From Tubulanus polymorphus (Eukaryota; Nemertea; Palaeonemertea; Tubulaniformes; Tubulanidae): a stretch of DNA of 64,000 bases. This document shows, in pieces, positions 1-64,000 of this stretch. The notes under the pieces were generated by a model, which had not been told where the DNA came from, did no database searches, and was given only the letters and a program-made list of their open reading frames with translations. Numbering within the stretch: position 1 is the first letter of the stretch; the number at the start of each line of letters is the position of its first letter. The position numbers were made by a program, and so were the translations under genes. The DNA lies in NCBI RefSeq assembly GCF_964204645.1, contig NC_134025.1, positions 10,297,001-10,361,000 on the forward strand, in the 5' to 3' direction.

Positions 1-29
1 ATTCCATAACATATACATACACTTATGTA

Positions 30-45
<16 letters not shown>

Positions 46-75
<30 letters not shown>
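46..75. repeat. (TAA)n microsatellite
   Basis: An uninterrupted TAA/ATA run. The open frame over it is low-complexity and not a gene. Confidence 0.9.
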
Positions 76-249
76 TTTACATCATCTTTCAAAAATGAAC
101 ACCTAGACGCACGAGATATTAAAACACACGTTTTAAAAATCATAATACTACAGCACCAGGCTCCTTGCTTGCTCGCGCAGCGGTTACATGAACATACCTG
201 TACGTATACTCATAATGAACGACACACAAAGTAGCTGGGCTAGACAATC

Positions 250-580
250 TATACATACTACTACAAATATTCATGTTTTATTCTCCGTGAAAATAATTAT
301 CATTATTATCGAGAGTTCAGATTTCGATTATTTGAGATCCTGATGATTTGACTGACCGAACATAATCTCCACGCGATTCTCGAGAATCGTGCAAGTGAAA
401 TCTCCTCAAAAACGGTTTTCATCCCCATAAACGCATTCTCACTACTGTTTTACTACTACGTCTCAGAGGTCGACCTCTCTTATTACGAACCGGTTGCTAC
501 GTCGTCGATACGGGTCATACGCGGCGAGACAAATATTGCTCGATGGTTTAAATTCTTCGCAGGGATACCGATGACGTGGA
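250..580 (-). other. CSRNP 3' UTR with candidate polyadenylation signal
   Basis: Non-coding sequence after the CSRNP stop. The AATAAA hexamer on the minus strand (TTTATT at 277-282) is about 300 nt past the stop and is the best polyadenylation signal. The 1-250 interval beyond it has no recognisable gene. Confidence 0.4.
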
Positions 581-2511
581 CTAGGCGGATACAGTCTCCA
601 CGATCGACTTTTTGATTATTTCTCCAAAATTCGACGGGCTGTTTTGTTCTTTCGAGTTTTCCAGATTGTCGCAGATCGCTGCGACCGCCACCGGGCACTC
701 GCCGCTCGTACCGCCGAATCCGTTAATCGTCGTCGACGACGTCTTCGACGCGCCCACCTTGTCGTCGGCCATCATCGTCGACTCGACGAACTCCGAATGT
801 TCGCAATAAGGCTGTAACTGACCGGAAGTGAACGCCGACGCCATGTTCGTCCGGCGCACCGTCTGCTTCGTCTTCTGCGCCTCGAGACTAGTCCGTAATT
901 CGTGAAACGTCGGTTCGGTCGACGACGAGACGACTGTTTCCATCGCGACGTGGTCGACGCGACCGTTCGCCGCCGCGCCGTGCGGCTGTTGTTGATCGTA
1001 GTAGACTTTATCGATGTCCAAAGTCGCCACGTCTTCATAACACGGAGCCGAGCCGTTCGTTCCACCGCCGTACGATTCGTAATTATGCCGATGCAACAAA
1101 TCCGAATTCGTGGCGCACGAGATCCGACTGTAATTATCGGTCGCCGTTGTCGCTGACTTCACCGCCGCGAAACAAAACCCGGGGCCGGCGCCGCCCGACG
1201 AGGCGTTCGGATTCCACGCATTTGTCGAACAGAGACCGCCGTTCTCGGAGACCGGATAACTATTGAATCGTATCGGGCTCAGAATTTCCGATATCGGTTC
1301 CAACTTATACATCGAATTCGACGCAGACGAAGAAGAAGAAGAGTTTAACTCGATGTATTTCTGTTGCGACGACGACGACGACGACGCTGATGATGATGGA
1401 GATGATGACGTTGTAGTCGTCGTATTACGCGTATTACTATCGTTAGGAGGAAGGTACATACCTGATGAATTTTCGCAATAATCACGCCGCGCGCCGTTCA
1501 ACTGGCCGTTATTCGACACCCCTGCTACTGGCGCGTCCGCAAAGTTCTGAAACTGCCGCTGCGGATGATGGTGCTGATTTTGTTGTTGTTGTTGCTGCTG
1601 CTGTCCGTCGCACGAGGCATCGCTCGAACAGTCGCTGCTCTCTGAATACGAACTGTCGTCTTTCTGGAAGTCGTAGATCGCCGTTTCGCCTTGATGGAAC
1701 TCGCCGCCGCCGTCGTCGTTCGCGTCGTTGAACAACATGACACGCGGCAACGAATCGTTCTGTTGCGCGTTCGTTGCCTGCACCATCGAACCGTGCTCGT
1801 CGTAGTGAAGCGCACCGAAGTCCGCGTTCGACATCGGCATGTCTAAGTCTAGGTGACTGGTCAACTGAACGTCGCGCATGACGACGTTGTTCACCTCGGC
1901 GTTTTGACAATCGCAACAGCTGCCGCGCTCGTTGCTGTTAAACGCGTCCGGTTTCTCCGTTACCTGCGGCGACTTTCCCTCTCCCTTTTTCTCCAGCTCG
2001 AGCCGCATGAGCGTGTGTATGAAGTGCGTGCGCACGCGCAGCGGGTTGAACTCGATGCGGCCGGTCACGTTGCCGCAGCCGTCCTTCGTGCAGCCACACG
2101 GGAACGACAGCCGATCGACCTGACACTGGATGCCAGCGACGCTGCACGCGCACGTCTCTGGGTCGCAGAACACTTTACAGTCGCAGCCGCAGAACTCGCG
2201 CGATATTCGAATGTCGCGGCAGTCCTCTTTTTCGACGTTGTCGATCTTCTTGATCCCCGACTGGCGGAGCAAAATACGTCGCTGTCTAGTCGGCACCGGT
2301 TGCAAAAAGTAATAATCGTCGACTTCTAAATCGGAGTCCGAGTCGCTCAAGTCGCCGTTTTTCGGTTTTTTCGATCCGTTCAAGTTCGATTTCGGCGCGA
2401 TGCGTCCTTGTCGTTGGTGCTCTTGTAGAATCAACTTGTGCAGCTGTTTCTGTTCTTTATTGTACGAGACCATCGTAAAGTCCTGTCGGTGAGAATGCTT
2501 ATTTTCCATAC
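581..2511 (-). CDS. CSRNP: CSRNP coding exon 3 (cysteine-rich domain and C-terminus)
   Basis: Terminal exon of 1,931 nt, acceptor TTTCAG just above 2511, stop at 581-583. It holds the Cys-rich domain with ten Cys in about 40 residues and the [13 protein letters not shown] motif. A long Ser/Gln/Asn/Gly-rich tail follows. The tail is encoded by TCG, GAC and CAG triplets, so long open frames in other phases here are shadows. Confidence 0.95.
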
Positions 2512-5500
2512 CTGAAATTCAGAGAGGAATAGATTCGGTTATAGTTGAGTACTGGTTGAAACCCGAGTTCCCGAACAGTTTTCAGATTCCACCCTGTTGC
2601 CGCTATAAAAGTTTCCTCAATAAGCTGCAACGTTTTTCTTTTTTTTGGGGGGGAGAGATGGGCAAACTAGGGCATGTTAACACATGCACTGATGAAACAC
2701 CCATCGCAGCAAAATATCCATCTTCCTAAAACCAAAGTTGAATAATCTTAAGACTTCCGTACTGTCTTGAGGCAATAAGAATCTCTAACAATTGACCAAG
2801 ATCATATCGAAATGGCGGTGCATTAAGATTTTGTTTTGTAGTCATAATTTCAGACTAAAACCTATAGAACGATTGTGATATCATGTGATATATGGGAACG
2901 TACTTCAAGATACCCCCTAGAGACGACAATCATATTTTTCAAAAATTTCTTATGATTCAATGAAAACTGTCAGTGATGGACGGAATACAATACATTGGTC
3001 TCTGTTACATATAATTGAGAGATAAAAACTGGGTTATGGGGTAACTGGTAACTAATTTAATCAACACAAAAACTATAGGCCTACTATTTCGGCCGACATT
3101 TATAATAGTTCGATCGTTAAGTAGGCGGCAGTGTTTTTTCCATTCTATTCACACTAAGTTTACATGAAAAATATTGAGACAGGAGGGAACGAAAATATCA
3201 TTACCGCTTATAGATATATTATTCTTTAGACAATAGTAAGCCGTTTTGAATTTCGAGACACCTAATCGATCGAAAAAATGCACAGCCAAGCGAGAAAAAT
3301 AAATAAACAACGGAGTGACCAATATCAAAATTCTTAAAATCAAGCGCCACAGTTGCTAAGATTCATTACTTATTACATTGTACATGTATTAGAAACTGGA
3401 TCAGAATAACTTTTTGCGGAATGTTAGACAAAACTAGTATAGGTATATCGACTCATACATACCGAGGTGCGTAGAACTTAAAAGAAAAAAAAAACCAGAC
3501 CAGACGTACATACTACGAAATACCGGAAATTCTTCGGATAAAAATCTATACCTGTACAGACGCACAGGTCGCGTTCGCAAAATGAAATTGAAATGAATTA
3601 ATGTTTACATTTAGTAAGATATACGTCGATTTCTATTGCGTTTATTTACTCTCGAAGCGCGCGCAAAGCGACGATTTAACAAAAGCCCACGCAAAATGAA
3701 ATAGAATCTGCCCGAGAGCTATCACCACGATAACGAGAATATGCGATAAAATTATGCCAATTTTTAAGATGCCTTACTAGAAATATGCAAAATTATGTTG
3801 TTTTTTGCACAGCCTTATGTTCCTAATAGCAAGCGATTAACGGGAACAGCAATATTGGGAACAGATATACATAGGCCCTAATACAGTTTAATAAGTAAAT
3901 AATCCTGAAAATCACTGGGAAATAAAATGTATGTGGTATGAAATCATATGTTCCCTAATTCAGGAGCAGATCCATAGGCCAATTTTGAACGACTTGTCTG
4001 AGGCCAAAAGAGCACTTCGATGTCCAAAAAGGCAATGCGCACTCCTGCACTGAAACGCACCAATCATCTTCATAGAAATAAAATTTGATGGACTTGTATA
4101 AATGTCACAAGTCCCCCTGGAACTGCCCCTGCTTATTTGAAGAAATAGTCACACGATTTTAAGTTGTTCTTTATGCTATAATATTACGGTTTACGAAGAT
4201 TTATGGCCTGTTTTCAACAATAGTATTTCCCCTACTAATCCAATAGATACTCGTCAACTATTGATCAACATCCCCCAATCTGCACTAAGTGGACTCAACT
4301 GTATTCACAGTGCGTATGTATTCACTCAAAAGGATTTGATTTCGAATACAAAATCATTTCAACACTAAATTAAAATCTATCGATTTTCCTCGGCTCATAA
4401 ACCTAAGCGTTTGTGTGTTTGTGTATGACTGGCTCCGGCGAGATGGTCTTTGTCTAGTAGGTATTGTTAGTATAACGACAATGAACGACGATCTAAATTA
4501 ATTCACCGATGAGAGGAAGGGATATGGAAGGACGGGGAATAAGAGAGGTGGAGAGACGTAGAGGGCAGACCAGACTAAACTACCTGCTGAATCTTTAATT
4601 GTAGTAGGTTCCGCCCAAAAATGAGAAAATGACACAAGTTGTTTAAATAAGTTGTTTCATTGAAAATGAACTATAGATTATTCTGATTCGTAGTCTTGAA
4701 ATCAGAATTATTTCTAGTTCATTGTAACAGTGTTCTGTTGATGTTTTTAGCAGTTGAGCTCTTGAGAGAATAAGGGAGGGAGACAGGAGAGAATGAGGGG
4801 GGGGGTAGGGGAGGGGGGAGAGGGACTGATTGAACGTTTGTCCGATAAACACGAATATTAAAAAGCTGCCCTCCCCTTCCTCCCTCCGCCGCCTGCACCA
4901 TAAATCACTTTTACGTAAACGGAAAATCAATTTTCAACCATCGTTGGCTGAATTGTGTTCACTTGTGTGCGTCTGACTCTGAACTACGCGCGCGGTCGCC
5001 ACTACCGTCGTTTCGCAGGGCGATATCAATTGTATATAACCAACAACACCGTGTCGGTTGTTACCATGGTAATGTTACATATTGATGATGAAACGCGACT
5101 TGCGGAGAAGTTGCAGTCGGCGTTGACGACAAAAAATAATTTCACCAAATATTTTAACCCTTTCAGTGTTTACTCCGCAGTGCGGTGTATTAATAAGTGA
5201 TGATCTTTGTTGGTACACGGCATCAATATTAGTAATTAGTTTTTATCCCTATCGAAAGATGGCAGCACCCGTCAAACATAGTGAACTTTAGTAACTAACG
5301 ATACACCGCACCACAGTGTAGGTGCACTACAGCAGTATGCCCGTTGTTCAATATACTAGCGCGGAATTTTCAAAGATTTTCAAATCATCTCTACCACTTT
5401 CTGGTACTAATTAGTCAGCACTGAAAGGGTTAATTCTCGATGCAATGGATATCAATGGAATTCAAATAGGGCAATGGAATCTATCAATAGCGGGGTACCG

Positions 5501-7958
5501 TTAGTGCGTACTATGGTGAGGATCCACCAGGTGTGCTACTAGTAGTTGGCAATATTTCCTCTACATTGCAATCAAAATCAGATTTTTCTCAGGTAGACAG
5601 AGATGTATCAAGCAAATATCAAGAGAATCAAATCCATTGCAGTGTCTTGACCAAATACCTGGATTCCATTTGGAGAGAGGAATGACGAACAAAAAGTGAA
5701 TACACAGTGCTGCCAACCTCTGAAAAGCACTATCAGTAACGAATTGAATTTTTTTCATCAACATTTCATTTGAACATGAAAGAAAATGTTCAATTTTAAT
5801 CAGTAATCAACAGTAAGACCTCAGCAATCTTTCATATCTCTGTATGGATCAAACATTTCGAATCAATATTTCTCGTTATAAAATAGTAACAAAATCAGGA
5901 ACAGTTGGCGGCTCCAAAACTGAATAATTTTGACCAACCGTTACTCGTGTCATTTTGTGGGTCGCGTAGCCTATATGGATTTACCCGATATGAGTGTCAA
6001 AATGAAACTCATCTCATGAAGACACGGCGATATAATAAGAGGCTTTTTATGCATCTAAATAGCTGTCAATGAGTCACAAATGTCATATTCTTTCAATGCG
6101 CAACGTATGACGTTAAATGGCCTTTTAATTGATATTACGATCACTGCATACTACGTTCCAGGACCCGGTTTTATAGACGCGTCAACTCGATGATTAACCG
6201 TGGTGAACTGTAAATTGAGTTTATCCGGATTAGGGAGTTTAAGTTTAAACTGAAACTGGCCTCACTTGATACTAAACAATGCAGTGACAAAACGAAGTTA
6301 GCCACTACCGGACCAGTAGCAATTAACACGCAATAATCTGACCCGTGCTAGAATTTGGCTTGGGCCTGTTCCATTTTGGCCCAGACTAAAAATGCTCGTG
6401 CAATCGCGGCTTTAGCGGGCAACTGTGGTTCTAGATCCAAGAATTTGTATTCAGTTATTTTCTTACCTAATGTGGATCCACCTTGACTAGGCACGCACGT
6501 GAATCCCTGCGATCGCGGGAAATAGTAAACCGTCACGCCTTGGAACTTGACCATCTTTCGCTTCTTCTTCACCGGCCCGCCGAAACCTCCATCGACTACA
6601 GAAACAAAACTCGACAAATCAATTTCCGAAAAAACTAAAATCAGGGCCTATTGATTATTGTCGCAGGCCAACAACTTCATCAGCATAATATTGCTGAAAA
6701 TTTGACGTCTTCACGAAAAAATATCCAAGACGAATGGAACGGTGTCTTCCCAGTTCCATAATTCCCTTCGTACACAACCAGTGCTCGAAAGTTGGTTAGA
6801 GTTAAGCAGTGGATAGTTGACATAGTGACGATTAAAAGTTCATTGTTACGATGGTATCTATCCACCATGTTATGTTTAGCCAACTTTTGAGCGACTGGCC
6901 CCCCTGAAGGTAATCTTCGGACAGACCAAAATTTATTGACTTCCACTTCCATTTTCAGTTGTCTCGGATCATGAGAATAAGTACATACAGCAGGCCTCAG
7001 AGGTCTGCAGTGTTTTCAATAAGAGCCAGGTCCGTCTGTTGTTTGTAAAGGACTCGCCTGTTTCTTCAAACCAGCTATCATTTCAGGGACCGTGACATAT
7101 TATGGGACCCTCCTGTTTTTCAAAGGGACTTGGCTTCTTGATTTCTTACTGAAAACACTGGTCTGTATTCGTCTATAGTGAAACTGCTGTAGACTCGGCT
7201 CAAATCGCTGTCTTCACAGTAAAAAAATCCCAACTTTGAGCCGAATTTTCATTGAAAGTTCCATTGACTCTGATTTTCCATTAAAAACTATGCTGTACTA
7301 CTACTGTAGTTCGTATTGTACAGTATCAGTAGTCGAGCTAGTGAAAGCAGGGGTGTCATGCATTCATTACGCATGCATTAGGAAGAATTTTTGAAGTTGA
7401 TGGAAAAATTTTTATTTATACAGTAAACTGCACCTTAATATCAGATTTACCGAATACCTAGTTGATATTCAGGACCCAATTCCACATTTCGGAGTTAAGA
7501 TTTGACTCCGAGTTAACTCAATGAAAATGAACTAATCTAAACTCAGAGTTAACTCTTAACTCAAAACTGTGGTACTGGTTCCAGGGTATATCAGAGGGTG
7601 GATTTTCTTTCGGCTCAACTGTGGTCGTGGTTAACCCAAGTCAACCGGTACTGAATAGAGGTGTCTCGGGTAGTCGAGGCCCTCATCCCCCCCCCGCACC
7701 TCTCGGATCATAAATCAAACTGTCAACCGACATATATAATTCACGCGACTGACCTTTAAGATTTGAAGTCGGTACGTCGGTGCTGCTGTTCGTGTGCGCG
7801 CTGCTGTTGCTGTTATCGCTGTTCGCGTCGAATTCTTCTTTCGATGACACGCATTCGGGCTCCGACGAAATCGACGAGCAGCGCACTGCTGCCGCCACGT
7901 TCTCGTGTTCGTCGTCGCACGAATCGACGTCGACCTCGTCGAACCTTCTTTTCGGCAT
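581..7958 (-). CDS. CSRNP: CSRNP/AXUD1 family nuclear protein, three coding exons
   Basis: Cysteine/serine-rich nuclear protein, a family of nuclear transcriptional regulators (Drosophila Axud1, vertebrate CSRNP1-3) linked to growth control and apoptosis. Coding exons in transcript order are 7958-7754, 6595-6467 and 2511-581. They join in phase (1, then 1) to give 754 residues. Exon 1 is acidic and Ser-rich. Exon 2 carries a basic NLS-like stretch (PVKKKRK) and the family core [20 protein letters not shown]. Exon 3 continues with GMENKHS, then at about residues 218-257 a dense Cys cluster ([26 protein letters not shown]) and the [16 protein letters not shown] block. The C-terminal half is low-complexity Ser, Asn and Gln (polyQ, polyS), usual for this family. 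The start has a good AAAAAATG context. Splice sites are GTCAGT/TGTAG and GTAAGA/TTTCAG. The family is certain; which paralogue is not. Confidence 0.94.
5154..5433 (+). mobile_element. piggyBac-like MITE, family A copy 1
   Basis: A ~272-bp element bounded by TTAA on both sides (5154-5157, 5430-5433). Terminal inverted repeats begin CCCTTTCAGTG and end CACTGAAAGGG. Subterminal palindromes of the CACCGCA/TGCGGTG type are present. No coding capacity. TTAA target sites and CCC-starting termini are piggyBac hallmarks; the superfamily is inferred from these alone. Confidence 0.85.
5770..5920 (+). repeat. Dispersed repeat, family H copy 1
   Basis: Shares 'taatcagtaatcaacagtaa' and a following ~100 bp with 54985-55155 (about 80% by eye), ending near GGCAGCTC/GGCGGCTC. 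The family is unidentified. Confidence 0.65.
6251..6411 (+). mobile_element. Family-B inverted-repeat MITE, copy 1 (left end missing)
   Basis: Carries the family-B internal motifs (cacttgatactaaacaatg, gacccgtgct, gcctg) and right terminus CAATCGCGGCT. It sits in CSRNP intron 2, 55 nt downstream of the exon-2 donor. Confidence 0.75.
6467..6595 (-). CDS. CSRNP: CSRNP coding exon 2 (NLS and YFPR core)
   Basis: A 129-nt internal exon with acceptor TGTAG above 6595 and donor GTAAGA below 6467. It encodes [18 protein letters not shown] followed by [20 protein letters not shown] and joins exon 3 to read STLGMENK, the expected family continuity. The open frame continuing past the donor is intronic and overlaps a transposon copy. 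Confidence 0.93.
7008..7160 (+). mobile_element. Small MITE, family C copy 1
   Basis: 153 bp with termini CAGTGTTTTCA(A/G)TAAG and CTTACTGAAAACACTG. A second copy at 59053-59220 shares the internal 'catgggaccctcctg'-like block. The flanks both read GTCTG, a possible 5-bp target duplication. Confidence 0.75.
7471..7583 (+). mobile_element. Fold-back MITE, family D copy 1
   Basis: ~113-bp near-palindrome (AGGACCCAATTCCACA ... TGTGGTACTGGTTCC) with an inner GAGTTAA/TTAACTC core. It is related to 28484-28585 and to the interrupted copy at 54680-54876. Confidence 0.7.
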
Positions 7959-8015
7959 TTTTTCGTGAACGGGGTTCGAGTCGTTTTAGTCGCCGTCGTT
8001 CAGAATTCACATCCC
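7754..8015 (-). CDS. CSRNP: CSRNP first coding exon with part of the 5' UTR
   Basis: Coding part 7958-7754 (68 codons plus one base), starting [13 protein letters not shown], which matches the KRKF-E-VD start of CSRNP proteins. A good acceptor (TTCTTTCAG) just above 8015 suggests a further untranslated exon upstream. The 57-nt leader contains an ATG directly followed by TGA at 8012-8007. The poly-C/CpG run at 7681-7695 is intronic. Confidence 0.85.
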
Positions 8016-9440
8016 CTGAAAGAACACGGTTTCAGAATGAAATTACCGACACGATCAAGTCGCTTCATTATTTTACAGGGGATCCCTACAGAGATCAGTC
8101 ATTCCTGGATATAAGGAGTATTCGAGGAGTTTTAAAAGGAGAAAATTTCAAATTTCAAGGGGTGTCTACATCACTTTCATATCCCAATTACTGTAAACTC
8201 CTCCTAAATCGGTATCTCCGTAAACCATTAATTAGGTGGTTTTGTAGACAAATTCTTATCCTTAACGCTACCTAAACTTTAGGTTTCTAATTTGCTAACC
8301 GCCTAATTGGGTAAAAATCCAGTTCCCGACTGTATCGATTTAAGATAAAAAATTCTAATTACCTATTTCTCAAAAGGGAAGGAGTTTCAAGCACCTTTAA
8401 AGGCTTTTCCATTTTGAAGTTTTCAAGGTATTGTAGGGACCCTTGTAACAGGACTTTATTTTGGCATATTTTGGTATCCCAACGGTACTATAGTCATTTT
8501 ATTAATGGTTGAGACCAGTTTTTCTGGGATGTTTTGCTCAAACTTTTTGGGGTACAAAACTTATTTAGGCCTTACTTGCACGCACTACCTTAACTCGGTT
8601 TTAATATGTTAACTACCTTAGTAGGTAAAGAAAAAATCCTAGTCCCAACTGCATCGATTTAGGCATAATTTTACTTAATAACTACAAACATTTCTAATTG
8701 CCTATTTTTCAAAATGTAAGTTGTTTTGGACATTTTGCTCAAATTTCAAGCACTTTAAAAGCATTTTCTTTACGGGAGATTTTAAGAAATCTAGGAGTCC
8801 TAGGGACCCTGTTTTTTACGTTAAATTACTAATCAAGTTTCATGCATTCTTATTGAATTTTAAAAGATTTGGCTCCCATATATGAACATTCTACCGGAAT
8901 TTTGAAGCAAATTACCATACCAAATCGAACGCGTAACAATTGACACGTTTGCCTAACGAGCTAGCGCCATGAAGATTGACGACATTTTAAGCGACGCAAA
9001 AATCGCGACGAATGAAAATCCATTCTGTTGTTAAAATCTAGAGTAGTCCATTCCGTTCGCGCGCCAACTCAGGTTTAATGCCCGGTTCCGACGTATGTAA
9101 ACGACCGACCCGGCGTGTATCATTACTGAGTCATCATCTACCACCGTAGACCGATCTCCATGGAAACCGTATCAGCGGCGAGAGAGAAGAAGAATAGCAT
9201 CGGCGGTAGCTGCCGCGCGCGCGCGGCTGAGCAGCATCATCAGCACCCAGGTAAACAGAAATCAATAGCGGGATATATAACCGCATCGACAGTTACGTCT
9301 ATCTCTGATTGGCCCCGGCGCACGTATATGATGTTGAAACTCGAGGAACTGTTTTCGCCGACGAATTAAACAGCGGTATCAACAACGGCGAGATAATACG
9401 TCGTCGCGGTCGTATTATAAACACCTACATTATTAATAAG

Positions 9441-9957
9441 TTCCGTACGCCGCGCAGAAAGTAGAGTATAGTAAAAGGCTTCGGGGTGGTGCTCTCGTTT
9501 AACCGATTCGGTATGTCACCGGCGTAATTTTGAAATACGATGACGATAATATCCCGAGTAATCATTCGAATCTGGAAATTCGAATCGCTTCTCACAACAT
9601 CGTTCGCGCAAGATACTAAAGGTCAATCATACTAGACTTCATACTATAGACAGGTTATTTTATCAGTAAGTTGAAAAATTTTACTGGTAACAGCGGTAGA
9701 TCTAGGGCCAAGATCCGAGGGTCTGACCAAAACTTTCTTTTTTAGTGCAAATTAATTTTAAGAAAATTTCATTTTCTCAACGCCCTTTTGATCTTTTCCC
9801 AGAATTCAGCCTTCATTTTACTCGAAATTACCCGAGATGTCCAAACCAAAATTGTTTTTGAAAAGCCTCGCTAAAAAAGCTTCAAGAGTCATACAGAAAT
9901 CCTGGTTGTAAGACTCGCCTGAATTTATCTTTTTCAGAGACTAATTAATTGATTAAT
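9441..9957 (+). repeat. ~500-bp duplicated segment, copy 1
   Basis: From TTCCGTA through 'gattaatttt' this matches 13224-13713 at roughly 95%, with a few small indels. No terminal inverted repeats or coding frame are evident. Confidence 0.85.
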
Positions 9958-10893
9958 TTTCTCCATAAGTCTAGTCTCCGTAAATCCTTAATAGAACAGA
10001 TGGTCCAACTATCCAAACTGACTATATATGATATTGCTTCTTGAAATTTGGAACAATAACTGAATACTTGGACAAAGGTCGAATGTAATATTTGATTTAT
10101 TAACCACACCCAATCATGTCCCGCATTAAGTCGACTATAAATATACACTGCGATAATAATGTGATTGTAAAAATGTAAAAATAGAATCTTTTGTTCAGTC
10201 TTAATCATATTTTCTTTCAACGATCAACATTGAAGTCAAGTAGGCCTAAAATAATTAACAAACTAGCCTACATCTGAAGAAAATACAACCCGTCATACTG
10301 GAACCACGAAAAATGAACAAATTTAACCAGAAATCAATCTGATTTCAAAACTGCCTAGGGTTTTAGGTAGATACACCAGGGTAACTAAAGGGCCCCTGTG
10401 ACCAATGATATTTATAGGTCTATGCCCGAAATAAGTAAAAAAAGCCATTTCCAGATAGTATTTGAGGAGCGTAGGCAGACAGTTGCACTTAAAACCTGAC
10501 CATACGCCCATCCCCTACGCTTTGACATGGCCATACCCCAGGCTGTAGACCCCAAGTCAAAAATGGTGAAACTACATCGCCTACTTGATCTGTTTCTTTA
10601 AAACTAGGCCTATGTCTCTAGGCCAATTTGCCCAAAACGCAAAATGTGGCCAGGGGTAGGCACGGGGAAGACGGGTCAGGAGCCAATCATGACATACCAA
10701 ATTTACCTCAGGGCAGGATATCAAGGCCTGCACAAGGCCATACGTGCTGCTTTTTAGGATTGCTACTAAGATGGGATTGTACTTTAGCCTCTAGGTCTAC
10801 CGCCAACGGGTAAAGAATATATGAATATAGGACTTTCTGCACTGGAGCTGCCAGAAAAGCCATATCATGCAAGCCACAATCAGTATCGGAACT

Positions 10894-11112
10894 TCAGAAA
10901 CCATTAGTAGCTGGTGCACCAGCAGTGGCAGTAGCAGCAGCAGCACCCACCAAGAATCTGAGATGAGAGCCGAGAGAAGCCTCATCATTGGCCTTCTTAA
11001 ATTTTAGCCCTATTGACATTTTTTTCTCTTCTGGAGCTGGAGGCTGAGCCTCATCATTGTAAGTCTGAATGCTGCATCCGATTATTTGTTTGAGAGTTTC
11101 AGCATCTGACAT
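10894..11112 (-). CDS. Uncertain 72-aa open frame
   Basis: Open frame MSDAETLKQIIGCS... with a Lys-rich middle and an Ala/Thr-rich tail ending APATNGF. It lies just downstream of the membrane-protein frame on the same strand and could be another exon of it, a retrocopy fragment or chance. No family recognised; the start is simply the first ATG. Confidence 0.2.
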   Translation of the reverse strand: MSDAETLKQIIGCSIQTYNDEAQPPAPEEKKMSIGLKFKKANDEASLGSHLRFLVGAAAATATAGAPATNGF

Positions 11113-11151
11113 AACCCTGCAGCATCCTCATCCTCAGCAGCAGTTGCCTAT

Positions 11152-11688
11152 TTACGGCTTACACATCATATCAATGCGCCACCACTGACAAGGGATACCT
11201 CTAAATCTCGGACCCTGCGATCGAAATATATAAACAATCACTCGATATACACTAACCTGCTGATAATTGTCGGAATATTGGCGCTCGGTGACCATCGATA
11301 CGTTATCTAATTCCGTTTTAAGGCCGAGAAACAGAAGAATTATTCCACAAATAGAGATAAAAGACGGGATGGATTTCTTCAGCTGTGTGTGTCTACTCGG
11401 GACCGTGTGGACCTCAGCACCACCAGTTATATACGGCGTGTATCTACGCCACGAAATATCGCCGCCGCCGCTACTCTCCTTCGAATGCTTGGGACTTTCC
11501 CCGTCCACTTTTACTACTTTCACCGAAACTGATTGAAGGTTGACTAATCCGAGTTTAGTTGCGTTTTGAATGACGATGACATTATACCATATATGAACGA
11601 TCAGTGGACCGCGAGGTAAACCGAGTGTGACGTCACAATCATTCATCGACATAATTCCCGTGGAATCCAGTTTATCGGAATAGTCCAT
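11152..11688 (-). CDS. Unrecognised single-pass membrane protein or first exon
   Basis: An open frame of up to 178 residues starting MDYSDKLDSTGIMSMN in a favourable AAAATGG context. One hydrophobic stretch (SIPSFISICGIILLFLGL, about residues 109-126) follows Lys-Lys, suggesting a type II or tail-anchored membrane protein. The N-terminal part (PLIVHIWYNVIVIQNATKL) is also fairly hydrophobic and contains an N-A-T sequon. A GTTAGTG donor follows SDNYQQ near 11258, so the last ~34 residues may be intronic. It is divergent to the coiled-coil gene, whose ATG is 676 bp away. I do not recognise the family. It is real or partly real because the frame is long and starts cleanly, not because of homology. 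Confidence 0.45.
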   Translation of the reverse strand: MDYSDKLDSTGIMSMNDCDVTLGLPRGPLIVHIWYNVIVIQNATKLGLVNLQSVSVKVVKVDGESPKHSKESSGGGDISWRRYTPYITGGAEVHTVPSRHTQLKKSIPSFISICGIILLFLGLKTELDNVSMVTERQYSDNYQQVSVYRVIVYIFRSQGPRFRGIPCQWWRIDMMCKP

Positions 11689-12364
11689 TTTGGGTTAGTG
11701 AGGTTGATGCTTTCCCATCGCATTTAATCATTGCAAAAAAAGCATTCAAATCAAGAATTTGTCATCACTATAATTAGTTTAAAAACAAAGATATTGTAGC
11801 AACCTAAGTATTTGCATTTGGTAAGAATAAGACTGATAGAAAATTACAAATTCAGTACCTTCATTACCCGGGCTTTATAATGGGATAAACATTTTCCTGG
11901 CAGGGTACGACGGATGTCAACAAACGCACGTGGGTGGTTTGTTATGATAGTCGTAGTAGGAAATGATGCAGCCCCCTTTCATTCACGTTTCATAAGTTAA
12001 TGCGAAGGCTCAATATTTTCAATTAACGGCATTTAGAGGTATTTATAAGCTTATCATCACCGGCTTGACAATCATCCAATTGGAATCAAAATCAACTAAC
12101 AATTCACCTAGAATTTTGCGTTTGGGCCTACATAAAAGCGAAATCCTTGCTTAGCGCCGCTTTTTAAAGAATTTCTTTGATATACACATTTCTACTTCTA
12201 AAATTGTGATATTTCGCTACGTATAATGATGGTCTTTATAGATTTATATAAATTTTTCCCAACTCTAAAAAACGTTTTATATAATTTCAATGAATACGGT
12301 AACAGATCGTGGGAAAGCGAAATCTGTTGTGATTTTATTTGTTTAGAAAATTAAGCTAACAAAC
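11689..12364. promoter_or_regulatory. Divergent intergenic region, putative shared promoter
   Basis: 676 bp separating two oppositely transcribed start codons. It must contain at least the proximal promoter of the coiled-coil gene if the first coding exon is also the first exon. No clear TATA box or motif stands out. Confidence 0.35.
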
Positions 12365-14152
12365 ATGAAGAAGCGGCCGAGTCCTGCGCTGATTAGAAAG
12401 ATGAAACGCAAAAAGAAATTGCTCGGCCCCAGGCGGCGGGTTCCGGCGAGAAAGAAGGAGGCGGTAAGGCAGACGTCGAGCGTCGAATTGGCCCCGGTTC
12501 ATCTTACGAGTAGCGTACAAAAAACAATCGACAAAATATCGACGAGTCAGGACGATCGAAAACGCAAAGAGATCGCCATTAAACTGAGCAAGATTCACGA
12601 AAGAGTTGAATTGGTAATATAATTAGATATTTTCGTAATTTTCTAATGAGTATATATATATATATATTGATTATAGCAAGTGTTCACAAAATCACAAACT
12701 GTAACTCCCGAAAACGTTTGCTATAATGAATATATATACTCATTAGAAAATGAGTTTTATACTGTTTTTGCTTCTATGGATTTTCAACTATTTGTACTCT
12801 CTACCAAAGTCCTATTTTAGGAATTGCTCTGTAAAATATCTATAGAAAATGAGTCAATCAAAATAGTTTAAAAACCTATTATCATTAAAATGCTGGAGGC
12901 TACCCTCTCATTCAGAAAAATTTGATTTTGAAATTGGAAATCAAAGTACAGATATAGTTGTGTGATCGGCCGTCGAATTTGCAGAATTTTCTGTATAATT
13001 CGATGTACTTCATCAATCAAACTATCTTCCAACCAGCCTGAACCGACAATTTTATTTTTGTTCTGTTTGTAAATATTCGTATAACATGCTTTCTTATGAA
13101 ATAAATTGAAATTGGAAACAAGCGACTGATCGGGGTTAATTCTGTTGGCTGCCTAATTCGATACATAAAGATTCTGGAAATAACTTCAAGTTTGAAGATC
13201 ATTTTGTCCAGATCCTATATCTTTTCCGTAGAAAGAGAGTATAGTAAAAGGCTTCGGGTGTGCTCGTGTAACCGATTCGGTATGTCACCGGCGTAATTTT
13301 GAAATACGATGACGATAATATCCCAAGTAATCATTCGAATCGCTTCCCACAACATCACGCAAGATACTAAAGGCCAATCATACTAGACTTCATACTATAG
13401 ACAGGTTATTTTATCAGTAAGTTGAAAAATTTTACTGAACAGCGGCAGATCTAGGGCCAAGATCCGAGGGTCTGACCAAAACTTTCTTTTTTAGGGCAAA
13501 TTAATTTTAAGAAAATTTCATTTTCTCAGCGCCCTTTTGATCTTTTCTCAGAATTCAGCCTTCGTTTTACTCGAAATTACCCGAGATTTCCACGCCAAAA
13601 TTGTTTTTGAAAAGCCTCGCTAAAAAAGCTTCAAGAGTCATACAGAAATCCCGGTTGTAAGACTCGCCTGAATTTATCTTTTTCATAGACTAATTAATTG
13701 ATTAATTTTTTTTCCGTAATCGACAACTTCTTTCAGATTTTGCAAAGTGCTGGAGTCCGAGCTAACATCCACCCTTCACAATCCGAGGTAAAAAAGAGAC
13801 GGTTGAAATTACCACGCCTCCTGATACGCGATACACTTCTTCTTTGAAAAAGGTAACGATTTCTTTTTCTTTAAGTATGCTGAAATAGAGTACAGTTTTT
13901 CGAGGCCACCGTTCCTCGACAGAGAAGCCGACAAACGACAGGTCTGTATGAACACGTTGCGTCACGTCTCGTTGATCCCGTCGCTCCACAATAGTTTTGG
14001 GCCCAGTACTATATATGATTCCCTACATTTTCTCACAGCTCACGTATCAGAGGGCAATTTTGGAAATGATAAGCGGTTTTGCTAGTTCTTGCGAAGAACG
14101 GGCCTGTATTCTGAATGATACGGTGGAATGGTTTGTGGCCGCAAAAGACGTC
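12365..14152 (+). CDS. FAM186-like gene, N-terminal exons 1-3
   Basis: Exons 12365-12613, 13737-13787 and 14039-14152, all phase 0. They begin MKKRPSPALIRKMKRKKK, a strongly basic, possibly nuclear or microtubule-binding start. Helical segments follow (RKRKEIAIKLSKIHERVEL; RAILEMISGFASSCEERACI; NDTVEWFVAAKDV). These short helices are the part that most resembles the FAM186 N-terminus. Donors are GTAATA, GTAAAA and GTAAGT. Confidence 0.75.
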
Positions 14153-17100
14153 GTAAGTATACCCATTCCAGGGGCGGATCGACGGTGTGGGGGGGGGGGG
14201 GGCTAGGGGGTCTCGACTCCCCCTGCTCCTCCGTGTTCGAAAATTTTCTGATAAAGATATCAATCGATGAAACAAACCACTATTCAAATCGTTATCTATT
14301 GCTGTTTCGGCGTCTGCCAGAAATTAATGTAGGTAATGCACACATTTTGATGAATGCATTTTCCATTGAAATATTTAAAAAATTGGGAAAAAATCTGGGA
14401 AAACACTGCGCTTGTTTCTTCACTTAACATATAAAATAATCGTTAGAGGCAACCTTTTTTCTAGAAGAACGAGCAATGTACGCATTTATGAATAAGTGAA
14501 ACCCACAGTGAATCGTCTAACCATGATCATATTCTAACAGTTTGGAAGTTTGACTAAAACTTCATCATCAGAGAAACCAAACAAGTTTAGTCAAAACTTC
14601 CAAACTGTTAGAAAATAATCACGGTTAAACCATCAACTGTGAGTTTCACTTATCAACTCTGGTGAACGCTGAAATTGATAAGTCTGCCAGCAGACATTCA
14701 ATTATCCTTTATTTGTTTCTCTTAATTCGCTTCATACAAGTTGTCAAACGTGCGCAGCGAGGAAGATATGAAAAAACAGGAACAAAGATTCGGCAGAATG
14801 TTCAAAGCGATAGCGTAAATATATATGATATCATCCGGTCGTTATTATTACAAAGCGACCTCCAAAAATCTTCTGCTCATCAGAATCTTTCAATATTCAC
14901 ATGGATGGATAAGAAAATTTGATAGAAGGAAAGTGACACCAAAAACTCTTGATTCGGTCGAGTAGATCTGATTCCATGGTCATTGTTCAGAAGCGTGAAG
15001 TTAAGAGGCGTTTGTCTTCAGGGGCGCATCTAATAGCTTTTGGAAAGATAAACATGAGGGGTGCAAATGAAATGGGTCACTTCTTTCGCGTGTTTTTGGC
15101 CCGTAATGACGACGCAGCTTTCCTACATGTTGCTTAGTTTGAAAATAAAGTGTATTATTTTATTCCGTTACGATTATCTGTTTGTTAACTATGCATGATT
15201 TCCTTGTTGTAAACTAGAAATCGTGCCGGTTTTATCGTTATGGCCCTTTCAATAGAGGCGCTGACTGGTTCACAACAATGGCCCTGGAATCAAAATGACT
15301 TGACCGAAACGAGAGTTGTTGGTGTCATTTTCCTTCCATCAAGATTTTCTATCCGTCCGTATGAAAATTGAAGGTCTCCGATAAGTGGAAGTGTGGGGTT
15401 GAGTTTTTCCCCACCCTGTATATACTGAAATGTATAGATGTAAATATATATACTTCGACAGAAAAGTATGAATTCTTTGTCGGGAAAATAATCAAACTTA
15501 GTTACGATAATTACGATTGCGTAATAATCGTGAGTAATTGATTGACTAATGCGTACGAAATTAATTCGTTCTACTGTCTGATATCGTCGTAATTGGAACC
15601 TGGCTTTTTAATGCTTCAATTTTCTCCATTATCAGACAAGCTTACAACAACGCTAAGTCTGCCGCTTATAAGATAGAAAAGATTGGCTACCAGTTGTTGG
15701 AAGATGCTGGCTACCTGGAGGACGAAGAAGATGAAGAGTAAGTCGGAAGTATAAAAAAGAAGAATTAGCGAACGAATTTTCATGTTCCTTGTAAAAATTT
15801 TATTAGCAAATCTCTTTTTTACGGAATCTGCTTAATCCATGAGAGAAATGCTTTCTTGATACTATCAGAGAAACTGTAGTTCCGCTCAGAAAAGGCAAAC
15901 CAAAACAGCCCCTACAACCGATTGAGATAATTGAAGGTAGGTGTACACCCATTCGGAAGTATATATCTAATTTTCTAAATCGGATGGTGCGTGGAGCAGT
16001 TTAATCATGTTAAATGGAATATGAACGATTTACTTTTTGTTATTGTTTAGAGGATGCCTTGAATGACGACACACAGTCGTGGCTTGAAGCTGCTAATGAA
16101 ATCAAGAGAGTTTTGGGCGAAACAATTCGTCAAGTCAAAAGCAATCAGGCCAAAGCTAGTACGTTGATTTATTCGAGCATACGTTACTGAATATTTTTCA
16201 GTAACCTACACTATATAGTTCATGATATTACACTACAGAATTTTCGTTTAGTGGTTCGAAGCGCTCTTAAGCAGTACAAATTTGTAGCTGCTGCGATGGA
16301 ACACCGGCTTGCAGACGGTGTACAGAAGGATGAACAAATCGTTGATCTGCAAGTGGTACATAACATGATGAGAATGTCCAACCCTTAAATTATAAAATGA
16401 AACAAATTCTAATTCGTAGTTTTCGATGTTATAATTTCATAGAAAGCTCATCAGTTGAATAATACGAACGAAAGATTAAAAAAAGAAGTGCAACAGGTTA
16501 CGACAAAAAGAGACAAACTTGAGAATCAGCTAGATAAAGTAACAAAAGATTTGGTAAGATCAATAGATGAATACACCGTCTCTAACAAGGCGAGATCATA
16601 TAAGTTATAGAATAGTGCAGATCAAATATCATTTTGGTAGGAGCAAGAATCGAAAGCAAAGAAAGTTCTGAAGAAGCAGGTGGCAACGCTGGCTTCAGAA
16701 AATGATGATTTGAAGGAGCAATTAGAGGAAATGGAAGCTGAGCTAGCGAGGGAACCGAGCATAGTAGCAATCAGTGAGGAATCCGTGCATATTCCAACTC
16801 CTCCACGGCAAAAAAGTTCAGGTAGCTAATATAGATACCCATGTAGAATTCAACCTGAAACATAAATAAACCATGCAAATTGAGTCGCACTGGAATCGAC
16901 ACATGAGCCCCGTTTCAAAAATGGGCTGAAACCTTACGACCTGTCTCACGCAAGATCACGATCACCAACGCCCATCAACATTCCAGCCTTATCGGTTTTA
17001 TCATTTAAAAAAAGCTATACAATTTCCTCCGCCATCTCATATTTCAGTACACGTAGTGCAGCGTCCACCTCCAGCTGTTGAAACTATCGTTCAAATCAAG

Positions 17101-20100
17101 GAGGACCCTATTCTACAGGAGAAAGTTGTTAACCTGACACTAGAGTTAGAAACTTGGAAAGCTCAATACGAGGAACTTGATAACAACTATAAAGACTTGG
17201 ATAAGAATTTCAAAAAGAAGTTAGGTACTGCGATAGGAAATAGCAACCAATAGCCAATTCAAAGTACTTCGTTTTTGTGGCATAATCATTTCTTTGATTT
17301 CAGCCGTAATAAATAGATTGGAAAATAAAGTTCGCGAAATAGAAGAAATAGAAGAGGTGTTTCAAGTAAAAGAGGATAGTTCTAAAAACTCACTTGAACA
17401 AGATAACAAGAGGGCTAAAGCTAAACTTTTCACTCTTCACAAAGAAGTACGTTTAAAAACTACATATCAACGCGTCGTATTCGAGTGGTTTCACTTGAGA
17501 TTATGAAAAAAATACATTAAACCATTCTATGTTCCGCGTAGAAAGATAAATTGTTGAAGCAAATTGAATCATTGAAAGAACAATTGGCAACTAAAGACGA
17601 ACTTTTGCAATATCAAGAAAAGCGATTGAATGAGCTGGCCGGGTTAGCATCTGCTCAAGAGAAAGCGCAACCCGCAAAAGTCAAGCAACCAAAAACATCG
17701 GTATAGTATCTCATAATTCATTTGGATGGATATTCAAGCCTAGGCATAGGTTTCTGCATTTAAAACCTCCAATCTTAAAGGAACAAAAACCTCAAACCAC
17801 TGTTGGACCCGATACAAAGTTGGTTGGGAAAATAGACGAGCTAAAGCGTATAATTTCCCGCATGAAGAAAGATCACGAAGGCGAAATTAGCAGACTTAAA
17901 GATCATCTAGATCGCGAAAAGCAAAGGTTGATTGTCATCATTAAGTTACATGCTGTATAAATGTAATATTGAGTTGTCGTGGAAAACTTGATACCAACTT
18001 TCTTTGAAATAGCTATAAATCTGTTATTCTGCACTGCACCGTGATAACCATTGCAAAAAGGGAACGAAGAATTATCAAAGTTCAATTTCTTTTCAAGAAA
18101 TGAGGCAACCATTCGTAGAGTTGAGAGTCTTCACAAAGATCAACTGTTAAACGTCCATAAAAGCAGCGTACATCTACTTCGAGGATTGAATCGGTTCAAA
18201 GAGGCTGTGGCAGAAATCTTGGAAAAGGAGTACCTACTCGACGCCGCGCACGATGTTAAAACTATGGAAGACATACCGACAGACGACTCGCCTGCTGATC
18301 CTCGTAGTACTTTGATACAGCTATCCGCAAATGCCGTTGAATGTTCGTATAGTTTATGAATATGTCAATTTTAAAAAGATCTATCTGATTTGATCTATCG
18401 CCAGAGCTATCTGTCATAGATGTCAGCATGTTCAATGTGCCATTGCACAACATAGAGTTTCTTTCCATAACTTGTATTTTGTAGTACTTGTATCGCTGGA
18501 GTTCAAGTTGTCCAAGGCTCTGATGGACAAACGACTTGAGCTAAAGGATAAAACGCTTGCCAAACAATTCGCTACGAAAGATTTAGATGCACAGATAGAA
18601 TACACCAAGAAGCTAAAGCAAGAAAACGAACACCTGACCGATAAACTTAAAATCAGTCGCGAAAATATGATAGCTACGGATCAAGCATTACGGGACATAC
18701 GGAAACACGAAAGTGTTAGATATGCTGCATTGATGGAACGTTATAAGCAGATTTGGCATCAAAATCGGTCGCTTACTAGAGAAATGGAAAATTCGCAGCG
18801 ATCCTTCGCGGAAACTCTGAAAATGAAAGAAGACGCATACCACCAGCTTCTGGCTAACAAGCAGGAGATGTCAAAGAATCTGGAATCGCAGAGAACTGCG
18901 ATTAGAAATCTGAAAATTGATTTCAAACATGTACGTTTTTTCGTTGGATTGAATCTAAAGAATTTATTCATTCATTTACAATAGTATATAAAGCAAGTAC
19001 AACCCTGTAGACTAATTAGTAGTCCACGTGGTAATAGGCCTAAAGGCCAGGGCCGTGCATAGCGGCGGAAATTTCGGGAAGTGCCCTTTTTGCAAATATT
19101 TTTGTTATATCCATTAGAACTCCCCTTCTCTGTCCCCTCAAAATTAAAATGCTTTTTCTTTTAAAAACCAGCTCATAGTGCATTAACGTATTTTTCTGAT
19201 AATTTTCATCTCATGAGGTTTAACCGACGTTTTACGCGAACTAACTATAAATTCATCAACTTTAGGTAGCCCGATATCGTTAATCACTGCAGTGATTGCT
19301 TTTTTCAATCCAAAACATTCTCCTGATATTAACTATATGTTATCTAATCTCGACTACATAGTATGTGGCATCGCGAAACATGTACTTTTCATATTGTAAA
19401 CGTATTACTAAACGTATTCAGAAAAAAGAACAAACAGAGCATTCGTATCAGTTGAGTGTGAAAGATATGAAGAAAAATATTGGTACGTTGCAAGCAGCCC
19501 TAAAAGCAAAGCGAATATCAGACGAAATGTACGAGGTACGTCACCGATGATAACTATTCTAGACATTAGTTTGTTATGTTGAAGTAATCTCGAACCTCGT
19601 AATCGTAGAACACGTCCTAGCACGGCAAAATCTATTCAGCTTTTAACAACTAATTCAATCCGTAAACTTAGATTTGTTGGAAGATATCTAACTTCAGTGT
19701 TCAAGAGGCGGAGAATGATACGAGGCGATGAATAAAAGTTAAATATATATTTACCCCATCAACTTGATATTTTTAAATTTTTTTTCAATATGTCTTATAT
19801 TGAATTATTCTGTTGAAATGTGTATTTTTCATTATCTGTCATACAGTGTAGTACACACTTTGATAAAGAAGAAACCAAACTGTTGCAAAATTCTCATCAA
19901 TCACCCTTCGGGTTATTTCATTTTTAGATGACCGTGTCCATGATTGAGAAGGCCATGGAAATCCCAGCAATTCGTCTACAAGAACTCCTCAAAACGTATA
20001 TCGCCTTCAGAAAAATGCAAGCTGCTAAAGGTTTGTCCTCATTAACATACTTGGGAGTATTGATCACTATTTATTTAAGAACTTTTTATATATCAATTTC

Positions 20101-21237
20101 TTTTTGTAACAGAGCGTCTGATGGAGTTGATCAAAGACAAGCCAGCAGACGACCAAATCGACGAGCTACGTTCCCATATCGAAAAGATGGATGCCCAACT
20201 TACCGATGCTATGTCAAAATGGCAAGATAAGAAAGAGACGCTGAATGAAGAGAAAAGAGAAATGTTTGGAAAAATGATCAAAACGTAAACAAACAATATT
20301 GTAAACATTATAGAGTCATCTAAATGTTGATGTTGTATGTAAATATGATGTACTGCATGATTGTAGGTTTGATGATGTTGTAACAGAGACAGGTATTTTA
20401 CTCATTCTACCAAAGAAGTTGGAAAGTCCACTACAGAGTCCATCTCCCGTCTTCCCACCTCCGGGAACACTTAGATCAGGCGGAGCTATGATTCTGAAAC
20501 CTTTAGAAATGCCAGAAATGTTAGTGGGGCGTCGGTTTACAGGTGTCGGAGAGACATCGTTTTGGCAGGTAATTGAATTTTGAATAAATGAACGTTATAA
20601 ATCTGGAAAGTTCATTGAACACAGTAGAACGAACATTACAATATTTCAAATCCACATTCAAATTGAATCTTATATGAACCCAATATTCTGGATATAAACG
20701 GACGAGTAAAATCAGGGTCTCATCGATCCTTCACCTGAAGATGTCCGTTGAGGTGGTGAATATCGGATTATCTCCGTATTATGTAAATCTATGCCGCATC
20801 AATCACCATCTATCGTAATACAAGATCATCACTCAACCATTGCTGTAAACGATTTCCCAATAACTATTACTTGTTCTTTGGCTTAAGGCTCCGATTCCTT
20901 CGATTTGTAATCTATCCAGTCCACGTATCGAAATGCCGAAAATCATGGACTTAGAGATCAATGCTGCTAGAAGGGATGCCATGAAGTAGGTATTTTGCCA
21001 TAAAATCCCAGAAAAACTCCACATTTCAGTATGTGTCAAATTCGGATACACGTATAGATCTTCTTTATCTGTAGGGCTCTTAGTGTAGCAGTGACGAAGA
21101 ATAAGACTTTACACTTACCGTCTGCCAAGGGCTATGAATACAGAGGACTACTTAAGCCATTTCCAAAAACTGTTTCTCACACAACCAATAATATCAAACC
21201 TGTTAGAAGCCTTGGCACAGTGAATATTCCTTCGTAA
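12365..21237 (+). CDS. FAM186-like coiled-coil protein, ~21 exons
   Basis: Spliced gene of about 1,083 residues. Exons: 12365-12613, 13737-13787, 14039-14152, 15636-15737, 15869-15936, 16051-16158, 16252-16352, 16443-16553, 16641-16821, 17048-17224, 17304-17446, 17542-17700, 17781-17926, 18098-18342, 18485-18930, 19422-19535, 19928-20030, 20113-20284, 20367-20568, 20888-20985, 21075-21237. All junctions agree in phase except exon 3 to 4, where a small exon is probably missing. The N-terminus is very basic. The middle is almost continuous charged coiled coil. The C-terminus is Pro-rich and ends LGTVNIPS. The order of N-terminal helices, central coil and a final block ending LILP then Pro/Ser resembles vertebrate FAM186A/B, from memory and not a search. 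FAM186 function is largely unknown. A generic ciliary or centrosomal coiled-coil protein is the alternative. Confidence 0.75.
12637..12750. mobile_element. Fold-back element in FAM186-like intron 1
   Basis: Inverted arms TTTTCTAATGAGTATATATA ... and the reverse complement at 12716-12750, extending inward through TTATAGCAA/TTGCTATAA. About 114 bp, AT-rich and non-coding. Confidence 0.7.
13224..13713 (+). repeat. ~500-bp duplicated segment, copy 2
   Basis: Near-identical to 9441-9957. It ends about 20 nt before the polypyrimidine tract and acceptor of FAM186-like exon 2 (TTCTTTCAG at 13736). Confidence 0.85.
14491..14656. mobile_element. Long fold-back (hairpin) MITE in FAM186-like intron 3
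   Basis: Imperfect palindrome of ~166 bp. The inner arms AACAGTTTGGAAGTTT-GACTAAA are almost perfect around a ~20-nt loop. The outer arms AATAAGTGAAACCCACAGT and ACTGTGAGTTTCACTTATCA also pair. Confidence 0.8.
14887..15373. mobile_element. ~490-bp element with ~100-bp terminal inverted repeats
   Basis: The left arm (14887-14990; GATAGAAGGAAAGTGACACC, GATTCGGTCGAG, CCATGGTCATTGTT) is inverted at 15268-15373 (GGTGTCATTTTCCTTCCATC, CGAAACGAGAG, AACAATGGCCCTGG). The middle has no intact transposase. It is a non-autonomous DNA transposon of unknown superfamily within FAM186-like intron 3. Confidence 0.75.
15636..18930 (+). CDS. FAM186-like gene, central coiled-coil exons 4-15
   Basis: Twelve exons encoding about 660 residues rich in Glu, Lys, Gln and Leu with heptad spacing and few Pro or Cys. 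Exceptions are a Pro-rich linker at the exon 9/10 junction (HIPTPPRQKSS; QRPPPAVET) and an acidic EDEEDEEE run in exon 4. Exon 15 (18485-18930) is the largest, with uninterrupted coil (AQIEYTKKLKQENEHL). The exon 14 acceptor was set at 18098 (TTTCTTTTCAAG) because it alone keeps the frame; its donor (GTTCGT at 18343) is weak. Confidence 0.75.
19422..21237 (+). CDS. FAM186-like gene, C-terminal exons 16-21
   Basis: Six exons. Exons 16-18 end the coiled coil (AIRLQELLKTYIAFRKMQAA; WQDKKETLNEEKREMFGKMI). Exon 19 gives ETGILLILPKKLESP and a Pro/Ser-rich stretch, then a Leu/Met-rich segment. Exons 20-21 encode a basic tail, with stop at 21235-21237. The helical block leading into LILP-K and a Pro-rich linker is the strongest FAM186 resemblance. 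ATTAAA near 21622 is a possible polyadenylation signal. Confidence 0.75.
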
Positions 21238-22972
21238 AATTGATGAAAATTGTTTTGAATATTGTTCTCAATTAGTTCACATACCGGTACTTTCAAGTGA
21301 AAAATAACGTCCGTTCTTCAGACAGACTATAATTATTCATAGCAATAATTTCAATTATTTTATACAATTTATTGCCCTAAGCTTCAGTTTGTTTTATCAT
21401 TTGGAATTTTGATATTAGTGTCAGTAGGACAGAATCAGTTGATGTAGCAGGCCTGGTTCAGCAATTGTGGGTTAAAATTCAAACTGTTCGGAAGTTAACA
21501 ATGGACACTAGTCACAAATGGAGGACAGGATATTTTTGGAACGAAACCTCCACCTTCAAACAACAGAAAACTTAAATTGACACAATGAATGGGTATAAAT
21601 AATATTCATGGCGATAACTTTATTAAAAACAAGTAATTTACATTCCTTTTTTGTAAACATAAGCAGCAATATTACAATGATTTGTCCAGATGAATACTTT
21701 CCTAATTGATTTACAACCTTAAATTTTACTGTAGCGAAGGCATTTACAATACATACGTACTTAGTAAGTATCTATTTGTATCTATATATATATTTATATA
21801 ATATAATATGTAACAAGTTAAATCAATTATTTATTTATAAAGAGCGGGCAGTGCAGCCCTCTCAATGTCTAACAACTTTTTGTACAGCCAAGCCATTTCA
21901 TTACTTTTGCTCAGACATTTTGCCTTCATACATAGTCTAGCATAATTTTTTGAGTGAATAACTTGTATCAAGTAAGTCAAACAACAGATGGAACGAGTTT
22001 CTTTAAAAGTTGATAAATTTCAGTCTCGTGATATGAAAATTATCATAGCAACCAATCAATTTTTAGTCCCCATATTTTGGAAAGGAAGAAACTGATAATA
22101 TTAATGGTTGTTGTCAAACTTATCCCAATATGTTAGTGATAATAAGAAATGTACTAAATACATATAAAAAGGCTCCCGCTTTGTCAGTTTAGTTACTTTA
22201 AATTTGTTCAATGTCTCAACTTAGTGGAGAATCATCAATCCCTGAGCTATGTGATGGCCGGTGAAAAGCTATTAGAATCAGTGCAGATTGAGTGCCTCAT
22301 GTTTCAGTTGTGTATTACATGTAATTCTTTTCTGATATCAAATGTGAGTTGCATGATACTTTTATACCTAGATAAATGCCATCCTGATACAACTGATGAA
22401 ACCGTGGCAGTCTCGATGCCATCAGTTTTTAGGATGGGAAAGTGTCTCCGACGAATATTACCGTCGTTTTGATGATTCATACCAAGGCTTGTTGCATGAT
22501 AGAGGTTAAGCAACTTTTCTGATATGGTTGTCATACTAAAGTGAAGGGCAGCACAATGTTGGGGAGTGCATGGGCACCCAACCAGTTGGACGCTAGCAAG
22601 TTCATAACATGTATTGTAGTTGATATAATGTAATGAGAATTCTCATATTCTTTGATATACTCGTGCAATGTAGATTAGCTATTATCATTTGATGAATGTG
22701 ATGTGTACATGTGCACTTTTTGAAGACTGATATTGCTAAGGCATTTAGGCGCAAGTATTAATTATACTGATGTGTTTGTGCACTGGGCGACTATTATGTC
22801 TGATATTGTGGGTACACTGTTGTGCAAGACAAATATCTAGGTACATGCAATGTGCATCAACTTTGAACCATTTTGATATGAAGGTAGGCGTAGGTCGACT
22901 TGCAACCTGATTGGTCACTGCAACAGGTTGTGTAGGTTTACAGCAACGATATGCAATTGATTATCAAATTCA

Positions 22973-23208
22973 TTAACCTGTTCAGTGAGTCTACACTGCA
23001 ATGCAGTGTATAATTCAGTGTTTGAAATTGCTAGTACACCGCATTACAGTGTATTGATGTTTATCATTAGTTATCTGTATTAAAAGATGGCAGCACCTGT
23101 CAGACATAGTGAAATAATGATACACTGCACCACAGTGCACTAATGTGGAATGCCCGTTATTCAACACACTGGGCAGAATTTTTAAAGATTTTCAAATCAT
23201 CTCAAATA
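22973..23208 (+). mobile_element. piggyBac-like MITE, family A copy 2 (degenerate)
   Basis: Matches family A from the subterminal palindrome through AAGATGGCAGCACCTGTCAG to TTTTCAAATCATCT. The right terminus is lost and the left terminus eroded. Confidence 0.75.
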
Positions 23209-24730
23209 AGAGCCAAAGCTTAAATATGATATTGATCAAAAATGATACTTGCGTAGTAAGCCAGAATTTTGTGAATGTAGCTCAGTAGGGCAAGAACTTT
23301 CACTTTTCACCAGATTACATAGTTAAGTCATAAAACTTTATCAATCAACGCGTATGATTAAGATTTGAACATGTGGATAGTGATAATAGAATGTGACTCT
23401 CATTGGAAGCGGGAAGCGACTAATAAATAAAAAAGGAAGATATTTCGAAAACAGCGATAACTATGATATTAATAATAATGATAATAATAATGATGATAGT
23501 AATGATAATACAATGACGATAAAAGTATCAATTACTGATTATAATTATCTTTGTAATAATAGAAAATATTCATAATAATCACAACCACCAAATCATGTAT
23601 AGATTATATATCATTATAAATTACCTGGGAACGAATTTGTACAACTGGTTTACACAAAAAAGAAAATATTTTTCCGTACTAAATATACATTACATATCTC
23701 AACTGAACGGATAGGCCATACATAACTGTCTTGAACGGATTAAATGCATTTTGAAGCAATTTTCATATATATATATATATATAAAAGGTACACATCCATT
23801 ATCTGGTCACATACATATTACAACATGTACACAACACAGAACAAATTAGCCGGGCAATAATTTTGACATCGTCGGTTCGAAAAAACATATCACCCAGTAT
23901 GTGTATAAATATCTTAGAATTTACAATCTTCTATTATATGATAATATTTTGATAATCAATTTAGTAAAAAAAGCGAGGTTAAAAGTTAATTTTAGCTTTT
24001 TGTAAAGTTTTGTATAAACAACAAAAAATCTGTATTTGTCAACTGGCATGCAGAAACGCATCGTTACGCAACGTTAAAAATAAGTAAAATCTTCGATAAA
24101 CTTGTATCACATCACATCGCACGCACACGAACACACACGTGAAGTGTGCTATAAATTCACTGGTATAGAGAAAGCGCGCAACAAGCGCCCCCGTATGGTA
24201 CAAAAAAGAAGAAACCTCTACAAAAAAATTATGTCACAGCAAAAACAATATTAAACTGCTCAAAACAATTTGGGCGCTACGAAGCTAGGGCCTTTAGTCT
24301 AAAATCATTACTATATACATTATGATAAAATTCAGATGATTCTTTCAGAAACTTTCTTCACTTATAATTCTATTACCGGTTAACAAAATGATTAAGTCTA
24401 TCATCACAAGTAGTGAACGAGCAGCCTGTCAGTCGACATAGCTCCGCTGTGTTTTCTTAACTTAATTATTCTTCATAAATATGAATGGCTCCACTCACTG
24501 CTAGAGGTAGGTACCCAGATACAATTCAACAACAGCCATGTAACTTAGTAGCTGTTGGCCTACTGAATATCCATACAGATTGGTAATGATCCAATATATT
24601 GTTGTAGTTCTTGGTCCATAAAATATTTGGAAATGATCTGATAGAAACTGGGAATCGAAGTGATTCACAGAAATATAGGCCTCACTCCGAGGACATCCGC
24701 GAAGGGTTAAGTCCAAAGAACTGTTTTATA

Positions 24731-24898
24731 CAGTGGAACCTCATTAATGTCCTCAGATTTAACGATTTATCGGTTATTACAAACCTAGAATTTTGTCCCA
24801 AATTGGAAAATTATTATTTCATAATCGATATAACGAATGATCAGTTATAACGAACATATTTCCAGGTCCCGGGAAGTTCATCGTAAGGAGGTTCCACT
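24731..24898 (+). mobile_element. pogo/Tigger-like MITE
   Basis: 168 bp with termini CAGTGGAACCTC and GAGGTTCCACT and internal TTTAACGATTTATCGG/TAACGAA motifs, typical of Tc1-mariner pogo/Tigger non-autonomous elements. TA precedes the left end. Confidence 0.65.
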
Positions 24899-24919
24899 CT
24901 TTTATTCTAGGCTTTGGCT

Positions 24920-25180
24920 GATCATTGGTACCAAGTTTCATTTTGATCTGGTAATAATGCGCGACAAGTAGCGATTCTTTGAAATATGGGCCCCGTCCCT
25001 CAAACCCAAATAACAGCTCTATTGTTTTAGAAGCTGACCTAAAGGTCATTGGTACCAAGTTGCATCTTGATCTATTAACAACTAGAGTTGTGATTTATGG
25101 ACAACGATTGAGCGACAGATGGATGGACGGGCAGACGGATGGATGACGGCAGTCTATCCCCTGTCACAACGGAGCGAAAA
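24920..25180 (+). repeat. GGTACCAAGTT-type dispersed repeat with two units
   Basis: The motif TTGGTACCAAGTT(T/G)CAT(T/C)TTGATCT occurs at about 24927 and 25041. A GACAGATGGATGGACGGGCAG-type tract follows. Similar tails are common in lophotrochozoan repeats; the class is unknown. Confidence 0.45.
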
Positions 25181-26092
25181 ATTGAATATACATGGTGTAT
25201 TTTAAATTATGAAATCTATGCTTACAATATACAATGCTTTTGCAAAGCCTTTATGCACTGCATGAAGAAAAGTTTGTGCTCGACAAACAAAAAATATCGG
25301 TCTCAGACCAGTTCTAAAAATCATCGAACATAGGATACAGTCAACTACATCTTTATCTGTAACAAAATGTCTGCGGTTCAACACAAGACACTTAATGCAT
25401 AGATCACGTTTTATCTAAGTAGTGTTAAGATTTCGATCAAATAATCAAGTATCGGTACTGTTAAGTGATGAAATTTCAATTACATTAGAAAGGAAAACCG
25501 TAGACGACAATGTTGTGGCAAACAAAGGTAATCATTTGATAGATTGCGATTCCTGACACGCTGAAAAAACTTCAATGCCATTTTGACCATCAATGAATTT
25601 GAAATGATCATTATCTATGGTATGGTCCAGATTATTCTACAATATCAAAAACTCAAGTCAAAATACTGGTCAAGGTCACTCGAGCTTTGTGTGCTTCTCG
25701 GGCTGGATTTGTGTAAAAGCTGTACTGACTCCTGGAATTTTGGGCCGATAGTAAATCAACAATAGACACTGACCAATGAAATAAAGACAACTAAAACAAC
25801 TTGATATCAATTGTCAAAAAAATTAAAACGTTTTAAAATGATTGCCACGATGTTTACAATATACCCTAACAAAAAATCTACTTTACTCAGGAGAGGCTAG
25901 TTAAAAAATCATCAGAATGATCTGTGATTTTCATGATTGTACGAAGCACAGCAGTTAGGGTTTTACAAATAAAGACACCAACATAAAATCTTCATTTTGA
26001 TGTACGTTTCAAGCAAAGGGGCACACTACATAAACTTTTCACTTTCGCTGGATAACTTGGTTACAAAATCTCTTTCGGTTATTGGACACTAT

Positions 26093-26389
26093 AGCCATGA
26101 TCACATGGAGATGATTTGGCCCAGGCCAAATTGGCACGGATCAGGCTCGAGTAAAATTTGACCCGTGCCTAATTTGAAAGAGAGCGTTCGCAAGTAGACT
26201 CACTTGATACTAAACAATGCTCGAACAAAGCGAAGTGAGTCTCTTCAAGAACTTGTTTCAATTCATACGCGATGATTCGACCTGTGCTAAAATTCGGCTC
26301 TGGCCCGGTCTGATGTTTTTGCTCGACAGGCATGGGCCCATTTGGCATCCGTGTGAACAGTTGTTCCGAATTTGCTTATGTGATCGACA
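26093..26389 (+). mobile_element. Family-B MITE copy 2
   Basis: Starts AGCCATGATCACATGGAGAT and ends near TATGTGATCGAC. The usual GGCCCGGGCC, TACTAAACAATG and GAACAGTTGTTCCG blocks lie between. Confidence 0.75.
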
Positions 26390-27228
26390 CTTCATTTTTC
26401 CATTAGATATTGCCAAGCAACATGTAAATGAAAAATTATGTAGGGTGTCCCCCCGCACTTCAGGATTTAAGGGGACCCCTTGATACCTATTGAACGGGGA
26501 AAGTCGTTTTTCTTTAATCGATTTTGATACTTTTCAAGTCAACAATAAAGGCTCGTGAAAAGTAAACAGTTGCAGAATAAACTTTATATAAAACTATGGG
26601 TATGAAAATAATAAGATTCAGGGAATAAGCTATGATGAATAAAATTTCAATATTCGACACAATTTTTGTACATCATAATTCACCCTGTTACAGAATTGTG
26701 GTAAATGTAAAATATCATTATTTTTCATTCACGCTTGTAGTCAATACGCACGCACAAGAAATCTGTCTTCAATGCAAGATGAACCAAATAACTCAATCAT
26801 ATTCAACATTAGTTCCTGGACATATTTAGTAATAATATTTACAAACTAAGTTAGTCGGTATTAGACGATATCATAATTGGCCTATCACAACAAACAGTTA
26901 TTGATGTCTGGGTAGAAAATATTTACAATAAATCGCTGGAGTTCATTCAGAACAAAATTTTAGTCCATCTGTGTTGTGATGATAATGCATCTCAGTATGA
27001 TACAAGTGTTTTACGCTGACAAATGCAGCAGTGAAATCATAATGTATATCTATCTAATCATACTGTGCTTTATCGACATTGTTTGCTTTTCGACATGAGT
27101 CCAATGATGACAATAATAGTAATCATCATCATCATCAATAATAATAATAATGATAAGACGGAACATTCGGCCGTGTTCTGCTTAGATGGAACATTCCGCT
27201 TATCATTTTCTGCCTCTTATCACAACTC

Positions 27229-28041
27229 TTTATTATATCCACAAGACAGCCAAGTCAAGTATCACCTGCCCGTTACACAGTAAGAATCTCGTAGAATCTT
27301 GCGCCGCTGCTCGTGTTTTCCAGAGGTATTGAATTCTTTCATTTTCTTTTTTTTGGACAGCGTGAAGATTCTCATCATATATCACAAGAAATAACTGAAA
27401 AACTGATACAGCCGGTAAATAAAAAATGGCCTCCGCGCGAGCAGAATGAAAATAATCCGAACGTCGTCATTTGGGGGCCACTTTTTTTCTCTCGAATCCT
27501 CGATCACAGTTATCGACTGAGTTTGACGCGTCTTTTTTTTCAGAAAAGGATGAAATATTTTCAGAAGATCGCTAGTTCGTACCGATACACGTATTGCGCA
27601 GTGTTCGTTCCGACACCGCGTGAGCACATTCGACAGCTATCCTCCGGCTTCCAGAAGACTCGGATCGAATCCGTCTCGGCAGCGCGACCGCAACTGTGGA
27701 CAATCGGAATTTCGTTTTGATATGTCAACTGATATCATCACATGAGGAATTGCTGCCTTTTTGACGATGCTGCAACGAATAACATACTCCGACCGAGCTG
27801 CAGCTTGAGCACCAAACGAAATTGGACTGAGCGATGCGCTTATCACTCCCCGAGGATATCATCACGCGCGACGACGACGCGACTTCCCCTCGGTACTTGG
27901 TCCACCAGCATGCCCAGAATATTTTTCTCTCAGTACAGCTAGGCTTATACTAGGTCTATATGATTATAGCAATCAGCAGCTTCTATTTACATGCACACTG
28001 ATATGTACATACGCAATGCGTGAGGAGTGAATGCGAAGTCT
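27229..28041 (-). other. Probable EGFR 3' UTR
   Basis: Sequence following the EGFR stop. The first clear minus-strand AATAAA is at 27234-27229. The plus-strand open frames here have no domain and read against the UTR. Confidence 0.35.
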
Positions 28042-29616
28042 CTACACCGTAGTCTCGTTTGGGGAGTTTAAATACGGAATTGTGCGGTTGTTTTTGTTTT
28101 TACTACTGTTCAAAACGTTGTAATAGTCATGTTCCTCACTGCTCGGTGACTTTTGATGCAGCGGTTGCGTGTCGGTGGGACTCGACGATCCGAAACTGGT
28201 CGGACTGACGGGGCTACAGCTCGGCGACGTCGACGGACCCCGACCCATGATAAAGTAACCCGGATTATCCATCGATCGCGGATTCGAATTTTTATCGATA
28301 TCTAAGTCCAATGTGTTTGGCGGTTTACTCGGGTTCACATATGTATCATCTGAAATGGAAGGATGCCGAGACTTAATAAGAATTCATAATCAGACGCCAT
28401 TTCAACTGATTTAGACTTCGGGTGAAATCTTTAACAGCAGGGATAATGACTGAACACAGATCTCAATCTCCACAAACATACAGACCCAGTTCCACAGTTC
28501 TGAGTTAAGATTTGACTCCGAGTTAACTCATTGACGATGAACTAACTTAAACCCAGCTCTAACTCACAACTGTGGAACTGGGTCCTGCTGTTGAATTTGG
28601 GGGAGGAAGACATTCTGTTCAAGTAATTCAAGTAATTAATAAGAGTCTGGTGCGTTAATGTATCCCTATAGATTCAACAATTTCCTTTTTGAAACTTACT
28701 GTCTATGACATCCATGTAATGGTTTGGTTTCATTGATCGTGGCTGTAAATAATCATCCTCATCTACAGGTAGGTCTAAATGGAAATCTGTACTGTCAATG
28801 CCGTCAAATAATCCGTCACATTTGTCTTTCGGAGACATATCATCTATTGAAAAAGAAACAAAAAGTGAACCTGCATTTCCACAAGTGTTATACCGACATA
28901 TATTACTTGATTATTCATTGATATACGTGGGTTTTGATTAAGCCGTAGATGTGTTTGATTTAATCATAAATTGATTGTATGGTCAAACACTGCGGTCACT
29001 CCAGTCACTGGGGTGTTAGTAAAAAGAGGTATATGAATTCATGGGATAATGTAGGGAACGACGGCTAGTGAATTCCTCTTGAACCAAAGTTATTCGATTA
29101 CACGTGTATACCTTTTAAAACTTTACATGGATCAGAGCTGTATCTGGAAGCCACGCTGGTCCCTCGCACTGGTCGCGACGCCTCCAAATGACCGTATTTT
29201 TTATCCCGCTTCGGTGCTATCAGATTATCGCTTTCCTTTGCTGGGCTACAATTTGGAGTGCTTCTTTCATCGTAAGCAGGCTGCCGGAATCTGCCATTTG
29301 CCTAGAAAGCATCCATTAAAATGACTTTACATTCGACAATTATTGCGTGCTAGCAGTGAATATTTTTTGTTCCAATACCACAAGAAGACGAGGCAAGGTA
29401 CATTGGTTTTGGTTTGCTCACCTGCATCATAGCGTGTGGAATGCCATCCTTGATATCGACATCAGGTGACTCGTCTTCTCCTGATAAAAGCATTTTCGGT
29501 GACAGATAGTCTTCGGCATCCATCACAGTCTCTGGACCATCTCCGGAAACGCTCATACTACGAACTAAATCATTTGTATCATACGTGTGGCTCGGCAGTC
29601 GTAATAATTTGTCACC
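28042..29616 (-). CDS. EGFR: EGFR C-terminal tail exons
   Basis: Exons 29616-29422, 29301-29112, 28843-28700 and 28349-28042. Candidate phosphotyrosine sites: [73 protein letters not shown] and YLNS fit the Grb2 SH2 pattern Y-x-N. RYSSDP matches the vertebrate EGFR tail. The last exon ends SPNETTV, a possible C-terminal PDZ ligand (T-T-V). Confidence 0.95.
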
Positions 29617-32600
29617 CTAAACAAGAAACATTACTTGTATCGAAAATGAACATTTATTTACACAAATGCAAACAAACCACAGGCAACAACGATTTTCGGG
29701 CTTAAAATATCAGCTTAAAATATCACGAATTAGTTGATATATTTCCTTACTCGTATTACGAGGTATCTTCCTGGATCTCTGGCCATTTTTTCGAATTCGT
29801 CTCCTAATTCCTTAAACGATGGACGACTCTCTGCATCTAACATCCAGCCTGAAATATACACAGAACATGTGAGACACGAATGGTCCAATAAAAACGAATG
29901 TAAATGATCCAATGATCCATGCATCAACCCTCCGATCATAAAGAATGCACACATTTTATCCCCATGGCAGTTTCCTGAAGCCCTTTTTGAAATAAAATAC
30001 AGTAAGATAGATATAATCTTTTGCCTGTTCAAAGTAGTATGATATAGTTTACTATACTGGTACATGCCTTTTATGTTGAGTACTATGTGCAACTCATATC
30101 GTTCATACTACCTAAGATCTTGACCTAGGTCTGTTAAACTTACATTTGATCATAATCATATAGACATCAATTGTACAAATGAGTGGTTGCGGTAATCGTT
30201 CTCCTTTCTCGAGCAAATCGGGAACATCTCTCGCTCGGATACCTTCATAGGGACGTTGACCATACGTAAACAATTCCCAAACCGTAACGCCTGAAACCAG
30301 AGAGAAATAATTCATACTTAAGCCTTACATGAACTAAAATCACACTTATATTGCTTTAAATAAGCTTATATAACATATATTGGGTCAAGGTGCCATTAAA
30401 ATTTACTTTTTAGATCAAGACTCAATCCACATGCCAAAAGTGCGGTACCTAGTTATTCAAGGATATTAAATCAGCCAATATCAATACATAAAATCCCATG
30501 ATACGAAAGAAGAAAGTGTCCAATATGTTTCCTTTTAGTATCATTCATTTTAACATTTCAACTTATTCTTATAGTCATCTTCACGAATCACTACTACTTT
30601 CAAAGTTACAACAAAATTACAATTTTTGGAACTAAAATTTGTATTTCCGAGTAATACTTACCCTTTCCTATGGTTTTTGCCAATATTTTCTAAATTTGGA
30701 TTGAGCGCCAATTGTTTTTCTATACGACCCGGCCCTGCGGTATTGCATTTAGCCACAGGCGAAATCCGCCATCTTTTTACGTCATAGCAGACCAAAAAAA
30801 AAAACAGCTATGCGGGGCAGGTGGGCGGGATTCCCACCATAGGAAAGGGTAAGTACTACTCGGAAATACAAATTTTAGTTCCAAAAATTGTAATATTTCC
30901 GTCGAGTACTGTACCCTTTCCTATGGTTTTTGCTAGACTAGCCTAGCACAAGGATGGTGGGAAAGGTAGATAGAAAAACCACCGCTCAAACGCAAGGTAA
31001 GAGGGAAAAAGAGAGCACTTACCCAAGCACGGAATGGAGCACTGTAGCACAGGGAAGACCGGTTGGCCACAGTGAGTCCGTCCAGCTCAGGGGCCCCCCA
31101 GAATTTTGCGAAATTAATACTTGCAGATATGAGCCCAAACTATGTACAAGGATACACCCCCTGTGATCCTGATAATGCAACATAAATATTCTACACTAAA
31201 GGGTCCGATCGGAAAGAACGGACACCTTGAGCCATGACAACAGGACCAAGTGAAGCTAATGAGCCTAACTGGCCTGAAACATCCCGTAAATAAAATGACG
31301 TGAATGTCGATGGAGAATTCCAAAAGGCGGCCTGACAGACTTCCTCCAACGGAGCACCCGAAAAGGCTGCGCAGGAAGTAGCCATAGACCTCACTTGATG
31401 AGGAACCACTCCCTCCGAGGAAAGATTCTCCTTCAATAAAATGTCCTTGATCAGTGAAGAGACCCATTGGGCCACTGTGTCCCGCGAAATATCACCCTTT
31501 AGGTGATCCAGCAGCGGAATAAATAACCGCTCCCGTGAACCCCTCCGTGAAGCAGAGCGATCTAAATAGAAACACAACGCCCGTGCAGGACATAAAGTCC
31601 TGTCCGGGATGCCCGGTTCCACTCGATGTTTTAGGGCTTCAATTCGCCATTGACGCCCAACCGAGCCTAGTAACGAGCTGTTCTCAGGGTTGTGGACACT
31701 CCCGCTACAGCTTCTTGAAGTTTGGCTACTCGAGCCATAGACGGAAAGACTTTGCCGATTCGGCAGCACCTGGAGTTGCGTAATACGCCGAGCGAAATGC
31801 GCCTATAGGTGGATCGGTTGAACTAAAATATTTCCCAGATTTCATACCCCGTTCTGGAGGGGGAAATGAAAATGTTCCAGGCCGACATTCACCCCATAAT
31901 TGCGTATCCAATCGAGCCCATTCTCTCGAAACCGCTGACGATTCCCGTAAAACGTTAAGATCGGAGTCCGGAGGGCGATAAGCTTCCATTGACTCACCGA
32001 CCAGAGGAGCTGCTGTGGGCTTAGCGCGAGTCGCCCCGTGCTTGACAAAGAACTCACTTATCATCGCTCTAAATGGCATGTCCCCCGCTGGTTCGGATAA
32101 AACTGAACGGGACGGAGATACATTGCGAGCCAGGGAAGCCCCCATCGTCTGGGGCAACCCACAATTGCTCGCGACAGGAACGACCCCAGAAGGAATTGCC
32201 GTTTCTGGGACCGGATCCTCATTGAAATCAGACCCTACCGCAGCATCCAGGAATTCAGAGTCAGAATTCCGAAGAACTGAGTGGGCTGGCGAACTTCTAA
32301 CCGGACAATCAGGAATAGGGTTACCTGTTGTAGAGGTTGCAGCGACTTGTTGCGACGAAGATAACAAGTTTGAAATTTTCTCTTCAAATACATGGAAATC
32401 CTTCTGAGTCAGGTATTTTCCAGTATCCCGACGATCATGCCGACTTCGGTGACGGTCCCTCGAACGGGATCGAGACCCACTAGAAGAATCGCCTTCATCG
32501 CTAACCGACGTCGACGAACGATGAGAAGACCGACGGCGAAACTTCCGACAATAATGATCGTAGTCCCTCTCGCGATCAAACCTTGATCTGCGAGAAGGAG

Positions 32601-35600
32601 ATCTTGCTCGTTTATTACGCTCACGGCGTCTAAATCTAGTGGGAGAGCGAGCTCTATCCCCGGAGCGACGATCAGAATCAGACGATGAACGTACCGGATG
32701 TTTTGAACCGGACGACGTCTGGACCGGACCGGTGCCCGAACCGGACCGGTGCCCGAACCGCACCGATGCCCGACCTGGACCGGTACCGACCGAACTGGTG
32801 CGGGCCGTTCCCGACTACCGCGGCGCGCGTTCGGTTCCGAACATGTAGTCTGAACCAGCCGAACCGGCTGAACTGGTGAACGACCAGAGACCGGTGAATG
32901 ACCGGAGACCGGTGCCGGTGAACCAGCGTTCCTCCCCGGTGAACGGAGTTGGGAAGCTGATCGTACCTGAACGACCGGCGACCGCTCCGCTTTACGATAA
33001 GAAACAGGATTAGAAACGTCGGTTGGCACATCGGCCGAAACCGACGAATCCCTGCTAACTCGACGACGATCTCTTAGTTTAAGAGCCTTATCGGCCCAAA
33101 GCCAAAGGTCCTCAGACCACACCTCGCAAATCTTGCAAGGATTGCTCCTTGCACATATTAGACCGGATTTGCGCCTGCACGACACACACGAATCGTGGTT
33201 GTCCCAGGCGCCAAACAAATGCCCGCATCCCTCCCTGCCACGATGTTGACCCTTAGGAGGGGGCGGCATAATTATCCTGTTACAAATCAAATCAATTCAA
33301 TTCAATCAAATTATATTTGTAAATAAAATTCTTACGGAAAAATAGAAACCAGGGATAACCCCCAAACCGAACGGACTCACCGTTATGAGAGTGAAAACTC
33401 CCTAATATCCTAATTCCCAGATTTTTACGGCGAAAAAATCCAACGCGTTCTACTGCGAGAACGCCAAGAAAAAAGATGGCGGATTTCGCCGGTGGCTAAA
33501 TGCAATACCGCAGGGCCGGGTCGTATAGAAAAACCATTGGCGATCAATCCAAATTTAGAAAATATTGGCAAAAACCATAGGAAAGGGTACAGTACTCGAT
33601 GGAAATATTATGAAACATATATACAATCCAGAACAGAGAGACTAACTTTGTAATCAGAAGCGATACAAACTGGGGGTAATACAATGTATAAACAGTTACA
33701 AGCTAAATGAATTCTAAGTAGAGTGAACTAGGGGGTTCTTGTCGTATATCGATATTATTGTATATCATTCTTACTACACGGACAGAATGTTTAAACGAGA
33801 TTATTGATCATGTAAATGCTCTTTCACTTACCGAAGCTCCAAACATCACTCTTTTTGGTAAATATTCGATGTTGGATGCATTCCAAGGCTAACCATTTTA
33901 TTGGCATCTAAAACAATCAAAACAGGGCATGAATCATATTGATAAGTGATTGCTACATGCATTTGGATTAACCATGTTGGTCTTGAAGGTTGCTGACTAA
34001 CCTTTCCACCAGTAGCGTGGTACTCCTCTTCATGGTAATCAAGAAGCTTTGCCAGACCAAAATCAGTGATCTTTACTTGCTGTGAACTTTGCACTGGAAA
34101 AAAGCATACAGATCATAATTCACCAAAACATGCGCATATTTGTACAATCAAATCATGATATGAATCATTTTCTGAAAACGCTGTGATTAGGACATAATGT
34201 GCTTACCCAACACATTCCTGGCGGCAAGATCTCTGTGAACAATGCCTCTTTCTTCTAAATATTGCATACCCTAGAAACAAACATACGCATTCGCAATAAG
34301 TATAGATGTATCCAGTACTATGCCCGAGGTAACTAACATATACATGAAAGTAAAATTTGTGCCAACAAATAAACCTTCTATGATTGAAAGCCAAGCCATG
34401 AACAACAAATATAACGTTTTACATTTATCAGTTACTAAATTCAATCCTCACATTACATTCACTACAAACTACTGGTACAACAGCAGCATAAAGAAATGCT
34501 CATACTTACCCTCGCTATCTGTGTACACCAGTTCAAAAGTGCTTTTGATCCTATATTTTTCTGGTGTTTGCGCACATAGTCCAGCAGACAACCAAGTGGC
34601 ATTAGTTGCGTAACGAGCATCATCTGCGCAGTCATACAAACACACAATACTCGTATACAACATGGATGATCGACGGACGCCATAACTCGAGCTTCTTCCA
34701 GGAGTTCTTTGTTCATGCAAGGCGAATTGCCTTCCTGAAGGACTTTAATCGCAACAGGAATCTTAACATTTTCACCTTCAGGTATCCATACACCCTGCAA
34801 AACAAATAAACCGGTAATTTCAATAAAAATGGCTGATACGAAAAGTCGTATAATCAAGCCCGTAGCCAGGGGGATATGTCCGTTCGAACGAACGCCCCTT
34901 TTTAGAAAGTGCCCTTCATGATTTTGGTAATTTTTTCAGCCAACTTGTTACAAATTATTACACGCTTTATGATACCTTTTTGTTGTCAATTGCTTATGGC
35001 TTTTGCGCATCCATTGAAACACTATTGTCTGTCTGAGCTGTCATATATGTTACAGGTTCAAAGGCACCTTCAGTGTAGGTCACATCCTACCAGCAACTCA
35101 ACTGGCAGTCCATTGTTTATAATGTTTTCAGAAACACATGTGGCTAACACTAGGCTCACACAGTAATGCAGATGACGAATTAAAAAAGAAATTTTCACAT
35201 TTCTTTCGAAGTGGATATTTAACCGTATACGGCAAAGTATTTACTTCCGCAATTTCTGCGTACATTATCACTATATATTTAGTATTAACTAATAAAAGTA
35301 ACAATAAAATCATTTTATTGGGTTAAGGGTAAGGGCTTCGATAGGGTTAGTGTCAAGAGGGTGAGAAGAGGGTCCAGAGGGTTCCGTTTTACCCCTAGGG
35401 ATAGGATTAGGGTAAGGTGAGGTACTATAGATAGTTGAAACATTCGAATGGTTTTCAGCGAGCTCGGTGGTCTAGTGGTATGAAGCTGCGCTAGTAATTT
35501 AGGCCTACTGTCTCGGGTTCGAGTCTCACTCTATCGGCTCTATTTTCTCTAACTCTGTTCTCCACACTTTCCTTGAATTTTCTAAGTCCCCCACTTCTGT

Positions 35601-38600
35601 GCGCATGCGCGGCGTAAATCAGCCAATCAGCGACGATGTACGGTAAAATAGTGGAAATAAACACTCAGCCGTATATGGTAAAATATCCACTGCGTATTTC
35701 TTTCATAACATTTTCATCATAGTATTCTTTTTAATTACATTTCACTGATTCCATAGATGTTTTTTGCTCCAGTAATTACAGATTTATACAAAAAATCATC
35801 GCTTTCAAATTCACCTCGTGTATGTGTGAGCGAAGCAGTGCCTTACGTTGGCGAAACAACTACATGCTATGTTCAATGAGGCAGGATAGGTTAACCTCCT
35901 TGGCCTCATGCACATACATTACGTTGGGGATATCTACAAAAGCTAGGGCGAGAATATTCGCGGGAAAACACCCAAGACGAATGTAGTTTATTATATTTAT
36001 TGATTATGATTTATTTGTTGGGTTTTATTGTTTGTGGAATAGCTACAAAATTCTATTTTAAGCATAGCCTGGGATACTGAACATGCAAAAGTGTCCTTTT
36101 TTATAATTTAAGAACGCCACTTTCAAAATCCTGGCTACAGGCTTGTTATAATACACTTCGGTATCCTATGAGTCACCAGTCCTGTCCAATGAAACATAAG
36201 ATCAGTCTTCTAGTTAAGTTTAAAACCTAGTTTTCATGAGCAGTTTCCAGAGAGCTTTTTTCATGCTACTGAAGCTGGAAGACACATCAGCAGAAAATAG
36301 CTATTGCAAATGCTTCCTGCTCTGCCCCAAAAAAAATGCCGTGAAAACGGTCAAACTGCAGCAGCAATTTTGGAAAGGAAATTCCATCAGGAAACTGCTG
36401 CTTATGAAAACGCGTGCCACTGCTATTGGTTGTCCGGGCGACCACGCGTATTTGTGCTTGTTGTCACCTAGGGTATTTTCACTTTTTTTAGCTGTAAAAA
36501 GCAAATTGCTGGCTCTGGAAGCTGCAACATGAAAATGCGTGTTGCTGAAGACATTTTCACATTGCAGGAAAAAGTTAGTTGGAAATAACTCATGAGAATT
36601 GGGCTTAAACATAAACATAATATGATTAACTGGCATACTGATAGTGCTATATTTTGCCTATCCTTGTAATAACATAAGGTATAGATACATCATACAAAGA
36701 ACCTTAACTTCTAAAGCTTACACATTTTTGTGAAATCAAGGAAGTTATATCCTAGTGTGTTATTTCATATGATAGTGGATTCTTCAATTTACCTTGTAGA
36801 CAGTTCCAAAAGCTCCAGATCCTATGATTCCACCTCGTCGTAATTCCGACTCTTTAACAAGTCTCATGTGCGCCATATCCGGTTTAGCATCAGACGGAGT
36901 TAAAGGCTGTAAAAAACGCAGGAATGTCGCATTGTTAAGATCATGGTGAAATGTTCGTTTGTACGTGGAAAAGACGTAAAATCTACAAACCACATCGTCG
37001 GTATATCCGCTGAGACGCGCGGTCAGTTTCAAAGCGTTCTCCTTCGACAGGGCTCTCAAGCGACAATAGTAAGCAATAACTCCGATTCCGATGATAATGA
37101 GAAACACTGCACCCGTCACAGATCCAATCACAACACTCATGGACCTTTAATTAACAAATGGTGATTCATAATCAGGATTAAAAACTCAAGGTTCTGAATT
37201 CATAAGCCACAATCACACAGAGACAATTTGGCCGGGCTGAACTGGCACGGATCAGGCCCGAGTCAAATCTGGCCCGTGCCTAATTAGAGACCACGTTCAC
37301 ACGTAAACCCCTCACTCGATACTAAACAATGCTTAAACAAAGCAAAGTGAATCACTTCCAGAACCAATTGCAATTCACAAGCAATGATTTGACCGGTGCT
37401 AAAATTTGGCCTGGTCCAATGTCTTTGGTCGGGTCATGTTTGGCCTGGGTCAAATAGGCACAGGCCCATTTGGCACCCAGGCCAAAAATGGTCCGTGCGA
37501 TCGCGGCTATAATGAAATTGCAAAATACTTACGCAGGCATCGTAACTAGACAAACATCTTCACCAGTTTCCTTGTCAGCATCAGTATATGGGTGTGTCTT
37601 TGGACACTTTGCAGTACAATTTATCTTCTATAAAGGGTGTAAAAAACTTTTAGGGATACAATTATCACTTGTAAAGATTACCAGTAACAAAAGCAGGCAT
37701 CATCTTCATCAAGTCACTTGAGATACAAGTAAATACAATATTCAACAAATATTATGTGTAGCTCTCGAAGCCTATAAGTTGTACTTACCCTGTCTTTGCC
37801 AGGATCATCTATGTCAACTCTAAAATGCAGGCATAATTTACAATCGGTTGTACTTTTACCAGTGCACCCACGTTTACATTCATCATGGCAATTTCGACAG
37901 ATCAGGTCTCCTACTTCATCCGGCTCGGCATACGTGCCTTCTGGACATCTCGAAATACATCGGCTTTGGAAGCGGTAATATTTGCAGCGAGGACAGTTAT
38001 AATCACCAGCAGATGTACATGTTCTACACATGTCATCGCATCGAATACAACTCTGAAACACAGTAATATAGCCGCATAAGATACATTTTATAATAACTAT
38101 ATCTACCCATGATTGAGTTATGGTGCATCTTTGGCAATTAAAAGAGATTCAAATACTTGTATTCAGTTAATCGAAAACTCTATATAGTTCAGTCCACCTC
38201 CTGATAAAACCATGACCGAGCTCTACATTTGAACTAAAAAATTGGCTCATTTTCAATAAGCAACATTTGTGAGACTGGTTCTAATATAGAGCCAGTTCCA
38301 CAGTTCTTGATTAAGATTCAAGGCTTTGACTGAAAGAGATGAGGGTCTGAGTAAAACATTTACTGTAGAAAAAATCAAACAGACTAAAAAGGTTGAATCT
38401 CAGGAAACATCTATGAATTTGATTGTAATTGGCATGCTTTCTCATCATTTACAACACGATTTAGCAACTGGGTCAGATAACTAGGATACTTCTTACAGCA
38501 TTTTGGCAGAAAGTTACATCAAAATAAGTCGATCTACTATGAACATTCAACGTGGGTACTTACTGCAAGACGTAACAAAGAACTGAATGAATTTTTGTCC

Positions 38601-41600
38601 GAATGTTGATTCAATGTGTATTTCAGATAATATCCGTCCGGGCAGACGTATTTATCTGGATTGCTCTCCAAACAATGGTCGACCTCAGTCGCATTTTTCA
38701 TCACCACGAACGAACAATTGTTGCAAGCGTTCTTTCCAACCTTGTTCAACGGGCCGGTACATCTAAGATATCACACAACAGAATGTGAATGTTACATGCT
38801 CGACTGACTCAGGAAAGAACACACGAATAAGAAAACCAAGAAGAACTTACCCGCCGACGCAATAATCATGGCACGGTTTACAGTGTTTGGTATCATCGGG
38901 ATATTTTGAACTCGGACACTTTTCAACACAGAAAGGACCATCTTTGAAATTCTTGCAGCCGTCTGAACAGTGGTCGGAATCCTAGATATTAGATGCATCT
39001 ATATTATTTCAACTGCGATAACAAGTATACATATTATTATGATTTTCTTCACCTTAAGAGATATTGTGTGAACCGGTGAAATGGCTATTTCATTAGTTGA
39101 ATAAAATTAGTAACCTGAGCACTAATAAACCCCGAAAACCTATTCCAGCCATCATAATGCTTCTACTAAATTCATGGGCAATCAATTGTTAAGCTTTAAG
39201 AAAGGCTAAAAACACGCAGTTCCCATGGGTGTTTAGCTAGTCGAAACAAATGATCTATGACATACGTCTGAGTCTTAAGGCTAGCATTTAACCCTTTCAT
39301 TGCATCTACACCGTAGTGTGGTGTGTAAAGAGGTGATGGTCTTTGCTAGTACACCGCATCACAGTGTATTGATGTTATTAATTAGTTTTCATCTCGATTG
39401 AAAGATGGCAGTACCTGTCTGACTTAGTGGAATACTATTAACAAAACACCATCATCCCGAAGTGTAAACAAACTACAGCCCATTTTTCAACACACTGGGT
39501 TAGAATTTTCAAAAGATTTTTTTCAAATTATCTCCAGCTTTTTTGAATATCAATAATCATATCACTGAAAGGGTTATACGTGAATGATGAAGAAAATCAA
39601 AAGGAGCTACATTAGCTTGACTAATTGAAAGAAAATTTGGACCCACTCTTGCTTCCACTGAAAAGTTCAGTGCACAATGAAATAAATTCTATCTGTGTAA
39701 CTGTGAACAAATTGAATTGAACTTACCGGCCCTTTACAGTTAGAGTTGCATTCTTTGTGGCATTTTTTGCACGTTTGATTTCCAGCGTCATAAAGTCCAG
39801 GTTCGCTGTAGCAACTCGAAACGCAACGGCTACCGACGCGGAAATTGACACAATCTTGACACTGCTCGGGTCCAGGACCCATGCAGCCACCCGCGCATCC
39901 TGGATCGCATTTTAAGCCTTTGGTTACTGAAAAATTACAAGTGAGTCATACTATCAGTTATCTATATGAAACCATGCCTATACAAAAATCATAAATCCTA
40001 CGTTAATAAAAGCATTGCGTTATACGCTTTTTAGTGATATTACTAATTATTAAGCCAATCACCTAAATTTTCACTCTAAGACGTTATGTCTCATTAATAA
40101 TATTGTGTTCAACTTTTATAGTTTTATAATTTGTTAGTTTTCTCGGATCAAATTGATTCTTTAATCAATGCATAGGTGTAATATATGTTTTAAAAAGCAA
40201 ATCTTTAACCAGCAAACTGCGTTGTTAAAAATCTTAATGTAACAACAAAAAAAAACTAATTTTCATGAGTAATCTATACCATTTGAACTTTTAGACCAGT
40301 GAATTTCACTACTTTTAAACTATTGTGGAGTTTTGAAAGGTTAGTAAATACACCTATATATTGTGCGTGCAAATTACAAAGATGTTACAAAGATGTTAGA
40401 TGAGGTACTGTTAAAAACAACCTCTAACCATAATGTTAGACAAAAATAAAATATCATTTGAAAAAAAATTAAAAAGTTACTTGGTAATTGTTATCTTCTA
40501 AGTTATGAATAAAGTTACAAATCAATTGATACTAGTAGGACAGGGACACCATGCTCACTTGGAAAAATGCTTGACAATCTGACTACTTCATTCAATGCCC
40601 CCTCCCACAATTTTGCAATTGATTGTTGTTTCAAAATGTATATCATTTAGTTTTTAACCCCCCTCCCCATCAAAAAACCTTTTTCTATCTACAAATAAGG
40701 ACTGATGACACTAAGATGGCTAATGATTGCATAAAAAACCCCTCTGATCTATGAATAACCCTGTTCTCAAAACATTACGTATATCAATGAAAAATAGCAG
40801 ACCATTAAGAACCTAAGCTTTAAGGTCAAAGGATAGCCATCTTGTGTCCGATGGGCCTAGTTTTTCTGAAGATGATGGGCAAATATACACATAATATTGA
40901 GAATATTGATCAAAGTGTCCACAAAATTTCCTTGAAATCCTCGAAAACAAAAAAATAACAATGGCTGCCAGTTCATCATTGTAATTTCGATCAAGCCAGC
41001 TTTTTGGGCTGCCCATGGGCAGATACGCCAAATATCAAGACAATCCATTGCAACGTCTTCAAAACTTCCCAAAATAACTGGATTCAAGGATTCCATTTAC
41101 CCACAGCAAATGGATAGAAAAGTGAATGCATTAGTGTGCTGCAAGTGGGCTACAAAATTGAAAATGAAATACATAAACTAATCAACAAATAATTAAAAAT
41201 ACAATGTAAAATGCCTGAAGATGCAAATTCATTCACAGAGAATTTCACGACTGCTCTGGGGTGAGGTAACAGCATTGTCAGGCTTGTGAGTGTAACAAGA
41301 GTGTATAAGGCACCCAATCAGTCCTCAACAGGTCGAACTGAGAGACTGTCGGAGTGTCCGCAACATTCAGACATTCATAACGGGAAGCATGCATATATCC
41401 AGGGACAAAATGGGTTCAGGAGTCTGGAAGGGTGTAGGGTACACTATTCATGGGAATGTTTCTTTAAACAAATGATTTCTTTAAAATGTTAGCATAAAAA
41501 CCAATTTCAGAAACAATGACAATCATCCTTAAACTGACGTGTCGGAAAAATCTTTTAAATCTTCTTCTCAGCAACTAATATCAGTGCGTTGGAAGTACTT

Positions 41601-44600
41601 ATTCTAATAACTTACGCCAGGCAGCATTTGTGCAATAAATCTAAAATCTAATATCGTGATAAGCCGTGATAATATTGCGATATCTTTTCCAAAGCTACTA
41701 GGAAAGTACTCGACAACAATAGACATCTTATGAATGTGCGAGAGGTTTGTGTGTGTGTGTGCGCACCGCGACACCGTTCCAGACCCTTAACCTGTGTGCT
41801 ATAGTGAATCAACTAAAAAGACTGTACAACGACATGCACAACTAATAAGGACGACTCAGCATATGGTCAAACACAACAACATCGGTGGTTACTACCATAT
41901 ATGAGTCAAAGTTTTTTTTTTCACTTACAACACATTTCGGGAACACCGTTCAAGTGAATATAGAATGTATTTATGAATTTTTTCCAATCGATCGTATCAG
42001 CCAAGCAGAGGGCTTTATTTTGGACTATGATTACATTGCCATTTTGTAGGCTTTTAAGCGATTTCAACCCTAAATACTGTATATGGTCGCTGCGGGAAAT
42101 CTGTATCACTGCCTCGTAGCTGTAAATAGATCATGTTAGAACATATTGAAACAAACGTAGCTTATTCACGTGAGCTATATCAGATAGTGAGTTCGAACTG
42201 CCGACTATTATTATTATTCCATTGAAAGTCATGTGAACCCTCCAATTAAGTCGAATGAAACCACGACAGATTATGTCAAATAGTCAATATAGGCTAAGTA
42301 TTGAAACCGTAGGGAGACAAATAACAGTGTTGGCAGTAAAATCCCAATACGACCTGACATAGCTCGCCTTTCAGCAACGGAAAGGCTGTTCCACCTTAAT
42401 TTCATAGGTCGCCAGTGTTCGGTATCTTTTTTCATTGATTCACACCTCTTTGGGTCGTATTCAAAGAGCGTCCTGTTATATCGAATCATCCGATCTCTGC
42501 TTGCTTTGCTCAACGCAGCGCAAGGTCGCTAAGTCAAACAGGACGAGGCGAGTACATCCGAGAAAACAACTGGCGACGTATGACATGAAGGCTGTTAGTA
42601 AACGCTAAAGAATGAAAAAACTTACAACACTTAGCCCGGCCCGAGTTCTTGGCAAAGTATGATTTGGCATTCGGATTCAGTTTTGACCAGTCATAATCGA
42701 CAGCAAAACATAATTGTGGGTTATTCGAAATAAAGATTACGCCGGCCGAATTGCGCAACTGCTTGAGCGAGCGCAGTCCCAAGTAAGTTAAATACTTATT
42801 GTGACTGACGTGTAGGATTGATCCGCTCCTGTAAATTATGTTTCGAGAACACGAGAAAAACAAAATGAACATTTTCACGAGAACAAACACACGAAAAGAA
42901 ACAGACGCGGTTTCACAGAACAGGATTTTAGTCACAAATGTAGGTAATAATCCCCCCTGGGTAAAAAAATAGCCCAGAATCAATTTTCTATCAAACTAGA
43001 ATAAAAACACTTAGAACTATCAAGGAACACATATGTACATAGATATTATGACTTTTAAACTATATTTCTTTATAGAAATATTCAAAACTACAATAATGCC
43101 ATTTTTGATGCATGTAGCTTGCTATAAGTGACTGAATGATGTATAATTTGTATGCATGTAACTCTTTTAAGTCACAGATTATCCAAGGTGAATATTGTGA
43201 TCAGCACTAAGGAACTTTTAAATTTTTGAAATCTATCAAAGTTTTTCGGCATAATGGTGAAGTATTTTGTTGTGAAATCAAATTTGGGGGGATTTTTACA
43301 CATATAAGTCACATACACAGGAACATGGGAGATAGTCGGACAAATTCCAAAAAAAATCTCAAAATCCCATAACTCCATATATCTTTTACTTTCATGATTG
43401 TTATGGCAATAAACATTTTGGAGCTGGCAACGAAGCTTTGCTAGAGATGTTGAAACATTTGGCGCTGAACTGGTAAATTGGTTAAATTAATCCATAGGCC
43501 GCTGGATTAAAAACCCACGTAAAGTAGGCATATACGTTCGAAGCCAGGTTTTCATCATTAATATTTTCAGGAAATGTTTTGTTGGATATGAAGGTGGCTA
43601 TCAAAAAAAAAACTTACCGATCCAGATATTTCCCATGAATAGTCTCGAGGTTCTCCAGAAAGCTAAGATTCGTCAAATTTTTGTGGTCGGACTGAATCAT
43701 GAGATAGCCGTGAATTTCTTTGACGTCTTTTAAAGCGTTCAGCTCCGACGGTTCCATCGGTCGATAACCATAATGCGGGTCACTAAAAATGGGATATACG
43801 GTCCACATGATACAGAGATTCAGGATTTTCAACCCCAGACAGCCATCTGTACTCGAAGTATGTCTTAGGTTGAAAAATTCATTCCGGGTCAAACATAAAA
43901 TAAGTACTATTTCAATTAATCAAACTATGAACCCTGGAACTGGCTCCAGATGATACAGTTCAGTTGATTTTTTGAATCTAAATCTCGGCTGAGCCATTCT
44001 GTGCCATCGTACTTACCCGGAGAATGAGGTAGACAGGATTCGGACGTTGTTTGTGATTACAGTACAGCCGCGGAATTGCCCGATATTGTTCGAATGGATA
44101 AAATCATTGTCACCTATAATGCCCGGACAGTCTGAATAGGAAAAAGAAAAATACATCATTTTTGGAAGAAGTTTCAGATGGCTATCATGATGCTATGACA
44201 ACAATTGAATAGCGGGAATCACAACTTCAAACTGAGGGATGTCTCAAATGATTTAGATTTTTCACTTAATTCGGATGAAATATTTGGTCTATTCAACCTG
44301 GAACCATTATTCATAATCTGGATTTTACTTAACTTAGTTCTATTAAATAAACTGATTTTGGAAACTATGTGTAGTATATAGGTATAGTGAGGTCTAAAAG
44401 ATACTCTCAAAAGATTCAAACTTATTTCCTTTGGCCCCTGCATTTTGATTGAAATGTCTTATGTCGCCTACGGGATGAGGCACCCGCTGAATAAGAACTG
44501 ATCCACCGGGTATACGTGAGGCTTCATGTTTCTTATCTAACACACAATTCTGCCTGTTGCTTGCCTATTTCTAGACTATATCAATCGATATGTTATAATG

Positions 44601-47600
44601 TATATCATACTGATCTTGGTTAAGTAATTATATAATTATACAACTGGCTGGGGGTGAAAAGGTTTGAATAAAGATAAGATACAAAAATTCATTGTCTTAA
44701 TACTTTACCCTTCTACTGATATAGATATTAGAAAAAATGTCCATATAATAATTTTGAGAAAAACCACAACTGTTCCGCTATTGACCGGTTTATCAAGTCC
44801 ACAGTAATGAATAACATAAGACTCTTCAGTCAAAATCTTTTTGTTTTTTACGCACATACCTTTTGGACAGGGGCCATCGCACTTTACACACTTTCCAGCC
44901 TTGTTGGCGCCTTGACTCATCGCGTATTCTCCCTTAGGACATTTCTTTACGCACGCGCTTCTGTGCTGGTAGAGATATTCTGAAAATAGAAATTGTCCAC
45001 TATACTGAATGCCAAGAATTGTTTTATTTGTATTTCAAATAAAAAAATGCTGCTTTTTGATTTTCATTCATAATACTCATCATGGGATTTCATTTAGTAA
45101 CAATATTAGGAACAAGGTCTTTATGGCCTCTTTATTATCATCAATTTTGTGACACATATGAAAAAAAAAACTAAATATCTACGGTAACTAAAAATGACTA
45201 ATTGCTATCAGGTGACCCATGAAATACAGATGATAATGATGATTTCATATTCATACATACTAGGACACTCTTTAGTGCAGATGTTTCCATACGTAAACTT
45301 GGCATTCGGATTTGGAATATATTTGTACAACTTCGAATCATAAATTTCTGGTTCCGGGCAATAGCTTTCGCATAAGCCGTCGTTGTAGAACTTTCGACAC
45401 GCCTGAAATAAGAAATATATCGATGGTTATGTTCGACATTAGGTGTTGTCGCTGAAGTGAAAAACTATTGAGAGTAATAATTTCTCCCGTATAAAAAGTA
45501 TTTGCCCACCGGCAAACAATCGATTTCGCAATCCAAGAATAGCAAAAAACGATAAAGCGGATATTTCGAGTTTTGATAAGTCGATAGAATTTATCGTCGA
45601 TAGAATTCTATTCGCCGAGGCCGCGGTGCGGGGTTTTCAACGACGTGTAATATTTCCGCGGAAAACCGGCTTGAAGTTCAAGAAATAAAACAACACTCGA
45701 ATTCGGCGTTTTATTACAGAAAATGACTCGGGTGTAGATAAATAAATGTAAAAACATGAACGCACGTAGGTTGAACATTGCACCACGTACTATGTTCTTC
45801 AAAGCAAATAATATCCCTTCACAATATCGATGACTATATCGATTTTGTGAAGTTATTCGATCATCAATGATTCTGAATGCTGTTGTTTTTGTCATACATA
45901 CCACGCAGTCTCCCCTTTTAGGGTTACTACAGCCGGCGGCACATTCGGCGTGGCAACACTCGCTCGGACCGGGCCCGTAGCATCGCCCGTCACATTGCGG
46001 ACTACAGATCACTCGATTCACTGCAATTACAAACATAGATTTTAGAAATATTCTTAAACATATCTGATTAAACTCCAAGCATATCGCAATCACTTCTCGC
46101 TGAAAGCTAATGTATCTTGTTTGATTTCAAAGTTTTACTTCAAAAGACATACTTAGAATTCAATGATTCTAGAACATATCTAATAAGACTTCAAGCATAT
46201 CTCGATGACTTAAACATATACATCTTGCTGAAAGCAAATGTATCTGGTTTTGACTTTGACAAAATATATATTTATCTCGATGATTCTAAACACAATGTAT
46301 TTGACTAAAAAAACCATTTCATTAAGCCTAAACATACGTCAATGATTTTAAACATGACTTCATTGACTTCAAACAAATTATGACTGTTCTCATGACTTCT
46401 TGTATAGTCAGTGACGTCCTTCATTTTTCTATTGGTCAGACATCAGGAAAAGGGCACACACTGGGTTTCCGCCAAGGGCGTCGAGGTACTGGGCCCCATA
46501 AAACTTAGTTTAAGGACCATTTCTTTCAGTCTACTTGCTAACTGAACATGTAAAATCAGAGATTCTAAAAATTCATAACAACATGTTTTCCCCCCTAGAG
46601 AATCAATACTTTTTCGGAATTTTCAAAAGATCCACGTTTTCCTTAATTTGTCGGACATTTGTTGGACCTGCGGCAACGTCACTGGTACTGGACTTTGCTC
46701 CTGATGGTTTCAAGTTGAAATCAGACAGTCGAATTACATTATAGACTCATCTATAATGCCTAACATTGTCTACTTCTAAAATATGAATCTAAGCTAATTT
46801 GCTATAATTTTAGATATTCAAATAGTTTAACTATTAACCACTAACCCAGTACAATGCCTACTCTAATTCCAAGAAATGTAGGCATTTTAATCGTATTTCG
46901 TGAAATGACTGGTGAAAATTGATACGAATAATATCATCGAAAATATTTAGTATTCGAACGATCAACATTCTCCGTGTGTGTTCGGTATATATGTATATGT
47001 TACGTACCTGACAAAATGGGAAATCAATCGAAAAGTATCATATTCAAAATATTGCCCGAAGATATGTTAGTCGTCATCAGAAATAACACGAAGGCTATGC
47101 ACTTGATATCATAATTATGAAATATGACCGCGTGCAGTCTCAGTGATTTACTGGCAGGTATAGTATTATATATCATTACGTTTTGAAGATGAAGCAAAAC
47201 TGTGAAAAATCATGAAAATAATTCGAATACGTTAAACTTCAAAGACGACTTCAATTTTCCAATTCACAGGAGAGTTTTTTTTTTCACCGGCAGATTTGCT
47301 CTAGATTTGTTTGACAAAAACAGGGGGCGCATGCCACGTACGTCCCCCCCTGTCTGGATACGCCACTGATTACAAGATACATATTAATTATTCAACCACG
47401 TGTGTGTGTGTGTGTGCGCACAGGCCATACTTATTTTCACGCTCCAAACTCTAGAAAAACAAGTGCGTCGGCGAACAATCCATATTTAATAAGTTATTTG
47501 CAGTTGGGAGCATTATATTAGTGAAACATTAGCGTTAAAGAGCACTTGGTACGAAGTGTAATAGGATCCAGTGTCTATAAGAATGCGATATATAATTAAT

Positions 47601-50449
47601 GACTAGCTGATAAAGCTACTATTGTGTCGGAGATATGAAGTTATAAAATCCGGTCTCTCTCTCTCTCTATACATGGCCGTGTTCTCAATCTTCCATCTTC
47701 AGAAACGGCTATTATCAGTACAATTTACACGCACGTTACATATACCGAGGCCGCTATTATTCGTTCCCAGGGGCCGCGCACGGTATCGGTTATTACTGGA
47801 CCTAAACATCGCATTAAAGCGCCAAAAGAGCCAATCCCTCGACTTATGTAGATATGCTAACAGTTACCAATATAAGACAAAAAGTATGAAAAGTTATAAG
47901 TTATCATTATCATTATTGGTGATAGTATCATCAACCTAACTATCATAATCATTATTGTTATCACTATTATAACTACTATTGTCACCGTCGTTTTCATTAT
48001 AATCATCAGTTTTACTGATATTCTTTTATAGTTACCGATGTTACAACACAAAATTCCCTGAGTGAAATTCTATAAATTTTCCCTGATTTTTTTCAAGATT
48101 TTTCTGATTCTCTGAGTTTTCCAGGTCAGGGCAAGCCTGCGAACTGATATCTGACGATTCACATCATCCAAAAATTTCACTAAGCCCCCTTTCATGTTAT
48201 TGGTACAATATTCATTACTCAATAGATGGTTGGTATTTGAGTACCATAGACATAGGTCTCGATCACGCAGAGACGATTTGGCCCGGGCCAAATTGGCATG
48301 GATCAGTCAAATTAGGCCTGTACCTAATTAGAGAGTGCCTTCACACATAAACTCGATACTAAATAATGCTTAAACAAAGTGAACTGAATCACTTCCCGGA
48401 ACCAGTTGCAATTCACATGCAAGTAATTTGACCCATGCTAAAATTTGGCTTGGGCCTGGTCTGCCATTTTTGGTCTAGCCAAATTTGACCTAAGCCAAAC
48501 AGGCATTTGGCACTCAGGTGAACAGTTGTTCGAGGCCTAATTTGTCAAGGGCCAATTTGGCACGGGCTCGCGTGATCGCGGCTATAGAGAACTTGTTTTG
48601 CCTAAATTAGGCGAGGGCTATACTTACATGTTTGACACATATCAGGACCATCGCCCCAGCAGTAAGATCCCCCGTTGACTTTACACGAACTGTGACATTT
48701 GTTACCTGCAAAACACGATTAACATGTAAATGACAATGAATGGTATCTTGAAACATCAAGATATCTTATTTGCATCTAATTCGAGATACGTGCATGAATT
48801 GATCTGTGGCCAGTCTATGCTCGATCTAATGTTTATCAACAACTTGGGACCTCATGATTTAAAGACTTTTACAACTTAGGACTAGCAATTGGGCAATTCG
48901 ACGAAAGGATTAGTTTTGAATTCAACTCAAAAATGATCATTAATCTTAACCCTTTCAGTGCATCTACACTGCAGCGCGGTGTATTAATTGGTGATGGACT
49001 TTGCTAGTACATTGCATTGCAGTGTATCCATGTAATTAGTAATTAATTTTCTTATCTACTGAAAGATGGCAGCATCTGTCTAAGATAGTGAAATATTAGC
49101 AACTAATGATACACCGCACAATGGTATAGACGCACTAGAGCGGTATACCCGTTTGGGGGGAAATTTAAAAAAATTTTCAAATCATCTCCAGCACTTTCGG
49201 GTATCAATTAGTCAGCGCTGAAAGTTTAAGATGGTTGTATACACGTGTATAAGAACGAATTTCCGCTCTAGAAAAGGAAGCTTACAAGGTCGTCGATAGT
49301 AGTGCGAAGTCGATTCGATCACGGTTCGAGCATCGCGTCCAGAGATTATATCGTCCCAATTGATAGTGTTGTGATGGCACAGTAGATTGTTGTTAAGGAA
49401 GTAGACACTGCCGCTAAGAATTTCTGAAAAGAAATAATCGAATCATCCCGTACAGGTATACATATATATATTGAAACTGGAAACTAGCATCGTGCGTTGC
49501 AGCTTCAATGGTGCAAATTGTTTTCATGACCAATGATCGTTTTTTAGGCTCAAACTTTTTACGAAACCCATCATCGATTTTAGTTATCATCGTTTAATGT
49601 CGATTTCCCCATACGGTAGTTTCCAGTTACCAGGGGCCCCCCGCATCGGACAGATTTCAACCTTTATTGCAATTAATTGACATCCATCCCTCCTTTGACA
49701 CAAAAATTAAATTTATATTAAAAAAAAGGTGACAGTTCCTATTTACTGAGGGCATTTGTTTTCTTTATTCTCGGCTGCAACTCTCGGACACAGTAAGTTT
49801 GAAAAAGACCCCAATTTTCGGAAGGCACCTAAAAAAATTGGCAATTTTGTTTCATTGGCTGTTACTTTTTCATGGTTTGAGATACAATCTAGAACTTTTT
49901 AATGAATATGGAAATTTATCTGAGGATCTTGGTAATATTGCAATCGTAAAATTATCTTATCACATCCTATTGGGTCCTACTTGGGCACATCCAACTTGGC
50001 TCATTCAGTGAGCTTCTCTATTATCTCTATTAGGATAACTAATCACGTAATATTTAGAATTTCTACTAGTTCTGTAGATTTACCTCTGAGGGAAGTCAAT
50101 CGAAGTTCCATGAGACCGTTCGTTTTCGAGCTCGGCTGCACGTTGAGCGCTACGTACAGCGCGAACTCGCCGACCTGATCGACGACGCGGAACAAGTCGC
50201 GGCCTCGAATCAGCTGCAAATTGTGCAACGAAATGTAATTCGTGTAGACGGACGTGATCAGCACGTAGCCGGTGACTTCGCGAATGTTTTCGAGGAACGT
50301 CAGGTTGTAGGTGGTGCTCGGGTCGTCGAGGAAAACGATCTCCAAGTTGCCGTCGACGTACGTGCAGTTCGTGTAGCGGTTTCGATACATTTCGTACCGA
50401 CTGGCGTGGGTTCCTTCGACGTTTAGACCTATTTCAGTACCACGGCAAA
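28042..50449 (-). CDS. EGFR: EGF receptor tyrosine kinase (26 constitutive-length exons plus one alternative)
   Basis: ErbB-family receptor. Exons in transcript order: 50449-50084, 49423-49286, 48705-48628, 46020-45902, 45402-45261, 44979-44860, 44131-44017, 43782-43618, 42828-42626 or 42119-41929, 39926-39727, 38981-38851, 38762-38564, 38052-37789, 37627-37533, 37144-36991, 36906-36793, 34794-34510, 34270-34207, 34093-34002, 33907-33832, 30290-30144, 29848-29751, 29616-29422, 29301-29112, 28843-28700, 28349-28042. Every junction has GT/AG and matching phase; the product is 1,400 residues from domain I to the stop. Order: L1, furin-like Cys-rich 1, L2, extended Cys-rich 2, one membrane helix, active kinase, Tyr-rich tail. 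It binds EGF-like ligands at the cell surface and signals mainly through Ras/MAPK. The signal-peptide exon is missing; exon 50449 starts in phase 1, so it lies upstream. Confidence 0.97.
28484..28585 (+). mobile_element. Fold-back MITE, family D copy 2
   Basis: Near-palindrome from ACCCAGTTCCACAGTT to AACTGTGGAACTGGGT with GAGTTAACTC inside. Located in the intron between the last two EGFR exons. Confidence 0.8.
29751..36906 (-). CDS. EGFR: EGFR kinase-domain exons
   Basis: Exons 36906-36793, 34794-34510, 34270-34207, 34093-34002, 33907-33832, 30290-30144 and 29848-29751. All catalytic elements are present: P-loop [16 protein letters not shown] lysine, helix-C Glu in [14 protein letters not shown], gatekeeper Thr in LVTQLMP, the Cys of [21 protein letters not shown] in [14 protein letters not shown] and the DVWSFGVTVWE lobe. 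It ends [12 protein letters not shown]. It should be an active Tyr kinase. The 3.0-kb DIRS element lies in the intron between 33832 and 30290. Confidence 0.97.
30617..30777 (-). repeat. DIRS 3' inverted terminal repeat
   Basis: From TTACAATTTTTGG to the GCCATCTTTTT boundary. About 120 bp are the reverse complement of 33470-33592. The outermost ~45 bp are unique to this end and recur inverted in the ICR. Confidence 0.9.
30836..30935 (-). repeat. DIRS internal complementary region (ICR)
   Basis: 30836-30893 is the reverse complement of the left terminus (30617-30676). 30889-30935 is the reverse complement of the right terminus (33564-33610). The halves overlap at TAATA/TTA, as expected for a fused-end junction used to template a circular intermediate. 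Confidence 0.9.
31191..31769 (-). pseudogene. DIRS tyrosine recombinase, C-terminal remnant
   Basis: Open frame of 192 residues. It carries the HxxR motif ([10 protein letters not shown]) and the terminal nucleophile region ([11 protein letters not shown]) of DIRS recombinases, preceded by [13 protein letters not shown]. The upstream first catalytic Arg and everything N-terminal, including reverse transcriptase, are gone, so it cannot be active. Confidence 0.85.
31726..33290 (-). pseudogene. DIRS ORF1 (gag-like), frameshifted
   Basis: The start (33290) has a CxxC-rich zinc-binding head ([29 protein letters not shown]) and [10 protein letters not shown], followed by Pro/Val/Arg-rich repeats. 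Near 32,700-32,763 the coding frame changes by one position into a second open frame (32763-31726) rich in Arg/Ser ([13 protein letters not shown]), ending RLWLE. The change falls in short GC-rich tandem repeats, so slippage is the likely cause. A programmed shift is less likely. Confidence 0.75.
33470..33610 (-). repeat. DIRS 5' inverted terminal repeat
   Basis: AAAAAGATGGCGGATTTCGC through GGAAATATTA. It pairs with the opposite end over ~120 bp. Its outer ~20 bp (ACAGTACTCGATGGAAATAT) are unique and recur inverted at 30893-30915. Confidence 0.9.
34856..36145. mobile_element. 1.3-kb inverted-repeat element in an EGFR intron
   Basis: Left end AAGCCCGTAGCCAGGGGG, right end CCTGGCTACAGGCTT, in inverted orientation; a GAACGCC/GGCGTTC match lies further in. 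No transposase frame. It contains a tRNA-derived SINE-like segment at 35460-35545. Superfamily unknown. Confidence 0.65.
35460..35545 (+). repeat. tRNA-derived SINE head or tRNA pseudogene
   Basis: Has a pol III A box (TGGTCTAGTGG, 35468-35478) and B box (GGGTTCGAGTC, 35515-35525) with tRNA-like spacing of 36 nt. The acceptor stem pairs poorly (GAGC/GCTC only), so it is not a functional tRNA. A short SINE is the best reading. Confidence 0.6.
36991..37144 (-). CDS. EGFR: EGFR transmembrane and juxtamembrane exon
   Basis: 154 nt with acceptor TTAATTAAAG and donor GTTTGT. It encodes [20 protein letters not shown] followed by [14 protein letters not shown]: one ~24-residue membrane helix with a GxxxG-like start, then a basic juxtamembrane segment. 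Confidence 0.95.
37205..37508 (+). mobile_element. Family-B MITE copy 3
   Basis: Complete: AGCCACAATCACACAG to GTGCGATCGCGGCT, flanked by ATA on both sides (possible 3-bp target duplication). Its right end is 24 nt from the donor of EGFR exon 37627-37533. Confidence 0.9.
37533..39926 (-). CDS. EGFR: EGFR exons for extended Cys-rich domain IV/V
   Basis: Exons 39926-39727, 38981-38851, 38762-38564, 38052-37789 and 37627-37533. Cys modules: [132 protein letters not shown]. This is about 150 residues longer than the vertebrate stalk and matches the extra Cys-rich unit of Drosophila EGFR, supporting a protostome source. Confidence 0.94.
39288..39577 (+). mobile_element. piggyBac-like MITE, family A copy 3
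   Basis: TTAACCCTTTCA ... TCACTGAAAGGGTTA; ~290 bp in the EGFR intron between 39727 and 38981. Confidence 0.85.
41929..42119 (-). CDS. EGFR: EGFR L2 alternative exon, version 'b'
   Basis: 191 nt, acceptor TTTACAG, donor TGTT|GTAAGT. It encodes [36 protein letters not shown] and [12 protein letters not shown], ending PEMC. It aligns end to end with version 'a' at about one-third identity. NKALC...TIDWKKF is closer to the canonical human EGFR pattern (NKNLC...TINWKKLF) than 'a' is. Four codons shorter than 'a'; same phases. Confidence 0.9.
42626..42828 (-). CDS. EGFR: EGFR L2 alternative exon, version 'a'
   Basis: 203 nt, acceptor TTTACAG, donor TGTT|GTAAG. With the preceding CG it encodes [37 protein letters not shown] and [13 protein letters not shown], ending CGG-GCT-AAG-TGT-T. 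It fills the last strands of domain III. It has the same phases (in 2, out 1) as the exon 506 nt downstream, so each can replace the other. Confidence 0.93.
43618..44131 (-). CDS. EGFR: EGFR exons for first half of domain III (L2)
   Basis: Exons 44131-44017 ([37 protein letters not shown]) and 43782-43618 ([40 protein letters not shown]). The second ends in phase 2 (CG), the entry point for either alternative exon. Confidence 0.95.
44860..48705 (-). CDS. EGFR: EGFR exons for domain II (Cys-rich 1, dimerisation arm)
   Basis: Exons 48705-48628, 46020-45902, 45402-45261 and 44979-44860. Furin-like cysteine modules are visible: [80 protein letters not shown]. The segment between CESYCP and ECP is where ErbB dimerisation arms lie. 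Confidence 0.95.
46057..46290 (+). repeat. Degenerate tandem repeat (~114-bp units) in an EGFR intron
   Basis: Two units related over their length (GAACATATCTAATAAGACTT vs AAACATATCTGATTAAACTC; GCTGAAAGC-AATGTATCT in each). More eroded fragments run to about 46,400. Lies just upstream of the acceptor of exon 46020-45902. Confidence 0.55.
46398..46500 (-). repeat. Dispersed repeat, family I copy 1
   Basis: The reverse complement shares TCTGACCAATAGAAAAATGA and GGGGCCC...GGCGGAA...GCCCTTT blocks with 53513-53635. Confidence 0.6.
48253..48593 (+). mobile_element. Family-B MITE copy 4
   Basis: Starts near TAGGTCTCGATCACGCAGAG and ends CGTGATCGCGGCTA. The right end is about 35 nt from the donor of EGFR exon 48705-48628. 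Same orientation as copies 1 and 3. Confidence 0.85.
48946..49229 (+). mobile_element. piggyBac-like MITE, family A copy 4
   Basis: TTAACCCTTTCAGTGCATCT ... CAGCGCTGAAAGTTTAA, in the EGFR intron between the second and third found exons, about 55 nt downstream of the donor of exon 49423-49286. TTAA at both ends. Confidence 0.85.
49286..50449 (-). CDS. EGFR: EGFR exons for domain I (L1)
   Basis: Exons 50449-50084 and 49423-49286. They start at [12 protein letters not shown] and run through [30 protein letters not shown] and [10 protein letters not shown], the classic receptor L-domain ladder. The second exon gives [20 protein letters not shown], the Leu-Cys-Trp end of L1. The first acceptor is TTTTTCTGCAG. 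Confidence 0.96.
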
Positions 50450-51033
50450 CTGCAGAAAAAGATTGAAAAATGGATAACAATTATTTTAAAGCATTGGAGA
50501 TGTACTCGGCATACTTTTGAAAAAAAAGAAACTTTAGTATCATCCCTAATTCATAGAATATCAGCCAGTCTCGACGAGAATACTTGAACCTGATTCCATC
50601 GACAAACTCCATGCCCTTGGACACTGGGTGCACAGCTTTACGCACAACTAATTATATGATTCTGGTTGGCAATGATGATATCATGTTGCTAAAAGCCGTT
50701 CAGTGCTAAAGACAAGTCACAATGGCATCAGGTACAAATTCAATCCTTTGCTGAAACTATAGGGATTTAACTCAGCGTCACAAACAGTCTAAGAATCCTA
50801 GGCCCAGCAGTTCTACATATGTGGGTTGGATTTGACCTCGTTCATAGACAAATTCATAAGATTTTGAGAAGAAAATTTCATCAAATCTCAACCCATAACT
50901 GTTGAACTGGAGCCAGATGAACCACTCAGCAGCGATATAACAAAAAATGTTTTAAACATATTGTATTTTCGTAATTTCATCAGCATTACCAAAGAGAACT
51001 ATTTCACCTATTAGACAGATGTTAAAACACATG

Positions 51034-51056
51034 CACACGCACACACACACACACAC
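51034..51056. repeat. (CA)n microsatellite
   Basis: ACACACAC tract. Similar GT tracts occur near 41748-41762 and 47399-47415 inside EGFR introns. Confidence 0.8.
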
Positions 51057-52616
51057 ATACATATAAATACAATTTCAGGGGTTAACTTCGTTAAACGTTA
51101 GCAAAAACGAAAACCCATTAGATCTGTAAAAACCTGCTTCCACCTGCTTACGTCCCGGCGCATTATTATATACTTCAGTTTCATCGCGACTGTAGGCGAT
51201 TCCCTCTTCAGTTTCTGAATTCATAGAAAGCTCCCTTTATACGATAAGGCAATCATCGGGAGAGATTTGGAGAAATTAGAAAAAAAAAGGTTATACGCGC
51301 AGCGGTAGCTTCGGGATGTTTGGGTTATTTGCTATATCGGCGTTTTTGGCGTCGCCGGATATTTCACGGAGCCAGAAATGTTTGCGTTATCGGAGTTATA
51401 TTGTTTGAAAACTGATATCGAAACTGACAAACGGTTCGTCATAATCATCGTCTGTCACCGCCGTCTGATGCTTTTTTATTTGTCGTGGGTTGAATACATT
51501 TCTCCAGTGAATTTTATTCAAATACGATTTCAGCGCCGGCCGTCCGACATTTGATTACGCGATTAACATCACGACTCGCGGTCGTATGTTCGAAGTTGTT
51601 TTAGTTTTTTTTCCCGTTTTAATCATTCTCGCATTAATGGCGCATTAATAGCGCGCTTACGCGCGATCGATATTCATTTCAATTTCGAGGTATCTGGTAA
51701 TGACGCTAGGCTGGAAACGCAGAGTAGAGAAGGGAGGGGGGCAAGGGAGGGGGAGGCAGAGGGAGCAGAAAAAAAGAGGAACACGAGTATTACGAGCTGA
51801 ATTCGCACTAAATCCATGGCTTACTTACTCAGAATATAGGTGGTGCCAATTTTGGTTGAAAGATAGGGCGCCACTTGCAGGCAATTCGAAATATAATCTG
51901 GAAATTACGTTAACATTTTTTTTTCGAAGGGTCTATAGAAAATACAATAACGTAGGGCCAAGCTTCAACTTCAATACGCGGAACTCGTTTCTGCTTACGA
52001 TGCGCTGCCAAAAAGCATCTCGCACGTGCGAGTAACAAGAAAACATCGAAACTAGAAACAGATTTTTTGTATCTACGGCATTTCGGCGTTGTTGAGTTCA
52101 GCCGCTGTAGACGTTTCATGCCGGTTTCATTTGACTGAGCGAACGAAATTAAAGCACCGCGCGATGATAATCTCCGTAAATGTCGTTATAATTATCGAAA
52201 AACATTTACGACCCCGAGACGCCGCCGCAACATCGTTGCGCCATCTTCGGATTTAATACGTACGTATGGAGTCCGTCTTTACGACCCGTAAACCATCAGT
52301 CGACAAATTACAATTCTATATCGTTATCCGACGAGAAAAACCCACGGCAATAATTAAAACACGGTTTTTTTAAAGCACACACGAGACGAAATTAACGTCG
52401 CTGTAACATTATGATTACTGTATATCAGAGAAACCGGTTCGTTATCGTTAATCTATTATTATAATGTTATCGTTAGACCGGACACAACCAACACGACCGA
52501 CATACTCTTCGTTTTGACGCCGCCTTTACTAGTGCCCAGTATCCACGGTGGCTCTGTAGATTCGTTTCGAAGAAAAAACAAAAACAAAAAGAGAAAAGAA
52601 GACATTCATAAGAATA

Positions 52617-52668
52617 TTAATAATAATAATAATAACAATAATAATAATAATAATAATGATAATAAATG
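52617..52668. repeat. (TAA)n microsatellite
   Basis: AATAATAATAACAATAATAA-type run with a few interruptions. Confidence 0.85.
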
Positions 52669-53512
52669 ATTAAATGACAAAAATTATTATAACGATAATA
52701 ATTGATATACACGACAAATGCTGAACCTATGAAAAATTAAAAGAAAACGTTCGTTAAAAAGCATCAGATGTAAAAATTTGGCCGAAACCATCGAAACATT
52801 ACACAAGAATACCGATCAACGGAGCGATCGCGAAAGGCGTCGCGAATTTTCATTTTTTTTTTTTAAATAAAATTTCTAAAATAAAATTAGAGATAATGAC
52901 GAAAATAATAATATAAATTTGGTTGATTATTTATATAATCAACTTTCGACGCCGTTTCGTGACCACTCGCAAATGTAAACGTAAAAAATACACGTAGAAA
53001 AAGGGGGTTTACAACACGTAACACGGGGTGAAAATATGAGAAAAGGTGGTTTTCGACCGTATTTCGAACGAGTGTGAATATCGGAAAAGTTACGAAACGG
53101 AAAAAGTACGCGTGGTTTCGAATATTTGTCGACGGAACATTTTTTTTCCATCTTAAGCGTTCAGTGTTTCATTTTTTTCCCAGCGAATTGCAGAATGTAT
53201 CGCCGTCTGTTCTGGGAATTCGTATTCCGTTCTTACAGTTTTGATCGGAAGAATCCGCCAAATTTTGAAAAGTTTAAAAATGCGGCGGTAATCATAGAAA
53301 TATATCAATGATTCCGTAATACTGAAGTTGTTGCCGGAAAAACTGAAAAAAGTATTTATAAGTACAAGCGACATCCCCTGAATGGATCCAATAATGACGT
53401 GATGGATCTTTTGATTGTAAAGAAATTGTAATAGGCAAAAATTGTAATAGGCATTTAGTGCCAATACAGTTTTTAGAATACATCGAAATGCATTTTCAAA
53501 ATTTTATGAGGG

Positions 53513-53635
53513 AGGGCCCCAAAACCCCGCGAGGGGCTTTGCACCTAAGGCACGCCCCTTTGCGGAAGCCCAATGTATATATGCCCTTTCTTGAAGTCTG
53601 ACCAATAGAAAAATGAAGGACACGTCACTGATTAC
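53513..53635 (+). repeat. Dispersed repeat, family I copy 2
   Basis: Matches 46398-46500 in inverted orientation, including TCTGACCAATAGAAAAATGA and the CACGTCACTGAT end. Confidence 0.6.
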
Positions 53636-54679
53636 ATCATATTACTACTAGTACTAAATTTTGAAGATTTCTCTGCAGAAATATCATTCTCGCGAGATCT
53701 AAATACTTCTGGAAGAAAAAAAACGTCCACACTACCCTCTATCATGACAAGCCAGGTGAGGACAACAGCGAGGATATAGTTGTATAAAAGATGTAATGAA
53801 AGTGTCTAATGAATATACACAAGTAGTTCTATAGAGATATAGAGAGATAGAGAGAGAAGACATATGTATCTGACAACATCAATAATTGTGCACGAGGTTC
53901 AATGTTTTTCTTTTTTTTTTCACAGAAGAGTAAAGTGTTCGATGATGATGTTTGATGGTAATGACGATGATATCGACAATGATAACGACGATGATATTCG
54001 ATGACATTTTTTTTTTCGTGAAAAAACTATATCTAATAATGCAGCGGTTGGTGGCGACACATTCTGCACTGGTCATAATGATGTACACACCGATTTAGTT
54101 ATATATATATATATTTATATATTTAATATATCAAAACTCACCCACAGGAGAGATCGGAACATGAGCTGTTATACGCAATAAAGGAAGGGAAAAGACAAAA
54201 AAAACAATTATGAATACATGCACGTGCAAAAGCAAAAGTCGTAAACGTAAAAAATATCGCGCCGCGAACCCCCTCTCCCGTCTTAAGTAGGATATGAGAT
54301 ACCCGATATTCGACTGTTCATTATTGTCACTGAGGGTAATCAGATTTTAAACAAATCGGGGACGGGGCGGTATCGTCAGGTAAAACCATAGCGCACAGCT
54401 TCGATTTTAGTTAATCTCGTTTACCGAGATATGGACGAGATTCGGGTTCCGAGACTGGATTCGAATTTCAGGATACGTTACTATCGCGATTAGAGCACGC
54501 GTGCACACGTCATAACTATCAGGTTTTGCGATTTTCGATGTCATTTAGTTCTTTTTTTTTGCCACGAAATAGGTTGGAGATATTACACGCCTAACAACGG
54601 CAGTACGTACTTTTTAGATTACTGGGCTATTGGTCTAATCCGGACATTATTTGCAGCCCATTTGCTCATTGATATACAG

Positions 54680-54876
54680 GACCCAGTTCCACAGGTAACT
54701 CAGAGTTAACTCTAAAGCCGCGATCACACGGAGATGATTTGGCCCGGGCCTCACCGACATTTTTGGTCGGCCCAAATTTGGCCCGGGCCCATTTGGCACC
54801 CGTGTGAACAGTTGTTCCGGGCCAAAAATGTTCGTGTGATCGTGGCTTACTCATGATTGTGGAACTGGATCCAGGT
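54680..54876 (+). mobile_element. Family-D fold-back MITE, interrupted
   Basis: Left part AGGACCCAGTTCCACAGGTA-ACTCAGAGTTAACTCTA and right part CTCATGATTGTGGAACTGGATCC form one family-D element. They are split by the family-B element at 54716-54847. Confidence 0.75.
54716..54847 (+). mobile_element. Family-B MITE copy 5, internally deleted and nested
   Basis: 132 bp: AGCCGCGATCACACGGAGAT ... TTCGTGTGATCGTGGCT. It lacks the central TACTAAACAATG part. It lies within a family-D element and is therefore the younger insertion. Confidence 0.85.
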
Positions 54877-54984
54877 AAATGACTTTTAATCCAGATTTCC
54901 CATAAACCGGATGAATTTTGTTGGTCCCAAATGATCCGAATTAAGGCAATTCTATTATCATCAGTAACAAATTGATATTTTCCA

Positions 54985-55155
54985 GTAAAATTTCATTGAA
55001 ATATGAAAGGAAATGTTCAAATTAATCAGTAATCAACAGTAAGACCCTTGGTAATGTCTTTCATATTTCTGTACGCATCAAGCTAATCAAATCAATATTT
55101 CTCATTATAAAAAAGTAACAATTACTAAAAGTCGTGAACATTTGGCAGCTCTCGG
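54985..55155 (+). repeat. Dispersed repeat, family H copy 2
   Basis: Matches 5770-5920, with the shared 'taatcagtaatcaacagtaa' and TTTCATAT/TTCTGTA blocks. Confidence 0.65.
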
Positions 55156-55168
55156 GATTATAAAACAG

Positions 55169-55287
55169 CTGGGGTGGGTTTTATAAACAGGTATTATTAC
55201 CTTTAACCCAGGGGCTTACTCGATCGATAATGAATTGAGTTTGCCCCCCGGGTTAAAGGCAATACCAGTCTATGAAACCGGCCCCGC
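55169..55287. mobile_element. Small fold-back MITE
   Basis: Arms GGGGTGGGTTTTATAAACAG/GTATTATTACCTTTAACCC and, inverted, GGGTTAAAGGCAATAC/CTATGAAACCGGCCCCGCC. Confidence 0.7.
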
Positions 55288-57147
55288 CATTTTCGGCGAT
55301 GGATTTAAAAAAAAAAGAAGAGAAAAACATCGAAAAGTTCCTCAAACTTTCGTCGGTGTCGTTCGAGTTTCGTACGTTATTTAAAACTCATTGCCACGGA
55401 AGTCGGCGATCAGTGGGGAATTGGCGGCGAGAACGGCGCTAATAGATCCATCTCGTCGTCGCGCGCTCCGTTCGCTGAATTCCGCCGAGAACAAATTTGA
55501 TTGCCTTCAAAATGGATCAGGAAAACCAACTATTATTTCAATAAAACGTCATCTAACATGAAATTTCCTTATCAATCACCGCCTAATGACACTTTCGCGG
55601 CGGCGCCGCGCAGAAACTTCGAAATTCTTAACGTCGACTCGAGACGCGACGAACCACGACGACGACAACAATCGGTCGATACGGATCAACACTACAAGTC
55701 GTCGTCAGACGACGATGACGGCTGTCGAAGAACGGGAAACAATACGAAATAAGACCGAAACAACGTACGATACGATATCCAGATATCCAATTGACGATTG
55801 GGTTTCCTACGCGCGAGAGAACCACTCGTAGACTTCCTACAAACACGAGGTATATACACTAACGCGTATACTTCACGATACATCAAGAATACTATTTCAT
55901 TTATACGAGTAATCGACGAAATGAACTTGAATCGTGTGGAAAAAATCATTCGCCCGAGAAGCCCGGTGTAGAATGAATACAACCGAGATGGATAGTCTAA
56001 CTTGTTGGTTTGATCGGGAAAGGGAATTTAAAAAGCGGGGTTTCTCATTGGGTCCACAGCTGACAATGGCTTTCCATACATCCGTATCATGTATGTAATA
56101 TAAAGTATGTGTGTATGAACATTTTTTTTATAATGTTCGTATACGACGAAATAAGATTATTATCATCATAAAAGAGAAATGTAAGTAATCAATTTCATTT
56201 ACTAGTTTTAAACTAAATGAATTAGGGATGAATTGGGGGACTTCATTTCCTGAACTAGTTAATTTTTTTCTTATAAAGGTTTACTAGTATATTTCATCGA
56301 AAGAAATCATGGAATATCGGGAGAATGAAATACCGGACATTCAATAGAGACCTCATCGCATCTAGCGGTTTCTTGCCGCGTTTCATTTTGAAATTATGGA
56401 CGCATTATCAACATTGTATATTGTTTAACTGCCGAGTCTAACTTGGTTTACAGAAAAGATGTAGCATTTGCTGTTAAAAGTTGCAATACATCCATTTGCT
56501 GTTAAAAGTTGCAGTAGTTATCACCCTGTTTTTTCAACAAGCATTGTTTTCAGATATCTAAAATCAATAAAATGCCAAATCAGCATGGATTTTGTAATTC
56601 AACTTGATCATCACAATCACCAGTTCATTGTAGTCGGATTTGCAGCAAATTCCCGAGGCCAATTTTTGAAAAAAATTTAGTTGCATTACGGATCCGGTGA
56701 GAAACTTTTGAGATTTCTAGGTATAAAAGCAAAAAAATTCTAGCCCCCTCATTTTAATACAAAGATATGGAAAGAACAACAAAGACAATCTATAACTTCA
56801 AAAGAATCGGTAGACATAGGAATTCCCATTGATACTTTGTTGGATACACTCCGTAAAGAGAGTGATTTGCAAAAATGGTAGCGCAATTGTTATGTCCAGC
56901 TCCTTTGTCATGTTGTATGACCTTAATTGCGAAGAGGGGGTGGCCGCCGGACATTAAGATTAATGAAACTGGCGGCTTACAAAACAATGCCGGAGATTGT
57001 TGGCACGGTTACAGGGCAGAGACCGTCTTAATTACTATTACCATACAATCTGTACACTTGAAACAGCGGTGAAAGGCTTGATTTCGAAGTCAGTTTGAAA
57101 TAAAGCATGAGATTTTCAATTCGTCCTTCGTCCCAAATTCATTTCGT

Positions 57148-57426
57148 TTAACCCTTTCAGTGCGTCTACACTGCAGTGCGGTGTATAAATCAGTATTTAT
57201 ACATATTGATATCGATGTATTGATGTAATTATCTCTCTTAAAAAATGGCAGCACATGTCAAACAGAAGTAACATGTCAAATACTAGTAACTGATGATACA
57301 CCGCACCGCGGTGTAGATGCACTGTAGTGGTATCCCGTTATTCAACACACTAGGGTGGAATTTTTAAAAATTTCCAATTATCTCCAGCACAATAGGATAT
57401 TAATTAGTCAGCACTGAAAGGGTTAA
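57148..57426 (+). mobile_element. piggyBac-like MITE, family A copy 5
   Basis: TTAACCCTTTCAGTGCGTCT ... CAGCACTGAAAGGGTTAA with TTAA on both sides. Well preserved. Confidence 0.88.
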
Positions 57427-58581
57427 AAGGTAATCTAAGGTTTTTTTCTCAATTTCTTTTTATTTCGCTCCCCGATCGCTTAATTCATAATGAATTGGAT
57501 TTCTTTTTGTTGAAAAAATTATGATTTTTCAGAAAAATCATCCCCCTGCCAAATCCAATTTTTTTCTATAAAAAATTGATTTTTCAGAAAAATCATCCCC
57601 CCTCCCAATTATTCTAAGTCCATCAAATCAGTAATTGAACTTATCAAAAAACAATGAAGGCCTAAACAATTAAACCGGTCCCAGCAATTTATCAGGTTCC
57701 ACAATGAAACCGGGCCCAGCGACAGGTTCCACAATTACTCCAAAAGAGCAATGAGCAAAATGGAGCAGACACGGTAACAGCAAATTGACATATGGCCACT
57801 GCATGTCCGCGTCTCGAGGGCGAATCTGGATTACACAGGCGAACCTCTTCATTGGGAAAGACAAGAGGGGTGCGGGTGCAGTTGACAGCATCTCCTTTTT
57901 TCGCCGCCCGATGAATAATCGAGTTACGCGTCTTTTTCGCCGGGCCACGCACATCAAACGCGATCCATTCACTCGTACGCGGTCGCTTTCAACGGCAATG
58001 AACCGACCAATCATACGTGATTATACTCATTTCATATCTAATAATTACTCGTTGATTGGGTTCGAATACGTGTAATTTCGACAAGAGCGCGCCCGGCTAG
58101 CGCGGCGTTATTACCCGGTGATACGCGCGCCGTGGTTAATTGTCTCCGCAGAGAGAATCCGCTCGCATCATCCTCGTCCCGCATATATATATATATACGC
58201 AGGTAGACGGGAAAACTGGCCAACAAAGACGGAGAGCACGACGTCGTTGTCTCTGCGGTTCTTACGCGACGATTATACAAATTTCCATACGGCTAATAAC
58301 TCTCCGAACTACTCTATAATGAAGTTCTAATGGTTCATGAATTTTCATATATGCCGTCGTTTACGCAGAACTCATTTGCCGAGCCGTCAAAGCCCCGGAC
58401 TTCCACGCGGCGAGTTTCGACATTTCCTTACGGAATCTGCGATAGATCGCTCACAACGTCTCTCGATCTTCGCCGAGAAATGCCACTTATACACAGCCAT
58501 ATATGTGCTAGGCCTTAGCCGCGCCGATAAGTTACGAAGATCTAGCGGTATAGTCATCTCGACACTCGAAACTAAGATCTA

Positions 58582-58844
58582 AGCCGCAATCGCGCGGGGA
58601 CGATATGGCTCGCATCAGGCCCATGTCAAATTTGCCGCGTTAACACACGTAAACTACTCTCTCGATACTAAACATCGGTCAAAGCGATGCGAGTCACTTC
58701 CGGAACCAGTGACAATTCACACACATCAATTTGACCCGTGCCCTGGTCAGGCCAAACTCAGGCACAGACCCATTCGGCACCCGTATGAACAGTTGTTCCG
58801 GGCGTAATTTGTCACGGGCCAAAATTGCTCGTTCAATCGCAGCT
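58582..58844 (+). mobile_element. Family-B MITE copy 6
   Basis: AGCCGCAATCGCGCGGGGAC ... CAATCGCAGCT, flanked by CTA (58579-58581 and 58845-58847), a likely 3-bp target duplication. Confidence 0.85.
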
Positions 58845-59052
58845 CTAGGATATGCACTGTAGCCTAGTAGAATACAGTACGCAGTAGCTACTAGCTTTCC
58901 AATCTTCGTCCAAAAGAACACAGCTAACCGATTGAATGGAAAATGCCCTTTTGACAGATTAGGTGAACGAGTCTGCAGTAGGACGTGCAGTGGCGCGAAA
59001 AGGTACAAAGGTAGCCGAAGACCGTCTTCGGGCTTAGGACCGGGCGCTACAA

Positions 59053-59220
59053 CAGTGTTTTCAATAAGAGCCAGGTCCCGGGTCCCAAACCCGTCAGTCG
59101 TTTTTTAAGGACTCACCTGTTTTTTCAAATGAGCTTTCGTTTCAGGGACTGTGACATATCATGGGACCCTCCTGTTTTTTCGAAGGGACCTGGCTTGTTA
59201 ATTTCTTACTAAAAACACTG
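59053..59220 (+). mobile_element. Small MITE, family C copy 2
   Basis: CAGTGTTTTCAATAAGAGCC ... TTTCTTACTAAAAACACTG, 168 bp; partner of 7008-7160. Confidence 0.8.
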
Positions 59221-59471
59221 TTAAACCGCTAGGTTCAAAAGGATTAAGCCACTTTGAAGAATCGGCCGTAGGAGCGCGATAAAACGGAGACGCGTCGCGC
59301 CATACGTCGAGCGAGTGACCAATTTCTGATACACGGCGAATACGTGTGCGACATATTGTTTTACCCCGGGAGAGACGCACTAAACCGGACGGCGAGCAAT
59401 TAATACAAATTGAGATCGTTGCCGCGGTGGACCGTCTCTAACAGCCAGCCGCAGTACGTGGATTTATGTAG

Positions 59472-59476
<5 letters not shown>

Positions 59477-59526
<50 letters not shown>
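59477..59526. repeat. (TA)n microsatellite
   Basis: About 25 TA units without interruption, flanked by further TATATG-type sequence to about 59565. Confidence 0.95.
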
Positions 59527-59532
<6 letters not shown>

Positions 59533-59746
59533 CATGTATGTATATACACATACATATATGTAGGTATAAGTTAAAGAAACAATGTCAAAAACAATGCACG
59601 TATTAGTTCATTAATTTAGTCGGTTGAACGGACGTTTTTGTAGCCGGTCGTTTGTCATTCGTTGACTAATCCGAACTCATTACGGGAGACTACACCGCGG
59701 CCTCGCTGCCGCCGCCGCCGCTGCTGCGTCGCCGGCTTGCCACAAA

Positions 59747-59850
59747 TCACTGTTGCGGCTGCCGTTGTTTAAATGCTATGCGTAACTTATCGTCGGCGGG
59801 TATGAAGACGAATTCGGTTTCATCGAAGAGATCGGAAATCTCGGCGAACA
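59747..59850 (-). CDS. Candidate 3'-terminal coding exon, unrecognised
   Basis: Open frame MFAEISDLFDETEFVFIPAD then DKLRIAFKQRQPQQ and stop. Codons are C-ending like CSRNP and unlike the surrounding AT-rich DNA, and the residues look protein-like. No clear acceptor could be set; upstream sequence (59875-60072) is a repeat. It may be a 34-residue frame, a last exon or a relic. Confidence 0.25.
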
Positions 59851-59874
59851 TGAAATGAAAATAAAATGGAAGTA

Positions 59875-60072
59875 TCCTGTGCACCCCAAAAATAGGGCAT
59901 ACCGTATAAATAAAAGGGCACCGATCATCGGAAAACACTACCTCATTTTTGGAAGTACAGAGAACAAGCTTATGAACTTAAAACTTTTTAAGTATCAGTT
60001 GATATTCTTTAATATTTTTCATTTTTTATCAAAATTTGCACCCCCTACACCGGCCCTTGGATACGCCCCAGG
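59875..60072 (-). repeat. Dispersed repeat, family J copy 1
   Basis: The reverse complement shares AAAATGAAAAATAT, TTCATAA-CTTGTT-TCTGT and GGGGTGCAC-type ends with 62690-62900. Confidence 0.5.
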
Positions 60073-60150
60073 GCCCAGTTGCACAGTCGTGACATAAGTC
60101 CAAAAGGTAGCCGCGAACCCGAAAGCCATGACTATGCAACTGGCCCCTGG
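60066..60150. mobile_element. Small fold-back MITE
   Basis: Arms CCAGGGCCCAGTTGCACAGTC and CATGACTATGCAACTGGCCCCTGG around ~35 bp. Confidence 0.7.
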
Positions 60151-60570
60151 TATCACACCGATTTCTTGATCGGAAGTGCAGCCAAATTCTAATCGTCAAA
60201 TACTAGTTACAATACCAGCGAAGAATCGAATGTCTAAAATTCCCTGTAAGTTATCTCTCTCTCTCGATGACTCTTCTCTGTACAACTCCCTGAAAGTAAC
60301 GACAGACACGTCCAGACACACAATGTGCAGACACGAGTCGCCTGTCACATAACTTGTTCCGATCTTTTCGTTTTTCATTAGTTCAGATATCCGTCGTTAA
60401 TGGCGTTTGTAAAAAAAAAAAAACACAAAACAAGCCAACGCTTTTCTAACAACGGAACCTTGGGGACAGGTAGCTTACCATTGGCTATATAACCTTGACG
60501 TTGATAAACTTTAACCTTGACATTGATAAACTTTGAGTTTGAAATATCTTCCACAGACTTGATGGGTTAT

Positions 60571-60690
60571 AGCTTCGTGATCACACGAGCATTTGAAACC
60601 CAAGCCAAATTTGGCCCATGGCAGAATGGGCTAGCCCAAACTGTTCACATGAGTACCAAATGGTCCTGTTCCTGTTCGAAACTGATTTGT
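60571..60690 (-). mobile_element. Family-B MITE copy 7 (fragment)
   Basis: GTGATCACACGAGCATTTG then AAATTTGGCCCATGG and CTGTTCACATGAGTACCAAA are family-B blocks in reverse order. Degenerate. Confidence 0.55.
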
Positions 60691-61199
60691 TTATCTCAGG
60701 CTGAGAGCACCAACCTTTTTCTGATAGGTAGTTAACTACGTAGCAGACAATAACTAACTTGGGCACCTGCGTTAGCTACCTTTCATGGCTTTGCGACGGC
60801 CACATGGAAAAGCCCGCTAACCACACCATATTCTATTTCATTGATTTATCATCATTTTGAAAAATAATTCATTAGAACTTATTAAACTCTTATTTCCTTC
60901 ACCCCAGTTATCTCAGTAGGGTTTGATTAATCCTAGATCGTTCGACCTCTCGACTAGTTTATTCAATTCTAGATGATGATCTCGCTGAACTCTAGTAGTG
61001 TAGGCTTTGTTTTGATCGGGTGATAGAGGAAATTGAGCTTCCTCGCTGACATGCATTTACCATCATACATACTCACTGCGCGCGGTAGTACATACTCGTG
61101 AGGACTTGTGAACAATCCCGAGGTTTGGACTCGTGAACAATCCCGAGGTTCCTTGAAATTGAGCTAACCAACTTCTCGTAAACAGAGCAGTACAGTACA

Positions 61200-61496
61200 G
61201 CGGCGATAACACATGCGGATGATTTGGTCCGGATCAGGCCCGAGTCAAATTTGGCCTGTGCCTAATTAGAAAGCGAGTTCACACGTAAACCACTCGCCCG
61301 ATACTAAACAATACTCAAAACAAAGCGAAGACATTTGCAGAACCAGTTGCAATTCACACATAATGATTTTGACCCGTGCTTAAATTTGGCTCGGGCCTGG
61401 TACAATGTTTTTGGTCGGACAAAATTTGGACCAGGCCCTTTTGGCACTCCTTTGAACAGTTGTTCCGGGCCAAAAGGTATCGTGTGATCACTGCTT
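61200..61496 (+). mobile_element. Family-B MITE copy 8
   Basis: Starts near GCGATAACACATGCGGATGA and ends TATCGTGTGATCACTGCTTA, with TACTAAACAATACTC and GAACAGTTGTTCCGGGCC inside. Confidence 0.8.
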
Positions 61497-61703
61497 ATAT
61501 TGCCTGTATAATTCAATACCAAATATATCAATGGTGCCTGAGCTCGAGTAAAGCCTAATAAAATCTCGATTCCAAAAGAACGCACGATTCTCTTTTCGAA
61601 ATTGTCTTCGAATTTCTTTTTTTGTTCTTTCTATATTCGGCGACAGTTCGATTACATTACTCGTTCTAATTTCAACATACACGCCGAGTTCGTGACATCA
61701 ATT

Positions 61704-61925
61704 TCACTTATACAACTTGACGTTAAGAAGGGTGGAGTCTTCGAGAGTTCGATTGAATGGACGAATCTTTAAATAACCTCCGCAGATGACAATGATCGCT
61801 AAGAAGAAACAGCGTGTATCTCCTGCATGAACGATCACAAAAGGTACAGTAAATTGCACGTCGCGCTTTGTCTTCACAACGACCAAATGGGCAGATTTGG
61901 GAGGTGAACCCGTTGAACTAGTCAA
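61704..61925 (-). CDS. Candidate coding exon with one hydrophobic segment, unrecognised
   Basis: Open frame ending at 61704 that reads SAHLVVVKTKRDVQFTVPFV, HAGDTRCFFLAIIVICGGYL and KIRPFNRTLEDSTLLNVKLY, then stop. Mixed codons and a plausible membrane helix make it look coding. No start or convincing acceptor was found (a weak one is TTGACTAG near 61920). It could be the last exon of a gene starting beyond the window or nested in EGFR intron 1. Confidence 0.3.
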   Translation of the reverse strand: MTSSTGSPPKSAHLVVVKTKRDVQFTVPFVIVHAGDTRCFFLAIIVICGGYLKIRPFNRTLEDSTLLNVKLYK

Positions 61926-62689
61926 CCCCCTTCAAAATTTGAATGTACCCTCCGAAAAGTTCGGAATCTTTTTTGCATTTTTTGCAAAGAAAATTTTAAA
62001 AGGATGAAAAAATGAATTGAAATGGGTGGTGACTTCTGTGGGAAGCCCACAGAAATCTGTGCTTGCAGCCTTCGCATTGCCTTTTCAAATTAAGTGTCAG
62101 GTCCCATTCTCAGGTCCTTAGAAGAATCCTACGATCCAACCTCGAAGACAATAACCATCGTATCATGCCCTGCGCGTAAGTTTGAAACGCTTCTATATCG
62201 GTCTTTATTGCCGGAAATATAAAATCTAAATTTCAATATAACGTACGCGCAGGTGGCATAAAATCGTGGTATTAAGAAACGAATTTAACGAGTTGGAGGT
62301 GGGATAAAGCGGGACCACCTCGTCGTCGACGACGACGGTAGAAAATCAAAGACGGAGTCTCGAGTATCCGTCGATTTATATTCGTAATTGAGTTGAGATA
62401 GAGAAGCACCTAAACAGCCGGGTTACGACGGCGGCAATAGATTTTATTGGATTTTTCCGTGATCTCTTCATAAAAGACATCAAATTTTAACAACTTCCTG
62501 CGGGCAAACAACGTTTGACTTTAAACACGAAATCGATATGTTGCCATAAGATGTTGACTGGGAAAGTCGATGTAGTTGTACACGGCGCGATTTATTCCGC
62601 AGCGTGAAAGCGCATTCGACGTCGAAGGTGAATCAAACTGCCATACGTTCCCGAAGCGAAAATAGAATTACCTATTGTCCTTTACAGAG

Positions 62690-62900
62690 GCGGATCAAAG
62701 TGAGGGTGCACGGGGTGCACACCCTTTCCTAAAAACGTCAAGATGCGCTTAAATTTTACGGGAAAATGAAAAATATCAAATTGATACCTGAAATTGTTGA
62801 AATTCATAACTTGTTTTCTGTCTCTCCAAAGAAAATGAATCAATATATTGCGATGACTTTTCTTCGGAATGTCCTTTTGATTATACGATATGCCCTCTGC
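62690..62900 (+). repeat. Dispersed repeat, family J copy 2
   Basis: GAGGCGGATCAAAGTGAGGG, GGGGTGCACACCC, then a block shared with 59875-60072 in inverted orientation. The minus-strand open frame here is repeat-derived. Confidence 0.5.
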
Positions 62901-63710
62901 AACCCTGCCTGAATCAGACACTAAATCCACCCCAGCTTTAACTCGCTAACTATGAGTTGAATTTTTGAAATTAAATATTCATTTCCACAAGAGTCTGCTA
63001 GCCAGGTTTACTTGAGTACCCGTTTAGCCGTTTATCATTTATCCAAAATGGCTTTATCAGATCAAGTGAATAAGCGATGACCTAACTTGACTTCTTTATG
63101 CAAGTAGTCATTAAAAATGAACTTATTGAAATCAGCATTGAATAATAAATCAAGGTATATCTTATCAAAGTATCAAGAGTCCTAAAAATATGCTAAAAAT
63201 ACTGAAAATGTATTCTTATACATGCCATTCATTTATGAGCCTAGTTTTAAGATCAACAAGGCTAGTTTTCAGATCAAAGTCTGGATAGATGTCACATTCC
63301 CCGATACATTTGACTAGTCACTTTCTAGAACTTTCAACAACTTTCTGCGAAGTACACCAGAAAACACGATACAAAACAGAACAAACGGAACAAACGCTGG
63401 TGACACCTGTACTCAATGCAACATATTCACGATGAACAGCGTAATATCTGATATGACTATTATTTATTAACTTTTTCACCGGGATCGCATCAATGGGATA
63501 TTGCTTTTTTCGATCGGCAAGAAACCGACTGATCCGTCTGAATATAGAGCGTGTGATTAACTGTCACGTCGATATTTTATTATTTGATTATTCAAGGTGA
63601 AGATAACATCTTAATCATGAACGATTACAATTCGACAATTAATTCCAACAAAGCATATGAGCAATCGTGAATCCGTTAAATATAACGGTATGCATATTGA
63701 GAATCAACAC

Positions 63711-63994
63711 TTAACCCTTTCAGCGCTGACTAATTAATACCCGAAAGTGCTGGAGATAATTTGATAAATTAAAAAAAAAATCCATCCCAGTGTGAACTGA
63801 ATAATGGGCATACCGCTTTAGTGCGTCTACACCGTGGTGCGGTGTATCATCAGTTACTGTTTGACAGGTGCTGCCATCTTTTAATGCGATAAAATAATTA
63901 CTAATAACATCAATACACCTCGATGCGGAGTATTCGCAAAATCAAACACCGTTTTATATACCACACTGCGGTGTAGACACACTGAAAGGGTTAA
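63711..63994 (-). mobile_element. piggyBac-like MITE, family A copy 6
   Basis: Inverted relative to the other copies: TTAACCCTTTCAGCGCTGAC ... CACACTGAAAGGGTTAA. TTAA at both ends. Confidence 0.88.
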
Positions 63995-64000
63995 AGCATT

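Follow-up and report, generated by a model that had tools for sequence, protein, structure and literature searches.

The EGFR gene and its tandem exon pair

The window, by which we mean the whole stretch of 64,000 nt analysed here, comes from contig NC_134025.1 of the nemertean Tubulanus polymorphus and carries on its minus strand a gene for an epidermal growth factor receptor (EGFR), modelled from splice sites and homology with 27 exons when the two alternative exons A and B are both counted, and with 26 exons per mRNA (Table 1). The model starts 3′ of the signal-peptide coding exon or exons, its 5′ end being represented by candidate frames only; from there, the mRNAs with A or B (isoforms A and B) stay open to a single terminal stop, giving translations of 1400 and 1396 characters, respectively, stop included. 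Pfam matches cover the full domain set of an EGFR/ErbB receptor: L1 (PF01030, 83.4 bits), furin-like (PF00757, 86.2 bits), L2 (PF01030 again, at 92.7 bits in isoform A, 95.1 bits in isoform B and 51.2 bits in an artificial construct from which both exons are missing), growth factor receptor domain IV (PF14843, 101 bits) and tyrosine kinase (PF07714, 314.5 bits), the latter with HRDLAARN and DFG intact in the translation. When the isoforms were compared with chains of solved structure, the 60 best of 108 distinct sequences for isoform B, and the 60 best of 110 for isoform A, were EGFR or ErbB2-4, with one exception common to both (9mtx_B), which is named only 'receptor protein-tyrosine kinase'.

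Table 1. Features of the EGFR locus, in window positions
Feature	Position	Strand	Length	Description
EGFR gene model	28042-50449	-		L1, cysteine-rich II, L2, extended cysteine-rich IV, transmembrane segment, tyrosine kinase, tail
Exon U (constant, 5′ of A and B)	43618-43782	-		First half of domain III
AG-exclusion zone before exon A	42831-42956	-	126 nt	Pyrimidine-rich; predicted distant branch point
Alternative exon A	42626-42828	-	203 nt	Encodes the second half of L2 (EGFR domain III); phase 2 to phase 1
A-B intron	42120-42625	-	506 nt	
Alternative exon B	41929-42119	-	191 nt	Homologue of A; phase 2 to phase 1
Exon D (constant, 3′ of A and B)	39727-39926	-		Start of cysteine-rich domain IV

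Searching the 267.8-Mb assembly for the L-domain family gave seven matches, six of them above the cut-off, at two loci, namely the EGFR gene and one gene on contig C5. The second gene looks like an insulin receptor from its L domain and cysteine-rich sequence; at C5:23008501-23018500, a single exon of it encodes the whole L domain (97.3 bits) and is followed by cysteine-rich exons. A single EGFR was found in the assembly by this search, which weak or masked matches might escape.

Two other parts of the gene deserve description. Domain IV is extended (window 37533-39926), with five cysteine-rich exons and three stretches that match the domain IV model; in human ErbB receptors this domain is shorter. 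The intron between kinase exons K5 and K6 (window 30500-33600) holds mobile-element-like open frames of 295, 362 and 203 aa, which have a recombinase-like, DIRS-like look; a Pfam scan of the 295- and 203-aa frames gave no match. By eye, copies of the motif CCATAGGAAAGGGTA flank these frames on both sides, and one segment of the intron folds at a z score of -10.5.

The exon pair lies within the sequence for domain III, the principal ligand-binding domain of the receptor. Exon U ends in ...CTG GAT CG at 43618, in phase 2, and the lengths of A and B are both 2 mod 3. The acceptors read ...AATTTACAG|GAG for A and ...TATTTACAG|CTA for B, with TTTACAG common to the two, and the donor GTT|GTAAGT is identical in both. 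At the protein level, A and B align with a BLOSUM62 score of 85, as against a maximum of 21 in 5,000 shuffles, and share 21 of 61 aligned residues (34%). As checked by script, the frame is open in U+A+D and in U+B+D. Joining both exons (U+A+B+D) yields ...AKC followed by STRQ and a stop, which falls at the end of domain III, and joining neither (U+D) yields 31 wrong residues (NQRLKM...PRR) and then a stop within exon D. The pair combines the properties by which mutually exclusive exons are recognized: adjacent homologues, identical phases, consensus splice sites and a frame that is open only with one of the two. The initial annotation had given these exon coordinates, the TTTACAG acceptors, the GTAAG donors and the passage from phase 2 to phase 1, and our script recovered all of them; its further statements, that the exons are homologous over their whole length at about one-third identity, that double inclusion leads to an early stop (Ser-Thr-Arg-Gln-stop), that skipping both shifts the frame of the exon at 39926 and that a full receptor frame results only from using one exon at a time, are likewise borne out, the last on the whole 26-exon mRNA model. 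The frame does not by itself make splicing exclusive; the other products merely become unproductive.

Homology, age and constraint of the two exons

When the peptides of all 27 exons were compared with the window by tblastn (E up to 0.5), the A/B pair emerged as the sole extra exon copy. The remaining matches linked cysteine-rich modules with one another or L1 with L2, or else were weak and fell outside exons, the best of these last (E 0.023) coming from the low-complexity tail exon C4. At the DNA level, A and B with their flanks gave only short chance-level matches (best E 0.31), and because significant similarity is absent there, the duplication is read as old and not as an assembly duplicate. 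An unrooted tree of the exon region (60-70 residues, flanking constant residues excluded) sets A and B apart from the four human receptors with only 72% support.

Several observations argue that both exons have been maintained. Taken alone, A scores 33.4 bits and B 35.6 bits in Pfam, where the cut-off for the L domain is 21.8 bits. Identity to human EGFR is 25/64 (39%) for A and 26/62 (42%) for B, compared with 35/83 (42%) for the constant part of the domain (exons L2a and U), so both look maintained, being as close to the human receptor as the constant half. The other human receptors give a less even picture: identity to ErbB3 is 33/83 (40%) for the constant part, 25/65 (38%) for A and 16/63 (25%) for B, and identity to ErbB4 is 33/83 (40%), 31% and 32%, respectively. 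By that measure B, at 25% and 32% against 40% for the constant part, is less conserved. Identity to ErbB2 is 19/64 for A and 16/62 for B. Between A and B themselves, identity at codon positions 1, 2 and 3 is 0.48, 0.56 and 0.33, where chance would give 0.26, 0.27 and 0.25; third positions are thus near chance while the protein is conserved, which points to protein-level constraint on both exons.

These data bear directly on the possibility that one exon alone is used and that the other is a relic that dropped out of splicing not long ago and whose decay is still pending. We simulated such decay by neutral substitution (2,000 runs per exon, substitutions only, no indels). At 0.5 substitutions per site, each exon kept its frame and both splice sites in 1.4% of runs, so that about 99% of the simulated dead exons were visibly broken, and the score against human EGFR dropped to about 15-17 from 91 (A) and 94 (B). 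A long-dead exon is very unlikely. At 0.2 substitutions per site, 10-12% of the simulated dead exons still kept frame and splice sites and would look intact, which leaves some room for a recent loss. Codon usage, scored with a model built from the remaining exons of the gene, does not separate either exon from introns, an overlap that a relic would also show: of 530 intron segments, 42 equal or exceed A and 77 equal or exceed B. The score is best in the correct frame for 24 of the 27 exons, A and B included. The lower likeness of B to ErbB3 and ErbB2, relative to A, is also what a decaying B might display. Against a relic stand the full splice sites, matched phases and open frame of both exons, their stand-alone family scores, their match to human EGFR at the level of the constant half of the domain and the unusually long AG-free acceptor region of exon A, and we consider this reading quite improbable. 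A search for retrocopies with a spliced A-D or B-D junction, allowing up to three mismatches, gave no match.

Splicing signals and the choice between exons

The mutually exclusive reading proposed in the initial annotation is supported by homology, tandem order, phases and frame incompatibility, together with the constraint seen on A and B and the integrity of the receptor gene. We consider it very probable, as a prediction from the genome, that this one EGFR gene carries A and B as a tandem-duplicated pair whose use is mutually exclusive. Splicing would pick one exon per transcript, so that each mature mRNA would contain one of A and B; exon U and its upstream neighbour, which encode the first half of domain III, would stay constant, and the second half, which contains part of EGF contact site 3, would be swapped. 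One gene would in this way encode two receptors that share their kinase but differ in the ligand pocket. Within this chain, the two exons, their matched phases, the complete L domains obtained with either, the truncation obtained with both or neither and the constraint can be read in the DNA itself. Removal of the wrong products would presumably fall to nonsense-mediated decay, their stops lying far upstream of the last junction.

The most distinctive signal around the pair is the acceptor region of exon A. Its AG-exclusion zone is the longest of the gene's 27 acceptors (the next measures 79 nt, the median is 39), exceeds the length of at least 100 nt that serves as a mark of distant branch points, and is equalled at none of the 14,342 intron positions examined, all of them beyond the first 150 nt of their introns. 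Long AG-exclusion zones are described as going together with distant branch points and, in human, with exons that show raised rates of alternative splicing (PMC1431707). The zone suggests that A has a regulated acceptor, and a distant branch point would make A the regulated choice of the pair. In some known mutually exclusive exons, a distant branch point near the upstream exon promotes exclusion (PMC1431707). Exon A resembles such tropomyosin-type exons in having an AG-free zone of at least 100 nt before a putatively alternative exon, and differs from them in that its predicted distant branch point sits in the 789-nt intron leading into A, the first of the two exons. Since it lies there, it cannot alone enforce exclusion, and the zone of A cannot alone forbid the joining of A to B. 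Exclusivity most likely rests on regulated acceptor choice together with nonsense-mediated decay of the mRNAs that include both exons or skip both.

Other devices were considered for the selection itself. Simple steric exclusion was rejected, the A-B intron being too long for it. Folded alone, this intron has a z score of about -4 and it ranks seventh among 38 intron segments of the gene, and its RNA secondary structure was rejected as a selector because this rank is not special; its local hairpin alone reaches a z score of -1.7. Pairing of the A donor with the B acceptor, seen in the minimum-energy fold, was discarded as evidence because GUAAG and UUUAC pair trivially. The intron also contains an inverted repeat of 23 nt with 87% identity (window 42394-42416 and 42569-42591). 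A genome search with the 361-nt core of the intron hit nothing but the core itself, on which ground a mobile element was rejected, and at the gathering threshold Rfam gave no match in the window.

Short motifs that we take to be splicing-factor sites (UGCAUG, ACUAAC, UGUGU, paired YCAY and PTB-type) were located as well. A single UGCAUG lies 90 nt past the B donor and a single ACUAAC 26 nt past the A donor, each of these motifs being present in 4 of the 26 introns. The intron between U and A (42829-43617) contains four UGUGU and four paired YCAY sites, by plain count 5.07 per kb each, compared with 1.72 and 2.05 per kb, respectively, over all introns; PTB-type motifs showed no enrichment. RNA structure and splicing-factor motifs lend no specific support to a selector, and the motifs are leads only.

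The same features could serve a different end, if the pair mainly set receptor dose or supplied soluble receptor, with double inclusion or skipping yielding a regulated truncated ectodomain or an unproductive mRNA. The position of the stops, at the end of domain III after double inclusion and in the next exon after skipping, would suit such a role, as would the tie between long AG-exclusion zones and alternative splicing (PMC1431707). One skippable or poison exon would suffice for that purpose, however, which leaves unexplained why both exons encode a complete, diverged half of an L domain, and the truncated products would be expected targets of decay; this makes the reading highly improbable. 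Still harder to credit is that A and B are joined through a frame-restoring alternative splice site into one receptor with a longer domain III. The consensus sites of A and B, when joined, give a stop, and a repeated half L domain would probably disrupt the compact beta-helix. We regard joint inclusion as barely conceivable, and continue with mutually exclusive use of A and B.

Ligand pocket and known parallels

Site 3 of human EGF binding on domain III comprises Leu382, Gln384, Phe412 and Ile438 (PMC3728333), and His409 and Val417 are also named for it (PMC2834686). In the nemertean gene, constant exon U covers the positions of Leu382 and Gln384, which are Met and Gln, respectively; those of Phe412, Val417 and Ile438 lie within A and B, and that of His409 lies at or adjoining the junction. 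At the position of human Ile438, A has Phe and B has Ile, and the strand there is immediately preceded in A by two additional residues. Positions of the first strand (human 409-417) carry an alignment uncertainty of one residue, the alignment to solved chains placing a gap there: with no gap assumed, A has His and B has Arg at the position of Val417, and Phe412, given this uncertainty, corresponds to Ile or Ser in A and to Val or Ala in B. The framework, consisting of LGL-SLK, N--LC, the Trp and the closing Cys, is common to both exons. Against solved chains, isoform B scores highest with ErbB4 (149.4 bits), followed by EGFR (143.9) and ErbB3 (up to 134.4), and isoform A with ErbB3 (143.7), followed by EGFR (up to 137.9) and ErbB4 (124.9), all of these being whole-sequence scores that include a second match to L1. 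Different pockets on one fold appear to be the natural reading. The swap would then alter ligand affinity or choice, and, judging from where the site-3 residues fall, would most likely tune ligand choice.

The stretch of human EGFR that matches A and B covers about residues 409-475 of the domain III chain. Human EGFR has one such exon, exon 12, which is 200 nt long and runs from phase 2 to phase 1 and whose boundaries, we presume, fall at the same codons as those of A and B. If human exon 12 indeed shares boundaries and phases with the pair, the duplicated unit would be one ancestral exon, single in human and duplicated and diverged here.

The close parallel in function is found in fibroblast growth factor receptors, where the second half of Ig domain III comes from one or the other of the alternative exons IIIb and IIIc. 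The two isoforms of FGFR2 bind ligands with different specificity, and an mRNA that lacks both exons is frameshifted into a stop (PMC5096029). The nemertean pair is alike in belonging to a receptor tyrosine kinase, in consisting of a swappable exon and in shifting the frame to a stop when both are skipped. It is unlike in that an Ig domain and unrelated ligands are concerned there and the receptor L domain of EGFR here, which makes the likeness one of analogy only, and in that the ligand effect is known for FGFR2 and is here predicted from the positions of the site-3 residues. More generally, tandem duplicated exon substitutions of metazoans involve homologous neighbours that are swapped, mostly ancient, in proteins identical outside the swap (PMC9741552); the predicted one-for-one swap of A and B is of this kind. 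That paper, which treats 236 human events with emphasis on ion channels, mentions neither EGFR nor FGFR in its main text (PMC9741552). Mutually exclusive tandem exons as such are already known (PMC9741552), and the EGFR pair is a predicted case of them, very well supported at the level of gene structure. The main text of a survey of metazoan EGFRs contains none of the strings 'splic', 'exon' and 'isoform' (PMC4914847). The open-access titles and abstract starts listed included none on mutually exclusive exons in the EGFR ectodomain, database annotations, among which automatically made isoforms may exist, and subscription papers lying outside this scope; the initial annotation's claim that no EGFR with alternative L2 exons had been described is thus not contradicted among the open-access matches listed, absence being unprovable.

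EGFR is among the most studied receptors, and gene duplication (ErbB1-4) is the usual explanation for how diverse its ectodomain is. Swapping the second half of domain III would, if true, be a second route to such diversity, convergent with FGFR IIIb/IIIc. Two annelids and a nemertean combine one EGFR with three or four ligands (PMC4914847). The pair makes testable how single-EGFR animals discriminate several EGF- and neuregulin-like ligands, with A and B offering natural pocket variants on a constant kinase. A bolder proposal, which we put forward as speculation and hold to be unlikely, is that the single EGFR uses exon choice instead of gene duplication, that isoforms A and B share out the ligands of EGF and neuregulin type according to tissue, as vertebrate EGFR and ErbB3/ErbB4 do, and that the pair is old, perhaps phylum-wide or wider. 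Its age is suggested by the distance between A and B (34% identity), which is at least that of each to human EGFR (39% and 42%).

A search for mitochondrial COX1 gave no match. Elsewhere in the assembly, a Hox cluster with ten homeobox exons, ordered and on one strand, occupies C6:5318228-5634747, and judged by these genes the animal looks lophotrochozoan. It includes a Lox5-type gene in which the homeobox is followed by AKLNGP, and its other genes are presumably Lox2, Lox4 and one posterior gene. We read AKLNGP as a probable variant of the Lox5 parapeptide KLTGP, which is described as a mark of lophotrochozoans and flatworms (PMC5431905).
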